Positions 1 through 41,627 of a stretch of 41,627 nt of DNA are shown one piece after another. The notes beneath the pieces were generated by a model. It did not search any database, had not been told where the DNA came from, and saw nothing but the letters and a program-made list of their open reading frames with translations. This stretch comes from a virus. Numbering within the stretch: position 1 is the first letter of the stretch; each line of letters begins with the position of its first letter. Both the position numbers and the translations under genes were made by a program. The stretch spans positions 1-41,627 of IMG/VR virus record IMGVR_UViG_3300049215_000099; one strand, 5' to 3'.

Positions 1-228
1 TTGGGCGTTGAGTCGGGCGTCGAATCGGGCGTCAGGTCGGGCGTCAAATCGGGCGTCAAATCGGGCATCGGGTCGGGCGTCAGGTTGGGCGTCTGGTCGG
101 GCGTCTGGTCGGGCGTTGAGTCGGGCGTCAGGTCGGGCGTCGAATCGGGCGTCGCGTCGGGCGTCTGGTCGGGCGTCAGGTCGGGCGTTGAGTCGGGCGT
201 TGAGTCGGGCGTTGAGTCGGGCGTCTGG
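1..228 (+). repeat. 12-bp tandem repeat array, left end
   Basis: About 19 tandem copies of a 12-bp unit read GGC-GTC-xxx-TCG and encode G-V-x-S. The x codon varies among GAG, GAA, AGG, AAA, TGG, GCG and GGG, while the other three codons are almost fixed (TTG sometimes replaces TCG). Bases 31-140 are identical to 41516-41625, but the flanks of this 110-bp match differ on both sides, so the two ends cannot simply be overlapped. Confidence 0.95.
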
Positions 229-939
229 CCCCAGCCGATCAAGGACGGCCTAACCCACGCCCGCGACAAGTGGGGCAGCGCCTGGATCGGCGGACATCTA
301 TGGGCTTCTGACATGGCGTTTCTCTCGTGGTTCAGGGATGTCGGTCACCTTGACCTCGACGCCGACCTGTGGGAGCGCTTCGCGGCGTACGAGGCGATCT
401 GCGAGGCCGGGCCGTCCTTCTGGCATCACTTTGGTGACCGGCTCGTCGTCGCGTTCAGCGACCGGCCTCAAGAGCTGCACCGTGACCGCGAGGGAAACGC
501 CCACCGCGAGGACGGTCCCGCGATCGTGTACCAGGACGGCTGGACGGTGAACGCCTGGCATGGCCTCGTCGTGCCCGACGACTTCTTCTCGTGGGACATC
601 GAGCGCACGCTGAAGGAGGGCAACAGCGAGGCGCGCCGTTGCGGCATCGAGCGACTTGGCTGGGACTGCCTCATCGACAGGCTCTCCCTGGTCAGCGAGG
701 CACCCGACCCCGGCAATCACCCGCACACCATCCGGCTGTTCGAGGGCGACCTGCTCGACGGCCTGTTCGATGAGCCGGCACGGCTCCTGGTCGCGCAGAA
801 CGGCTCGCTCGACAAGGGCGGTCATAGGCGCTCGTTTGGCCTGCCCGTACCTGCCGAGGTGAGCGATCCGGTTGCTGCGGCGGCGCTGCTGTTCGACGTG
901 CCGGTGGAGACGTACCGGCAGTTGGAGCGGCGGTCGTGA
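1..939 (+). CDS. C-terminal part of split DUF6745-like repeat protein
   Basis: The frame is open from base 1, so the true start is not here; the N-terminal half is at 40913-41627 in the same repeat register. About 19 four-residue repeats (G-V-x-S) are followed by a globular region of about 235 residues. That region has the layout I recall for DUF6745 proteins of actinobacteria and their phages: an IGGHLWAS stretch, a [16 protein letters not shown] segment and a C-terminal part ending near PVETYRQLE. The function of the family is unknown. The stop at 937-939 is followed in the same frame by an HNH-like fragment. The family call is from memory, without a search. Confidence 0.7.
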
Positions 940-1029
940 CCCCGGGCGTGGGATGAGCGGGCCTACGTGCCGGCGTGCGGTGGCATCGTCGGGCTCTCGG
1001 CACACCACGGGGAGCTCGACGGCCACAGG
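940..1029 (+). pseudogene. Fragment of an HNH-type nuclease gene
   Basis: Directly after the stop at 939, and in the same frame, the translation reads WDERAYVPACGGIVGL then a HHGELD segment. It parallels the second half of the protein encoded at 39638-39934 (WDPRSFVPACGGIMGL, then CHGRLD). The first half, with its HLIPKQ motif, is absent and no start codon or ribosome site precedes the fragment, so I read it as a decayed partial copy. The same frame stays open into the gene at 1087, so a start at GTG 967 would fuse the two; the ribosome site at about 1076-1083 argues against that. Confidence 0.6.
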
Positions 1030-1086
1030 CTCGCAGGCAGTGACACGTTTCGTAACCCCCTGGAAGCCCGAGCGAGAGGAGAACCC

Positions 1087-1773
1087 ATGACCGACACCCT
1101 GACCGCGTACCACAACGACCCGCAACTGAAGGACCGCATCATGGCGAAGATCGCCGCCCACAGAGAGACCGACAAGATCGTCAAGGGCATCTACTGGGCT
1201 GAAGGGAAGGGCTGCGCCGTCGGCTGTGTGCTTGAAGATCCCGACGGCGGCCACATGCGCTACGAGGCCGAGTTCGGCATTCCCGCACAGCTTGCATATC
1301 TTGAGGACGCCATCTTCGAGGCGCTGCCGGAGGATGCGTCAATCGCATGGCCCGAGCGATTCATGGGAGCGATCAAGCCCGGAGCCGACCTCTCGCGCAT
1401 CTGGCCGGAGTTCGCAATCTGGCTGATGGTCGATGAGAAGTGGGGCGTCGTCAACACGGCCGACGATGGGGTCAAGGACATCTGCCGCCGGGTTGCAGAC
1501 GGGTATGCGCGGCTGGGTACAGAGAACGCGCTGAACGACGAGGACGCGGAGAAGCTCGCTCGGGACGCTCGGGCCGCTTGGGCCGCTCGGGCCACTTGGG
1601 ACGCTCGGGCCGCTCGGGCCGCTTGGGCCGCTCGGGCCGCTTGGGACGCTCGGGCCGCTTGGGACGCTCGGGCCGCCTTCGTCGTCGCCTCAGCCGACAA
1701 GCTCATCGAGCTATTGGAACTGGTCGGTAGGGATCATTTGGTCGATGCTCTTGTCGGAAAGGAAGCGCCGTGA
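1087..1773 (+). CDS. Phage protein with Ala/Arg/Trp repeat
   Basis: A 228-residue protein with start ATG 1087 behind GAGAGGAGA. Residues 1-155 form a globular part with the motifs YWAEGKGCAVGC and WPERFMGAI that I recall from uncharacterised phage proteins. Residues about 157-198 are a low-complexity run of ARAAW/DARAA units, followed by a short helical tail ending GKEAP. No catalytic motif is recognised and the function is unknown. The last codons belong to a segment that recurs at the end of the large virion protein gene at 32.3 kb. Confidence 0.7.
   Translation: MTDTLTAYHNDPQLKDRIMAKIAAHRETDKIVKGIYWAEGKGCAVGCVLEDPDGGHMRYEAEFGIPAQLAYLEDAIFEALPEDASIAWPERFMGAIKPGADLSRIWPEFAIWLMVDEKWGVVNTADDGVKDICRRVADGYARLGTENALNDEDAEKLARDARAAWAARATWDARAARAAWAARAAWDARAAWDARAAFVVASADKLIELLELVGRDHLVDALVGKEAP
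1557..1678 (+). repeat. Coding tandem repeat (ARAAW/DARAA)
   Basis: Imperfect units of about 9 and 18 bp, of the form GCTCGGGCCGCTTGGG, run through the C-terminal third of the preceding gene. They encode alternating Ala-Arg-Ala-Ala-Trp and Asp-Ala-Arg blocks. The period keeps the reading frame. The repeat is unrelated in sequence to the 12-bp array at the contig ends. Confidence 0.85.
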
Positions 1774-1838
1774 CCCTCGTTGCCGTGTTGCTCCTCTTGG
1801 TGGTTGGCGTCTTCTGGTTCTTTGATGGGATCGAATCG
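1754..1838 (+). repeat. Dispersed repeat, copy A
   Basis: The 33-bp block 1754-1786 and the 25-bp block 1814-1838 are both identical to 32316-32373, where they are contiguous. Copy A holds 27 extra bases (1787-1813) between them. Both copies span a gene end encoding GKEAP and the GTGA start of a tiny downstream frame. Confidence 0.9.
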
Positions 1839-1844
1839 CCGTGA
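1770..1844 (+). CDS. 24-residue membrane peptide
   Basis: A GTG start overlaps the TGA stop of the preceding gene (GTGA). The peptide is a single hydrophobic stretch (VAVLLLLVVGVFWFF) with a short acidic tail, as expected for a one-pass membrane micro-protein. The copy at 32.3 kb keeps the ends but has lost nine codons from this stretch. It could also be an unused frame; the support is the GTGA coupling and the hydrophobicity. Confidence 0.4.
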   Translation: MTLVAVLLLLVVGVFWFFDGIESP

Positions 1845-1882
1845 ATGAAACCCTGGCAATCAACGACACAGGAGGGATCAGA

Positions 1883-1975
1883 GTGAACGACGAGCGGTTG
1901 GGGTTCATTCCGAGTCCCGCGCTAGGATTTCGAGTATGGATACAATCCATTTTGTCTGTCCTGGCAAGCCGTTGA
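1883..1975 (+). CDS. Possible 30-residue ORF
   Basis: GTG 1883 sits six bases after GGAGGG, one of the better ribosome-binding sites in this stretch. The 30-codon frame runs 40 bases into the RusA-like gene in another frame. No family is recognised. The good ribosome site without any other obvious gene is the only reason for listing it. Confidence 0.25.
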   Translation: MNDERLGFIPSPALGFRVWIQSILSVLASR

Positions 1976-2421
1976 CCTGGCAGAGAGCCCAGCGTGGTCG
2001 CTACGGCTCAACCTACACGCCGGCTGATCGCGAATCAAAGATGTCCGAGGTCCGAGACTCCTGGCGAGTTCTAGGTGTCGAGCCGTTCCCCAAGAACGTT
2101 GATCTGGCGCTCAGCGTCGCGGTGTTCTGCATCCGGCCAGAGTCGCACTTCCGCACGAACGGAGAACTCAAGCCCTGGGCCTTGACCGCTCGACCACGCT
2201 CAGGAATCAACGGCGGCGATGTCTCGAACTTCATCAAGCTGGTCGAGGACGCTCTCAACCTCGTGGCTTACTACGACGACACCCAGATAGTCGAATACCG
2301 CGAGCCGATGGGCAAGTGGTTCACGCCGTGGGGCGAGATGCCGCGCACAGAGGTCACGCTGACCCCCGTCACGCACCTGGCGAAGCGTCCCGAGACTCCC
2401 CAGCTCGCCCTAGTCGCCTGA
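1936..2421 (+). CDS. RusA-like Holliday junction resolvase
   Basis: A 161-residue protein with the RusA signature: GGDVSNFIKLVEDALN at about residues 93-108, then YYDDTQIVE at about 112-120. The aspartates near 95, 105, 114 and 115 and Lys101 are the expected metal-binding and catalytic positions. RusA enzymes are dimers that cut branched DNA, and phages use them to process recombination or packaging intermediates. The stop overlaps the next start (TGATG). It fits functionally with the ERF and exonuclease genes at 37.4-38.8 kb, which lie on the same side of the circle. Confidence 0.85.
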   Translation: MDTIHFVCPGKPLTWQRAQRGRYGSTYTPADRESKMSEVRDSWRVLGVEPFPKNVDLALSVAVFCIRPESHFRTNGELKPWALTARPRSGINGGDVSNFIKLVEDALNLVAYYDDTQIVEYREPMGKWFTPWGEMPRTEVTLTPVTHLAKRPETPQLALVA

Positions 2422-2633
2422 TGGCAAAAAACGGCACCAGAGAGCAAATGGCAGCTAAGCGCGCCCTCTGCGAGAAGCTATGGGCCGAAGGCACCCCCAC
2501 CTTAGAGATCGCCCGTCAGATGGGATGGAGCACCAAGCATCCCCCGAGCAACCACATCGCCGCCTACCGGCGCAAGGGCTGGAACCTGCCGCCACGGTTC
2601 ACGACGGGGCCGAAGGCAAAGAGAATCGGGTAG
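2421..2633 (+). CDS. Small helix-turn-helix protein
   Basis: A 70-residue basic protein starting at ATG 2421, which overlaps the RusA stop. Residues about 14-52 (LWAEGTPTLEIARQMGW, then HIAAYRRKGW) follow the pattern of GcrA-like or resolvase-type helix-turn-helix domains. It is probably a DNA-binding regulator, but the target is unknown. Confidence 0.55.
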   Translation: MAKNGTREQMAAKRALCEKLWAEGTPTLEIARQMGWSTKHPPSNHIAAYRRKGWNLPPRFTTGPKAKRIG

Positions 2634-2666
2634 GATCACCTGCCCAACCAAACCGGGGAGGCGAGG

Positions 2667-2948
2667 ATGAGCACTCAATCGGAATCCGCTCTGAAGACGG
2701 CCAACGCGATCCGCAAGGCACGAGCGGTCGCCAAGTCCGAACTGCGAGAAGGCCGCATCACCCTACGCGAAGCCCTCGACCTCGACTGCTTCGCCAGCAT
2801 GACGATCTATAAGCTCCTGATCGCTCAGAAGAACGTAGGCGACTTCCGCGCTCTGGCAGTCCTTCACCGCTTGCAGATCAACCCCCAGCGCCGCGTCCAG
2901 GGCCTCACCGAGCGCCAATGCAATCTGATCGTGGAAACCATCCGATGA
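2667..2948 (+). CDS. Actinobacterial IHF (mIHF)-like DNA-binding protein
   Basis: A 93-residue protein with start ATG 2667 behind GGGGAGGCGAGG. The second half, KNVGDFRALAVLHRLQI followed by PQRRVQGLTERQ, matches the pattern I know from mycobacterial and streptomycete integration host factor (K-VGK-KA-EI---L-I-PTRR-RGLGDRQ), whose helix-two-turn-helix region binds and bends DNA. An N-terminal helix rich in Lys and Arg precedes it, as in the host proteins. In hosts this protein is essential and supports phage integration; here no integrase is visible, so a role in replication, packaging or silencing is inferred. It is the strongest host clue in the window. Confidence 0.8.
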   Translation: MSTQSESALKTANAIRKARAVAKSELREGRITLREALDLDCFASMTIYKLLIAQKNVGDFRALAVLHRLQINPQRRVQGLTERQCNLIVETIR

Positions 2949-2960
2949 TCGGTTATGATG
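2949..2960 (+). promoter_or_regulatory. Promoter-like element TCGGTTATGATG, copy 1
   Basis: A TATGAT -10 box at 2954-2959 lies 31 nt before ATG 2991, just after the mIHF-like gene stop. The same core occurs at 37320, 40445 and, on the minus strand, at 26251-26263, each 26-31 nt before a start codon. No good -35 box is visible at the usual distance. Confidence 0.65.
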
Positions 2961-2990
2961 TAGGCATCCCCCAACCCAAGGAGAACCCAC

Positions 2991-3155
2991 ATGAACACTC
3001 TCGAATGGATTGGTATTGCCATCGGCAGCGTATGGGGCTTCTGTGCGCTCTGCCTCCTGATCCTCGCCTTCCTGTCGAAGTGGGCAAACGACCGCGAGAT
3101 AGACAGGCTGATCTCAGAGGCCGAAGCGGAGCTTGCAGCTTGGAGGGCACAATAA
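2991..3155 (+). CDS. Small one-pass membrane protein
   Basis: A 54-residue protein with start ATG 2991 behind AAGGAG. Residues about 5-29 form a hydrophobic segment (WIGIAIGSVWGFCALCLLIL and on), followed by a charged helix (REIDRLISEAEAELAAW). It has its own promoter-like site. Function unknown; the shape is that of many phage micro-proteins with a cytoplasmic helical tail. Confidence 0.65.
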   Translation: MNTLEWIGIAIGSVWGFCALCLLILAFLSKWANDREIDRLISEAEAELAAWRAQ

Positions 3156-3226
3156 ACGCCGAGCACCAGGAGCGCCCAGTCGCATCCCTTCTCAGACCGC
3201 ACTCAGGCAACGCGCAGGCGAGCGTC

Positions 3227-3400
3227 GTGAACATCAACACCGTTCGAGACTGGAACAGCGGAATGAGAGCAGTCCAGAGCCAAGCAGAAGCACTTGAGGC
3301 AGCCGTGGACGCCCTGATAGCCATAGCCCATGTCAACAGCGCTGAGGGTGAGGTTGCCTTGATCGCTCTGCGCTTCATCAAGGATCTGGTGTGCTCGTGA
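3227..3400 (+). CDS. Small helical protein, start uncertain
   Basis: This frame ends at TGA 3398-3400 and encodes a helical protein (AVQSQAEALEAAVDALIAIA) of 57 residues from GTG 3227. A TTG at 3140, overlapping the end of the preceding gene, would give 87 residues. Neither start has a strong ribosome site. The length and helical content suggest a real small gene; function unknown. Confidence 0.5.
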   Translation: MNINTVRDWNSGMRAVQSQAEALEAAVDALIAIAHVNSAEGEVALIALRFIKDLVCS

Positions 3401-3408
3401 AGTAAGCT

Positions 3409-4149
3409 ATGGGCGTGTTCGTCTCCGCTGAGGAAGCACGCCGAATCGTCCAGGGCAAACAGCATCAACTGAGGCGACCGCTAGGCAAGCAGAAGCTCTC
3501 AGAGGGCAAGTCCTACGCCCTGAAGGTGGGGAAGGCCCCAAGCAAGCTAAAGATCACGGTGCTCGAGCTCTCAGAGCAGAATCAGAGCGATTTCAGCATC
3601 CGCGACGCCAAGCGCGAGGGCTATAGAACCACCAAGGAAGCCCGAGAACATTGGCCCCAGAAGCTCAAAGACGCTCAGAGACACCAACTCGTGAGCTTCA
3701 GCCTGGGAGACAACTCCGACCAGATCAGACTCCTGCGATCAGGAGCGCCGGCGATGGTCCTGTGCAAAGCCTCGGTCAAATGGATTGATTTCAGCACCGA
3801 GCCTCCGCTTGAATGGACTCAGCCCTGCCATCGAGCATTTGCCGATGACCAAGAAGTCTGCAAGTGCGGCGCACGTAGACCGGCAGAAACCGAGGAAGAC
3901 CGGGGCTACACGACCAGACCCCAAGCAGCTCTCAAGGACGCCGGCGAGGAAGTCTCCGAGAGCTGGCAGAAGCGCTACGCCAAACAAGCCGAGGAGCAAT
4001 ACATCGGCATCGTCGCTGACCGCTCCAAACGCCTCCAGGCCGCGATAGCCGAGATCAAGCTCCACGCCAACGGCGAGAACGTCAACAAGCGCCTACGCGA
4101 AGCGCAAAGACGAGCCAAGAAGTGTTCGCCGTTGGATGTGGTACTTTAA
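3409..4149 (+). CDS. ASCH-like domain protein
   Basis: A 246-residue protein. The N-terminal 125 residues suggest an ASCH/PUA-type RNA-binding fold: an early AEEARRIVQGKQHQLRRP segment, then ITVLEL, then IRDAKREGYRTTKEAREHW. A short Cys/His cluster (CHRAF, then CKCGARRP) near 140-160 could bind zinc. The rest is charged and helical. The domain call rests on pattern memory and is tentative. ASCH proteins are common and poorly understood in actinophages. Confidence 0.5.
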   Translation: MGVFVSAEEARRIVQGKQHQLRRPLGKQKLSEGKSYALKVGKAPSKLKITVLELSEQNQSDFSIRDAKREGYRTTKEAREHWPQKLKDAQRHQLVSFSLGDNSDQIRLLRSGAPAMVLCKASVKWIDFSTEPPLEWTQPCHRAFADDQEVCKCGARRPAETEEDRGYTTRPQAALKDAGEEVSESWQKRYAKQAEEQYIGIVADRSKRLQAAIAEIKLHANGENVNKRLREAQRRAKKCSPLDVVL

Positions 4150-4218
4150 TTCGCAAATTGGTCCTGATCGTGGCGCATCAGAGTGCCATGCGGGAGCTGA
4201 GCAACCTAAGGCCGCTGC

Positions 4219-4419
4219 ATGGCAAACACCGCCGAACTAGACCAGCACGTAACCGAAATAGCCACGATCGCCTCAAGTATTCAAGGCGCAATCACGACGA
4301 TGAGCCAAGCCTTAGCCGTCGAACCTCCGAACGTGTACCAGCTGCGCACAGATCTCCAAGCCATCGCTCAGCAGGCCGCGAGACTTCAGAACCTATCGCC
4401 GTTGAGCGCGAGCGAATGA
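4219..4419 (+). CDS. Small helical protein
   Basis: A 66-residue protein (starting MANTAELDQHV) with two amphipathic helices rich in Ala and Gln, compatible with a coiled coil. The start follows CTAAGG. Its stop overlaps the next start by ATGA, the first of a chain of micro-genes. No family recognised. Confidence 0.5.
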   Translation: MANTAELDQHVTEIATIASSIQGAITTMSQALAVEPPNVYQLRTDLQAIAQQAARLQNLSPLSASE

Positions 4420-4481
4420 TTCTCGCCGCCTTCATGCTCGCCCTGTTCGGCTACACCGCTTGGCAACTCCTCAAAGCATGA
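4416..4481 (+). CDS. 21-residue membrane peptide
   Basis: ATG 4416 overlaps the previous stop (ATGA), and the TGA at 4479 overlaps the next ATG at 4478. The peptide (MILAAFMLALFGYTAWQLL, then KA) is one hydrophobic helix. The ATGA junctions at both ends argue that it is translated. Function unknown. Confidence 0.45.
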   Translation: MILAAFMLALFGYTAWQLLKA

Positions 4482-4630
4482 TCGAGGAGCCCAAATGCCT
4501 ACGCTGTGGCCACCCACTCGACCACGACGCCAAAGAGCTTGAAGACCGCCAGTACGAGTGCCCTCGATGCGGCTGGTGGATCACGCAGAAGCTCCTGGAC
4601 AGACTCGACAGAGAGCCAAAATCACCTTGA
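4478..4630 (+). CDS. 50-residue zinc-ribbon protein
   Basis: ATG 4478 is coupled to the preceding micro-gene by ATGA. Two CxxC pairs (KCLRCGHPL near 6-14 and ECPRCGWW near 27-34) about 20 residues apart form a typical zinc ribbon, followed by a short basic helix. It may bind nucleic acid or a protein partner. It ends at the left edge of the long non-coding region. Confidence 0.65.
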   Translation: MIEEPKCLRCGHPLDHDAKELEDRQYECPRCGWWITQKLLDRLDREPKSP

Positions 4631-4652
4631 AGGATCATAAGCGGACCCTCCT

Positions 4653-4786
4653 CGCATCGCCTTACATGGCGACTGTGGGCCTGTTTTTTCTCGCCAGATA
4701 GCTCAGAATCGCCGTCTAAGGCGTTTTGAGCGCTAATCCATGGGATGGTCCCGCCAAGTCCCCGCATCGCCTTACATGGCGACTGT
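4653..4786 (+). repeat. Pair of 24-bp direct repeats
   Basis: The identical 24-bp segments at 4653-4676 and 4763-4786 are 110 bp apart; each is followed by a near-identical GGGCCTGT. Each contains TCGCC-TTACAT-GGCGA, a 5-bp stem with a 6-base loop. Copy 1 is followed by a run of six T at 4683-4688, so it could also act as a weak terminator. Confidence 0.85.
4701..4731 (+). other. Hairpin
   Basis: GCTCAGAATCGCC (4701-4713) pairs with GGCGTTTTGAGC (4720-4731) around a six-base loop, with one bulged T and one mismatch. It lies between the two direct repeats. It is not followed by a T run, so a simple terminator is unlikely. Confidence 0.55.
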
Positions 4787-4800
4787 TGGGCCTGTGCCGG

Positions 4801-5433
4801 ATGCGTGTACCCAGCAGGCCTGACGCGGAGCGAGGCCTCACGCTCGGCTCGAGGATCAAGGGCGCCACGGGTTCTGCCGAAGTACGCACGCCGCCTCTAC
4901 CTGATCTGGCCGCCCAGGCACGAGAACGGCGATCCCTCCAGAGCCCGCCGAACGGCGGCTCCCTGGACGATCGCCGGTGGCCTTCTGATCGGGTGCACTG
5001 GGGCCGGCTCGAAGAATGGCCTACAAGCTGCTCAGGTTCAACGGCCACGAGTCTCAGACGTGCTAGAGCCGCGATCAACGGCGATTGGAGCTGGGTAGCG
5101 ACCGCCCGCTATACCCAAACACCGCCGCCGGCTCGCGTCCGTATCCAATGCCCGATCCACCAATCAGTGCGCGATCCCCACGAGGATGGATCAGTGCCCG
5201 ACGGCCTGAGCTGGCTGGCGGCGATGATTCCGGCAGGCGCCCGATCACGAAGTAGACGGCGGCGACGCCTTAACCGTTGCAGGCTCTGCGGCCTCCCTCC
5301 CGGCATGCCCGGCGGGTCTTCCGGCATGCCCGAGTTGACGGGCCGTGAGGCGCGGCTGAAGGCCGGCACGACCGCCTTGAACACCGATTGCAAGATGGGG
5401 GTTGACCTGCAAGCGATGATCGACCAAACGTGA
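4801..5433 (+). CDS. Doubtful ORF in structured region
   Basis: The frame is open for about 210 codons from ATG 4801. Its C-terminal half has CPIH and CRLCG motifs that could form a zinc site and a block of arginines. Against it: no ribosome site, long low-complexity Arg/Pro/Ser stretches, and no recognised family. In DNA this GC-rich such frames arise by chance. Another frame (4745-5098) is also open. Confidence 0.22.
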   Translation: MRVPSRPDAERGLTLGSRIKGATGSAEVRTPPLPDLAAQARERRSLQSPPNGGSLDDRRWPSDRVHWGRLEEWPTSCSGSTATSLRRARAAINGDWSWVATARYTQTPPPARVRIQCPIHQSVRDPHEDGSVPDGLSWLAAMIPAGARSRSRRRRRLNRCRLCGLPPGMPGGSSGMPELTGREARLKAGTTALNTDCKMGVDLQAMIDQT

Positions 5434-5475
5434 CATGCACTTAGCGCGGCGCACACTGGCAGGGGGTGCGTGCGA

Positions 5476-5534
5476 TTGCGGGGTTGAGTGCCCCCATTTG
5501 AGGGGGCGGTACTCAGATCCAACACCCCTCGCAA
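5476..5534 (+). other. Strong long hairpin
   Basis: TTGCG (5476-5480), GGG, TTGAGT and CCCCC pair in order with GGGGG (5502-5506), ACTCA (5511-5515), CAA, CCC and CGCAA (5530-5534), around the loop ATTTGA. The pairing covers nearly 60 nt with small bulges. It could be an RNA element or a DNA cruciform; it encodes nothing I can recognise. Confidence 0.65.
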
Positions 5535-5581
5535 GCAACAGACCACAAGGCCGGCTGTCGGTGCCTCAACTGCGATCTCTC

Positions 5582-5620
5582 GGGCGAAGGGGAACGTCTC
5601 ATAACGACGGCCCCCCGCCC
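5582..5620 (+). other. Strong GC hairpin
   Basis: GGGCG-AA-GGGG-AA-CGTC (5582-5598) pairs with GACG-G-CCCC-C-CGCCC (5606-5620) around a seven-base loop. The three stem segments are separated by small symmetrical or near-symmetrical bulges. It is the second of three consecutive hairpins before the gene at 5695. Confidence 0.6.
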
Positions 5621-5656
5621 TCGCTGAGCGGAGTCCCGGACCCCAGACGTAGAATC

Positions 5657-5672
5657 GAGCCCCTCGGGGCTC
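5657..5672 (+). other. Leader hairpin before first virion-module gene
   Basis: GAGCCC-CTCG-GGGCTC is a perfect 6-bp stem. It ends about 10 bases before the ribosome site AGGAGG at 5682-5688 of the gene at 5695. A TAGAAT box at 5650-5655 just before it could be a -10 element, in which case the hairpin would start the transcript; no convincing -35 is seen. Confidence 0.45.
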
Positions 5673-5694
5673 TCAGAGGCTTAGGAGGCCCACG

Positions 5695-6006
5695 ATGAGT
5701 CGCTACGATGCTGCGGTCAAGGCTCTTGGCCTGAAAGCCAAGGGCACCTCAAGCGAGGAGTCCCCCAACCCGAAGATCCAGAAGCTCCCTCGCAAGCCGG
5801 GGAACCAGCGAGACTTCGGGATGCTCACCCCCGGTGCCAAAGCTCGCCACGCCTACTCGGGTCCGGCCTCAGAGCAGGAGTCGATGTCGGAAGGCAAGGT
5901 CGAATCAGCGTTTGGACAGAGACCGGGAGAGAAGATGCAGCTCTCGAACTCGAGCACCCCTTACCAGCATCGAGACATGCAAACAGCCCTCAGAAAGAAG
6001 GTCTAG
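5695..6006 (+). CDS. Small basic protein, first of virion module
   Basis: A 103-residue basic protein with start ATG 5695 behind TTAGGAGGCCCACG. It is polar and probably disordered, with no recognised motif. The TAG stop at 6004 directly abuts ATG 6007 in the same frame. Its place two to four genes before the large terminase would suit a small terminase, but it lacks a recognisable HTH or coiled coil, so I do not assign that. Confidence 0.55.
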   Translation: MSRYDAAVKALGLKAKGTSSEESPNPKIQKLPRKPGNQRDFGMLTPGAKARHAYSGPASEQESMSEGKVESAFGQRPGEKMQLSNSSTPYQHRDMQTALRKKV

Positions 6007-6357
6007 ATGGCCCTGGAAAAATTCACAGTGATCTTCTCCGCACAGGACGCCGGCGTACAGCCCTTGGCGAACTGGAAAGCGGGAGAAGTCGTCACCAAGG
6101 CTGGTAGCGCGAGCACCGGCTACATCAATGCCAACCCGGGCACGTTGCTGACCAACGAAGTCCTGGAGGCCAAACTCGTCACCATCGAAGCGGAATCCGC
6201 CGAAGAAGCAGCGGAGGCCGTGAGGATCTTCTACACGGGTGGCCCCACGCTTCCCGGCGCCGGTGCCGCCATGAAACCGCCCTTCACCTCCGGTGGCATG
6301 GTCAACGGCAAGATGCTCGCAGGCAAATCTCCCTCCGAAGTCAACGCGATCCCCTAA
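6007..6357 (+). CDS. AESA-family small protein, member 1
   Basis: A 116-residue protein starting MALEKFTVIFSAQDAG and carrying the core VTIEAESAEEAAEAVRIFY near 59-77. Proteins at 6367, 6706 and 13420 share an N-terminal beta strand (E-x-(F/Y/W)-x-V-x-F/L) followed, after a variable stretch, by V-x-AESA-x-EA. The pattern suggests a small alpha/beta fold. A virion or decoration role is inferred only from its place in the late cluster. Confidence 0.6.
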   Translation: MALEKFTVIFSAQDAGVQPLANWKAGEVVTKAGSASTGYINANPGTLLTNEVLEAKLVTIEAESAEEAAEAVRIFYTGGPTLPGAGAAMKPPFTSGGMVNGKMLAGKSPSEVNAIP

Positions 6358-6366
6358 GGAGTCGAA

Positions 6367-6705
6367 ATGGCCGAAGAAGCATATCTCGTCGCATTTGGCA
6401 CCAAGCAGGCGGGATCGGGGTTCCAGTTCTCCGCGAACTCGCCGGTCCTTAAACCCACGAAAACCGCAGGCAAGGGCTCGAACTCGAAAGCCACGATCGG
6501 CTACGACCTTGAGGAAACCGGGGGCCTTTCCGAAAAGGAGGGCATCCTCGGTGGAGGGGTTGCCGAGTGCAAGCTGATCGAAGTCAAGGCGGAATCCGCT
6601 GCGGAAGCCGTTGAAGCCGTACGGGAATACTTCCCCCAGGAGGCCTACCAGGGCGTCTGTAGGGCGGTCGTCAAACCCAACACCAACTTCAAAGCGGTGA
6701 GCTAG
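6367..6705 (+). CDS. AESA-family small protein, member 2
   Basis: A 112-residue protein starting MAEEAYLVAFGTKQAG with the core IEVKAESAAEAVEAVREYF near 73-91. The start follows AAGGAGTCGAA. The TAG stop at 6703-6705 directly abuts GTG 6706, which opens the next family member in the same frame; readthrough would make a two-domain tandem protein. Confidence 0.6.
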   Translation: MAEEAYLVAFGTKQAGSGFQFSANSPVLKPTKTAGKGSNSKATIGYDLEETGGLSEKEGILGGGVAECKLIEVKAESAAEAVEAVREYFPQEAYQGVCRAVVKPNTNFKAVS

Positions 6706-6963
6706 GTGGCCATCGAAGAATATGTGGTCATCCTGAACAGCCAGGACGAGCCCAGCGCCAAACCGCAACTGACGTGGGTGGGCGCTGCCGCCGGGGCTGA
6801 AATCGCAGAACCCGGGAAAAACAGGCCGGTCAAAACGGCGACGGTGATCCGGGTGCAGGCGGAATCCGCCTCTGAAGCGATCACGGGAGCCAAGCAGTGC
6901 TTCCCCAACGCCGTCAATGGCACGATCTACGGCATCCTCAAAAGCTCGCTGACGACGGGCTGA
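6706..6963 (+). CDS. AESA-family small protein, member 3
   Basis: An 85-residue protein starting with GTG 6706 (then AIEEYVVILNSQDEP), with the core VIRVQAESASEAI near 47-59. It is the shortest member of the family. Its only upstream ribosome-like sequence, GGTGAG, lies inside the previous gene. The large terminase gene begins two bases after its stop. Confidence 0.58.
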   Translation: MAIEEYVVILNSQDEPSAKPQLTWVGAAAGAEIAEPGKNRPVKTATVIRVQAESASEAITGAKQCFPNAVNGTIYGILKSSLTTG

Positions 6964-6964
6964 G

Positions 6965-8491
6965 ATGCTTCAGATAGACCGGGAGGCCATCACAAGGCTT
7001 CCCGAGGCGCAGCGGGACGAGGCGCTGGCTCTCCTTGAGTCTTACGAGTCGGCGCTGCGCAACAACCCGATGATCGGCTACCAGCCGCACCCCAAGCAGG
7101 TGATCTTCCATTCATCGCGCGAGCCGTTGAAGGCCTTCCTCGGGGGAAACAGAAGCGGAAAGACCACGGCGGGAATCCTCGATGACCTGATCCAGTGCGT
7201 CGATAAGGACTGCCTCCCAGAGCATCTGGTCCCCTACAAGCACTGGGAACCGCCGTTTCATTGCAGGGTCATCGTCCCCGACTTCACCTCAACGATGGAG
7301 GGCGTGATCTTCCAGAAGCTCCGCGAATGGGCACCCAAGGGCCAGCTCGTCGGGGATCGCTTCGACAAGGCTTATGAGAAGACGACACGGAAACTCAACT
7401 TCAAGAACGGTTCCACGATCGACTTCCTCACCTTCGAGCAGGACCTCGACAAGTTCGGGGGCGCAGCCAAGCACCGCATTCACTATGACGAGGAGCCACC
7501 GGAAGACATCCGCCGCGAGTCGATGATGCGCCTGATCGACTACGGGGGCGATGAGTTGTTCACGATGACTCCGCTCCACGGCATGAGCTGGATGTTCGAC
7601 AAGATCTGGGAACCGTGGAGCAAAGGCGTCCTTGAGGAGGCGACGCTCGTCCTGGTGGACATGGACGACAACCCCTACCTTGACGAACGGACCAAGAAGC
7701 GCGCACTCGCCGGCCTTACCAAGGAGGAGCGCGAAGCCAGGAAATCCGGGCGCTTCGTCCACTTCCACGGGATGATCTACGACGAGTTCTCCCGCAACTC
7801 CCACATCATCCCAGAGATCAGCGAGGTTCCTCCGGGCACGAGAATCTACGTCGGCATCGACCCGGGCATGAGGCACATGGCCGCCGTGGTCTGGACCTAC
7901 CTGACCACCGAGGACATGCTGGTCCAGTTCGATGAGCTCGCGCTCCAGGGCCACACGGTCGCCCAGGTTGCCGAAGCGATCAAGCTCGTCAACCAGAAGT
8001 GGGGCCAGAAAACGGAGTCAGGGGCGATAGCGAGCCTTCACCCCGACTGGTATGTGATCGATCCGAGCGCGAGGAACGTCGTCCATCAGACCGGGCGCTC
8101 AGACCAGATGGAGTTCACAGACCACGGCATCGTCACGATCCTTGGCCAGAACTCCGTCACGGCGGGGATCAACCGGGTCAAGGAGAGGTTGCAGGCCCAT
8201 CGCTTCCTCATCACCGCCAACTGCCAGCAGACCATCGACCAGTTCCGCAAGTACCGCTGGGCAACTCCCACGAGAACGGAGAACGAGCCCAAGGAGGCTC
8301 CGGTCAAGAAGGACGACCACCTTCTGGATGCGCTCCGCTATGTCGTGGCGAGCAGGCCCTACGCCATAAACGAAACGGTCGAGGAGGCCAAGATGCACCC
8401 ACACGAACGAGCGGCCTATGAAGAGATGACCGGCAAGAACTACAGAAAGAAGCGGATTCCGGCGACGGACATGGGAGGGATCTATGCGTAG
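6965..8491 (+). CDS. terL: Terminase large subunit
   Basis: A 508-residue ATPase-nuclease that pumps DNA into the procapsid. Walker A is GGNRSGKT at residues 60-67. Walker B is RIHYDEEPP with Asp175 and Glu176. The C-terminal RNase H-like nuclease begins with YVGIDPGM (Asp299) and has a late acidic DDHLLDALRY segment near 447-456. Length and motif order are normal for the family. The ATG at 6965 fits the N-terminus before the PHPKQVIFH adenine-binding region. The TAG stop overlaps a small gene in another frame at 8484. Confidence 0.95.
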   Translation: MLQIDREAITRLPEAQRDEALALLESYESALRNNPMIGYQPHPKQVIFHSSREPLKAFLGGNRSGKTTAGILDDLIQCVDKDCLPEHLVPYKHWEPPFHCRVIVPDFTSTMEGVIFQKLREWAPKGQLVGDRFDKAYEKTTRKLNFKNGSTIDFLTFEQDLDKFGGAAKHRIHYDEEPPEDIRRESMMRLIDYGGDELFTMTPLHGMSWMFDKIWEPWSKGVLEEATLVLVDMDDNPYLDERTKKRALAGLTKEEREARKSGRFVHFHGMIYDEFSRNSHIIPEISEVPPGTRIYVGIDPGMRHMAAVVWTYLTTEDMLVQFDELALQGHTVAQVAEAIKLVNQKWGQKTESGAIASLHPDWYVIDPSARNVVHQTGRSDQMEFTDHGIVTILGQNSVTAGINRVKERLQAHRFLITANCQQTIDQFRKYRWATPTRTENEPKEAPVKKDDHLLDALRYVVASRPYAINETVEEAKMHPHERAAYEEMTGKNYRKKRIPATDMGGIYA

Positions 8492-8615
8492 CTGGATCAC
8501 ACACCACTTCGGCACCCGCATCATGCGCTGGCTCTACCCCTCCTCCTCGGGCCGTCCAACCTTCGAATACGTCTCATCCTCAACGAAAGCGAGCCATGAC
8601 CCGTTTGGTGAATGA
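8484..8615 (+). CDS. 43-residue basic protein
   Basis: ATG 8484 follows GGAGGGATCT and overlaps the terminase end. The protein (starting MRSWITHHFGTRIMRW) has a basic amphipathic N-terminus and a polar tail, and runs 20 bases into the next gene. No family recognised; the ribosome site and protein-like composition support it. Confidence 0.5.
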   Translation: MRSWITHHFGTRIMRWLYPSSSGRPTFEYVSSSTKASHDPFGE

Positions 8616-8985
8616 CATCAGAGAAGCGGGCAAGCCGATCCACTGCTCGGCCTGCTTCAACTCCCAGGACATCCGGCACATCGACTTCGACGCCGCCTGC
8701 GACAGGGGCTACGCGAACGAGGAGGCCGTACAGGTCGTGATGGATGACCTGATCCTGTGTGAGAACTGCGTACGCGCCGGCGCAAGGCTGCTCGGCATGG
8801 AGGATGAGGGAGTCAACACCGAGCGAATCTCAGACCTCGAGCGCAAACTGGAGATCAAGGACAAGCTCTACAAACAGGCCTCGACCTACGCGGACAACCT
8901 CGAGGACGCCTTCGAGAGCCGCCCGATGCCAATCCAGATCGACCACCGCAAAAAGCCCCGTAAGCAACTTGAGGAAGTGGCCTGA
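8596..8985 (+). CDS. Zinc-finger plus coiled-coil protein
   Basis: A 129-residue protein. Two CxxC pairs (HCSACFN near 16-22 and LCENCVR near 53-59) form a probable zinc site. A charged coiled coil follows (ERISDLERKLEIKDKLYK, about 76-93), then a basic end. The stop overlaps the next ATG (TGATG). Role unknown; it sits between terminase and tailspike genes. Confidence 0.55.
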   Translation: MTRLVNDIREAGKPIHCSACFNSQDIRHIDFDAACDRGYANEEAVQVVMDDLILCENCVRAGARLLGMEDEGVNTERISDLERKLEIKDKLYKQASTYADNLEDAFESRPMPIQIDHRKKPRKQLEEVA

Positions 8986-9329
8986 TGCCCAGAGGAACCG
9001 CGTTTGACCTCGAAGTCTTCAAGACCCTCAAGGCAACGGAAATCAAAAAAGAAGGCGAAGAAACGGTCACGGTCTGGACCCCGGAAACCGGCAAGCGGTT
9101 CCGTCTGTGCGGGTTTGTGTTCTATGGCTCCACCGAAACGAACCTCTCGCTGCTTGACGAAGGCACGGTGTTCTTCGTGACGGCGTCCGCTGCGAAAATC
9201 GCAGTCCCGATCGTGTTCCCTCAAGGGGGCTACCTCTCGGTGAAAGCCGGGAACAAACTGAAGCTCAACCTTTCAGCGACCAATGCCACCGCGAGCTACA
9301 CTTTCTACGGAGTGGAAGACATCGCATGA
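8985..9329 (+). CDS. Small beta-rich protein
   Basis: A 114-residue protein rich in alternating hydrophobic strands (FRLCGFVFYG, then VPIVFPQGGYLSVKAG). The last third resembles small beta-barrel modules used in phage decoration or fibre-anchor proteins. It is coupled to its neighbours by TGATG and ATGA overlaps. A structural role is inferred. Confidence 0.5.
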   Translation: MPRGTAFDLEVFKTLKATEIKKEGEETVTVWTPETGKRFRLCGFVFYGSTETNLSLLDEGTVFFVTASAAKIAVPIVFPQGGYLSVKAGNKLKLNLSATNATASYTFYGVEDIA

Positions 9330-9695
9330 GCGAGCTTGACGACCTCTTTGAGCGTCTGTTCTCAGACTGGGAGCAGGACCCTGAGGAACGATCAACCCCT
9401 GATGGCCAGAGCCTTCGAGAAGGCTGCTACGGCGATGGAGCTCGAGCGAGCGCTCACGCGGGCCAACAGGGATGCCGCTGCCGAGCTGGACAGGCACGGA
9501 ACCCTCTGCGCCGAGATCGACAGGCTCCAGGCGAAGCTCTCAGACCTTGAAGTCGAGCTGTCGTAGGCAGAACGCCTTCACGAGCAGATCGCCTCAGAGC
9601 GGGTGATCCACCAGCGAGAGCTGTCAAAGGAGGAGTTCGACTCCGCCGGCGAGCAGGAGGCGATAGCCGAGCGCGACTGGACCAAGGGGGTCTGA
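9326..9695 (+). pseudogene. Broken coiled-coil gene (frame change and TAG)
   Basis: The frame from ATG 9326 begins as a plausible acidic protein (MSELDDLFERLFSDWEQDP) but becomes Gly/Arg/Cys-rich after about 9400. From ATG 9402 the +1 frame takes over with coding-like sequence (ELERALTRANRDAAAELDRH) up to TAG 9564-9566, then continues open with similar charged helical residues (AERLHEQIASERVIHQRELS) to TGA 9693-9695, which overlaps the tailspike ATG. Either one gene has a +1 shift and a nonsense codon, or two short genes overlap and the second is read through. Both breaks should be confirmed on reads. Confidence 0.5.
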
Positions 9696-11497
9696 TGCCA
9701 CAGATCGAAGTGATCCGCCCCCTTGAGGTCGGACCAACCGGAGGCTCGGAACTCACGATCACCAACAGGGGATCAAACCCGGTCTACTACGGCGAAGGCC
9801 CAACGGTCTCCTCATCGAACAAGTTGGGAACGCTCAACCAGGGCGAACATCTCACGGTCGCCCAGTCCATTTGGATCGTCGCTGGAAAAACGCCGGCCAT
9901 CGTTGATCTGCGCGAAGTCGAGATCCCGGTGCAGGTCAGCCTTACCGCCGGCGAAGGGATCGTGGTCAACGGCCACGAAATATCAACCTCCCCTTCGGTG
10001 GTAAGCGCCGGAGAATCGGCAATAGGGGTCTTTCCCGCCATTCGATACGGCCTCACCGAAGGTGGTACAGCCGCCGCTAACAAGACGGCAATCGACAATG
10101 CGCTCACGGCGGCCAAAGAAGCGGGCGGTGGAACGGTGGTTCTACCGAGCGAGTGGTCCTTCGTGACCAACGGAGGTCACGTTGTTCCATCGGGTTGTCG
10201 CGTAGTTACACTCGGGCGCAAGGCCGAAGTCCGCAACCGTGGGGCCACCTACTGCTTCAAGCTCATGGGCGCAGAAAGTGGGAGCCGAGGCGGACGCCTT
10301 GAAGGTCTATCGATTGTGGGATCGTCGGGAACCGAATCGGCTGTGGCTAAAGGTATCGGCGTCGAGATCTCCAATGGACAGCAATCGGCGTTCCGCGATG
10401 TGTACGTCTACGGGTTCACGGCTACGGAAGGCATTGGCGTCAACTTCCACATAGCTGCCGGTGCCCCTGAATACGAGTACGTAGAGCAGACCGATCTCGT
10501 TGACTGCGTGGTGGTCAACTGCAAGACGCTCATCAACTTCGTCTCCGACGTCGGAAGCACTAAGTCGTTCGGATACACCCGAACGCGCGGGTTGCAGTTG
10601 CAGACCTACGAAGGGCAGACCGCCATCAAGGTCGTGTCGGGCACGCTCTACAACGCCAACATCGAAGCTAACCTGCACTACGCAGGCAAAAACGGCGTAG
10701 GGCTTGAAGTAGTGAAAGGCGGCATCGTGTGGCAGGGCACGCGCCTGCACATAGTCGGTGAGCGACTGGAATCGGTCACAGGCTGCAAGCGCCTCGTAGT
10801 GAAGGGCGAGTTCCAGGCGAGCGGAAAGTTCTACATTGCCAGTGGGCTGCCTGATGAAAAGTCTGAAGCCGAACAGTGCGGATTCGTTGAGGACCAGCTC
10901 GATCCGGCAGAGATTGAAGCGCTTGGAAACCTCGAAATCGCCTCTGCGGAATTTGGAATGTATTTTCCAAGTGGCACGCAGTTCTGGAAGGTCACGGGAA
11001 AAACGGAAATCAAGGGCATCTCGGGAGCTTATGAAGGCCAGCTAATTACCTTGCAGTTCGCCGAAGCTCTTACTATCGCGGTGTCGGGCAACATTCATCT
11101 CAATGGAGGCGTTGCGAACACCTTTGGTGCAGGGGGCGTGCTGACGGTAGTTGGCCGCAGCGGACAGTGGTATGAGGTAGCGCGATCGGAACTACCCTCT
11201 TCGGTGGTAAGCGGCAGTCCCAGCTTCTATGCGACGGTGGCCGGCGAACCGGGCCAGCTCATCTCAGGGGTCATCACGCGCTCAGCAAACGGCGCGGCTC
11301 TCAAAGCCCCGGTGACGTGGCCCGACGGCGCGACGGGCGAGTACGAAGGCACCGAATCGACGACCGTGGCCGGCGCAATCGACAGCTACACGATCACCCA
11401 CGTGCTCGGCGCCGTCACGCACACCTACACGCAGCCGAAAGTCACGCGCAACGCGGAAGGCGCCGTGACCGAACGACCCGCGATCACCTACGTCTGA
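9695..11497 (+). CDS. Beta-helix tailspike (pectate-lyase superfamily)
   Basis: A 600-residue receptor-binding or depolymerase protein. Residues 1-85 form a small beta domain (SELTITNRGSNPVYYG) that probably anchors it to the virion. Near 130-155 comes NKTAIDNALTAAKEAGGGT plus VVLPSEW, the usual opening of a pectate-lyase-type right-handed beta-helix, then Gly/Asn-rich rungs to about 370. Two or three beta domains follow. Catalytic residues cannot be placed by eye. It lies between terminase and portal, an unusual position for a spike, and its stop overlaps the esterase start. Confidence 0.75.
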   Translation: MPQIEVIRPLEVGPTGGSELTITNRGSNPVYYGEGPTVSSSNKLGTLNQGEHLTVAQSIWIVAGKTPAIVDLREVEIPVQVSLTAGEGIVVNGHEISTSPSVVSAGESAIGVFPAIRYGLTEGGTAAANKTAIDNALTAAKEAGGGTVVLPSEWSFVTNGGHVVPSGCRVVTLGRKAEVRNRGATYCFKLMGAESGSRGGRLEGLSIVGSSGTESAVAKGIGVEISNGQQSAFRDVYVYGFTATEGIGVNFHIAAGAPEYEYVEQTDLVDCVVVNCKTLINFVSDVGSTKSFGYTRTRGLQLQTYEGQTAIKVVSGTLYNANIEANLHYAGKNGVGLEVVKGGIVWQGTRLHIVGERLESVTGCKRLVVKGEFQASGKFYIASGLPDEKSEAEQCGFVEDQLDPAEIEALGNLEIASAEFGMYFPSGTQFWKVTGKTEIKGISGAYEGQLITLQFAEALTIAVSGNIHLNGGVANTFGAGGVLTVVGRSGQWYEVARSELPSSVVSGSPSFYATVAGEPGQLISGVITRSANGAALKAPVTWPDGATGEYEGTESTTVAGAIDSYTITHVLGAVTHTYTQPKVTRNAEGAVTERPAITYV

Positions 11498-13125
11498 TGG
11501 GCCTTCTCGACGCACCGAGCCTTCGCCTCAGCGATCCGCGCGCCGTCGCCGCGCCGCGCCTGGTGACCAGCCCGAAGATCAAGAACATGGTCGGCGCGGG
11601 CGAACTCGGCGAAGGCACGATCAAAGTGAGCGACAGCGGCGCCTCGTCCCTGACGGGGACCTCGCTCACGTTCGGCCCCTCGACGCTACCGATCGTCACG
11701 GGCGTGCGCACGGTGCAGGCCGTGAACAACAAACTCGCCGCGGTGATGCGAGCCCGGATCGGGAAAGGCACGCTGACGAAAGGTAGCCTCACGATCACGG
11801 GCGTCGCGCTGAACCCTGGGAGCGAACTGAATCCCTCGACGTCCGACTACGTGACGGCGGCCGGACTCACGAACGCGATGGCCGTGTCGAGCTACAACGC
11901 CGGCACGAAAACGCTCGTGCTCAGCGGCGCGACGGGAGAAGTCACCGGCGAAGGCGAAGTCGAACTCCTCTTCCACTACATCTGCTGCTTTCAGCCCCTC
12001 CAGGTCTTCGTCGACGGCAACACCAACGCCTTTCAGTTCGTGGTGGCCAACACGGTCGCCAAAGGCGTCTCGGTGCGGATCTGGGTCAACGAGCAGCCGG
12101 TCACGTGGACGCCGCACGTGCTCGAAGAAACGGGCAACCGCGTGGTCAAGGTCACGGGTCTCGGGAGCGAATACAAGCGCATCATGATCGAGCTGATCGG
12201 CAACGGCGCGACGGGCTTCCCCAACATCGCGAGCCTCTACGCCGAAAACCAAACGGACACCTGGTATGCGCCGCAGGTCAAGACCTCGCGCGCCGTGGTC
12301 ATCGGCGACTCGATCTGCTCGGGGATCGGCACCGCGGAAACGGGGACCGACTGCCGCAATCCGTGGTCGGTGCAGATGATGCGCCGCCTCGGGATCTCAG
12401 ACCTCGTCAACCTCGGCTGGCCGAGCACGGGCTTCTCGCCGCCCGGCCCGCAGTATCAGGCGTGCTCTGCTGAGGTGATCGCGCTGAACCCGGCAGTCGT
12501 CGTGATTCAGGGCACGCTGAACGACACCCTCTACCACGAATCGAACGCCGGCGTCTATGACCCGATCATCAAGGCCCACTGTGCCGAACTCCTGAAAGCG
12601 CTACGCGCGGGGCTGCCATCGGCCACGATCGTGATGACGAAGGTGCTCCGCCCCGGCTTCAAATCGGCAGACGAAGCGGTCGGGAAACTCTACGAAGAAG
12701 CGGCCGCCGAAGCGGGCGTGACGATCGTCAACCCCGAAGGCATCATCTCCGGCTCGGGCTGCGCGGCCACGATCGGCTTCGCCGTGACCCCGAACACGTC
12801 GACGGCGACGCTCCATGGCACGACAGAAGTCACCGAAGTGGCCAAACCGGGATTCGTCGGCGGCAACGGCTGTGAAATCTCAGGGACGAACATCAAAGCC
12901 GGGACGACTGTCACGGCCGGCGCCGGCACGGCCACCATCACGATCAGCAACGCCGCCGAAGGCTCGGGAGCGGTCACGCTGACCGCCAGGGCGTTCCCCA
13001 AAAACGACGGGGGCGCCGACGTCGAACGGTGCTGTGACTTCACGCACCCGAACCAGCGCGGCCACGTCACGCTCGGGGCGGGCATGGTGCAGCGAGTCGC
13101 CTCGAGCCTGAGCGTGCTGCCGTGA
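11497..13125 (+). CDS. SGNH-family esterase, virion-associated
   Basis: A 542-residue protein starting at ATG 11497, overlapping the tailspike stop. Residues about 1-260 are beta-rich and repetitive. The SGNH hydrolase follows: VVIGDSICSG with nucleophile Ser272, a glycine near 308 (LGWPSTGF), GTLND at 339-343, and DFTHP with Asp514 and His517. These are blocks I, II, III and V of the fold. About 85 residues (424-508) of Gly/Thr-rich beta sequence are inserted between blocks III and V. It probably removes acetyl groups from host polysaccharide next to the tailspike. GC is higher than in the preceding gene. Confidence 0.8.
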   Translation: MGLLDAPSLRLSDPRAVAAPRLVTSPKIKNMVGAGELGEGTIKVSDSGASSLTGTSLTFGPSTLPIVTGVRTVQAVNNKLAAVMRARIGKGTLTKGSLTITGVALNPGSELNPSTSDYVTAAGLTNAMAVSSYNAGTKTLVLSGATGEVTGEGEVELLFHYICCFQPLQVFVDGNTNAFQFVVANTVAKGVSVRIWVNEQPVTWTPHVLEETGNRVVKVTGLGSEYKRIMIELIGNGATGFPNIASLYAENQTDTWYAPQVKTSRAVVIGDSICSGIGTAETGTDCRNPWSVQMMRRLGISDLVNLGWPSTGFSPPGPQYQACSAEVIALNPAVVVIQGTLNDTLYHESNAGVYDPIIKAHCAELLKALRAGLPSATIVMTKVLRPGFKSADEAVGKLYEEAAAEAGVTIVNPEGIISGSGCAATIGFAVTPNTSTATLHGTTEVTEVAKPGFVGGNGCEISGTNIKAGTTVTAGAGTATITISNAAEGSGAVTLTARAFPKNDGGADVERCCDFTHPNQRGHVTLGAGMVQRVASSLSVLP

Positions 13126-13160
13126 GCGGCTCTACCCCCTATGCGTGACAAGGAGGGCAC

Positions 13161-13430
13161 ATGACCTACATCGCAGGACTTCTCGTCGCCGCCCTCGTGA
13201 TCCAGCACTGGTTTCACGGGAAACAGTTGGACGACCTTCTGGCCGAGACAGGCCATGAGCGCAAACTTCTCCTCGAACGCATCCAGCACCCCACGGTCAG
13301 ACAGGTAGAGCCCGGACCCCAAATCGAATACGACCCGCCGCCGAAGGACTCGGCCGAGCTGGCGCAGGTGGGTCAGATCGTGCCCGATGGCTACTACGTG
13401 GGCGAGAACGGAGATCAGAATGGCGCTTGA
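13161..13430 (+). CDS. N-terminal-anchored membrane protein
   Basis: An 89-residue protein with start ATG 13161 behind AAGGAGGGCAC. Residues 1-16 are hydrophobic (MTYIAGLLVAALVIQ), then comes a charged helix (HERKLLLERIQH) and a proline-rich acidic tail. The layout resembles a one-pass membrane or spanin-like protein, yet it sits before the portal gene, far from the lysis genes. Function unknown. Confidence 0.5.
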   Translation: MTYIAGLLVAALVIQHWFHGKQLDDLLAETGHERKLLLERIQHPTVRQVEPGPQIEYDPPPKDSAELAQVGQIVPDGYYVGENGDQNGA

Positions 13431-13719
13431 AAAATGGACGGTCATCTTCGACTGCCAGTCAGCGGGAACGCTCGACACGGTTCCTGCCTTCGCCGCCGGC
13501 AGCCTCACGGTCGAAGGCCTCAACAAAGCCGCAAGCTACCCAGGCCCGGCCAACGAATCCGCAGGCAACTGGAACCCCGTAATCGCCAAGGTCGCCATCG
13601 TGGAAGCCGAATCAGCAGCCGAAGCCGCCAAAGCCGTCAGGGCCAAGTACGGCGAAACCAACGGCAACGCCAAGGTGCTGACGGCGAAAACGTCGAACGT
13701 GGCCGAAACAAGCATCTAG
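13420..13719 (+). CDS. AESA-family small protein, member 4
   Basis: A 99-residue protein starting MALEKWTVIFDCQSAG, very close to the member at 6007, with the core AIVEAESAAEAAKAVRAKY near 63-81. The start overlaps the end of the previous gene. The TAG stop is followed in frame by one codon and then the portal ATG at 13723. It lies 6.5 kb from the other three members. Confidence 0.62.
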   Translation: MALEKWTVIFDCQSAGTLDTVPAFAAGSLTVEGLNKAASYPGPANESAGNWNPVIAKVAIVEAESAAEAAKAVRAKYGETNGNAKVLTAKTSNVAETSI

Positions 13720-13722
13720 CGC

Positions 13723-15738
13723 ATGGCTGAATCGTCGGTCCCGAGTTCGAACCAGCTCGACTACCGTGATATCACAGTCCAGGACCTGGACAAGCTCTTG
13801 GCAATGAGCCGTGGGGCGCGTAGTCGATTCGAACCAACATGGCATCTGAACTATGCCTATTACTTCGGCGAACAGTGGCTCTTCTGGAACAGAGGACGCC
13901 TCGACAGACCGCGCCTCGACCCTCACCGCGTAACCCTCACCGACAACCGCATCATCGGCATCGTTCGCACAGAGCTTGCGAAGATGACCAAGCAGAACCC
14001 GGCATGGCAGGTCGTTCCGAACTCCGCCCAGGACTCAGACCTTCAGTCGGCTCTGATGGGCGAGAAGATCCTCGACTACCTCTGGCGCGAGAAGAAGATG
14101 CGCAACAAGCTGGTCGATGTCCTGCTCTGGTCAAGGATCACGGGCTCGGGGTTCTGGAAGATCGTCTGGGACTCCGCACAGGGCCAGAAAGTCAACGTCC
14201 TCGCTGACGAAGAAGGCAAGCCGGTGATCCACTCGGAAACCGGAGCGCCGATGAAGCCGGTCGAGGTCGAAGATGAAAACGGCCAGCTCCCCGAAGGCCT
14301 CCAGTCGAAGGTCATCGCCACCGGAGATGTCCATGTCGAAACGGTCGCGCCGTTCGAATTCCTCTCTGACCCGATCGCCACAAGGCTCGAGGACGCCGAG
14401 TGGTGCATCCAGGAGAACGTCAAGAGCCAGGAATACGTCCGCCAGCACTACGGGATCGTCGTCCCCACGGACACCGACATCGCCCCGGGCCCCACCGAAG
14501 CGAGGATGTTCCCCTCTTATCAGATGGGCGGCACGTCGAACTACAAGGGCGTGAAGATCCACGAGTACTGGTGCAAGCCCAACGCCACGCACCCCGAAGG
14601 ACGTAGGGCGGTATGGGCCAAAGGCAAAATCCTCTTCGAAGGCCCGAACCCCTACAAGTGCCTGCCCTACGTGATGTTCCCCGGCATCCCGATCCCCGGA
14701 CGGTTCTGGCCGACATCGGTGGTTGAGCAGCTTCGCAACCCGCAGACCGAGCTCAACAAGATCAGAAGCCAGATCCTCGAGTCCGCGCAGCGCATGGGCA
14801 ACCCGTCGATGCTGATCTCAAAGCAGGCCAACACCCAGGTCTCAGGTGTTCCGGGCGAGGTCGTGATGTACGACGACACGACACTGAACGCCAAGCCCGA
14901 ATACCTCACGCCTCCCTCGATGCCGCAGTACGTGCTTCAGCAGCAGGAACGGATCGAAGCGGCGATGCAGGACATCTCAGGCCAGCACGAGGTATCAAAC
15001 GCCCAGGTTCCGGCGGGAGTCAAGGCTGCCTCAGCGATCAACCTGCTCCAGGAAGCCGATGACACCCGTCTGGGGCCGGCGATCTACGACATGGAGGAAA
15101 CCCTCGGCGTGGCCGGGACGATGCTCCTGAAGCTCGTCGCCCAGTATTGGACCGATGACCGCACCATCATGATCGCGGGCAAGGACCACGAACTCGACGC
15201 GATGGTCTTCCGGGGCGCGGCGTTGAAGTCGAACACCCAGGTCGAAGTCCAGGCCGGGTCGCAGTTCCCACGGAGCAAGGCAGCCAAGCAGGCCGCGATC
15301 CAGGACATGCTCAACCTCTACTTCCAGTACCAGGGCAACCAGCCGATGAACAAGCGCATGATCGGCAAGGTCCTCGAAGACATGGAGGCGGGAGGCCTCG
15401 CCAAACTCTTCGGGGACATCTCGGTCGATGAGTCCCAGATCAACCGCGAGAACCAGCAGATCTCTCAAGGTGTGGCCCTTCAGATCAACGCCTACGACAA
15501 CCACGAGGCCCACATCGAAGGCCACGAGGAATTCCAGAAGGGACCGACCTACGTAAAGCTCGGACCCATCATCGGCCGGCTGATGGAAAACCACGTCAAC
15601 GAACACCGCCAGCAGTTGATGGCCGCGATGGGCCCGATGGTCACGCCCGGGGCACCAGGACAACCGGGAGCCACTGGAGCACCAGGCGGAAATGGCTCGA
15701 CACCACAACCAGCACCTACAGGAGGCGCACCCTCATGA
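13723..15738 (+). CDS. Portal protein
   Basis: A 671-residue protein that forms the dodecameric DNA channel at the capsid vertex. It starts with a helical domain (RSRFEPTWHLNYAYYFGEQW), and has the conserved NRIIGIVRTELAKMTKQNPAW segment split over about 80-100. A wing region and long helices follow (AMQDISGQHEVSNAQVPAG near 410). The C-terminus is Gly/Pro-rich. Length suits the P22/T7-like podovirus portal type rather than the shorter siphovirus portals. The stop overlaps the next ATG (ATGA). Confidence 0.88.
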   Translation: MAESSVPSSNQLDYRDITVQDLDKLLAMSRGARSRFEPTWHLNYAYYFGEQWLFWNRGRLDRPRLDPHRVTLTDNRIIGIVRTELAKMTKQNPAWQVVPNSAQDSDLQSALMGEKILDYLWREKKMRNKLVDVLLWSRITGSGFWKIVWDSAQGQKVNVLADEEGKPVIHSETGAPMKPVEVEDENGQLPEGLQSKVIATGDVHVETVAPFEFLSDPIATRLEDAEWCIQENVKSQEYVRQHYGIVVPTDTDIAPGPTEARMFPSYQMGGTSNYKGVKIHEYWCKPNATHPEGRRAVWAKGKILFEGPNPYKCLPYVMFPGIPIPGRFWPTSVVEQLRNPQTELNKIRSQILESAQRMGNPSMLISKQANTQVSGVPGEVVMYDDTTLNAKPEYLTPPSMPQYVLQQQERIEAAMQDISGQHEVSNAQVPAGVKAASAINLLQEADDTRLGPAIYDMEETLGVAGTMLLKLVAQYWTDDRTIMIAGKDHELDAMVFRGAALKSNTQVEVQAGSQFPRSKAAKQAAIQDMLNLYFQYQGNQPMNKRMIGKVLEDMEAGGLAKLFGDISVDESQINRENQQISQGVALQINAYDNHEAHIEGHEEFQKGPTYVKLGPIIGRLMENHVNEHRQQLMAAMGPMVTPGAPGQPGATGAPGGNGSTPQPAPTGGAPS

Positions 15739-16382
15739 GCAAGAGCACCCCTGGCCTCCTGAAGGCCATACAGGACTTCCACGCCGAGCACGGTGCGGAC
15801 AAGGAGCACGAGTCAACAACGGCCCTTCTGGCGCGCGTTGCGGGCGATATAGGACCACGCAAGGGCAAAGCCGAGGATTCCTCCGTCGCAGACTCCCCAG
15901 GGCGTCAGGCGGCGCGAGAGGTCTCAATGCCCTCAGAGGCGAACCACGACGGCGGTGAGGGCAACAAGACCACCAACGCTCCGGGAAGCCCGGACATCCC
16001 GGACCCCGTCGCAGACCAGCACGACAAAAGCTACCCGTCGCAGATGTCCGGCACAGAGCCCGTGCGCTCGGGAGGCAACATTCTCTCAGCGATGCCCGGT
16101 CCCAAGGCCCAGTCGGGAGAGCTGCCCGACATCCGCCGTACCGCTTCGCTTGCAGCTCTTGAGAAGGGCAAGTCCTCAGCGGGCAACGCGATCTCAAACG
16201 CTCGCGGCATGGCAGAGCCCAACTCTGAGCGCATGGGCGATGTGAAGGCCCCCGCCAAGGCCCCGCCTGATAAGAACACCGGCTCTTATGAGGGCACACC
16301 GCCCTTCGCCAAAGAGTCCCTGTCCGGTGACGGCTGGTCGAAAGCCGGTGCCAAGGCTAAGCAGATGTGGGCCAAGAAGTGA
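15735..16382 (+). CDS. Disordered protein after portal
   Basis: A 215-residue hydrophilic protein, mostly disordered, rich in Pro, Ser, Gly and Lys, ending in basic residues (AGAKAKQMWAKK). No domain is seen. Position between portal and fibre genes suggests a virion or assembly factor, by inference only. Confidence 0.55.
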   Translation: MSKSTPGLLKAIQDFHAEHGADKEHESTTALLARVAGDIGPRKGKAEDSSVADSPGRQAAREVSMPSEANHDGGEGNKTTNAPGSPDIPDPVADQHDKSYPSQMSGTEPVRSGGNILSAMPGPKAQSGELPDIRRTASLAALEKGKSSAGNAISNARGMAEPNSERMGDVKAPAKAPPDKNTGSYEGTPPFAKESLSGDGWSKAGAKAKQMWAKK

Positions 16383-16642
16383 TCGGAGGAGCCTCTTCAA
16401 GCTGGCATGGCCGGAACGCCTGCGAAGAACTCTGCAAGGCGATGGCCGAATGCCGCGAACAGTGGGGCGATGACCCGGCCTACAAGGACGTGATCTGGAA
16501 GCTCGACCAGGTGGAACAGGAACTCGACCTTCTGACCGCCTCGCCGGGCCGCAGAGCCGTTCTACGGGCAGCGATGCCCAACATGGCAGGCCAGGAGCCC
16601 AGCCACCGCGAGGAGGCTCCGATGGGAGTCCAGCGTGTCTGA
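16379..16642 (+). CDS. Small helical protein
   Basis: An 87-residue protein from GTG 16379, which overlaps the previous stop (GTGA). It is helical in the middle (KDVIWKLDQVEQELDLL) with two Cys near the start. An earlier in-frame GTG at 16367 is possible. No family recognised. Confidence 0.5.
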   Translation: MIGGASSSWHGRNACEELCKAMAECREQWGDDPAYKDVIWKLDQVEQELDLLTASPGRRAVLRAAMPNMAGQEPSHREEAPMGVQRV

Positions 16643-16913
16643 AGCGCAGTTTCTGATCTCGGGCGAAAAGGAACTGCAAGCCACCAACACCGCTGAACAG
16701 ATCCTCAAGGAAAGCCGCGTCATCACCGGCCTTCTCGTCACGGCCTTCAAAACGAATACAGCGGTCGTGAGGATCGGCCCCGAAGGACTGGGAGGCACGG
16801 CCTACCCGATGGAAGCCGGCGAGGCGATTGCCATCGACCTCATCGACATCTCCCGCGTCTACGTCTACGGCAAAGAAAAAGACAGGGTCAAGTACATCGG
16901 CCTGCGCCCGTGA
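16635..16913 (+). CDS. Small beta-barrel-like virion protein
   Basis: A 92-residue protein starting at GTG 16635. The pattern VVRIGPEGLGGTAYPMEAGEA, split from AIDLIDISRVYVYG, is typical of small phage beta-barrel modules in which a strand pair is followed by a PxxxGEx turn. Similar modules head the tailspike at 9695. It may be a head-fibre or decoration protein. Its stop overlaps the fibre start. Confidence 0.5.
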   Translation: MSEAQFLISGEKELQATNTAEQILKESRVITGLLVTAFKTNTAVVRIGPEGLGGTAYPMEAGEAIAIDLIDISRVYVYGKEKDRVKYIGLRP

Positions 16914-18385
16914 GCCATATCCAGCGCAATACTCCGCCGAGCGAAGGCAGCGGCAAAGAATACACAACTGGCGCAGGGCTCGAAGGCGGCGGCGCCACGG
17001 CGGAAATCAAAGTCAAAGCCGGCGGCATCACCGAAACGATGCTGGCGTTGGCACTGCTAGGTCCCGAAGCCACGGCGTTTGGCCTGCGCAAGCTCGGCAC
17101 CGGAGCGCTCGAAGCGGCAGCGGGCAATGACTCACGGCTGAGCAACGAACGTACGCCGACCAACAGCTCGGTCACGGCCGCAAAGCTCGCCACGGCCGTT
17201 ATCGAAAAACTCGTTATTGGCGGTGGCAAAGCCGGGCAGGCCCTCGTCAAGAAAGCCGGGTCTGCCGAAGGCGCGCTCGAATATGAATGGAAGACGGTTG
17301 AAAGCAGCGGCGGCGAATACGAACTCACCGAAGCCAAGATCGCCACGGCCAAAGGCGTCACACTCACCACCGAACAGACCATCACCGCCCTCAAGAAGTT
17401 CTCCACGAGCGAAGTAGAACCCACGGTCCTCCGCATCGCGGGCAACACGCTCGAATCCAAACACAACCTCTTCTCGAACCTCGTCAACTACCCGTTGGCG
17501 CTGACGCTCTCCGGGACGAACCCAGGACTCCGAGCGCTCAACGTCGAAGGTACGACCACATGGGCGACCAACCCCGAAGGCACGTCCACGATGCAGTTGT
17601 TCCGCAACGCGATGACAGTTGCGACGACGGGCAATCGGACGATGTCGAAAATCACATCTTTTCAAGCCTCCGCAGCTATGTCGCCCGCCGCAGGATCGAC
17701 CACAACGGGATGGCACCCAACCGCGCTGCTGGCCAATAGCATTTTCAGCTCGCTTTCAAGCGGAACTGCCACCGGAGAAGCACATGGTGTCATCGTGGAA
17801 GGAACGGTTCAGAAGGGATGGACTCTAAGCACATATGGAGGCCTGCTCTTCAAAAAACCCGAAATCACCGGGAGAAGCGCGATCACGACTGTCGTAGCCT
17901 TCGATATCGAAGAAATCAAACTCCGAAAAAAATCGACCGCCGAAGAAATCGAAGAAGGCGAAGCGGAATACAAAGAACCTCTAATCACGACTGCGTTGAG
18001 CCTTCGGAGTGCCGGTAAAGAAGTCCAGATGCGCCACGCCGGACCAGCAAAGTTTGGGGCGAATGAAGCGCCGACCAGCGGTTACACCCTTGATGCAGCA
18101 GCAGGCGACATCGCAGTCAGCACTGTAGGCAATACCTACCGGGTCAAGGAGGGCGAAAACGCCAAGATGGGCAAGGCCTCTCTGACGGCAGGCAAAGTCA
18201 CGGTCGCCACAACGGCCGTCACGGCCAACTCCCGCATCTTTGTCACGGTGCAGAAACTCGGAACCGTCGCCGTTGCTAGTGGCTATGCCGTGACGGCCCG
18301 CACCGCTGGGACCTCGTTCACCGTGGAAGCTTCGGTGGCAACCGATACCTCAGAACTCGCATGGCTCATCTTCGAGCCCGCCTAA
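16910..18385 (+). CDS. Tail fibre with C-terminal trimerisation-like domain
   Basis: A 491-residue protein from GTG 16910. The N-terminus is Gly-rich (GSGKEYTTGAGLEGGGATAE) and the middle is beta-rich. Near 415-491 is the pattern ASLTAGKVTVATTAVTANSR, then GYAVTARTAGTSFTV and AWLIFEPA, a C-terminal domain I know from many phage fibres and spikes. It lies between portal and scaffold genes. Confidence 0.7.
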   Translation: MSHIQRNTPPSEGSGKEYTTGAGLEGGGATAEIKVKAGGITETMLALALLGPEATAFGLRKLGTGALEAAAGNDSRLSNERTPTNSSVTAAKLATAVIEKLVIGGGKAGQALVKKAGSAEGALEYEWKTVESSGGEYELTEAKIATAKGVTLTTEQTITALKKFSTSEVEPTVLRIAGNTLESKHNLFSNLVNYPLALTLSGTNPGLRALNVEGTTTWATNPEGTSTMQLFRNAMTVATTGNRTMSKITSFQASAAMSPAAGSTTTGWHPTALLANSIFSSLSSGTATGEAHGVIVEGTVQKGWTLSTYGGLLFKKPEITGRSAITTVVAFDIEEIKLRKKSTAEEIEEGEAEYKEPLITTALSLRSAGKEVQMRHAGPAKFGANEAPTSGYTLDAAAGDIAVSTVGNTYRVKEGENAKMGKASLTAGKVTVATTAVTANSRIFVTVQKLGTVAVASGYAVTARTAGTSFTVEASVATDTSELAWLIFEPA

Positions 18386-18398
18386 AGGAGAGAACCCC

Positions 18399-18449
18399 AT
18401 GACACCACCCAAACGCCAACGCTCTCCCGCAAGACCCCACCGGGGATGA
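18399..18449 (+). CDS. 16-residue leader-type ORF
   Basis: ATG 18399 follows AAAGGAGAGAACCCC, a strong ribosome site. The basic peptide ends at a TGA that overlaps the next ATG (ATGA at 18446). It may be a leader peptide used to couple translation of the next gene, which has no ribosome site of its own. Confidence 0.4.
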   Translation: MTPPKRQRSPARPHRG

Positions 18450-18661
18450 AGCCACGGAAGGTCTCAGACGCCGACCTAGCCGTCAAACAGGACTTCGACG
18501 CCCGCGAACAGCAGCTCGGACAAGCGGAAGTGGAGATCGCCCACGCCCTCACCTTGCTCCACGGCGAACGCAACCGCTGGCGCACGGCAGAGATCGACCC
18601 GAGGTATCAGATGACCGCCGCCGACCGGATCGCAGACGATGGGACGATAGTCCGGTCCTAG
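18446..18661 (+). CDS. Small helical protein
   Basis: A 71-residue protein with a charged amphipathic helix (FDAREQQLGQAEVEIAHALT). It is coupled to the leader ORF. No family recognised; it lies just before the scaffold and capsid genes. Confidence 0.5.
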   Translation: MKPRKVSDADLAVKQDFDAREQQLGQAEVEIAHALTLLHGERNRWRTAEIDPRYQMTAADRIADDGTIVRS

Positions 18662-18686
18662 AACTTCCCTTCCATAACGGAGGAAG

Positions 18687-18751
18687 ACACCTACGGGTGT
18701 ATGTAGCGCCAGGGGCAGGCCAGGGCCTTCGGGTACAGCCACATTGCTACA
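18687..18751 (+). other. Structured leader before scaffold gene
   Basis: ACACC-TACG-GGTGT (18687-18700) is a perfect 5-bp hairpin with a four-base loop. It is followed by TGTAGC (18702-18707) pairing with GCTACA (18746-18751) across a GC-rich internal part. The start at 18770 with its AGAAGGAG site lies about 20 nt downstream. This is the only gap of over 100 bp in this part of the late cluster apart from that after the capsid gene. Confidence 0.45.
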
Positions 18752-18769
18752 GCGCAGAAGGAGAAGCAA

Positions 18770-19582
18770 ATGCCAGACGACCTACAGCCCGGAAACGAGG
18801 GCCAGGGGGACGCCAGCACAGGGATCTTCGATCCCTACCTTCAAGCCGTTCCCGAGGACGCCCGCGAGACAGTTGCGAGCTACCTCAAAGACGCCGAGAA
18901 GAACGTAAACGGACGCCTCGCTGAGGCAGCCGAACTCCAGAAAACGTTTGGAGCCTTCAAGGACGTAGAAGGGCTCACGACGTATGACCCAGCAGACCTG
19001 TCCCAGCTCATAGCGTGGCATCAGTCCGTCACCGCCAATCCCGATGTATACAAGGAGTGGCTGAGCAGGGAAGCGCAGGAGGCTGGTCTCACCCAGGCCG
19101 AGGAGCAGGAGCTCCAAGAGGCTGAGGAGACCGGCGAGCTCACGCGCGAGCAGGTGCAGCAGCTCATCCAGGACACCGCAGAGCAGAGGCTTGCCCCGAT
19201 CGAGGAGCAGTTCTCAGCCCTGCAAGCCGAAAAAGCAGTTGACACCGAGGCCACGGCGATCGACTCTGCCTTTGACCAGATCCAGTCGGAGTTCAAACTG
19301 GAGCTGAACAAAGACCAGAAGGCGGTCATCCTCGACCTCGGAATGCCCCTCGCCTATGACGAGAAGGGCAACGAACTGCCGATGGGCGACTCGAGCTGGG
19401 TCCGCAAGGGGTTCGACCGCTGGAAGGAAGTCACCGACACAGGAGCCAGACTGTTCATAGAGCAGAAGGCCAACCAGCCGGGGACGCCCTTGAATGCAGG
19501 AGGCACACCCGCAGCACCCCCGATCACAAGTTTTGGGGATGCAAACGCGGCGCTCAGGGAACGGCTGCGTCAAGCAACCTAA
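18770..19582 (+). CDS. Scaffolding protein
   Basis: A 270-residue acidic protein directly before the major capsid gene. The N-terminus is disordered, the middle is rich in Glu/Gln coiled-coil helices (ELQEAEETGELTREQVQQL), and the C-terminus is short and basic (ANAALRERLRQAT), as in scaffolds that bind capsid protein through a basic end. The start follows AGAAGGAGAAGCAA. Assignment rests on position and composition. Confidence 0.7.
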   Translation: MPDDLQPGNEGQGDASTGIFDPYLQAVPEDARETVASYLKDAEKNVNGRLAEAAELQKTFGAFKDVEGLTTYDPADLSQLIAWHQSVTANPDVYKEWLSREAQEAGLTQAEEQELQEAEETGELTREQVQQLIQDTAEQRLAPIEEQFSALQAEKAVDTEATAIDSAFDQIQSEFKLELNKDQKAVILDLGMPLAYDEKGNELPMGDSSWVRKGFDRWKEVTDTGARLFIEQKANQPGTPLNAGGTPAAPPITSFGDANAALRERLRQAT

Positions 19583-19597
19583 TCCGAAAGGAAACCC

Positions 19598-20866
19598 ATG
19601 GCGACTCAGACACTCGCCGCATTTGATGCAGCACTGAAGGACCTGTACGTCGGACCGATCGTGGAGCAATTGAATCAGAAGACGTATATTTTGGACCAGA
19701 TCGAGCGCGACGCCGACCACATCGACCACACCGGCCGGCGTGCCGTCGTCCCGCTCCACAAGAACCGCAACCGTGGAAGGAAATCCATCGCAGACGGTGG
19801 AACCCTCCCAACGGCGGGCGCGCAGGTCTACCTCGACGCCATCGTTCCGCTTCGCTACCACACCTACGGTATCGAGCTGACCGACCAGGTCATCGAGGCA
19901 TCCAAGACCAACGAGGGCGCTTTCGTCTCCGCTATCGAAGTGGAGTCCAAGGGCGTCGCCATCGACATGCGCAAGGACATCAACCGGCAGGCATTTGGCA
20001 CCGGCAACGGCGCCCTGTGTGAGCCACCGTCCGCGACAGCTGGGGTCAAGAAAACCTCGAAAACGACCAAACTGGAATTCAACACGGAATTCGACCTCCA
20101 GTACATCCAGGTCGGGGACGTGATCGACGTTCTGAAAGAAGCCACCGGAGAAACCGGCAACGGTGTCGTCGGAGCGGAAGTGGTCGCAAGGTCGGTCTCG
20201 AACAAGGAAGTCACGCTCTCGACCACACTGGCAGCGGAACTCGCGGCGGAAACCTACCAGGTCTACGTCTCGGGCAACCGCAACCAGGAGATGGACGGCC
20301 TGAGGAACATCACCGAAAACGAACGGACGCTGCACTCGGTGAACTCGGCCACGGCGGGCAACGCCTTCTGGAAAGGCAACACCGTCAAAGCCGGGACGAG
20401 CTTCGCTGCCACAGCGGTAGCCGGCGAGTCCCTGTTCGAGCAGTTGGCGGACAACGTCGGAGCGCAGGGCAACGGCGACGTGGAGGTCTTCCTGACCTCA
20501 CGTGGAGTGCGCAGAAGGCTGGCGGACTCCTACCAGTCCCAGAAGCGCTTCAACGACGCCAAAGCAGTCGATGTCCACGGCGGCTACTCGGCCATCATGG
20601 TCAACGAGATCCCGGTCGTCGCAGATGACGACTGCCCGAAGACCTACGCCTTCGGCTTTAACAAGTCCGCTCTGAAGTGGTTCGAGCAGACGAAGCCGGG
20701 CTGGCTGGAACGGGAGAACGGTGGGATCTTCCACCTGAAGACCGCCGGCACGGGGACTTACGCTGCTATCTGGCAGGCGTGGTTCCGTTGGTACGCGGCT
20801 TTGGGGGCGGTCGCACCAAATAGAACGGGAAGAATTGAATATGCCTCCGATGATGCTCCCTTCTAG
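19598..20866 (+). CDS. Major capsid protein
   Basis: A 422-residue protein, probably of the HK97 fold. After a helical N-terminus comes the RRAVVPLHKNRNRGRKSIAD segment, then a long helix region (ELTDQVIEASKTNEGAF), a beta-rich insertion at about 145-215, and an A-domain-like region with NGDVEVFLTSRGVRRRLADS. It forms the capsid shell. Ribosome site AAAGGAAACCC precedes ATG 19598. The insertion is Thr/Lys-rich and could be surface-exposed. Confidence 0.85.
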   Translation: MATQTLAAFDAALKDLYVGPIVEQLNQKTYILDQIERDADHIDHTGRRAVVPLHKNRNRGRKSIADGGTLPTAGAQVYLDAIVPLRYHTYGIELTDQVIEASKTNEGAFVSAIEVESKGVAIDMRKDINRQAFGTGNGALCEPPSATAGVKKTSKTTKLEFNTEFDLQYIQVGDVIDVLKEATGETGNGVVGAEVVARSVSNKEVTLSTTLAAELAAETYQVYVSGNRNQEMDGLRNITENERTLHSVNSATAGNAFWKGNTVKAGTSFAATAVAGESLFEQLADNVGAQGNGDVEVFLTSRGVRRRLADSYQSQKRFNDAKAVDVHGGYSAIMVNEIPVVADDDCPKTYAFGFNKSALKWFEQTKPGWLERENGGIFHLKTAGTGTYAAIWQAWFRWYAALGAVAPNRTGRIEYASDDAPF

Positions 20867-20926
20867 GGGAACAGTCGAGGCGGTTCTGCTCTCCACTGGA
20901 TGATTTCACGCTGGTCTTGGGGGGCC

Positions 20927-21052
20927 TTAGCTAGATTGCACTCGGTAGCTATGGTCCCCCGGGCCTAGCGGGATGATGTGATCCAGATGCCAGTTCTCGG
21001 GGTCCACAGGCAAGCCGCAGATGCCGCATAGCCCGTGGTCCCGGGTGAACAT
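20927..21052 (-). pseudogene. Truncated HNH endonuclease on minus strand
   Basis: The minus strand encodes a 41-residue frame starting MFTRDHGLCGICGLP, then WHLDHIIPLGPGDHSY. This is the CxxC zinc knuckle and the HNH core (W-H-x-D-H). The usual continuation (NVQ-LAH--CN) is missing: the frame hits TAA after RVQSS. The +1 frame reads NLAKAPQDQREII, so a frameshift may have cut it. It lies in the 204-bp gap after the capsid gene, against the direction of all neighbours, as a decaying homing endonuclease would. Confidence 0.6.
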
Positions 21053-21070
21053 ACATGAAACGGAGGCCAC

Positions 21071-21532
21071 ATGGCCAACATCACAGCAGCAAGCATCCTG
21101 TACGGGACGCCGGTCGTGGCCAAGGTGGGCGACCTCCTGTTTACCGTCACCAACATCGAAGTCTCCTCGGCGGCTACGGAATACGTCGAGGGTGGCATCG
21201 AACTCCTGCCGGCCAAACTCGGCCTGACAGACGAAGCGATCTCGGGCGCTCAGAGCGTTGCCAGGGAATCGGGCGTCGGGGCGATGGCATCGACCACGGC
21301 TCTCGCAGGGGCGATCTGGTCGGCTCCGTTCCTCGTCAAAGCCAAAGAACAGAACGAAGCGGGCAAAGAAGTCGCCGGGGCGTTCCCCTGTGCCGTGTCG
21401 CTGGTCAAAGGGGTCCCATACCTGCGCCTCTACGCCGCGACGACTGCGGGGCAGGCAGAACCGTTCCTCGAGGTCAAAGCCAAAACGGCGGTCTCGCTCT
21501 ACACGACGACGATCTTCGCCTTTGGCAAGTAG
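21071..21532 (+). CDS. Head decoration or auxiliary structural protein
   Basis: A 153-residue beta-rich protein starting MANITAASILYGTPVV, with start ATG 21071 behind ACGGAGGCCAC. It is rich in Ala, Gly and Thr and lacks charged clusters, as capsid-surface proteins often do. Position after the capsid gene supports a decoration role. Its TAG stop directly abuts the next in-frame ATG. Confidence 0.55.
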   Translation: MANITAASILYGTPVVAKVGDLLFTVTNIEVSSAATEYVEGGIELLPAKLGLTDEAISGAQSVARESGVGAMASTTALAGAIWSAPFLVKAKEQNEAGKEVAGAFPCAVSLVKGVPYLRLYAATTAGQAEPFLEVKAKTAVSLYTTTIFAFGK

Positions 21533-21949
21533 ATGGAGATCACCCCTGCATCCTTCGCTCAGGTCCACATGGGCCGCGATGGGCGTCGAGTCACAATCGA
21601 AGAGGATGTGGGAAACGTCGCCAAGAGGATCAAGGAGATCAACCCGCGCTTGGGCCTTCAATGGAACGAGCGCGGGGAGTTCTTCACGGTCTTTGAAGAC
21701 GACGGCAAGACCGAACGATTGGTCCTCACCGCCCAGGAGTGCGACGAGCGGATCGTCAAACGAGTCGAAGAGATCGCCTCCCCGGGCTATGACTACCTCG
21801 GGGAGATCGACCGCATGGACGCACAGGCGGAGAAAGACAAGGACCATCGCTTCCACGAGCAGACGGGCGAGATCGGGGAACGTCTGGCCCATGCCCTGCG
21901 CAAAGACCTCCAGGCCAAGAACAAAGCCTTCGTCACGAGGAATGTCTGA
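21533..21949 (+). CDS. Charged head-region protein
   Basis: A 138-residue charged protein (GNVAKRIKEINPRLGLQWN) with a helical C-terminal half. It abuts the preceding gene and overlaps the adaptor gene by one base (TGATG). No domain recognised. It probably acts in head completion, by position. Confidence 0.5.
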   Translation: MEITPASFAQVHMGRDGRRVTIEEDVGNVAKRIKEINPRLGLQWNERGEFFTVFEDDGKTERLVLTAQECDERIVKRVEEIASPGYDYLGEIDRMDAQAEKDKDHRFHEQTGEIGERLAHALRKDLQAKNKAFVTRNV

Positions 21950-22602
21950 TGGCCTTTGAAACCTTCGGAGAAGTCATCACGGAGGTTCTGAACTTCGGCT
22001 TCGCAGACGGCCCCCAGGTCAACCGCAAGCGCGTGGAAAACTGGATCAACGAGGGCCAGCGCCAGATAGCACGCCAGGTCGAGGCCCCCGAATTCCAGAC
22101 CACCGAGGTCATCACCGTCATCAAGGGCACCTACAAGTACACCCTCCCCGCCGACTTCCTGCGGGTGCAGGACATCTACTACGGGGAACTGGTCTGCCGG
22201 CTGAAACCGATCGATCTCCAGCAGTTCGATGAAACGGCACCCACCAAGTTCGAAGGCCCCCCGGAGAACTACACGCTCTACGCCAACGAACTCTGGGTCT
22301 TCCCGACGCCGAACAACTCGACCGACACGCTGGAAATGCGCTACATCAAAATGCCCCCGACGCTGGTGGCCGAATCGGACATCCCGCTTCTGGCGATGGA
22401 CTACCTGCATCTGCTCGTGGACTACGCGGTGACTCGCGCCTTCGAAGCTGAGGATGACCTCGAAGCGGCGCAGGCCCACAAAATCCGCTGGAAAGAAGAC
22501 CTCGACAACTACGCGACCGACAAGCAGTTCCGCATCATCGACCGGCCTCGCGTGCTCGACGGCTCATGGCGAGGCAGCGGTTATGGCGGGAGGGTGATCT
22601 GA
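21949..22602 (+). CDS. Head-tail adaptor protein
   Basis: A 217-residue protein with the adaptor pattern: GPQVNRKRVENWINEGQRQI near 21-40, then a beta sandwich (KYTLPADFLRVQDIYYG), ENYTLYANELWVFPTP, and a C-terminal helix pair (LHLLVDYAVTRAFEAEDD). This matches podovirus and siphovirus adaptors of the P22 gp4 / T7 gp11 kind that bind beneath the portal. The stop overlaps the next ATG. Confidence 0.75.
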   Translation: MAFETFGEVITEVLNFGFADGPQVNRKRVENWINEGQRQIARQVEAPEFQTTEVITVIKGTYKYTLPADFLRVQDIYYGELVCRLKPIDLQQFDETAPTKFEGPPENYTLYANELWVFPTPNNSTDTLEMRYIKMPPTLVAESDIPLLAMDYLHLLVDYAVTRAFEAEDDLEAAQAHKIRWKEDLDNYATDKQFRIIDRPRVLDGSWRGSGYGGRVI

Positions 22603-22811
22603 TGCCAACACCCCCCAACCTCAAAGAAGCCCATGAGTGCGGCGACTGCGTCTACTACATCGGCCCAGAGGACGGCATGGGGCGCTGCTCGAAGTACAAC
22701 TACGGCGTCAACGACGACGAGGTCTGCGACTCCTGGGCACCCGGTGACCCGAAGGACGCAGCCAAACGCGCCTGGGCACGACACCGTAAACGTCTAGCGA
22801 AGGGATCGTGA
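22602..22811 (+). CDS. Small four-cysteine protein
   Basis: A 69-residue protein with Cys at HECGDCVYY, MGRCSKY and EVCDSW, which could bind zinc or an iron-sulfur centre. The C-terminus is basic. Proteins with the CxxC-YY-x-C-x-Y-x-CDSW pattern occur in head-tail regions of several phages, but I know of no assigned role. Confidence 0.6.
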   Translation: MPTPPNLKEAHECGDCVYYIGPEDGMGRCSKYNYGVNDDEVCDSWAPGDPKDAAKRAWARHRKRLAKGS

Positions 22812-23026
22812 TGGCGTACACACCGGCACAGCACGAGAAGAACGCCACCATCGCTCCAAGCAAGGGTTATCCCCGTGGGCGCTTTCCCATGGGTGATAAG
22901 AAGCACGCCGAGCTCGCGCTCGAGTTCCTGCCACGCGCAAAGGGTATGTCCGGTAGCCAAGAGGCTGCCGTCCGCGCACGCGCCAACAGGATGCTCGCCA
23001 GCAAAAAGGCTATCGAGGGGAGGTAG
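22811..23026 (+). CDS. Small basic protein
   Basis: A 71-residue basic protein (MAYTPAQHEKNATIAPSKGY). ATG 22811 overlaps the preceding TGA; a GTG one codon earlier is also possible. The FPMGDKKHAELALEF segment is helix-like. No assigned family. Confidence 0.5.
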   Translation: MAYTPAQHEKNATIAPSKGYPRGRFPMGDKKHAELALEFLPRAKGMSGSQEAAVRARANRMLASKKAIEGR

Positions 23027-23055
23027 GGCGTCGTGCGCGGGACGCCCTTCTAATC

Positions 23056-24936
23056 CTGAAGGAGAGCTGGACCGGCGGACTCAACACCATCGACTCTCCC
23101 TACACGGTCGCGGAAAACGAGACCCGTAGCTGCCTGAACGTCGTCAGCACCGAGCGCGGCTCAATCCGAAAGCGCTACGGATCGGTGCAGCTTCCCTCGA
23201 GCGGGGGCTTCCCGGCGGTCGAACTGACCTCCATGTTCGCCTGCACGATCGCGGGAGCCAACTACCTGCTGATCTCAAACGGCGAAAAGATCTGGTCCGT
23301 GACCACCGCCGGCGTCGTGACCGAAATCGGCAAAGGTTTCACGGCTGGGTCGAAGTGGAGCTTTGTGCAGGCTCCCGTCTCCATCGGAGTTGCTTCCCAG
23401 GGCCCGATCTACATGGTCAATGGGGTCGATAAACCCCAGTATTGGAGCGGCGCAGAAGCCAAAACCGAAGTCAAAGAATGGACCGGCGTAGCCTCATCGC
23501 CCAAATTCACGAACGGGGTCACCGTAGCGGCAGCGCAGACTCTGAAGAGCGCCACAGCCGGCTTCATCTCCTCAGACGTTGGTCTCATGGCCACCTTTGA
23601 ATCGACCGTTGAAGTTGAAATCGAAGGCAAAGCCACCCCGATCAAAGAAGCTCTCATTGAATCGGTCCTCAGCTCCGAAGAGGTTGTCGTAGCGCTCCCG
23701 GGCGAAGCGGGCTGGAAAGAAGCCTACACGAGCGTCCATTTCTCAATCACGCGAGCCTTCTATCCCGAAGGCAAAAACGTCCCCAACGGTCAGTACATGG
23801 TGTTCTTCGGAAACCGCATCTGGATGACCGGGATCAAATCCGACCCCTCGGCCGTGTGGTTCTCAGAACTCGTCAGCATCGGAGAAGGTGGCTCCCAGGC
23901 TGATCCGAGCCAATGGCCGGCGACGAACGTCGTGCGCTTCGATTCCTCAGACGGGCGCTCGATCACAGGCATCGGCACCACAGGTCCCTACCTCTGCGTG
24001 TTCAAGGAATCGAAGACCTGGATCATCCACGACATCAACACCGGAGCCAACCGCAGGCTCTCGGACACCGTGGGCTGTGTCTCGCATCGTTCGATAGTCG
24101 AGACCAACGGCGGCACCTTCTTCCTCACCGCCGATCAGGGCATCTACCTGACCGAAGGCTCAAAGCTCCACGAGATGTCCTACAACGTGCGGCCCACGAT
24201 CCTCGCCATCAACGCTGCCAAGCGGGAAAACGCCTGCGGGGCCTACTGGAACAACCACTACTACCTGAGCTTCGCGTATGAATCGAGCACGACCAACAAC
24301 CGGACGCTCGACTACGACGTACAGCTCAAGTCCTGGTGGCTACACGATCTCACCGGCAACGAGTTCACGACCTGGGAAGTCACGAGCGGTAAGCCCGAGC
24401 TGTGTGCCATCCCGCCGGTCTCAGGGGCAGGAGTGATCCAGTGCTTCGTGGAAGGCATCTACACCGACAGAGGCGCGGTCTACACCGGCAACGGCACCCT
24501 CGCCGCCTACTGGCTCTCCCCGTGGGAACCATTCGCCTACTACGTCTTCCGCCACAGGATCAAAGCCCCATTCCTGAAGAAGCGCGTCAGGCAGATCTTC
24601 TTCAACGGCGAAGGCCAGATCATCCCCTCGGTCTACAAGAACTTCTTCCAAGGGGAACGCCAGGAAGGTGCGGTCGTCGGCAACCGCGAACAGAGCACCA
24701 AGGAACTCCCCACCAACTTCGCAGCGGCCTCTGAAAAATGGGCTGAAGGCGAAGGCAAATGGGCTGAAGAACCGGATGACATCGAAGTCATCTGGGGCGG
24801 CGAAGAAACCGTAGGCCAAGCCCGCATCTACTCTCCCGGCGTGGCCTTCACATGGAGCGTGGGCTTCGGCAACAACTCGGCTGAAGGGTTCATCGTGGAC
24901 GCCTTCGTTTACGTCGCTCAGTTCCGCAAGAGCTAG
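23056..24936 (+). CDS. Tail nozzle/stabilisation protein (start unclear)
   Basis: About 625 residues of repeated beta blades with an N-terminus reading ESWTGGLNTIDSPYTVAENE and SCLNVVSTERGSIRKRYG, as in P22 gp10-like and T7 gp12-like tail proteins that form the nozzle below the adaptor. This conserved start lies upstream of the first ATG/GTG in the frame (GTG 23185), so that GTG is not the start. CTG 23056 is the only weak candidate. GTG 23033, with GGGAGG in front, would give MRGTPLLILKESW if the C run at 23044-23046 had one more C, so a one-base deletion is likely. Confidence 0.7.
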   Translation: MKESWTGGLNTIDSPYTVAENETRSCLNVVSTERGSIRKRYGSVQLPSSGGFPAVELTSMFACTIAGANYLLISNGEKIWSVTTAGVVTEIGKGFTAGSKWSFVQAPVSIGVASQGPIYMVNGVDKPQYWSGAEAKTEVKEWTGVASSPKFTNGVTVAAAQTLKSATAGFISSDVGLMATFESTVEVEIEGKATPIKEALIESVLSSEEVVVALPGEAGWKEAYTSVHFSITRAFYPEGKNVPNGQYMVFFGNRIWMTGIKSDPSAVWFSELVSIGEGGSQADPSQWPATNVVRFDSSDGRSITGIGTTGPYLCVFKESKTWIIHDINTGANRRLSDTVGCVSHRSIVETNGGTFFLTADQGIYLTEGSKLHEMSYNVRPTILAINAAKRENACGAYWNNHYYLSFAYESSTTNNRTLDYDVQLKSWWLHDLTGNEFTTWEVTSGKPELCAIPPVSGAGVIQCFVEGIYTDRGAVYTGNGTLAAYWLSPWEPFAYYVFRHRIKAPFLKKRVRQIFFNGEGQIIPSVYKNFFQGERQEGAVVGNREQSTKELPTNFAAASEKWAEGEGKWAEEPDDIEVIWGGEETVGQARIYSPGVAFTWSVGFGNNSAEGFIVDAFVYVAQFRKS

Positions 24937-24944
24937 GAGGTCCG

Positions 24945-26171
24945 ATGGCCAAACTGACCGTAGTGCGCCCGACCGTGGGTGAAAAAAACGTCGTCGCAGA
25001 GCCGAAGGTGGACAACGCCCTCCTCGCCATCGAAACCTGGGCCAACGGCAACGTCGGCAAAGAAAACCTCGAAAACGGCGGGGTCGAAGAAGCGGCGCTC
25101 GCCACAGCGGTAGCCACCAAGCTCAACGCCAAAACCGGTGCAGGCCTGACCTACAAAACCTCATCCATCAGCCGCACCGCAGAACCCGGCGAACTGATCG
25201 AAATGACGGCTGGCGGCACAACGGTCACGATCTCGACCTTCACGGCCAACGCGCTCTACGGAGTGTTCAACCGCTCATCCGGGGAAGTCAAAGTCAAATT
25301 GACCGGCGGAGCGAGACTCTACGGGGACTTCATCAACGGTGCCACCGAAGTCGTGCTTCTGGAAAACCAGCACCTGCTCATGCAGGCCAATGGGACCAAC
25401 CTGCTCATTGTGGCGGGGGGACTACCGGGCATGCGGGTCACCTATCACTCAGCAGAATTCACGTTCACACCCGGTGAATTCGCGGAGTCCACGACTAACA
25501 TCACGGGCAAACTCCCTAAAGCCTCTGAATACACGGGACAGCGCATCACAGCATTCGCGGGAAATGGAACCCAGGAAATCAAATGCGAACATGGTGAACA
25601 GATCTATGGCCCTAGCTCGGGGCTCCCCGCCGGCTCTATTCTGCTCGAAAATCATCAGTCTGTTGAATTCATCGCTGATAACGGTAACTGGATTATCGTG
25701 GCCGGGGGACCCACGCAGTCGGGACGGGTGTTGCAGGTCATCGACTATGGGCGTGCTCTAACCAAAAAAGAAGAAGAAGAAGGGGCATCGGTTCACGCTT
25801 ATATTCCCACGTCCACCTTCGCCGCGCTCGATACCACCAACCTGAGGGCGAAAATCGTGGCTCCGCCGAGCGGCAATGTGATGATTCACGCTTCCGCCTA
25901 CGCCTACGGCTCCGAAGGCAACCTCTACATAGGTGTTCTCAGCGGTTCGACAGAAAAGGGACGTCCCGGAATAGTGGCCGATGGTGTTCCGTCCGGTACG
26001 GACATCCGATTCACCTATGACACGATAATTGAAGGACTAATGCCTGGGGCAACCTATAATCTTGATCTAGCTGCCAAGGCGGAACACGCAAACAAATGGA
26101 CGATCATCGCCGGTCAGGGGGGCACGACAGGCACAACCGGCGGCGTCTTCTACAGCGTGACGGCGCTCTGA
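24945..26171 (+). CDS. Second tail fibre with duplicated domain
   Basis: A 408-residue protein, ATG 24945 behind AGGAGGTCCG. The N-terminus has a short helical anchor (KVDNALLAIETWANGNV). Two homologous beta domains follow: near 100-157 (ALYGVFNR through LLIVAGG) and near 194-254 (GQRITAFAGN through WIIVAGGP), both with a LLEN(Q/H)xx(L/V) core. A C-terminal receptor-type beta domain ends FYSVTAL. It is a receptor-binding fibre by position after the nozzle gene. Confidence 0.65.
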   Translation: MAKLTVVRPTVGEKNVVAEPKVDNALLAIETWANGNVGKENLENGGVEEAALATAVATKLNAKTGAGLTYKTSSISRTAEPGELIEMTAGGTTVTISTFTANALYGVFNRSSGEVKVKLTGGARLYGDFINGATEVVLLENQHLLMQANGTNLLIVAGGLPGMRVTYHSAEFTFTPGEFAESTTNITGKLPKASEYTGQRITAFAGNGTQEIKCEHGEQIYGPSSGLPAGSILLENHQSVEFIADNGNWIIVAGGPTQSGRVLQVIDYGRALTKKEEEEGASVHAYIPTSTFAALDTTNLRAKIVAPPSGNVMIHASAYAYGSEGNLYIGVLSGSTEKGRPGIVADGVPSGTDIRFTYDTIIEGLMPGATYNLDLAAKAEHANKWTIIAGQGGTTGTTGGVFYSVTAL

Positions 26172-26230
26172 GCCGACCCCACAAACACAAGCGGAGCAAG
26201 CAGAGCGGCAAGAATCAAGAATCTACGCAT
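26150..26230 (-). CDS. 26-residue secreted or signal-peptide ORF
   Basis: Minus-strand ATG at 26230 follows AAAAGGACTTGCC. The peptide (MRRFLILAALLAPLVFVGSA, then QSAVTL) has a basic start, a hydrophobic core and a SA/QSA end like a signal peptide. Its stop lies inside the fibre gene on the other strand. A promoter-like TTATGATGTAGGC stands 26 nt upstream, nearly the same as in front of the gene at 2991. It is the only minus-strand candidate within the late genes with its own signals. Confidence 0.5.
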   Translation of the reverse strand: MRRFLILAALLAPLVFVGSAQSAVTL

Positions 26231-26250
26231 GGCAAGTCCTTTTAGGTTGG

Positions 26251-26263
26251 GCCTACATCATAA
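26251..26263 (-). promoter_or_regulatory. Promoter-like element, minus-strand copy
   Basis: On the minus strand 26263-26251 reads TTATGATGTAGGC, identical over 13 bases to 2953-2965. TATGAT occupies 26262-26257, and TTGAAG 18 bases upstream could be a -35 box. The leader then reads CCAACC and AAAAGGA before the start codon, as at the other copies. Confidence 0.6.
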
Positions 26264-26272
26264 AGGAGCGTC

Positions 26273-26407
26273 ATGGGCATCTTCAAGCACGTACCCGTCA
26301 CCTCCGAGACAGACAACACCCTGAACTGGGAGCAGCTCGAAGTTATCCTTGCCGGTCTGCAAGCCGGACTCAAGAAGATCGAAGAACAACTAGCCACCAA
26401 GAAATGA
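26273..26407 (+). CDS. 44-residue helical protein
   Basis: ATG 26273 follows AAAGGAGCGTC. The protein (MGIFKHVPVTSETDNTLNWE) ends in a Lys/Glu amphipathic helix (AGLKKIEEQLATKK). It opens the internal-protein block. No family recognised. Confidence 0.5.
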   Translation: MGIFKHVPVTSETDNTLNWEQLEVILAGLQAGLKKIEEQLATKK

Positions 26408-26414
26408 GGGGGCG

Positions 26415-27119
26415 ATGGCCGGATCGTCGTTCGCACCCATAACGCAGGCAAACCCCGGAGCTGGGGCCGCCGTCTCGGCCAGCAATCCCTTCTACGCGAC
26501 CTTCTGGGCAAACCAGGCTGCGCTCAACTTCTCGACCGAAAAGGCCCTCGCAGAGGACGCGCGAGGGCAGCGGGACACAAACGCCATCTACGAATACAAC
26601 CGTGGGCTGAACAACCGAGCGGAGCCGCTGAAGCTCACAGCCAACCAGAACACGGCTAACTCTCAGGGCCTGGCAGAATCCGGCGTCCTAGCCAAAACCC
26701 AGGGACAGACGCAGACCAACTACGCTGAGAAAGACGCCCGACTCAGCGAAAGTCGGCGCAATGCGATCGAAAAATACCAGGAAGGCGAACGCAACGCGAT
26801 CACTCAGTATGGCCTCGACACCGGCAAAGACGTCGCCTCAGCCCAAGCTGAAGGGCTGAAAGTAGCTGAGGAAGAAGGCGCGCTGCCCAAGGCCCCGGTC
26901 GTACCCGGCGGAACGCCTGTCAGCCAGATCAAAGCGGGGACTCCCATGAGCGAGATCAAACTCTCGCGCAATCCGACTACCAGGGCACAGCAGGAAGCAG
27001 CAGCAGAGCCGAAAGCTCCCTCTGCGCCCACGGTGGTTTCTCAAGGCCCTCAGCCACGCTCGCTTGGGCAACGACCCGAAACGCTTCGCCAGAAAGCGGC
27101 CAAGAAAGTGGTGATCTAG
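26415..27119 (+). CDS. Internal virion-type protein, TAG-terminated
   Basis: A 234-residue helical protein rich in Ala, Gln and Asn (NPFYATFWANQAALNFSTEK near 26-45), with ATG 26415 behind GAGGGGG. The region from about 90 is a long charged helix, then a Pro-rich tail. Composition and place resemble small ejection proteins of podoviruses. The TAG stop at 27117 is followed by 73 more codons in the same frame. Confidence 0.55.
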   Translation: MAGSSFAPITQANPGAGAAVSASNPFYATFWANQAALNFSTEKALAEDARGQRDTNAIYEYNRGLNNRAEPLKLTANQNTANSQGLAESGVLAKTQGQTQTNYAEKDARLSESRRNAIEKYQEGERNAITQYGLDTGKDVASAQAEGLKVAEEEGALPKAPVVPGGTPVSQIKAGTPMSEIKLSRNPTTRAQQEAAAEPKAPSAPTVVSQGPQPRSLGQRPETLRQKAAKKVVI

Positions 27120-27341
27120 ATCGACGCCACGAACGCAGGAACCCCAGCAGCAGGCGGTCAGCTCAGCGGCGAAGTCTCCCGACAGGCTGCCATAAAGCGG
27201 CTCTCCAAACAGCAGGGAGCCGTTAGGCAGTCATCCGGTTTCAACACCGGAGCTACAGGTATCCCGAAACCGGAGAAGTCGATGCTACAAGCACCCATAG
27301 GGATCAACCAATCCAGCACTCCTGAAAAGCGGAGACTGTGA
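27120..27341 (+). other. In-frame open extension beyond TAG
   Basis: After TAG 27117-27119 the frame stays open for 73 codons (IDATNAGTPAAGGQLSGEVS and on, with RQAAIKRLSKQQGAVRQSS) and closes at TGA 27339-27341, which overlaps the start of the next gene (GTGATG). The composition matches the upstream gene, and there is no ATG or ribosome site near its start. It is either a readthrough domain or the cut-off tail of a mutated gene. Confidence 0.6.
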
Positions 27342-28714
27342 TGGCTGGACTAGGTTCTCTGAACATCCCAGCAGGACTTCGCCAGAGCGCCGCAGCGGTT
27401 GCGCTGGGGGCACCTAAAGGCGTGACCAAAGCTGCCCCTGCCAAGTTGCCCAAGGTGGCTGTAAAGGCCCCTGCGAAGCTTCCTGCAGGTAAAGCCCCAG
27501 CTAAGGCACCTGCAAAGGCTCCGAGCTATCCCAAGGTTCCCAAGGCTCCGAGCTATCCCGAGGTTCCCAACTACGGAAATGGCCTCCACTCCGAACCGGA
27601 AAAGCTCGCGTTGCAGAAGTCCTACGAACAGCGACTCGCCGAGGCCGAACTCACACCCCTACGCGAAGAGCAGGCCTCGATCACCGCCAACGAACAGGGA
27701 GCCTCCCAGCGGTACGGCGCTCAGCAGACGGGAGTTAACGAACTCCTAACCAACCTTGCCAAAGCCCAAGAAGGCTCCGCAAAGACCTTTGAGAACCAAG
27801 CGGCCGAGAATGCCCTTCAGCAGGGCAAAGCCATCGAAACGACCGGGCAACAGCAGGCGACCGCTACGGGTGGCTACGTTGCTCCAGAACTCAAAGCCGA
27901 GCTGAACGCAGAGGCCCAACGCGAAGCTGGAGCCGGTGCAGCAGGTAATACCTTCGCTCAGAACTCCGCGCAGGCTGGAGGCAACCTCTTGGCTGGGATC
28001 AGAGCCTCGGCCGCCCTCAGGGCTACCGAAGGCCAGAGCAAAATCGCCGGCACCTTCGGCAAACAGTCCCAGAAAGTCACCGAAGCAGAGAACCGCGTGA
28101 TTCCGAAAGTGGCTCTGGCAGGCGCGAACTACTCTCAGAAGAACGCAGAAGCCGAAGCCAAAAACGCGGAGACGGTACGCGGGCTCGGACTCAAAACCAT
28201 TGAAACCCAGAACAAAACGGCTGCCACCAAAAGCAAAATTCAGGACGAACGCTCGAAAGAACAAGACGAACGCTCGAAAGAGGAAGTGGCGAGGGCCAAG
28301 GTCGGCCCCGAAATCCAGAAAGACGAAGCGGACGCAGCTCAAGCGGCAGCCAAAGCCAAGAACGAACTCCATAAGATTGCAACTGGAACCGGAGGGCTTA
28401 CGAGCTCAGAGCAGGACAAACTCGTCGAACAACTTGGCGCGGCCTACTCGACGATCGGCAACCTGCGTTCCAAAGGTGTGCCGGAAGCACGGATCGGAGA
28501 ACATCTCGCCACGGGCTACCGGAGGGTCGAAACCGAACCGGGCAGCAAAAAGTACGTCAACGAAAAAATCTCCAAGGTCGAGAACACAACGCTCCAGAAA
28601 GCGGCCTTTGAACTCTGGAAATACCACACCGTCTCAGCGGTCACGCAGGCGGGACTCCGTACTCTTGGCATAAGTCTCACCCCACAGCAGCTCGCGACCC
28701 TCGTGGGGTTGTAG
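27341..28714 (+). CDS. Internal virion (ejection) protein
   Basis: A 457-residue protein; GTG 27338 one codon earlier is an alternative start. Residues about 20-85 are Lys/Ala/Pro repeats (KAPAKAPAKAPSYPKVPK). A long Ala/Gln/Glu helical region follows and a globular C-terminus (NTTLQKAAFELWKYHTVSA). It resembles T7-type core proteins in composition and is next to the largest virion gene. Its TAG stop directly abuts the next in-frame ATG. The call rests on position and composition. Confidence 0.55.
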   Translation: MAGLGSLNIPAGLRQSAAAVALGAPKGVTKAAPAKLPKVAVKAPAKLPAGKAPAKAPAKAPSYPKVPKAPSYPEVPNYGNGLHSEPEKLALQKSYEQRLAEAELTPLREEQASITANEQGASQRYGAQQTGVNELLTNLAKAQEGSAKTFENQAAENALQQGKAIETTGQQQATATGGYVAPELKAELNAEAQREAGAGAAGNTFAQNSAQAGGNLLAGIRASAALRATEGQSKIAGTFGKQSQKVTEAENRVIPKVALAGANYSQKNAEAEAKNAETVRGLGLKTIETQNKTAATKSKIQDERSKEQDERSKEEVARAKVGPEIQKDEADAAQAAAKAKNELHKIATGTGGLTSSEQDKLVEQLGAAYSTIGNLRSKGVPEARIGEHLATGYRRVETEPGSKKYVNEKISKVENTTLQKAAFELWKYHTVSAVTQAGLRTLGISLTPQQLATLVGL

Positions 28715-31700
28715 ATGCTTCAAGGCGGATCGCTCGGCCCTCCTAAACCCAAAGGTGGCGTAGCCCCTAAGCTACCGATTCCCAAGGCCTCTCAGGGGCC
28801 TGTAAGCCGCTCTCAGGGCGTCGGGAAGCTCGTGGGGATACCAAAGCCCTTCGCAGGCGCTCCAAAGCTTCAGGGGGCTCTAAAGCAGGCCGAACGTCCT
28901 CTCTCTCCGGGACTTCAGCGGATGATGGCGGAATCGAAGGCCCATGAACCCAAAGGCGGCACAGGCGGCACAAGCCTGCCGGGAGCGACGATCACGCTCA
29001 ACCCCCTACACGACCTCGGAGTCGCTGGGAAAGCGGTCCAGACCGGCTACAAGGATCTCGGCAACGCCGTGGGCGGTGGAGTGGCCAAAGAGACCGGGAA
29101 GCTCTTGGGCAACACCGCATCCAACCTCATCAATCTGCCGGCGCAGGCGATCGATACCGGCTATGCGCTGGGTAAGACAGCCGTCAAGAGCCTTGCACCC
29201 CCCGGTACCAAGGCCCACACAGAAGCCGAACAAGAACAGCGGGAACTCGTTAAGAGCTTCGTCCACGAATCTGCCGCCGCACACTTGGTCAAAGGCGAAT
29301 GGCGCGAAGCTCTCCGTGCTGCCGAACGCAACCCGGTCAACACGGCGATGGAAGCCTACGGTGGGGCGAGCGCTTTGGACCGGGTGGCTGGTACAGCGGC
29401 ACGTACGGGAGCGCTTGGTTCCGACCTAAAGGCAAAGACGAAACTCTCAGAGCCGGTCGTGCCGCTTCCGAGCATCAGCCGTCAGCCCAAGACCCTCTTG
29501 GCTCCAGGGGACGAGCACGCATCGGTAGCCCTTCGTCCCTACGACAAGGGACTCGTCAAGCGCCTGGTCCAAGGTGGCAAGGACTCCTCTGAGCGCCCGC
29601 GAGGGCTGAAGCTCACCCAGGCCTACCGCAAGCACTACGACCAGACCGAAGGCTCGCTTCTACGGATCAACCAGAACAGCCGCTCAGATGTCATCAACGC
29701 CCGCATGAAAGCGGTCAAGCCTGGGCGCAAGATGGTTCCGGGCACCGACGCGATCTCCCACTTCGGCTGGGGCACGCTCTCAGATCCCAAAGTCCTGAAC
29801 GACAAAGGCACGCCGGTCTACCGCGATCAGCTCTCCCAGCTTGTTGAGCACCACTCAAAGCCGGTTCCGGGCGAGAGCGTTACCCAGAAGGACACACGCG
29901 AGGCCAACATGGTCCACGCGCAGAAGCTTCTCGAAGATCCCGCGTTCGAGCGCAACCCCCACGCCGCTTATGACGCCGCGATGAAAACGGCTGCCGATAA
30001 ACGCGCGCTCGAGCCAGAGCTCATCAAGCACGGCATCTACACCAAGGACCAGATGCGCCAGGCAAAGGTCATCCCGGCCTTCCAGTTCCATTGGCGCAAC
30101 GAGGACCCGTTCGTGGACATCGGCGCCGAGGACTCGCCGTTCACGATCTCGGACGGCAATTCAACCAATCAGGTCTACGCGGAGCTAAAAGCCAAAGCCA
30201 AAGCGGAGCTAAAAGCCAAAGGTGGAAAAGCCAAAGCGGAGCTAAAAGCCAAAGGTGGACGGAAGACCCTTTCAACCAATCAGGTCTACGCGGAGCTAAA
30301 AGCCAAAGGCATCGACCCCGACCAGCTCAGCTTCACGACCACCAAACCCTTCCAGAACCCCAACGCCGCCTATAACCGCACGCCGGCAGTTCCCAAACGC
30401 GCGGGTATGAAGCAGGCGCGCGGGTCACTCACAGGTGCAGCCTTCAAGAACGGCCAGTACGACCCAACCTATGACGCGGTCGTTCGCCAGCACCTCACCG
30501 ATCAGAAACTGGTGGACGAGGCCAGGGCGGTCAAATACAAGAACACGCAGTACACGCTCACCAAGGAGCACTTGGCGGAACTGGCCGAACAGGGCATGGG
30601 CTCGTTGAGTGCCGAGGACAAAGCCATCGTTCAGGGGGAGATCGAGAAACTGCGGGAAGGATCGGTCTACTTCGACGGCAAGCACTCCCTCAGCCCGGGC
30701 CAAGAAGCGCTGGAGGCCAAGCAGCTCATCGAGGGATTGCACCCTGACGTTCGCCTCTCGCCGGCACGCATCGCCCATCCCTACGCTCCACGAGCCTTTC
30801 GCAACGCCCAGCTCAACGAGGACATCACCGATCGGATCGATCCAGCCATGTTCGTAGACGGCCGGGACGCTTCACGCTACCCGAGCACCCCCGCCGATCT
30901 CCACAACCGTGAAGCAGGAGAGATGGGGCTTGTCCACAAGGCGATCGCAGACGCGGAGCGCAAGTACGAGAACGACACTGGCTCCGCGATGCGCAACCTC
31001 ATCACCAAACCGGCCAACTGGTGGCGGCGGGCAAACATCGCCTACTCGGTGAGGCACGTTCCGGGCTTGGCGCAGGAGATCGGCCTTCGCGCATTGGTCA
31101 ACAAAATCGGCCCACAGTCCTACCTGCGAGGCCGGAAACTCTACGCCGAGGCGATGAAGGGCGAGGCAGCGCATCCCTTTGAGGCCCAGCGGCTCAGAGG
31201 GCTCACGGGTGGCACGGTCGCCCAGATGACCGAGGATCTGAACCGCAAGGTCACCGCCAACCAACTCTGGGGCACGCGAGCGGGTAAGGCCGTCGAACTC
31301 CTCCACGCCGCCGAGGCTCACAAGGTCAGCGGAGCACCCCTGCGCGCAGCCAGGGCCGCGATGGATGCCTATGGCAAGGTCACGACCTCGATCCTCCACG
31401 CCCAGCGCAAAATCCTTGAGCGTCCACAAGAGCTCGCGGGACTCGGCAAGCATTGGAACGACGAGGCCAAGCGCATCACCGGCAAATCCCTCCCGGTCAT
31501 CAAACAGATGCAGGGCGTCCACTCACAGCTTGCCAAGGGCGTCCTCGACAACAAAGCCCTCGACGCCACGGCACGCTCCCTGAAAGAGTATTGGGGCGAC
31601 TGGCAGGCCACTTCGCCGGCGGTGAAGAAGGCGATGGTCATCAGCCCGTTCTTCAAGTGGTACACGAACAGCCTCAAGTTCCTCTACCACACGCTCCCGG

Positions 31701-32335
31701 CGCACCACCCGATCAAGACCTCGATGCTGGTTCTGGCCGAGGACGCGACCGCCGAACAGCGCAAGGCCGAAGGTCAGGGCTACTCCAAAGGCCTGAGCCT
31801 CGGCCCGCTACAGCTCGCAGAAGGACAGCAGGGTTCGATTCCCGTAGGTCCGAACTTCAGGGCCAGCCAGGAGTACTACACGCCCTCAGGAGCCGTTTCC
31901 AGCGGTCTTGAAGGTGCTCTCGGAGCGGTATTCCCGTATGCCTCAGATGCTTGGGCGATCCTGCACGGCACCAATCCACTCTCTGGCAAGACACTTGAGA
32001 ACTCCGAATACAAACAGATCACCGATTCGGACCAGCGCATCCTGCTTGCGCTGCTCTCGGGTCTTGAATCCTTTATGCCGCCGGTACGGATCGCCAAACA
32101 GCTGACCGAAAAGGGCAACCCCGAAAAGGAGGACCCGTGGGGCAAGGCCCTCGGCATTCCTCCGAGCCTCTGGAAAGTCATCCGTCCTCTGCGGACTGAA
32201 AAAACACGATCCCAGAGTGGAGAACCGAAACCTCTTCCCGGGCGACCCAAAGAAGCAGCCTTCGGAGCAGAAGCAGCCTTCGGCAAAGAACCCAAGACCG
32301 GCAAAGAAGCGGTATTCGGAAAGGAAGCGCCGTGA
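28715..32335 (+). CDS. Large internal virion protein (1206 residues)
   Basis: The longest gene. The first 100 residues are basic and Pro/Gly-rich, followed by helical segments (GNAVGGGVAKETGKLLGN), a 111-bp in-frame duplication near 482-531, and a long helical C-terminal half with IAYSVRHVPGLAQEIGLRAL and ISPFFKWYTNSLKFLYHTLP. Such giant proteins between tail and lysis genes in podoviruses are ejected with the DNA. The tail is low-complexity (KEAAFGAEAAFGKEP) and ends GKEAP in the dispersed repeat. Confidence 0.6.
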   Translation: MLQGGSLGPPKPKGGVAPKLPIPKASQGPVSRSQGVGKLVGIPKPFAGAPKLQGALKQAERPLSPGLQRMMAESKAHEPKGGTGGTSLPGATITLNPLHDLGVAGKAVQTGYKDLGNAVGGGVAKETGKLLGNTASNLINLPAQAIDTGYALGKTAVKSLAPPGTKAHTEAEQEQRELVKSFVHESAAAHLVKGEWREALRAAERNPVNTAMEAYGGASALDRVAGTAARTGALGSDLKAKTKLSEPVVPLPSISRQPKTLLAPGDEHASVALRPYDKGLVKRLVQGGKDSSERPRGLKLTQAYRKHYDQTEGSLLRINQNSRSDVINARMKAVKPGRKMVPGTDAISHFGWGTLSDPKVLNDKGTPVYRDQLSQLVEHHSKPVPGESVTQKDTREANMVHAQKLLEDPAFERNPHAAYDAAMKTAADKRALEPELIKHGIYTKDQMRQAKVIPAFQFHWRNEDPFVDIGAEDSPFTISDGNSTNQVYAELKAKAKAELKAKGGKAKAELKAKGGRKTLSTNQVYAELKAKGIDPDQLSFTTTKPFQNPNAAYNRTPAVPKRAGMKQARGSLTGAAFKNGQYDPTYDAVVRQHLTDQKLVDEARAVKYKNTQYTLTKEHLAELAEQGMGSLSAEDKAIVQGEIEKLREGSVYFDGKHSLSPGQEALEAKQLIEGLHPDVRLSPARIAHPYAPRAFRNAQLNEDITDRIDPAMFVDGRDASRYPSTPADLHNREAGEMGLVHKAIADAERKYENDTGSAMRNLITKPANWWRRANIAYSVRHVPGLAQEIGLRALVNKIGPQSYLRGRKLYAEAMKGEAAHPFEAQRLRGLTGGTVAQMTEDLNRKVTANQLWGTRAGKAVELLHAAEAHKVSGAPLRAARAAMDAYGKVTTSILHAQRKILERPQELAGLGKHWNDEAKRITGKSLPVIKQMQGVHSQLAKGVLDNKALDATARSLKEYWGDWQATSPAVKKAMVISPFFKWYTNSLKFLYHTLPAHHPIKTSMLVLAEDATAEQRKAEGQGYSKGLSLGPLQLAEGQQGSIPVGPNFRASQEYYTPSGAVSSGLEGALGAVFPYASDAWAILHGTNPLSGKTLENSEYKQITDSDQRILLALLSGLESFMPPVRIAKQLTEKGNPEKEDPWGKALGIPPSLWKVIRPLRTEKTRSQSGEPKPLPGRPKEAAFGAEAAFGKEPKTGKEAVFGKEAP
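30161..30309 (+). repeat. In-frame 111-bp duplication with KAK repeats
   Basis: The segment TCAACCAATCAGGTCTACGC begins at 30161 and again at 30272, 111 bases (37 codons) apart, and the identity continues through CGGAGCTAAAAGCCAAAG. Between them the short unit GCGGAGCTAAAAGCCAAAG recurs, giving AELKAK and GGKAK blocks. CTA and AAA codons are unusually frequent here. Confidence 0.85.
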
Positions 32336-32373
32336 CCCTCGTTGCCGTCTGGTTCTTTGATGGGATCGAATCG
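32316..32373 (+). repeat. Dispersed repeat, copy B
   Basis: These 58 bases match 1754-1786 plus 1814-1838 exactly, with the 27 bases between them absent. It ends the large virion protein gene with GKEAP and carries a 14-codon remnant of the membrane micro-ORF (GTG 32332 to TGA 32376) that has lost its hydrophobic core. The transglycosylase start GTG 32373 overlaps its end. Confidence 0.9.
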
Positions 32374-33263
32374 TGAATCCGGTCATCCAAGAAGCCGCTA
32401 CCAAGTACGGGATCGACCCCAAAATTCTCCTAGGCGTCTACGGAACTGAGACGGACTTTGGCAGGGACGTAAAACCAAGTTCGGCTGGAGCACTGGGCCC
32501 CTTCCAGCTTGAGCCGAGCACTGCTCAGAGTCTTGGAGTTAAGGACCCCAACAACTTCAGGGAAGCCGCCTTCGGCGCAGCTCGCTACCTCGCTCAGTAC
32601 AAGAGCCGGGGCATCGGCGGGATGCTGAGCGCTTACAACGCAGGCCCGGCAGGTGGCTACCAGGCAGGCTACGTCGCTACGACGCTCAAAAACGCCGGCT
32701 ACTCGGGACCCATCGCAGAACCTGTAGCCAGTTCGCGCTCTCAGGGTGTCGGCCAGGTGCGACTGCCCAGCACGACCGTCGTCAACCCTCAGGCCAAGGG
32801 TCTTGAGATGCTGGCGAGCGAATACAGGTACTCAGACCCGGTGCTGGCCGGTGTGCTCGAACGACGAGCTGAACCCACGCAGTCAGGCGGAGGCACGATC
32901 AGCGTTCCCGGTGTCGGGGAAAGTCCTTCCAACCCAGGCCCATCTCCCAACCTCAAGACAGTCCCACCGCCGGTCAAGGTCACGCTCCCCGCCTACATCA
33001 CCGGAGCAAAGAAGGCCGAAGCAGTCGTCGGTAAGGCTGAGGCTGCGCTGGGATATGCCAAAGGGGGCACGGCGGCTCCCCCGGTCGGCAAAGGAGCGCT
33101 AGAAGGTGCTCTGCGCTCCGCTGGGACTCAGAAAGTCTTCAACGCCTACCAGGGCAATGAAGACACCGGAGCTTCGCATAGAGTCATAGCCCAGGCTCCA
33201 CAGGGCAAAGTGGTCAAGACCCTAGGAGGTGTTCCGTTGTACGTTCCTGAGAAGAAGCGATAG
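32373..33263 (+). CDS. Lytic transglycosylase (SLT-like), virion-associated
   Basis: A 296-residue protein. Residues 1-110 form a goose-lysozyme-like transglycosylase domain: KILLGVYGTETDFG with predicted catalytic Glu26, SAGALGPFQLEPSTAQSLG near 38-56, and GGMLSAYNAGPAGGYQAGYV near 82-101. It cuts peptidoglycan glycan strands, probably to let DNA through during entry. The remaining 190 residues are Pro/Gly-rich. The GTG start lies in the copied segment B. Confidence 0.8.
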   Translation: MNPVIQEAATKYGIDPKILLGVYGTETDFGRDVKPSSAGALGPFQLEPSTAQSLGVKDPNNFREAAFGAARYLAQYKSRGIGGMLSAYNAGPAGGYQAGYVATTLKNAGYSGPIAEPVASSRSQGVGQVRLPSTTVVNPQAKGLEMLASEYRYSDPVLAGVLERRAEPTQSGGGTISVPGVGESPSNPGPSPNLKTVPPPVKVTLPAYITGAKKAEAVVGKAEAALGYAKGGTAAPPVGKGALEGALRSAGTQKVFNAYQGNEDTGASHRVIAQAPQGKVVKTLGGVPLYVPEKKR

Positions 33264-33265
33264 GC

Positions 33266-33757
33266 ATGTTCTTGTCCTTCAAGGATGACATAGGCAACGA
33301 GCAGGCCATCGTGGCGCTTGCGCTCTCACCGAAGATCTCGGACGCCATGGCCTACATGAAATCGGCGGGCTACCAGATCACCGAGATCCAGCTTGAAAAC
33401 ATCAAGCGCAACAAAGCCGCTGAGGTCGAAAAGGTCCGCAAACAGTACGCGCCCCAGCTCGAGGCAAAGCTCACCGGCGACATGCTCGATGAGGCCCGCT
33501 ATGCCACCGAAGTCATCAATCTCGCCATCCAGCGCACCGAGGAGCGTCTGAAGGCCAATCTCGTCATAGACCCGGCAAGGGTGGCTCGGGATCTCTCACA
33601 GATCAGAAGCCAGGGCATCGAGAAGAAGCTCGCCCTCGAAGGCCGGCCCACGAGCATCACCGAAAACCGCACCCCGGATGAGATCGTCCGTGCGCTGGTC
33701 GGGATGGGAGTTGCAAAAGAGATCACCGTCGAGTCAACGGCGGTCGAGGAGGAGTGA
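33266..33757 (+). CDS. Possible small terminase subunit
   Basis: A 163-residue helical protein. An N-terminal helical region that might be an HTH (SPKISDAMAYMKSAGYQIT) is followed by coiled-coil helices (GDMLDEARYATEVINLAIQR) and a LALEGRPTSI segment with a helical end (PDEIVRALVGMGVA). The middle-to-end pattern recalls small terminase-like DNA-packaging proteins of actinophages. It lies far from the large terminase. The assignment is from memory of the pattern and uncertain. Confidence 0.4.
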   Translation: MFLSFKDDIGNEQAIVALALSPKISDAMAYMKSAGYQITEIQLENIKRNKAAEVEKVRKQYAPQLEAKLTGDMLDEARYATEVINLAIQRTEERLKANLVIDPARVARDLSQIRSQGIEKKLALEGRPTSITENRTPDEIVRALVGMGVAKEITVESTAVEEE

Positions 33758-34146
33758 CCCTCGCGGCCGTCCATACAACCGGCGTCAACTGGGAGTCTGT
33801 AGCGGCGATAGTGGGGACGCTGACCGGCATCCTCGCGCTCGGGACCGGCTGGATCGGCAGCCTCGTCAGGATCCACAAGGCCGAGATCGCCGGGCACATC
33901 GACGGCGTGGCTCGCACGATCGACACGCGCTTGGACAATTTCGAGGCCCATCTCGGACGCCAGGACCAGGCCGTGCAGAGCATCAGCGTCCGCGTCGCCC
34001 GCTTGGAAGGGCCGCTGGACCGGGCAGTAGCGGGCGTCCAGACGATCTCAGACGCAGTAAACGGCGGCGCTGGGGGCGAACCATCAATCCGCCAGAACGT
34101 CGAAGCCCTGCTTGAGCGCAAGGATCTCGATCCCGAGAAGCAATGA
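33754..34146 (+). CDS. Membrane protein with coiled coil (holin/spanin region)
   Basis: A 130-residue protein from GTG 33754, overlapping the preceding TGA. One membrane helix (VAAIVGTLTGILALGTGWIG near 16-35) is followed by a long coiled coil (GHIDGVARTIDTRLDNFEAH). This resembles DUF2746-type proteins found beside actinophage lysis genes. It may assist the holin. Confidence 0.6.
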   Translation: MTLAAVHTTGVNWESVAAIVGTLTGILALGTGWIGSLVRIHKAEIAGHIDGVARTIDTRLDNFEAHLGRQDQAVQSISVRVARLEGPLDRAVAGVQTISDAVNGGAGGEPSIRQNVEALLERKDLDPEKQ

Positions 34147-34454
34147 TCGCCTCGCAGACTTCGCTGAGTTGGTATTGGCTCTGGCACCCCCTTGTGGGTC
34201 CGGGCTATCAGTTCTGGAGCGGGATTGGCTCAGACATAAGCGAGGTCACGCTGGTTGGGACCTTCATCGGGGGTATCCTGATGGGCTATCGCCACATTGA
34301 ATGCCAGCAGGAAGGTTGCCACAGGTTAGGACGCTTTTCCCACGGGCACTACAAACTCTGCCACGTACACCATCCGCACGCGCCCTCTGACGGCAAGATC
34401 AACCAGACTCACATCGATGAAATTGACAAGGAGATGATGAATAGATGGAGGTAA
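34143..34454 (+). CDS. Membrane protein with Cys/His motif
   Basis: A 103-residue protein. The N-terminus reads LSWYWLWHPLVGPGYQFWSG and is followed by a membrane helix (VTLVGTFIGGILMGY). A Cys/His tail (CQQEGCHRLGRFSHG, then LCHVHHPHAP) may bind metal. The same architecture is common in actinophage genomes near lysis genes; its function is not known. Confidence 0.6.
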   Translation: MIASQTSLSWYWLWHPLVGPGYQFWSGIGSDISEVTLVGTFIGGILMGYRHIECQQEGCHRLGRFSHGHYKLCHVHHPHAPSDGKINQTHIDEIDKEMMNRWR

Positions 34455-34681
34455 GAGTTGGACCGGCGACCATCGTCGGCTACCTACTGACGGCCATCGG
34501 AGCCGCAGCAACAGCCTGGGCCGCTGCCAGCCACAACCCCGCGATCTCGGCAGAAGTGCTGTCCATCGTCACGGTGGCCGCAGGCGTGTTCACGAACCTT
34601 GGACGCCAGTTCCAGGCCGGTAAGAAACCTGACGAAGTGCTCCACAATGTGCTTGAAAGCGCCGTAAAACCGGACGCCTGA
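34445..34681 (+). CDS. Holin-like protein
   Basis: A 78-residue protein with two predicted membrane segments (ATIVGYLLTAIGAAATAWAA and ISAEVLSIVTVAAGVFTNLG) and a charged tail, directly before the endolysin gene, which its TGA overlaps. A holin permeabilises the membrane at lysis time. The call rests on topology and position. Confidence 0.65.
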   Translation: MEVRVGPATIVGYLLTAIGAAATAWAAASHNPAISAEVLSIVTVAAGVFTNLGRQFQAGKKPDEVLHNVLESAVKPDA

Positions 34682-35337
34682 TGCACATATCGAGCAACGG
34701 GCTACTGCTGATCGAGCGATTCGAGGGGTTCTCGTCCCATGCCTATTGGGATTCCTACGGCAGAGTCTGGACCATCGGGTTCGGCCAGACGGAAGGGATC
34801 ACGGGCTATACGCGACCGATCTCTCGCGCGCAGGGAACCGCGAATCTCAGGCACTTGGTGGAAGAGCGTTACGAGCCCGCGATCCGCAACCTCGGCGTGG
34901 ACTTCAACCAGAACCAGTGGGACGCGCTCTGCTCGTTCGTCTGGAACCTCGGCCCTGGAATCCTCGAGGGTTCGCTGGGCGAGCAGCTGAAGGCTCACGA
35001 CTTCCAGGCCTTTGCCGATTCGATGCTCGCCTACGACCGCGCCGGGGGTGTCGTGCTTCAGGGACTCAAGACCCGCAGGGAAGCTGAGCGGGCGTTGTTC
35101 CTGCAGCCGGCGGTCCTTTCCTGGGCCTATGTGCCTGCCGACGAGGTCTCCTGGGAGATCGCCTTTGACAACCTCAGAGGCAAGCGCACAGCATTGGCCA
35201 ACATCAGACGCGCCCTCCTGGTGCGTAAGATGACTGCACGCAGGAAGCTGATCTGGAGACTTGCAGAGCGGGGCGGCTGGAAAATCGAGAACCGCTACAA
35301 CCGCTATCTCGCTCTCAGGGCAAGGACAGGTGGCTGA
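34681..35337 (+). CDS. Endolysin, GH24 lysozyme
   Basis: A 218-residue muramidase. RFEGFSSHAYWDSYGRVWTI with GFGQT carries the GH24 triad: Glu15, Asp24, Thr31. The QNQWDALCSFVWNLGPG segment near 80-96 is also typical. The domain ends near 145 (TRREAERALFLQP); the last 75 residues are basic and helical and may bind the cell wall. No signal peptide, so export depends on the holin. ATG 34681 overlaps the holin stop. Confidence 0.88.
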   Translation: MHISSNGLLLIERFEGFSSHAYWDSYGRVWTIGFGQTEGITGYTRPISRAQGTANLRHLVEERYEPAIRNLGVDFNQNQWDALCSFVWNLGPGILEGSLGEQLKAHDFQAFADSMLAYDRAGGVVLQGLKTRREAERALFLQPAVLSWAYVPADEVSWEIAFDNLRGKRTALANIRRALLVRKMTARRKLIWRLAERGGWKIENRYNRYLALRARTGG

Positions 35338-35387
35338 TGCACGAGCATGAGATCTGGCAGGCCATTCACAATCTAGAGGAGCAACAG

Positions 35388-35903
35388 ATGTCCACACAAG
35401 CAGAAGTCGATGCCCTTACGACCGCCCTTCAGCAGGTGGCCACCGACCTCGAATCCGACGCCACGACGCTTCAGAGCGAGCTCGACAACCTCGAGAGCCA
35501 GATCACAGCGGGCAATCCGGTCGATCTGAGCGCCCTACAGACGGCCGTAGCGGCTCTGGACCCTAAAGCCAAGGCAATCGGTGCCCTGGTCCCTGAGAAG
35601 CCCGCAGAAACGCCTGTGGCGACTCCTGTGACCGGCGCTCCCACACCCACGGCAGGAGAAACCCCGACCACTCCCGCACCCACGGAGCCAACCCAGTCGG
35701 TCTACACCTACTCAGCCGGCGATGGCATCACCCGGGACGCAAGATTCACGGCCTCCGGCTTTGAGACCGGCCCCGGTGGGGTTCTGGAAGAGGGCGAGCC
35801 GCTGTACTACTTCGCCGGAGACTCAACAGCGACCTCGACGCTCGGCTCTGACGTTCCCGGCTACACGCTGTTCACGGGCACCGCTCAGCCAGTCCCCGCC
35901 TGA
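35388..35903 (+). CDS. Coiled-coil protein with Pro-rich linker
   Basis: A 171-residue protein from ATG 35388 behind AGAGGAG. ATG 35337, overlapping the endolysin stop, would add 17 residues. An N-terminal coiled coil (ALTTALQQVATDLESDATTL) is followed by a Pro/Thr linker (residues about 80-105 of this start) and a beta-rich C-terminus (YTYSAGDGITRDARFTASGF). It looks like a short fibre or capsid-attached protein. It is the last gene before the strong terminator. Confidence 0.55.
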   Translation: MSTQAEVDALTTALQQVATDLESDATTLQSELDNLESQITAGNPVDLSALQTAVAALDPKAKAIGALVPEKPAETPVATPVTGAPTPTAGETPTTPAPTEPTQSVYTYSAGDGITRDARFTASGFETGPGGVLEEGEPLYYFAGDSTATSTLGSDVPGYTLFTGTAQPVPA

Positions 35904-35967
35904 TCCTGTAGTATCGCGTCCGCCCCGAGCGCATCGGGCAGTCCATACGCAGCATCCCCTCCTCGGC

Positions 35968-35993
35968 AAAGCCCTCACTTCGGTGGGGGCTTT
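35968..35993 (+). terminator. Rho-independent terminator of late operon
   Basis: AAAGCCCTCAC (35968-35978), loop TTCG, then GTGGGGGCTTT (35983-35993): an 11-bp stem with one G-T pair and a stable tetraloop, ending in TTTGTT. It is 65 bases after the last late gene. This is the clearest terminator in the window. Confidence 0.85.
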
Positions 35994-36020
35994 GTTGGGT
36001 TCTGGGGCATTTGCTATTCT
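35992..36020 (+). promoter_or_regulatory. Candidate promoter after late terminator
   Basis: TTGTTG (35992-35997), a 17-base spacer, then TATTCT (36015-36020). The -35 box overlaps the T tract of the terminator. It would transcribe the secreted protein gene at 36159. Two mismatches in each box relative to consensus keep confidence moderate. Confidence 0.45.
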
Positions 36021-36158
36021 CGCCGCCCGCGATTCGCGGATGGCCCATAAGCGCGAGAAGGCGCGGGCGAACGGGGTCTGACAAACGCGGGCCCGAACCG
36101 AGAAGGAGGTCACGTTGACATCCGTATCGACTACCGTAGTACCCGCAGGCAGTGGAGG

Positions 36159-36569
36159 TTGTTCGTCGCTGGCATCGTTGCAGCGGCTCTGATCCCTACG
36201 GCGTTCGTAGCGAGCGCCAGACCTGTCGGGAAGCAACTCAAGTTGCCTCCCGGCTGCCGGACCCAACTATGCGCGAAAAGAGTTGGGCGTGCGTGGTGGG
36301 AAAAGCATCACCCGAAGGCCCACGTAGCCGCAATGAGCGCGTTGGAGGCGTGCATCATCCAGCACGAGTCCGGGGACGATCCTCGGGCCGTCAACGGGCA
36401 ATATGAGGGCATAGGCCAATGGGAACCTAGCCGCTGGCTCTCAGACGGCGGGGGACGGTACTCACAGACCCCGCTGGGAGCCACCTACGCCGAGCAGGAG
36501 CGCATCCTACGGGGCGAGGGCGAGGCCGGGATGATCGAGCAGCAAGGGAAATACGATGGGTGTGGTTAG
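36159..36569 (+). CDS. Secreted lysozyme-like (Rpf/transglycosylase-type) protein
   Basis: From TTG 36159 the protein has 136 residues: a signal-peptide-like start (FVAGIVAAALIPTAFVASA), two Cys near 33 and 38, and CIIQHESGDDPRAVNGQYEG near 65-84 with a predicted catalytic Glu70 followed by GIGQWEPSRW, as in Rpf-like or SLT-like domains. It likely acts outside the membrane. The frame is open upstream (IDYRSTRRQWR before TTG), and the good ribosome site AAGGAGG at 36103-36109 leads to TTG 36115 in another frame, so the start is doubtful. Confidence 0.6.
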   Translation: MFVAGIVAAALIPTAFVASARPVGKQLKLPPGCRTQLCAKRVGRAWWEKHHPKAHVAAMSALEACIIQHESGDDPRAVNGQYEGIGQWEPSRWLSDGGGRYSQTPLGATYAEQERILRGEGEAGMIEQQGKYDGCG

Positions 36570-36599
36570 GGTTGGCGCACGGTTCCAGCGCTGAGCGGG

Positions 36600-36836
36600 C
36601 TATGATCCCACAACCTCTCGGTTGAGGGCTACCAACGGGCCGTCATCTTCGGGTGGCGGCCCGTTGCGATCGCCACCCTCCTGCTCGACCGTGACATCCG
36701 GGTAGGGCTCGTAGTAGTCATCCGTCTTGCGCATGTTGTAGCGGAGCACTTTGCCGATCAGCTCGTCACCCTCGTTCTCGGGTCGCCAGCCTTCAACCTG
36801 CTCGGGCTCCTCGTCCAGCTTGTCTTTCAGAGACAT
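36600..36836 (-). CDS. Small acidic protein, divergent
   Basis: A 78-residue protein on the minus strand, starting MSLKDKLDEEPEQVEGW. The middle (DELIGKVLRYNMRKTDDYYE, then PYPDVTVEQEGG and LVALNREV) resembles small OB-fold-like phage proteins of the type G-x-V-x-R...YP-VTV. It is transcribed away from the recombination genes across the repeat-rich region. No strong ribosome site is seen upstream (AATTTTTCATG region). Confidence 0.6.
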   Translation of the reverse strand: MSLKDKLDEEPEQVEGWRPENEGDELIGKVLRYNMRKTDDYYEPYPDVTVEQEGGDRNGPPPEDDGPLVALNREVVGS

Positions 36837-36864
36837 GAAAAATTGAATCGGCCTTTAAATGAAC

Positions 36865-36922
36865 CCTAGAAGGCCTTTCTAGGGATGCCCTCACCTAGAA
36901 GGCCTTTCTAGGGATGCCCTCA
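36865..36922 (+). repeat. Two tandem 29-bp palindromic repeats
   Basis: 36865-36893 and 36894-36922 are identical. Each begins with CCTAGAAGGCCTTTCTAGG, arms CCTAGAA/TTCTAGG around GGCC with one mismatch, then GATGCCCTCA. They start about 30 bases upstream of the minus-strand start codon. Operator sites or replication iterons are the likely roles. Confidence 0.85.
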
Positions 36923-36926
36923 CCGC

Positions 36927-36957
36927 CTGTTGCCCTATAACTACTGTTGGGCAACAG
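36927..36957 (+). repeat. 9-bp perfect inverted repeat
   Basis: CTGTTGCCC (36927-36935) and GGGCAACAG (36949-36957) flank the 13-base spacer TATAACTACTGTT, which also holds a TATAAC box. It is directly downstream of the 29-bp repeats. It could be an operator over a promoter, or a hairpin at an origin. Confidence 0.75.
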
Positions 36958-37035
36958 AACGGATTTGTTCAAAGTCGAGTCCCTCGCACCTTGACCCTAA
37001 CGCCCATCTTCTGGACGATTCGCCTCGCGGCTCCC

Positions 37036-37054
37036 GGCGGGACGGGTTCCCGCC
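37036..37054 (+). other. GC hairpin
   Basis: GGCGGGA-CGGGT-TCCCGCC, a perfect 7-bp stem with a five-base loop. No T tract follows, so a terminator is unlikely; it stands just upstream of the multibranch structure. Confidence 0.55.
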
Positions 37055-37085
37055 TCCGGTGCTTGCCTGTGATCGGTTGCGCCGT

Positions 37086-37194
37086 TCGCAACTCAAGAGG
37101 GTTCCTCTTCGACCCCGGGAAGGCTTCCGCCGTGCCCGGTCACGGGAGCAGTTGGGCGCTACATGAGCGCCGCTCCCGTGTGAACGAGTTGCGA
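37086..37194 (+). ncRNA. Predicted multibranch structured element
   Basis: TCGCAACTC (37086-37094) pairs perfectly with GAGTTGCGA (37186-37194) and encloses three arms: AAGAGG-GTT-CCTCTT (37095-37109); CCGGG/CCCGG (37115-37119/37135-37139); and CACGGGAGC/GCTCCCGTG (37141-37149/37172-37180) capped by GGCGCT-ACATG-AGCGCC. The first arm abuts the closing stem. The pairing is seen by eye; that it is an RNA, rather than folded single-stranded DNA at an origin, is inference. Confidence 0.45.
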
Positions 37195-37269
37195 GGCGGG
37201 TTTACTACTGCCGCGCAAGTGGTATGCTGACGTCGTTCTCGTCACGGAGACATTGTAGCAGCCAACGGG

Positions 37270-37291
37270 CGCCTCGTCAATAGACGGGGCG
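37270..37291 (+). terminator. Candidate terminator hairpin
   Basis: CGCCTCGTC-AATA-GACGGGGCG has a 9-bp stem with one T-G pair, followed by TTCGTCGTTCT, only partly T-rich. It sits between the TATGCT promoter-like box and the ERF promoter, so it could end a short transcript of about 60 nt. Confidence 0.4.
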
Positions 37292-37319
37292 TTCGTCGTT
37301 CTAGCCGCATCCATCCATT

Positions 37320-37331
37320 CGGTTATGATGC
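37320..37331 (+). promoter_or_regulatory. Promoter-like element TCGGTTATGATG, copy 2
   Basis: TATGAT at 37324-37329, 30 nt before the ERF ATG at 37360. The leader (ACCCCAACCACAGGAGGACC) resembles those of the other copies. It would drive the ERF-exonuclease operon. Confidence 0.65.
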
Positions 37332-37359
37332 CTCAGACCCCAACCACAGGAGGACCAGC

Positions 37360-37956
37360 ATGACCGACGACACCCCCGATGAGGACGCCCCCGAGGTTTC
37401 CGAGCCGGACCCCGAAAGACTTGGCGAAGCTCTCTTGGCCGTGCAGGTCGAGGCCAAGGCAGTCCAAGCCGACGCGATCAACGAAGGATTCAAGCGCAAC
37501 GGCAAGCCATCGAAGTACGTCCCACTTGAGACGCTGATGCCCGCGATCCTGCCGCTGCTCAACAAGCACGGTCTGGTCTGGATCACTCGCCCTATCGAAG
37601 GTCCGATGCTCAACTACCACCTTCTACACGTCGAAAGCGAGGAGAGCATCACCGGCACCATGCCCCTCCTCGGAGTCTCCAACATGCAGCAGCTCGGGGG
37701 AGCCATCACCTACGCCAGAAGGCAGTCCCTCATGGCAGTCCTCGGCCTGGTCGCTGAGAAGGATGACGACGGCGAGAAGTCCTCCAAGCGGCCGAGCGGC
37801 GATGACCGGCCTCTGCCGAAGGCCAAGCGCGAGAACATGGCGGCTCAGATCGAGGCGTCGGGCAAAGACCTGCAAGTCATCCTGACGAGTGTCGGTGCCG
37901 AGAGCCTTGAGGCGGTGACCGTCGCGCAGGCCAAGCAGATCGCGGCGCTGCTATGA
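37360..37956 (+). CDS. erf: ERF-family single-strand annealing protein
   Basis: A 198-residue recombinase. After an acidic N-terminus comes the ERF core: KYVPLETLMPAILPLLNKHG near 47-66, a beta region with LLHVESEESITGTMPLLG, and QQLGGAITYARRQSLMAVLG near 111-130, the family's most conserved segment. The C-terminal third is charged and helical. ERF proteins anneal complementary single strands with an exonuclease partner, here the next gene, which overlaps by ATGA. ATG 37360 follows CAGGAGGACCAGC. Confidence 0.88.
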   Translation: MTDDTPDEDAPEVSEPDPERLGEALLAVQVEAKAVQADAINEGFKRNGKPSKYVPLETLMPAILPLLNKHGLVWITRPIEGPMLNYHLLHVESEESITGTMPLLGVSNMQQLGGAITYARRQSLMAVLGLVAEKDDDGEKSSKRPSGDDRPLPKAKRENMAAQIEASGKDLQVILTSVGAESLEAVTVAQAKQIAALL

Positions 37957-38795
37957 CCATCACTGAGCTTGGCGGCGAAGTGGTCGAGCGCGAGATCGAG
38001 GGTGTTGGCCTTCTGCGGTTTGAGAACTTCGGCGTTGGCGAGTGGCTGACGCAGAAGGGCGAGCCGGCCAAGAAGGCGCGACGCCGCTATCTGCTCAACG
38101 GTCAGGAGCTTGACTCCGTGTCATCGGTCGTCGGGCTGCTTTCCAAGGAGGCGCTCTACTACTGGCACGAGGACCACGGCGCTCGAGGAGCCATCGAAGC
38201 GATGGAGGCGGGCGAGCTCGAGGGCGTCCCGATTGAGGAAGCGATCAAAACGATCCGCGCTCTCAAGCTCGGAGCCAAAGCCGCCAAGGAGGAGGGAGCC
38301 GACCGAGGCATAGCGATCCACGAGGCATTTCAGACTCTCGCCGCGACAGGAGAGGCCCCGAGGTTCGGAGATTTCCCGCAAGCGTGGTGGCCGTGGGTCA
38401 AGGGCTGCGCGAAGGCATGGCTCAAGCTTGACCCCGAGCCGATCGACGCGGAGTTCATGGTCTGCAACCCCGAGGCAGGATACGCGGGCAGACCCGACCT
38501 CTACTGCCGCTCCAAAGGCCAGCGCGTATTGGTCGATTACAAGACGGGCAAAGGCCGCATCTACGAGCAGGCGCACTACCAGACGCGCGGATATGCGGAG
38601 GCGTTCGAGCCGTGCCACATCGACCCCCCCGACCGCATCCTGATCGTGGGCATCGGTGACGATGGCTCAGTGATCCTTGAGGATTGCGCCGCAACCTCCG
38701 AGGACTGGTCGGCGCTCCTGCACACCTACCACTCCCGCAAGCGAGTCAATGCAGCGATGGCTCTGGCGACCAAGGAAGCGAAGGCGGAAGCATGA
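37953..38795 (+). CDS. PD-(D/E)XK exonuclease
   Basis: A 280-residue RecB/Cas4-type nuclease. His123 in GIAIHEAF, an acidic DAEF near 165-168, GRPDLY with Asp182, VDYKTGK with Asp195 and Lys197, and QAHYQTRGYAEA near 206-217 are the motifs of the family in order. It probably resects double-stranded ends for the ERF protein encoded directly upstream. No CxxC iron-sulfur cluster is evident. Confidence 0.85.
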   Translation: MTITELGGEVVEREIEGVGLLRFENFGVGEWLTQKGEPAKKARRRYLLNGQELDSVSSVVGLLSKEALYYWHEDHGARGAIEAMEAGELEGVPIEEAIKTIRALKLGAKAAKEEGADRGIAIHEAFQTLAATGEAPRFGDFPQAWWPWVKGCAKAWLKLDPEPIDAEFMVCNPEAGYAGRPDLYCRSKGQRVLVDYKTGKGRIYEQAHYQTRGYAEAFEPCHIDPPDRILIVGIGDDGSVILEDCAATSEDWSALLHTYHSRKRVNAAMALATKEAKAEA

Positions 38796-39151
38796 AGTCC
38801 TCCGAGCGCGACGAGCTCCTCGTCCAGCAGACCACCGCCGCAGTCGAGCAGGCAACAGCCCTGAGAGACATAGATCACCGCCTAGCGAGTCTTGAGGCAG
38901 GCCAGCGTCGGCGCGAGAGTCTGCAGAAGCTGCCACCGCTCCCCCGACGCCGTTTCAGACGCTTAGACGGCCTCCCTGGATGGGATGCCCGAATCCCCGA
39001 CGAGCACATCATCGAGGGCTCAACCGTGAAGTGTCGCTGCGGAGCCGAGACGATCCTCTCGCTCCGAATCCCGATGGCCTGCACCGGGGAGTGTGGGCGG
39101 TGGTTCCTGCTCACCGATGCTGGTGTGATGTGGAAGCTGCTCCCGGAATGA
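38792..39151 (+). CDS. Coiled-coil plus zinc-motif protein
   Basis: A 119-residue protein starting at ATG 38792 (ATGA overlap). An N-terminal helix (QTTAAVEQATALRDIDHRLA) and a basic middle (LPRRRFRRLDG) are followed by a four-Cys zinc motif (KCRCGAETI, then ACTGECGRWF). Probably nucleic-acid binding; the role is unknown. Both ends overlap the neighbouring genes by ATGA. Confidence 0.6.
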   Translation: MKSSERDELLVQQTTAAVEQATALRDIDHRLASLEAGQRRRESLQKLPPLPRRRFRRLDGLPGWDARIPDEHIIEGSTVKCRCGAETILSLRIPMACTGECGRWFLLTDAGVMWKLLPE

Positions 39152-39468
39152 CCGACCTCTCCACCCCCACGATGACCCAAAGCCGCCTGGAAGAAATCGA
39201 GAACGATCTCGCCATGCGCCAGAACCTCTACGAGGCTGCAGCGAGAGCATGGTTCGTCAAGCAGGGCAAGATCACCAAGGACCGAGCCGTCGCCTACCGC
39301 ACCGCATCCGGCGGCTCGACTGAAAAAAAGGAAGCGGCCAACGAACTCCACGGCGAGGATGGAGCACTTGAGCAGGGAGAGTATGAGGCCCTGCGCGCGG
39401 TGATAAAAGTGCTCGAAACCCGCGCCACAATCGGAATGTCAATCCTCAAGAGCCAAGGGAGAACCTGA
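39148..39468 (+). CDS. Small helical protein of recombination operon
   Basis: A 106-residue protein starting MTDLSTPTMTQSRLEEIEND. A long helix pair (MRQNLYEAAARAWFVKQ and EYEALRAVIKVLETRATI) surrounds a charged loop. Similar small helical proteins often sit in phage replication operons. No function recognised. Confidence 0.55.
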   Translation: MTDLSTPTMTQSRLEEIENDLAMRQNLYEAAARAWFVKQGKITKDRAVAYRTASGGSTEKKEAANELHGEDGALEQGEYEALRAVIKVLETRATIGMSILKSQGRT

Positions 39469-39641
39469 TGACCAAAGACAAGACCCCCACCGCCATCCTC
39501 TCCCGCATCCCCTCGATGAAGCCAGTCCGCACCCCAGAGCAACAGCAAGCCTACGAAGAGGTCACCAAGCGCAACGACGCCATCCAACAGACCAGGCTCA
39601 AGCAGCCGGCGAGCGGAGTGTGGGGCCGGGCTCCGAAGTGA
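39468..39641 (+). CDS. 57-residue basic protein
   Basis: ATG 39468 overlaps the previous TGA, and the TGA at 39639 overlaps GTG 39638 (GTGA). The protein (MTKDKTPTAILSRIPSMKPV) is basic and short, ending SGVWGRAPK. The overlaps on both sides support translation. No family recognised. Confidence 0.5.
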   Translation: MTKDKTPTAILSRIPSMKPVRTPEQQQAYEEVTKRNDAIQQTRLKQPASGVWGRAPK

Positions 39642-39934
39642 GGCCCCGATGCTTCCTCGCTGAGTTCTCGGAGGAGCCCTGCGAAGGCAGACTCCGAGCA
39701 GTCCACCTGATCCCCAAACAGACGCTCAGGCGCGCCTCCTGGGACCCCTGGGACCCTCGATCCTTCGTCCCGGCCTGCGGGGGCATCATGGGGCTCTCCG
39801 GCTGTCACGGACGCCTCGACGCCCACCAGATCACGATCCCCCCGGAGAAGCTACCCCCGGAGCTGATCGAGCTTGCCGAGGAGTCCGGTCTGATCTGGTA
39901 CCTGGAACGGCGGTACGGCTATGCCCCGTCCTGA
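39638..39934 (+). CDS. HNH-like nuclease
   Basis: A 98-residue protein from GTG 39638. Motifs in order: CFLAEFSEEPCEGRLRAVHL near 5-24, IPKQ, WDPRSFVPACGG near 40-51, CHGRLDAH near 58-65, and ESGLIWYLERRYG at the end. This is the pattern of a small HNH-type family found in actinophages, in which the paired Cys and His bind metal. A partial copy lies at 940-1029, just across the contig junction. Confidence 0.65.
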   Translation: MRPRCFLAEFSEEPCEGRLRAVHLIPKQTLRRASWDPWDPRSFVPACGGIMGLSGCHGRLDAHQITIPPEKLPPELIELAEESGLIWYLERRYGYAPS

Positions 39935-40454
39935 CCGCTCCCACCTAAAGCTCATCGACACAGCCACAGGCGAGATCACCGAGTACGCCTGCGCCAGCTG
40001 CGGAGTCAAGGAGCACGAGATCGACGGCCTCACCCGGAAGATGCGAGGACTGGCCCGCGAGAACTCAGAACTCCGCCGCGACAAGGAGGCCGAAGCCGAG
40101 GAACACGAGCTGCGCCCCGTCATCGATGCCCTGTTCGCCTACTGGCAAGAGGTCACCGGCCACACCCGCGTGCGCCTCACCTACCAGCACTTCTGGTGTG
40201 CCCTGCCGATGCTCAAAGCCTGGGGCGTGGGCAACTGCGCAGCCGCCATCGCAGGCAATGCCTATGACCCCAACACCAAACCCAAGAAGAACGGCAAAGG
40301 GCTAGAGGTCTACAACGACTGGGAGACCGTCTTTCGCAACTCCGGGAACGTGCGCCGGTACATCGAGCGACGCCCCGCCGGTTGGACGCTCCCCGAGAAC
40401 TTCTACGGTCTGCCCGATGGACGGCCCAACCGTCCGCCTGTAGATCGGTTATGA
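39921..40454 (+). CDS. Possible replication-associated protein
   Basis: A 177-residue protein. A CxxC pair (ACASCGVKEHEIDGL) leads into a coiled coil (RKMRGLARENSELRRDKEAE), then a globular region with VTGHTRVRLTYQHFWCALPM and DWETVFRNSGNVRRYIERRP. The C-terminal pattern recalls uncharacterised phage proteins near resolvase and replication genes. It may be an initiator-like factor; unproven. Its stop lies in the promoter-like element copy 3. Confidence 0.5.
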   Translation: MPRPDRSHLKLIDTATGEITEYACASCGVKEHEIDGLTRKMRGLARENSELRRDKEAEAEEHELRPVIDALFAYWQEVTGHTRVRLTYQHFWCALPMLKAWGVGNCAAAIAGNAYDPNTKPKKNGKGLEVYNDWETVFRNSGNVRRYIERRPAGWTLPENFYGLPDGRPNRPPVDRL

Positions 40455-40456
40455 TG
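40445..40456 (+). promoter_or_regulatory. Promoter-like element TCGGTTATGATG, copy 3
   Basis: TATGAT at 40450-40455, 27 nt before ATG 40483; the leader has CCCCAAACGAAAGGCAG. It overlaps the stop of the preceding gene. It would drive the gene pair at 40483 and 40913, which crosses the contig junction. Confidence 0.65.
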
Positions 40457-40482
40457 GGCACCCCAAACGAAAGGCAGAACCC

Positions 40483-40911
40483 ATGACCGCAACACTCACC
40501 AACGGGGCAGTCCTGGCCCGCCACGAGATCAACACAGACGGCATCGAGCACCTGGACCTTGAGTGCCCGGTCCTCACCGGGCCCCAGGCGCAGGGCGACG
40601 TGCTTATTGTGCCCGTCGAGGCATCGAAGGACCGCGGGGAGAAGATCCCCACCGAGGGCATCACCGTCGTTCGCGGTGAGGCAAGGGGCGGCAACGCTCA
40701 CATCCTGCATGTCCTTGAGGGCGAGGCGTTCTGGGGCTCTTCACCGAACGCCGACACCGAGCTGCGTCAGGGGGTCCTCACGGTGCCCGATGGCGCCTCG
40801 GCAACGCTGATCCACACCCAGGAGCACAACGTCATCGGGATCGGCCCTGGCACGTACGAGGTCCGCCGTCAGCGCGAGTTCGCCGGCGAGTGGCGTCGCG
40901 TGAGCGACTGA
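40483..40911 (+). CDS. Beta-rich protein upstream of repeat gene
   Basis: A 142-residue protein starting MTATLTNGAVLARHEINTDG. It is rich in short strands (GVLTVPDGASATLIHTQEHN) and ends with REFAGEWRRVSD. I recall similar proteins paired with DUF6745 genes in actinobacterial phages and prophages, but no function. The next start is two bases after its TGA. Confidence 0.6.
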   Translation: MTATLTNGAVLARHEINTDGIEHLDLECPVLTGPQAQGDVLIVPVEASKDRGEKIPTEGITVVRGEARGGNAHILHVLEGEAFWGSSPNADTELRQGVLTVPDGASATLIHTQEHNVIGIGPGTYEVRRQREFAGEWRRVSD

Positions 40912-40912
40912 G

Positions 40913-41627
40913 ATGCCCAGGCGAATCGACAAGCTCACGGAGGCGCAAAAGGCCACCTTCCCGGAGTGGGAAGCGAAGTGGCTTGACCACGGCCTGCGCA
41001 CCGGACCTCTCTCGGAGGAGGAGTGGGAGCGCGTCCGCGTCGGGGCTGTGGATGCGGCACGATTCTCAGGGTTGCCTGAGCCGATCCTAATCCGGTGCGC
41101 GTCGCCGTTGGCGGCTGCGATTGCCGCGCCTGTCGCTGCCTTTGTTGCTGCGGCGGCAGAGGGTTCGCTGCCTGAGGGCGTTGAGTCGGGCGTCGCGTCG
41201 GGCGTCGAGTCGGGCGTCTGGTCGGGCGTCGAGTCGGGCGTCTGGTCGGGCGTTGAGTCGGGCGTTGAGTCGGGCGTTGAGTCGGGCGTCAGGTCGGGCG
41301 TCGAGTCGGGCGTTGAATCGGGCGTCAGGTTGGGCGTCGAGTCGGGCGTTGAATCGGGCGTCTGGTCGGGCGTCTGGTCGGGCGTCTGGTCGGGCGTCTG
41401 GTCGGGCGTCAGGTTGGGCGTCGCGTCGGGCGTCGGGTCGGGCGTCGAATCGGGCGTCAAATCGGGCGTCAGGTTGGGCGTCTGGTCGGGCGTCAGGTCG
41501 GGCGTTGAGTCGGGCGTCAGGTCGGGCGTCAAATCGGGCGTCAAATCGGGCATCGGGTCGGGCGTCAGGTTGGGCGTCTGGTCGGGCGTCTGGTCGGGCG
41601 TTGAGTCGGGCGTCAGGTCGGGCGTTG
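40913..41627 (+). CDS. N-terminal part of split DUF6745-like repeat protein
   Basis: Starts at ATG 40913 ([20 protein letters not shown]). Residues 1-88 resemble the DUF6745 N-terminus ([20 protein letters not shown], then [19 protein letters not shown]). From about 41181 the gene enters the G-V-x-S array and stays open to the contig end, in register with the frame at base 1. The two halves make one gene of at least 550 codons. The array interrupts the middle of the domain. Confidence 0.7.
41181..41627 (+). repeat. 12-bp tandem repeat array, right end
   Basis: About 37 copies of GGC-GTC-xxx-TCG with the same variable codon as at the left end. With the left part this makes about 56 units minus any overlap; the true count is unknown because the contig breaks here. 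The reverse strand is also open and would read T-P-D-x, a consequence of the unit length. Confidence 0.95.

Follow-up and report, generated by a model that had tools for sequence, protein, structure and literature searches.

The window, an IMG/VR virus record of 41,627 bases, carries a three-armed fold at 37086–37194 that is real and unusually perfect. Its MFE is -60.3 kcal/mol on the + strand (z -5.7), far outside the range of dinucleotide shuffles, of which 0/200 were as good; the opposite strand gave an RNA z of -5.2, and DNA parameters gave a stronger value than RNA parameters (z -7.4). The sequence-only reading had held that the element has more order than GC content predicts, which was borne out both by these shuffles and by a GC-corrected scan of the window, where it was the fourth best RNA locus (z -4.0). 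When only Watson-Crick pairs were counted it ranked second (z -5.4), the next locus outside the control region reaching -3.3; in that scan nothing in the 41.6-kb window was an outlier except the fold and the tandem palindromes at 36865–36922. Our best explanation, a tentative one to which we give less than an even chance, is a folded untranslated segment of + strand RNA that would insulate or attenuate early transcription.

The predicted MFE structure is a four-way junction of 109 nt and 38 pairs on the + strand. The energy model gives the structure that had been drawn from the sequence, with a 9-bp closing stem (37086–37094/37186–37194) around three arms, the third capped by a 6-bp tip. The main stems had all been called perfect; this holds for the closing stem and for arm 1 (37095–37109; 6 bp, 37095–37100/37104–37109, loop GTT), and fails for arm 2 (37115–37139; 5 bp, 37115–37119/37135–37139, plus an inner 3-bp stem), the sole imperfect arm. 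Arm 3 (37141–37180) has 9 bp (37141–37149/37172–37180) followed by a 5-nt bulge and the 6-bp tip (37155–37171; 37155–37160/37166–37171). The stems had also been said to abut or nearly abut: arm 1 does abut the closing stem, and the four unpaired joints measure 0, 5, 1 and 5 nt. Pairing probability was at least 0.9 for all arms in the tested RNA contexts.

The window comes from an uncultivated tailed phage, with genes for portal, terminase, major head protein, lysozyme, ERF, exonuclease and the resolvase RusA. The closest named portal proteins, about 27% identical, are from Cellulosimicrobium, Microbacterium and Arthrobacter phages. Genome scans for relatives of the exonuclease or terminase found no prophage. 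For replication initiation there was one weak match (39921–40454; phrog_16167, 2.5e-4), and Rep was absent among the proteins scanned. The fold sits in a 523-bp non-coding control region (36837–37359), bordered on one side by a leftward 78-aa gene (36600–36836, - strand, 49% identity to a relative's protein) and on the other by the rightward operon of an ERF-family single-strand annealing protein (37360–37956, + strand; PF04404, 3.6e-14) and an exonuclease (37953–38795, + strand; phrog_298, 2.2e-25). Folding scans found structure abundant throughout this region, and a low-GC stretch (36811–36975) lies near the fold.

Several further elements were noted between the leftward gene and the fold. 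Two identical adjacent 29-bp repeats (36865–36922), each containing the palindrome CCTAGAAGGCCTTTCTAGG, stand out more strongly in folding than any other place in the window and are probably either paired operators or a terminator-like hairpin or leftward attenuator of the leftward gene. A perfect 9-bp inverted repeat, CTGTTGCCC/GGGCAACAG with the 13-nt spacer TATAACTACTGTT (36928–36958), was seen in the sequence and its folding and is a possible operator. Outside the control region, a strong hairpin of 13–15 bp (36633–36666) falls within the end of the leftward 36600–36836 ORF, between convergent genes, and is a possible two-way terminator doubling as coding sequence. The long hairpin GCAAAGCCCTCACTTCGGTGGGGGCTTTGTT (35955–36000) lies within an open reading frame close to the lysis genes, and an unusually stable fold (21590–21735, z -4.2) lies within a coding region.

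The 3′ strand of the closing stem has a second possible partner. A 17-bp outer stem with 5 G-U pairs can form between 37017–37033 and 37186–37202 on the + strand; as it uses the same 3′ strand, it and the 9-bp closing stem are mutually exclusive. In folding models the choice depends on the RNA start: with RNA beginning at 37017 or earlier, the outer stem has a pairing probability of 0.96–0.98, while for a start at 37026 its probability is 0 and that of the closing stem is 0.58–0.95, varying with the 3′ end. Stems of at least 14 pairs occurred in 7% of shuffles of the outer-stem region, so that the modeled two-stem switch is possible rather than demonstrated. Just 5′ of the fold is a GGCGGG/CCCGCC hairpin (37036–37054, + strand), whose 3′ strand can also pair with 37193–37200.

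Promoter-like sites flank the fold. They were scored with a matrix of 11 TTGAC-17/18-TAGGGT-like sites from relatives, which had been picked by pattern rather than known from experiment. TTTACT-16-TATGCT (37201–37228), the top-scoring site on the + strand of the window (score 14.3, rank 4 with both strands counted together), is a candidate promoter that begins 6 bp beyond the fold. Upstream is a weak promoter-like site on the + strand, TTGACC-17-GACGAT (36991–37019), ranking 47 or lower in the window; if used, it would start RNA near 37026 and would transcribe the fold. Downstream of the 37201 site is a 14-bp hairpin (37265–37296) with an AATA loop, 3 G-U pairs and a poor T tail, stable as + strand RNA. 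Unlike the three-armed fold it favors the + strand (2.7% of shuffles), and, lying between ERF and the 37201 promoter, it may be an attenuator or terminator.

We found no sign of coding in the fold: on the + strand the codon score across it was -0.54 to -0.28, versus 0.16 to 0.34 in genes, and the small ORFs across it, which have negative scores and no homologues, were rejected as an explanation. None of the families tested includes the fold. Rfam had no matches in the window, a permissive search of 36800–37400 giving chance-level matches only, and ARAGORN found no tRNA or tmRNA. No intrinsic terminator was called at the fold, where GGCGGGTTTACTACT, following the closing stem, makes a poor terminator tail. 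Terminal repeats of an inserted element were considered and dropped, as the flanking duplication was not seen. Each early promoter of N4 is a single DNA hairpin, with a loop of 3 bases, that a virion RNA polymerase reads (PMC4496689); the phage here likewise has perfect small inverted repeats in its early region, and the loop of arm 1 is 3 nt, but the fold has three arms within a closing stem and no virion RNA polymerase was recognized in the window. A hairpin promoter of this kind was rejected, the 1206-aa protein of the window having no virion RNA polymerase match. At most, the fold works like a phage early leader element.

Searches for homologues of the fold were negative. DNA searches found none in phages at E 1e-5, and chance-level matches only in phages and plasmids at E up to 10; exact patterns for arm 1 and for the 3′ closing strand had no match in IMG/VR. 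A covariance model (R1), made from one sequence and insensitive to distant homologues, gave no credible match in either the 41 loci or the 42 other virus records searched, the latter including the nearest relatives (portal 72–84%). A perfect 10-bp closing stem in the relative L096 (9549–9632) was examined and rejected, its fold not being significant (z -1.3).

The equivalent region was examined in relatives with portals 72–84% identical or exonucleases 56–69% identical. Tandem units of promoter, short structured leader, terminator-like hairpin and promoter precede the recombination genes in L004 (3799–3945), L006 (3642–3925, with 3773–3925 within it) and L096 (10149–10257). L004 and L006 have a promoter, a leader of about 110 nt with three hairpins, a GC-rich hairpin with a T-containing tail, and then the next promoter; L096 has a promoter, a short leader, a terminator and then ERF. 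Leader length across these relatives is 75–110 nt, and the promoters at L004 3341 and L006 3773 are immediately preceded by terminator-like hairpins. The layout of promoter, leader and hairpin thus recurs in relatives, whereas the fold of the window does not. The leaders of L004 and L006 are 87% identical and keep 96% of paired cells in their three hairpins; a single A-U pair is replaced by G-U, and double changes are absent. This common unit may represent a small RNA family. SSB genes lie on the opposite strand by the control region in L004 (2661–3014, - strand, Pfam PF00436) and L006 (2978–3355, - strand, judged from sequence), and the counterpart of this position in the window is the unrelated 78-aa gene.

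None of the 38 pairs of the fold is G-U, whereas comparison windows with at least 36 pairs (104 sampled) averaged 6.9 G-U pairs, and none of the 104 was without one. Lacking G-U pairs, either strand folds equally well and there is no strand preference; the energy difference of + minus - is 0.9 kcal/mol, within the shuffled range. The G-U count gives a modest hint of strand-neutral pairing at the DNA level, weakened because the fold had been picked for its perfect stems. The element had been proposed to be a structured RNA or a single-strand origin fold acting with the ERF and exonuclease genes. It is indeed real, non-coding and placed in the control region of that operon; for the origin, however, the perfect pairing was the only positive support, and the signs of one (iterons, an adjacent initiator gene and a skew switch at the site) are all absent.

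In the explanation that we tentatively prefer, the fold would be a non-coding + strand RNA segment of the early control region, made by transcription that enters from the weak 36991 site or from a point further upstream, with the main ERF/exonuclease promoter starting just past it. In this RNA the shared 3′ strand would pair in either the 9-bp closing stem or the 17-bp outer stem, giving alternative states; the compact branched RNA would stop or slow upstream transcription before it reached the main promoter and might, in combination with the 14-bp hairpin at 37265–37296, set the amount of early RNA that reaches ERF. To the observed fold, with its rarity, position, competing stem, lack of coding signal and comparable layout in relatives, this explanation adds by inference that it is transcribed, on which strand, and its insulating or attenuating role. 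In its favor are the energy against shuffles, the codon score, the adjoining promoter, the layout in relatives, the retention of pairs between L004 and L006, and the + strand hairpin at 37265–37296. Against it are the lack of a homologue, the weak upstream promoter, the poor tail GGCGGGTTTACTACT, the lack of a double change between L004 and L006, and the G-U count, which is unusual among the RNA folds of this genome and which strand-neutral DNA fits as well or better. The early leaders with attenuator hairpins of L004, L006 and L096 are similar in that they lie in a control region upstream of ERF/exonuclease, where promoters are interleaved with short structured non-coding segments; they differ in being simple hairpins plus terminators with no four-way junction, and have no sequence or structural homology to the fold.

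The main rival, which we consider rather unlikely, is that the fold acts as single-stranded DNA: once made single-stranded by replication or end resection, either strand would fold into an identical branched hairpin, to which a protein of replication or recombination would bind, whether for single-strand initiation or as a structure-specific site. The G-U count, the z with DNA parameters, the lack of strand preference, the adjoining ERF and exonuclease genes, the RusA gene in the genome and the low-GC stretch nearby would all suit this, but there are no iterons, adjacent initiator or skew extreme at the site, and searched relatives that share the exonuclease do not have the fold. Moreover, extrusion from duplex DNA is improbable for a branched fold that contains spacers. 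The ssi/sso single-strand initiation sites serve rolling-circle replicons (PMC5714925); the likeness is that the signal would be used in single-stranded form, whereas the window is that of a tailed phage with portal and terminase, in which no Rep gene or iterons were found. It is unlikely that the fold has no function of its own, as a chance or decaying arrangement in a hairpin-rich region: the entire control region is structured and the fold is missing from every relative searched, but shuffled sequences did not match it and the Watson-Crick scan had only two outliers. Perfect stems also decay without selection.

We judge it quite unlikely that the fold is a separate early small RNA acting in trans (e.g., as a decoy or antisense regulator), freed by processing or termination near 37200. 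The fold is compact and self-contained, its arms holding their pairing in the contexts tested, and relatives have short promoter-to-terminator units; however, there is no clear terminator at 37200, no homologue and no conserved target, and the promoter is weak. Antitermination by HK022 put RNA works via the β′ zinc-binding domain. A put-like element, whose nascent RNA stays on RNA polymerase for read-through of downstream hairpins, is highly improbable here. The early-region position upstream of hairpins would suit it, and put RNAs are located beyond early promoters, with putR about 270 nt from its start; they too are structured RNAs of a phage early transcription region, with proposed cis action on RNA polymerase (PMC9378689). 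But put RNA has about 70 nt and two stem-loops and lies downstream of its promoter (PMC9378689), while the 109-nt fold in the window, in which two stem-loops in about 70 nt were not found, has three arms within a closing stem, lies upstream of the best-scoring promoter, and has no sequence relation to put. We consider very unlikely a new class of strand-neutral, all-Watson-Crick branched phage control element whose working form would be folded single-stranded DNA, or DNA and RNA alike, and which would couple early transcription to ERF/exonuclease recombination.

To our knowledge, cis-acting RNA control of early genes is poorly mapped in actinobacterial phages. If the fold is transcribed, early genes would be under the control of an undescribed structured element in a little-known phage group, the closest named relatives of which infect actinobacteria; action as DNA would make it a fold-recognized site of a new kind. 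Under the RNA or the DNA reading, the two competing stems offer a clear testable switch.
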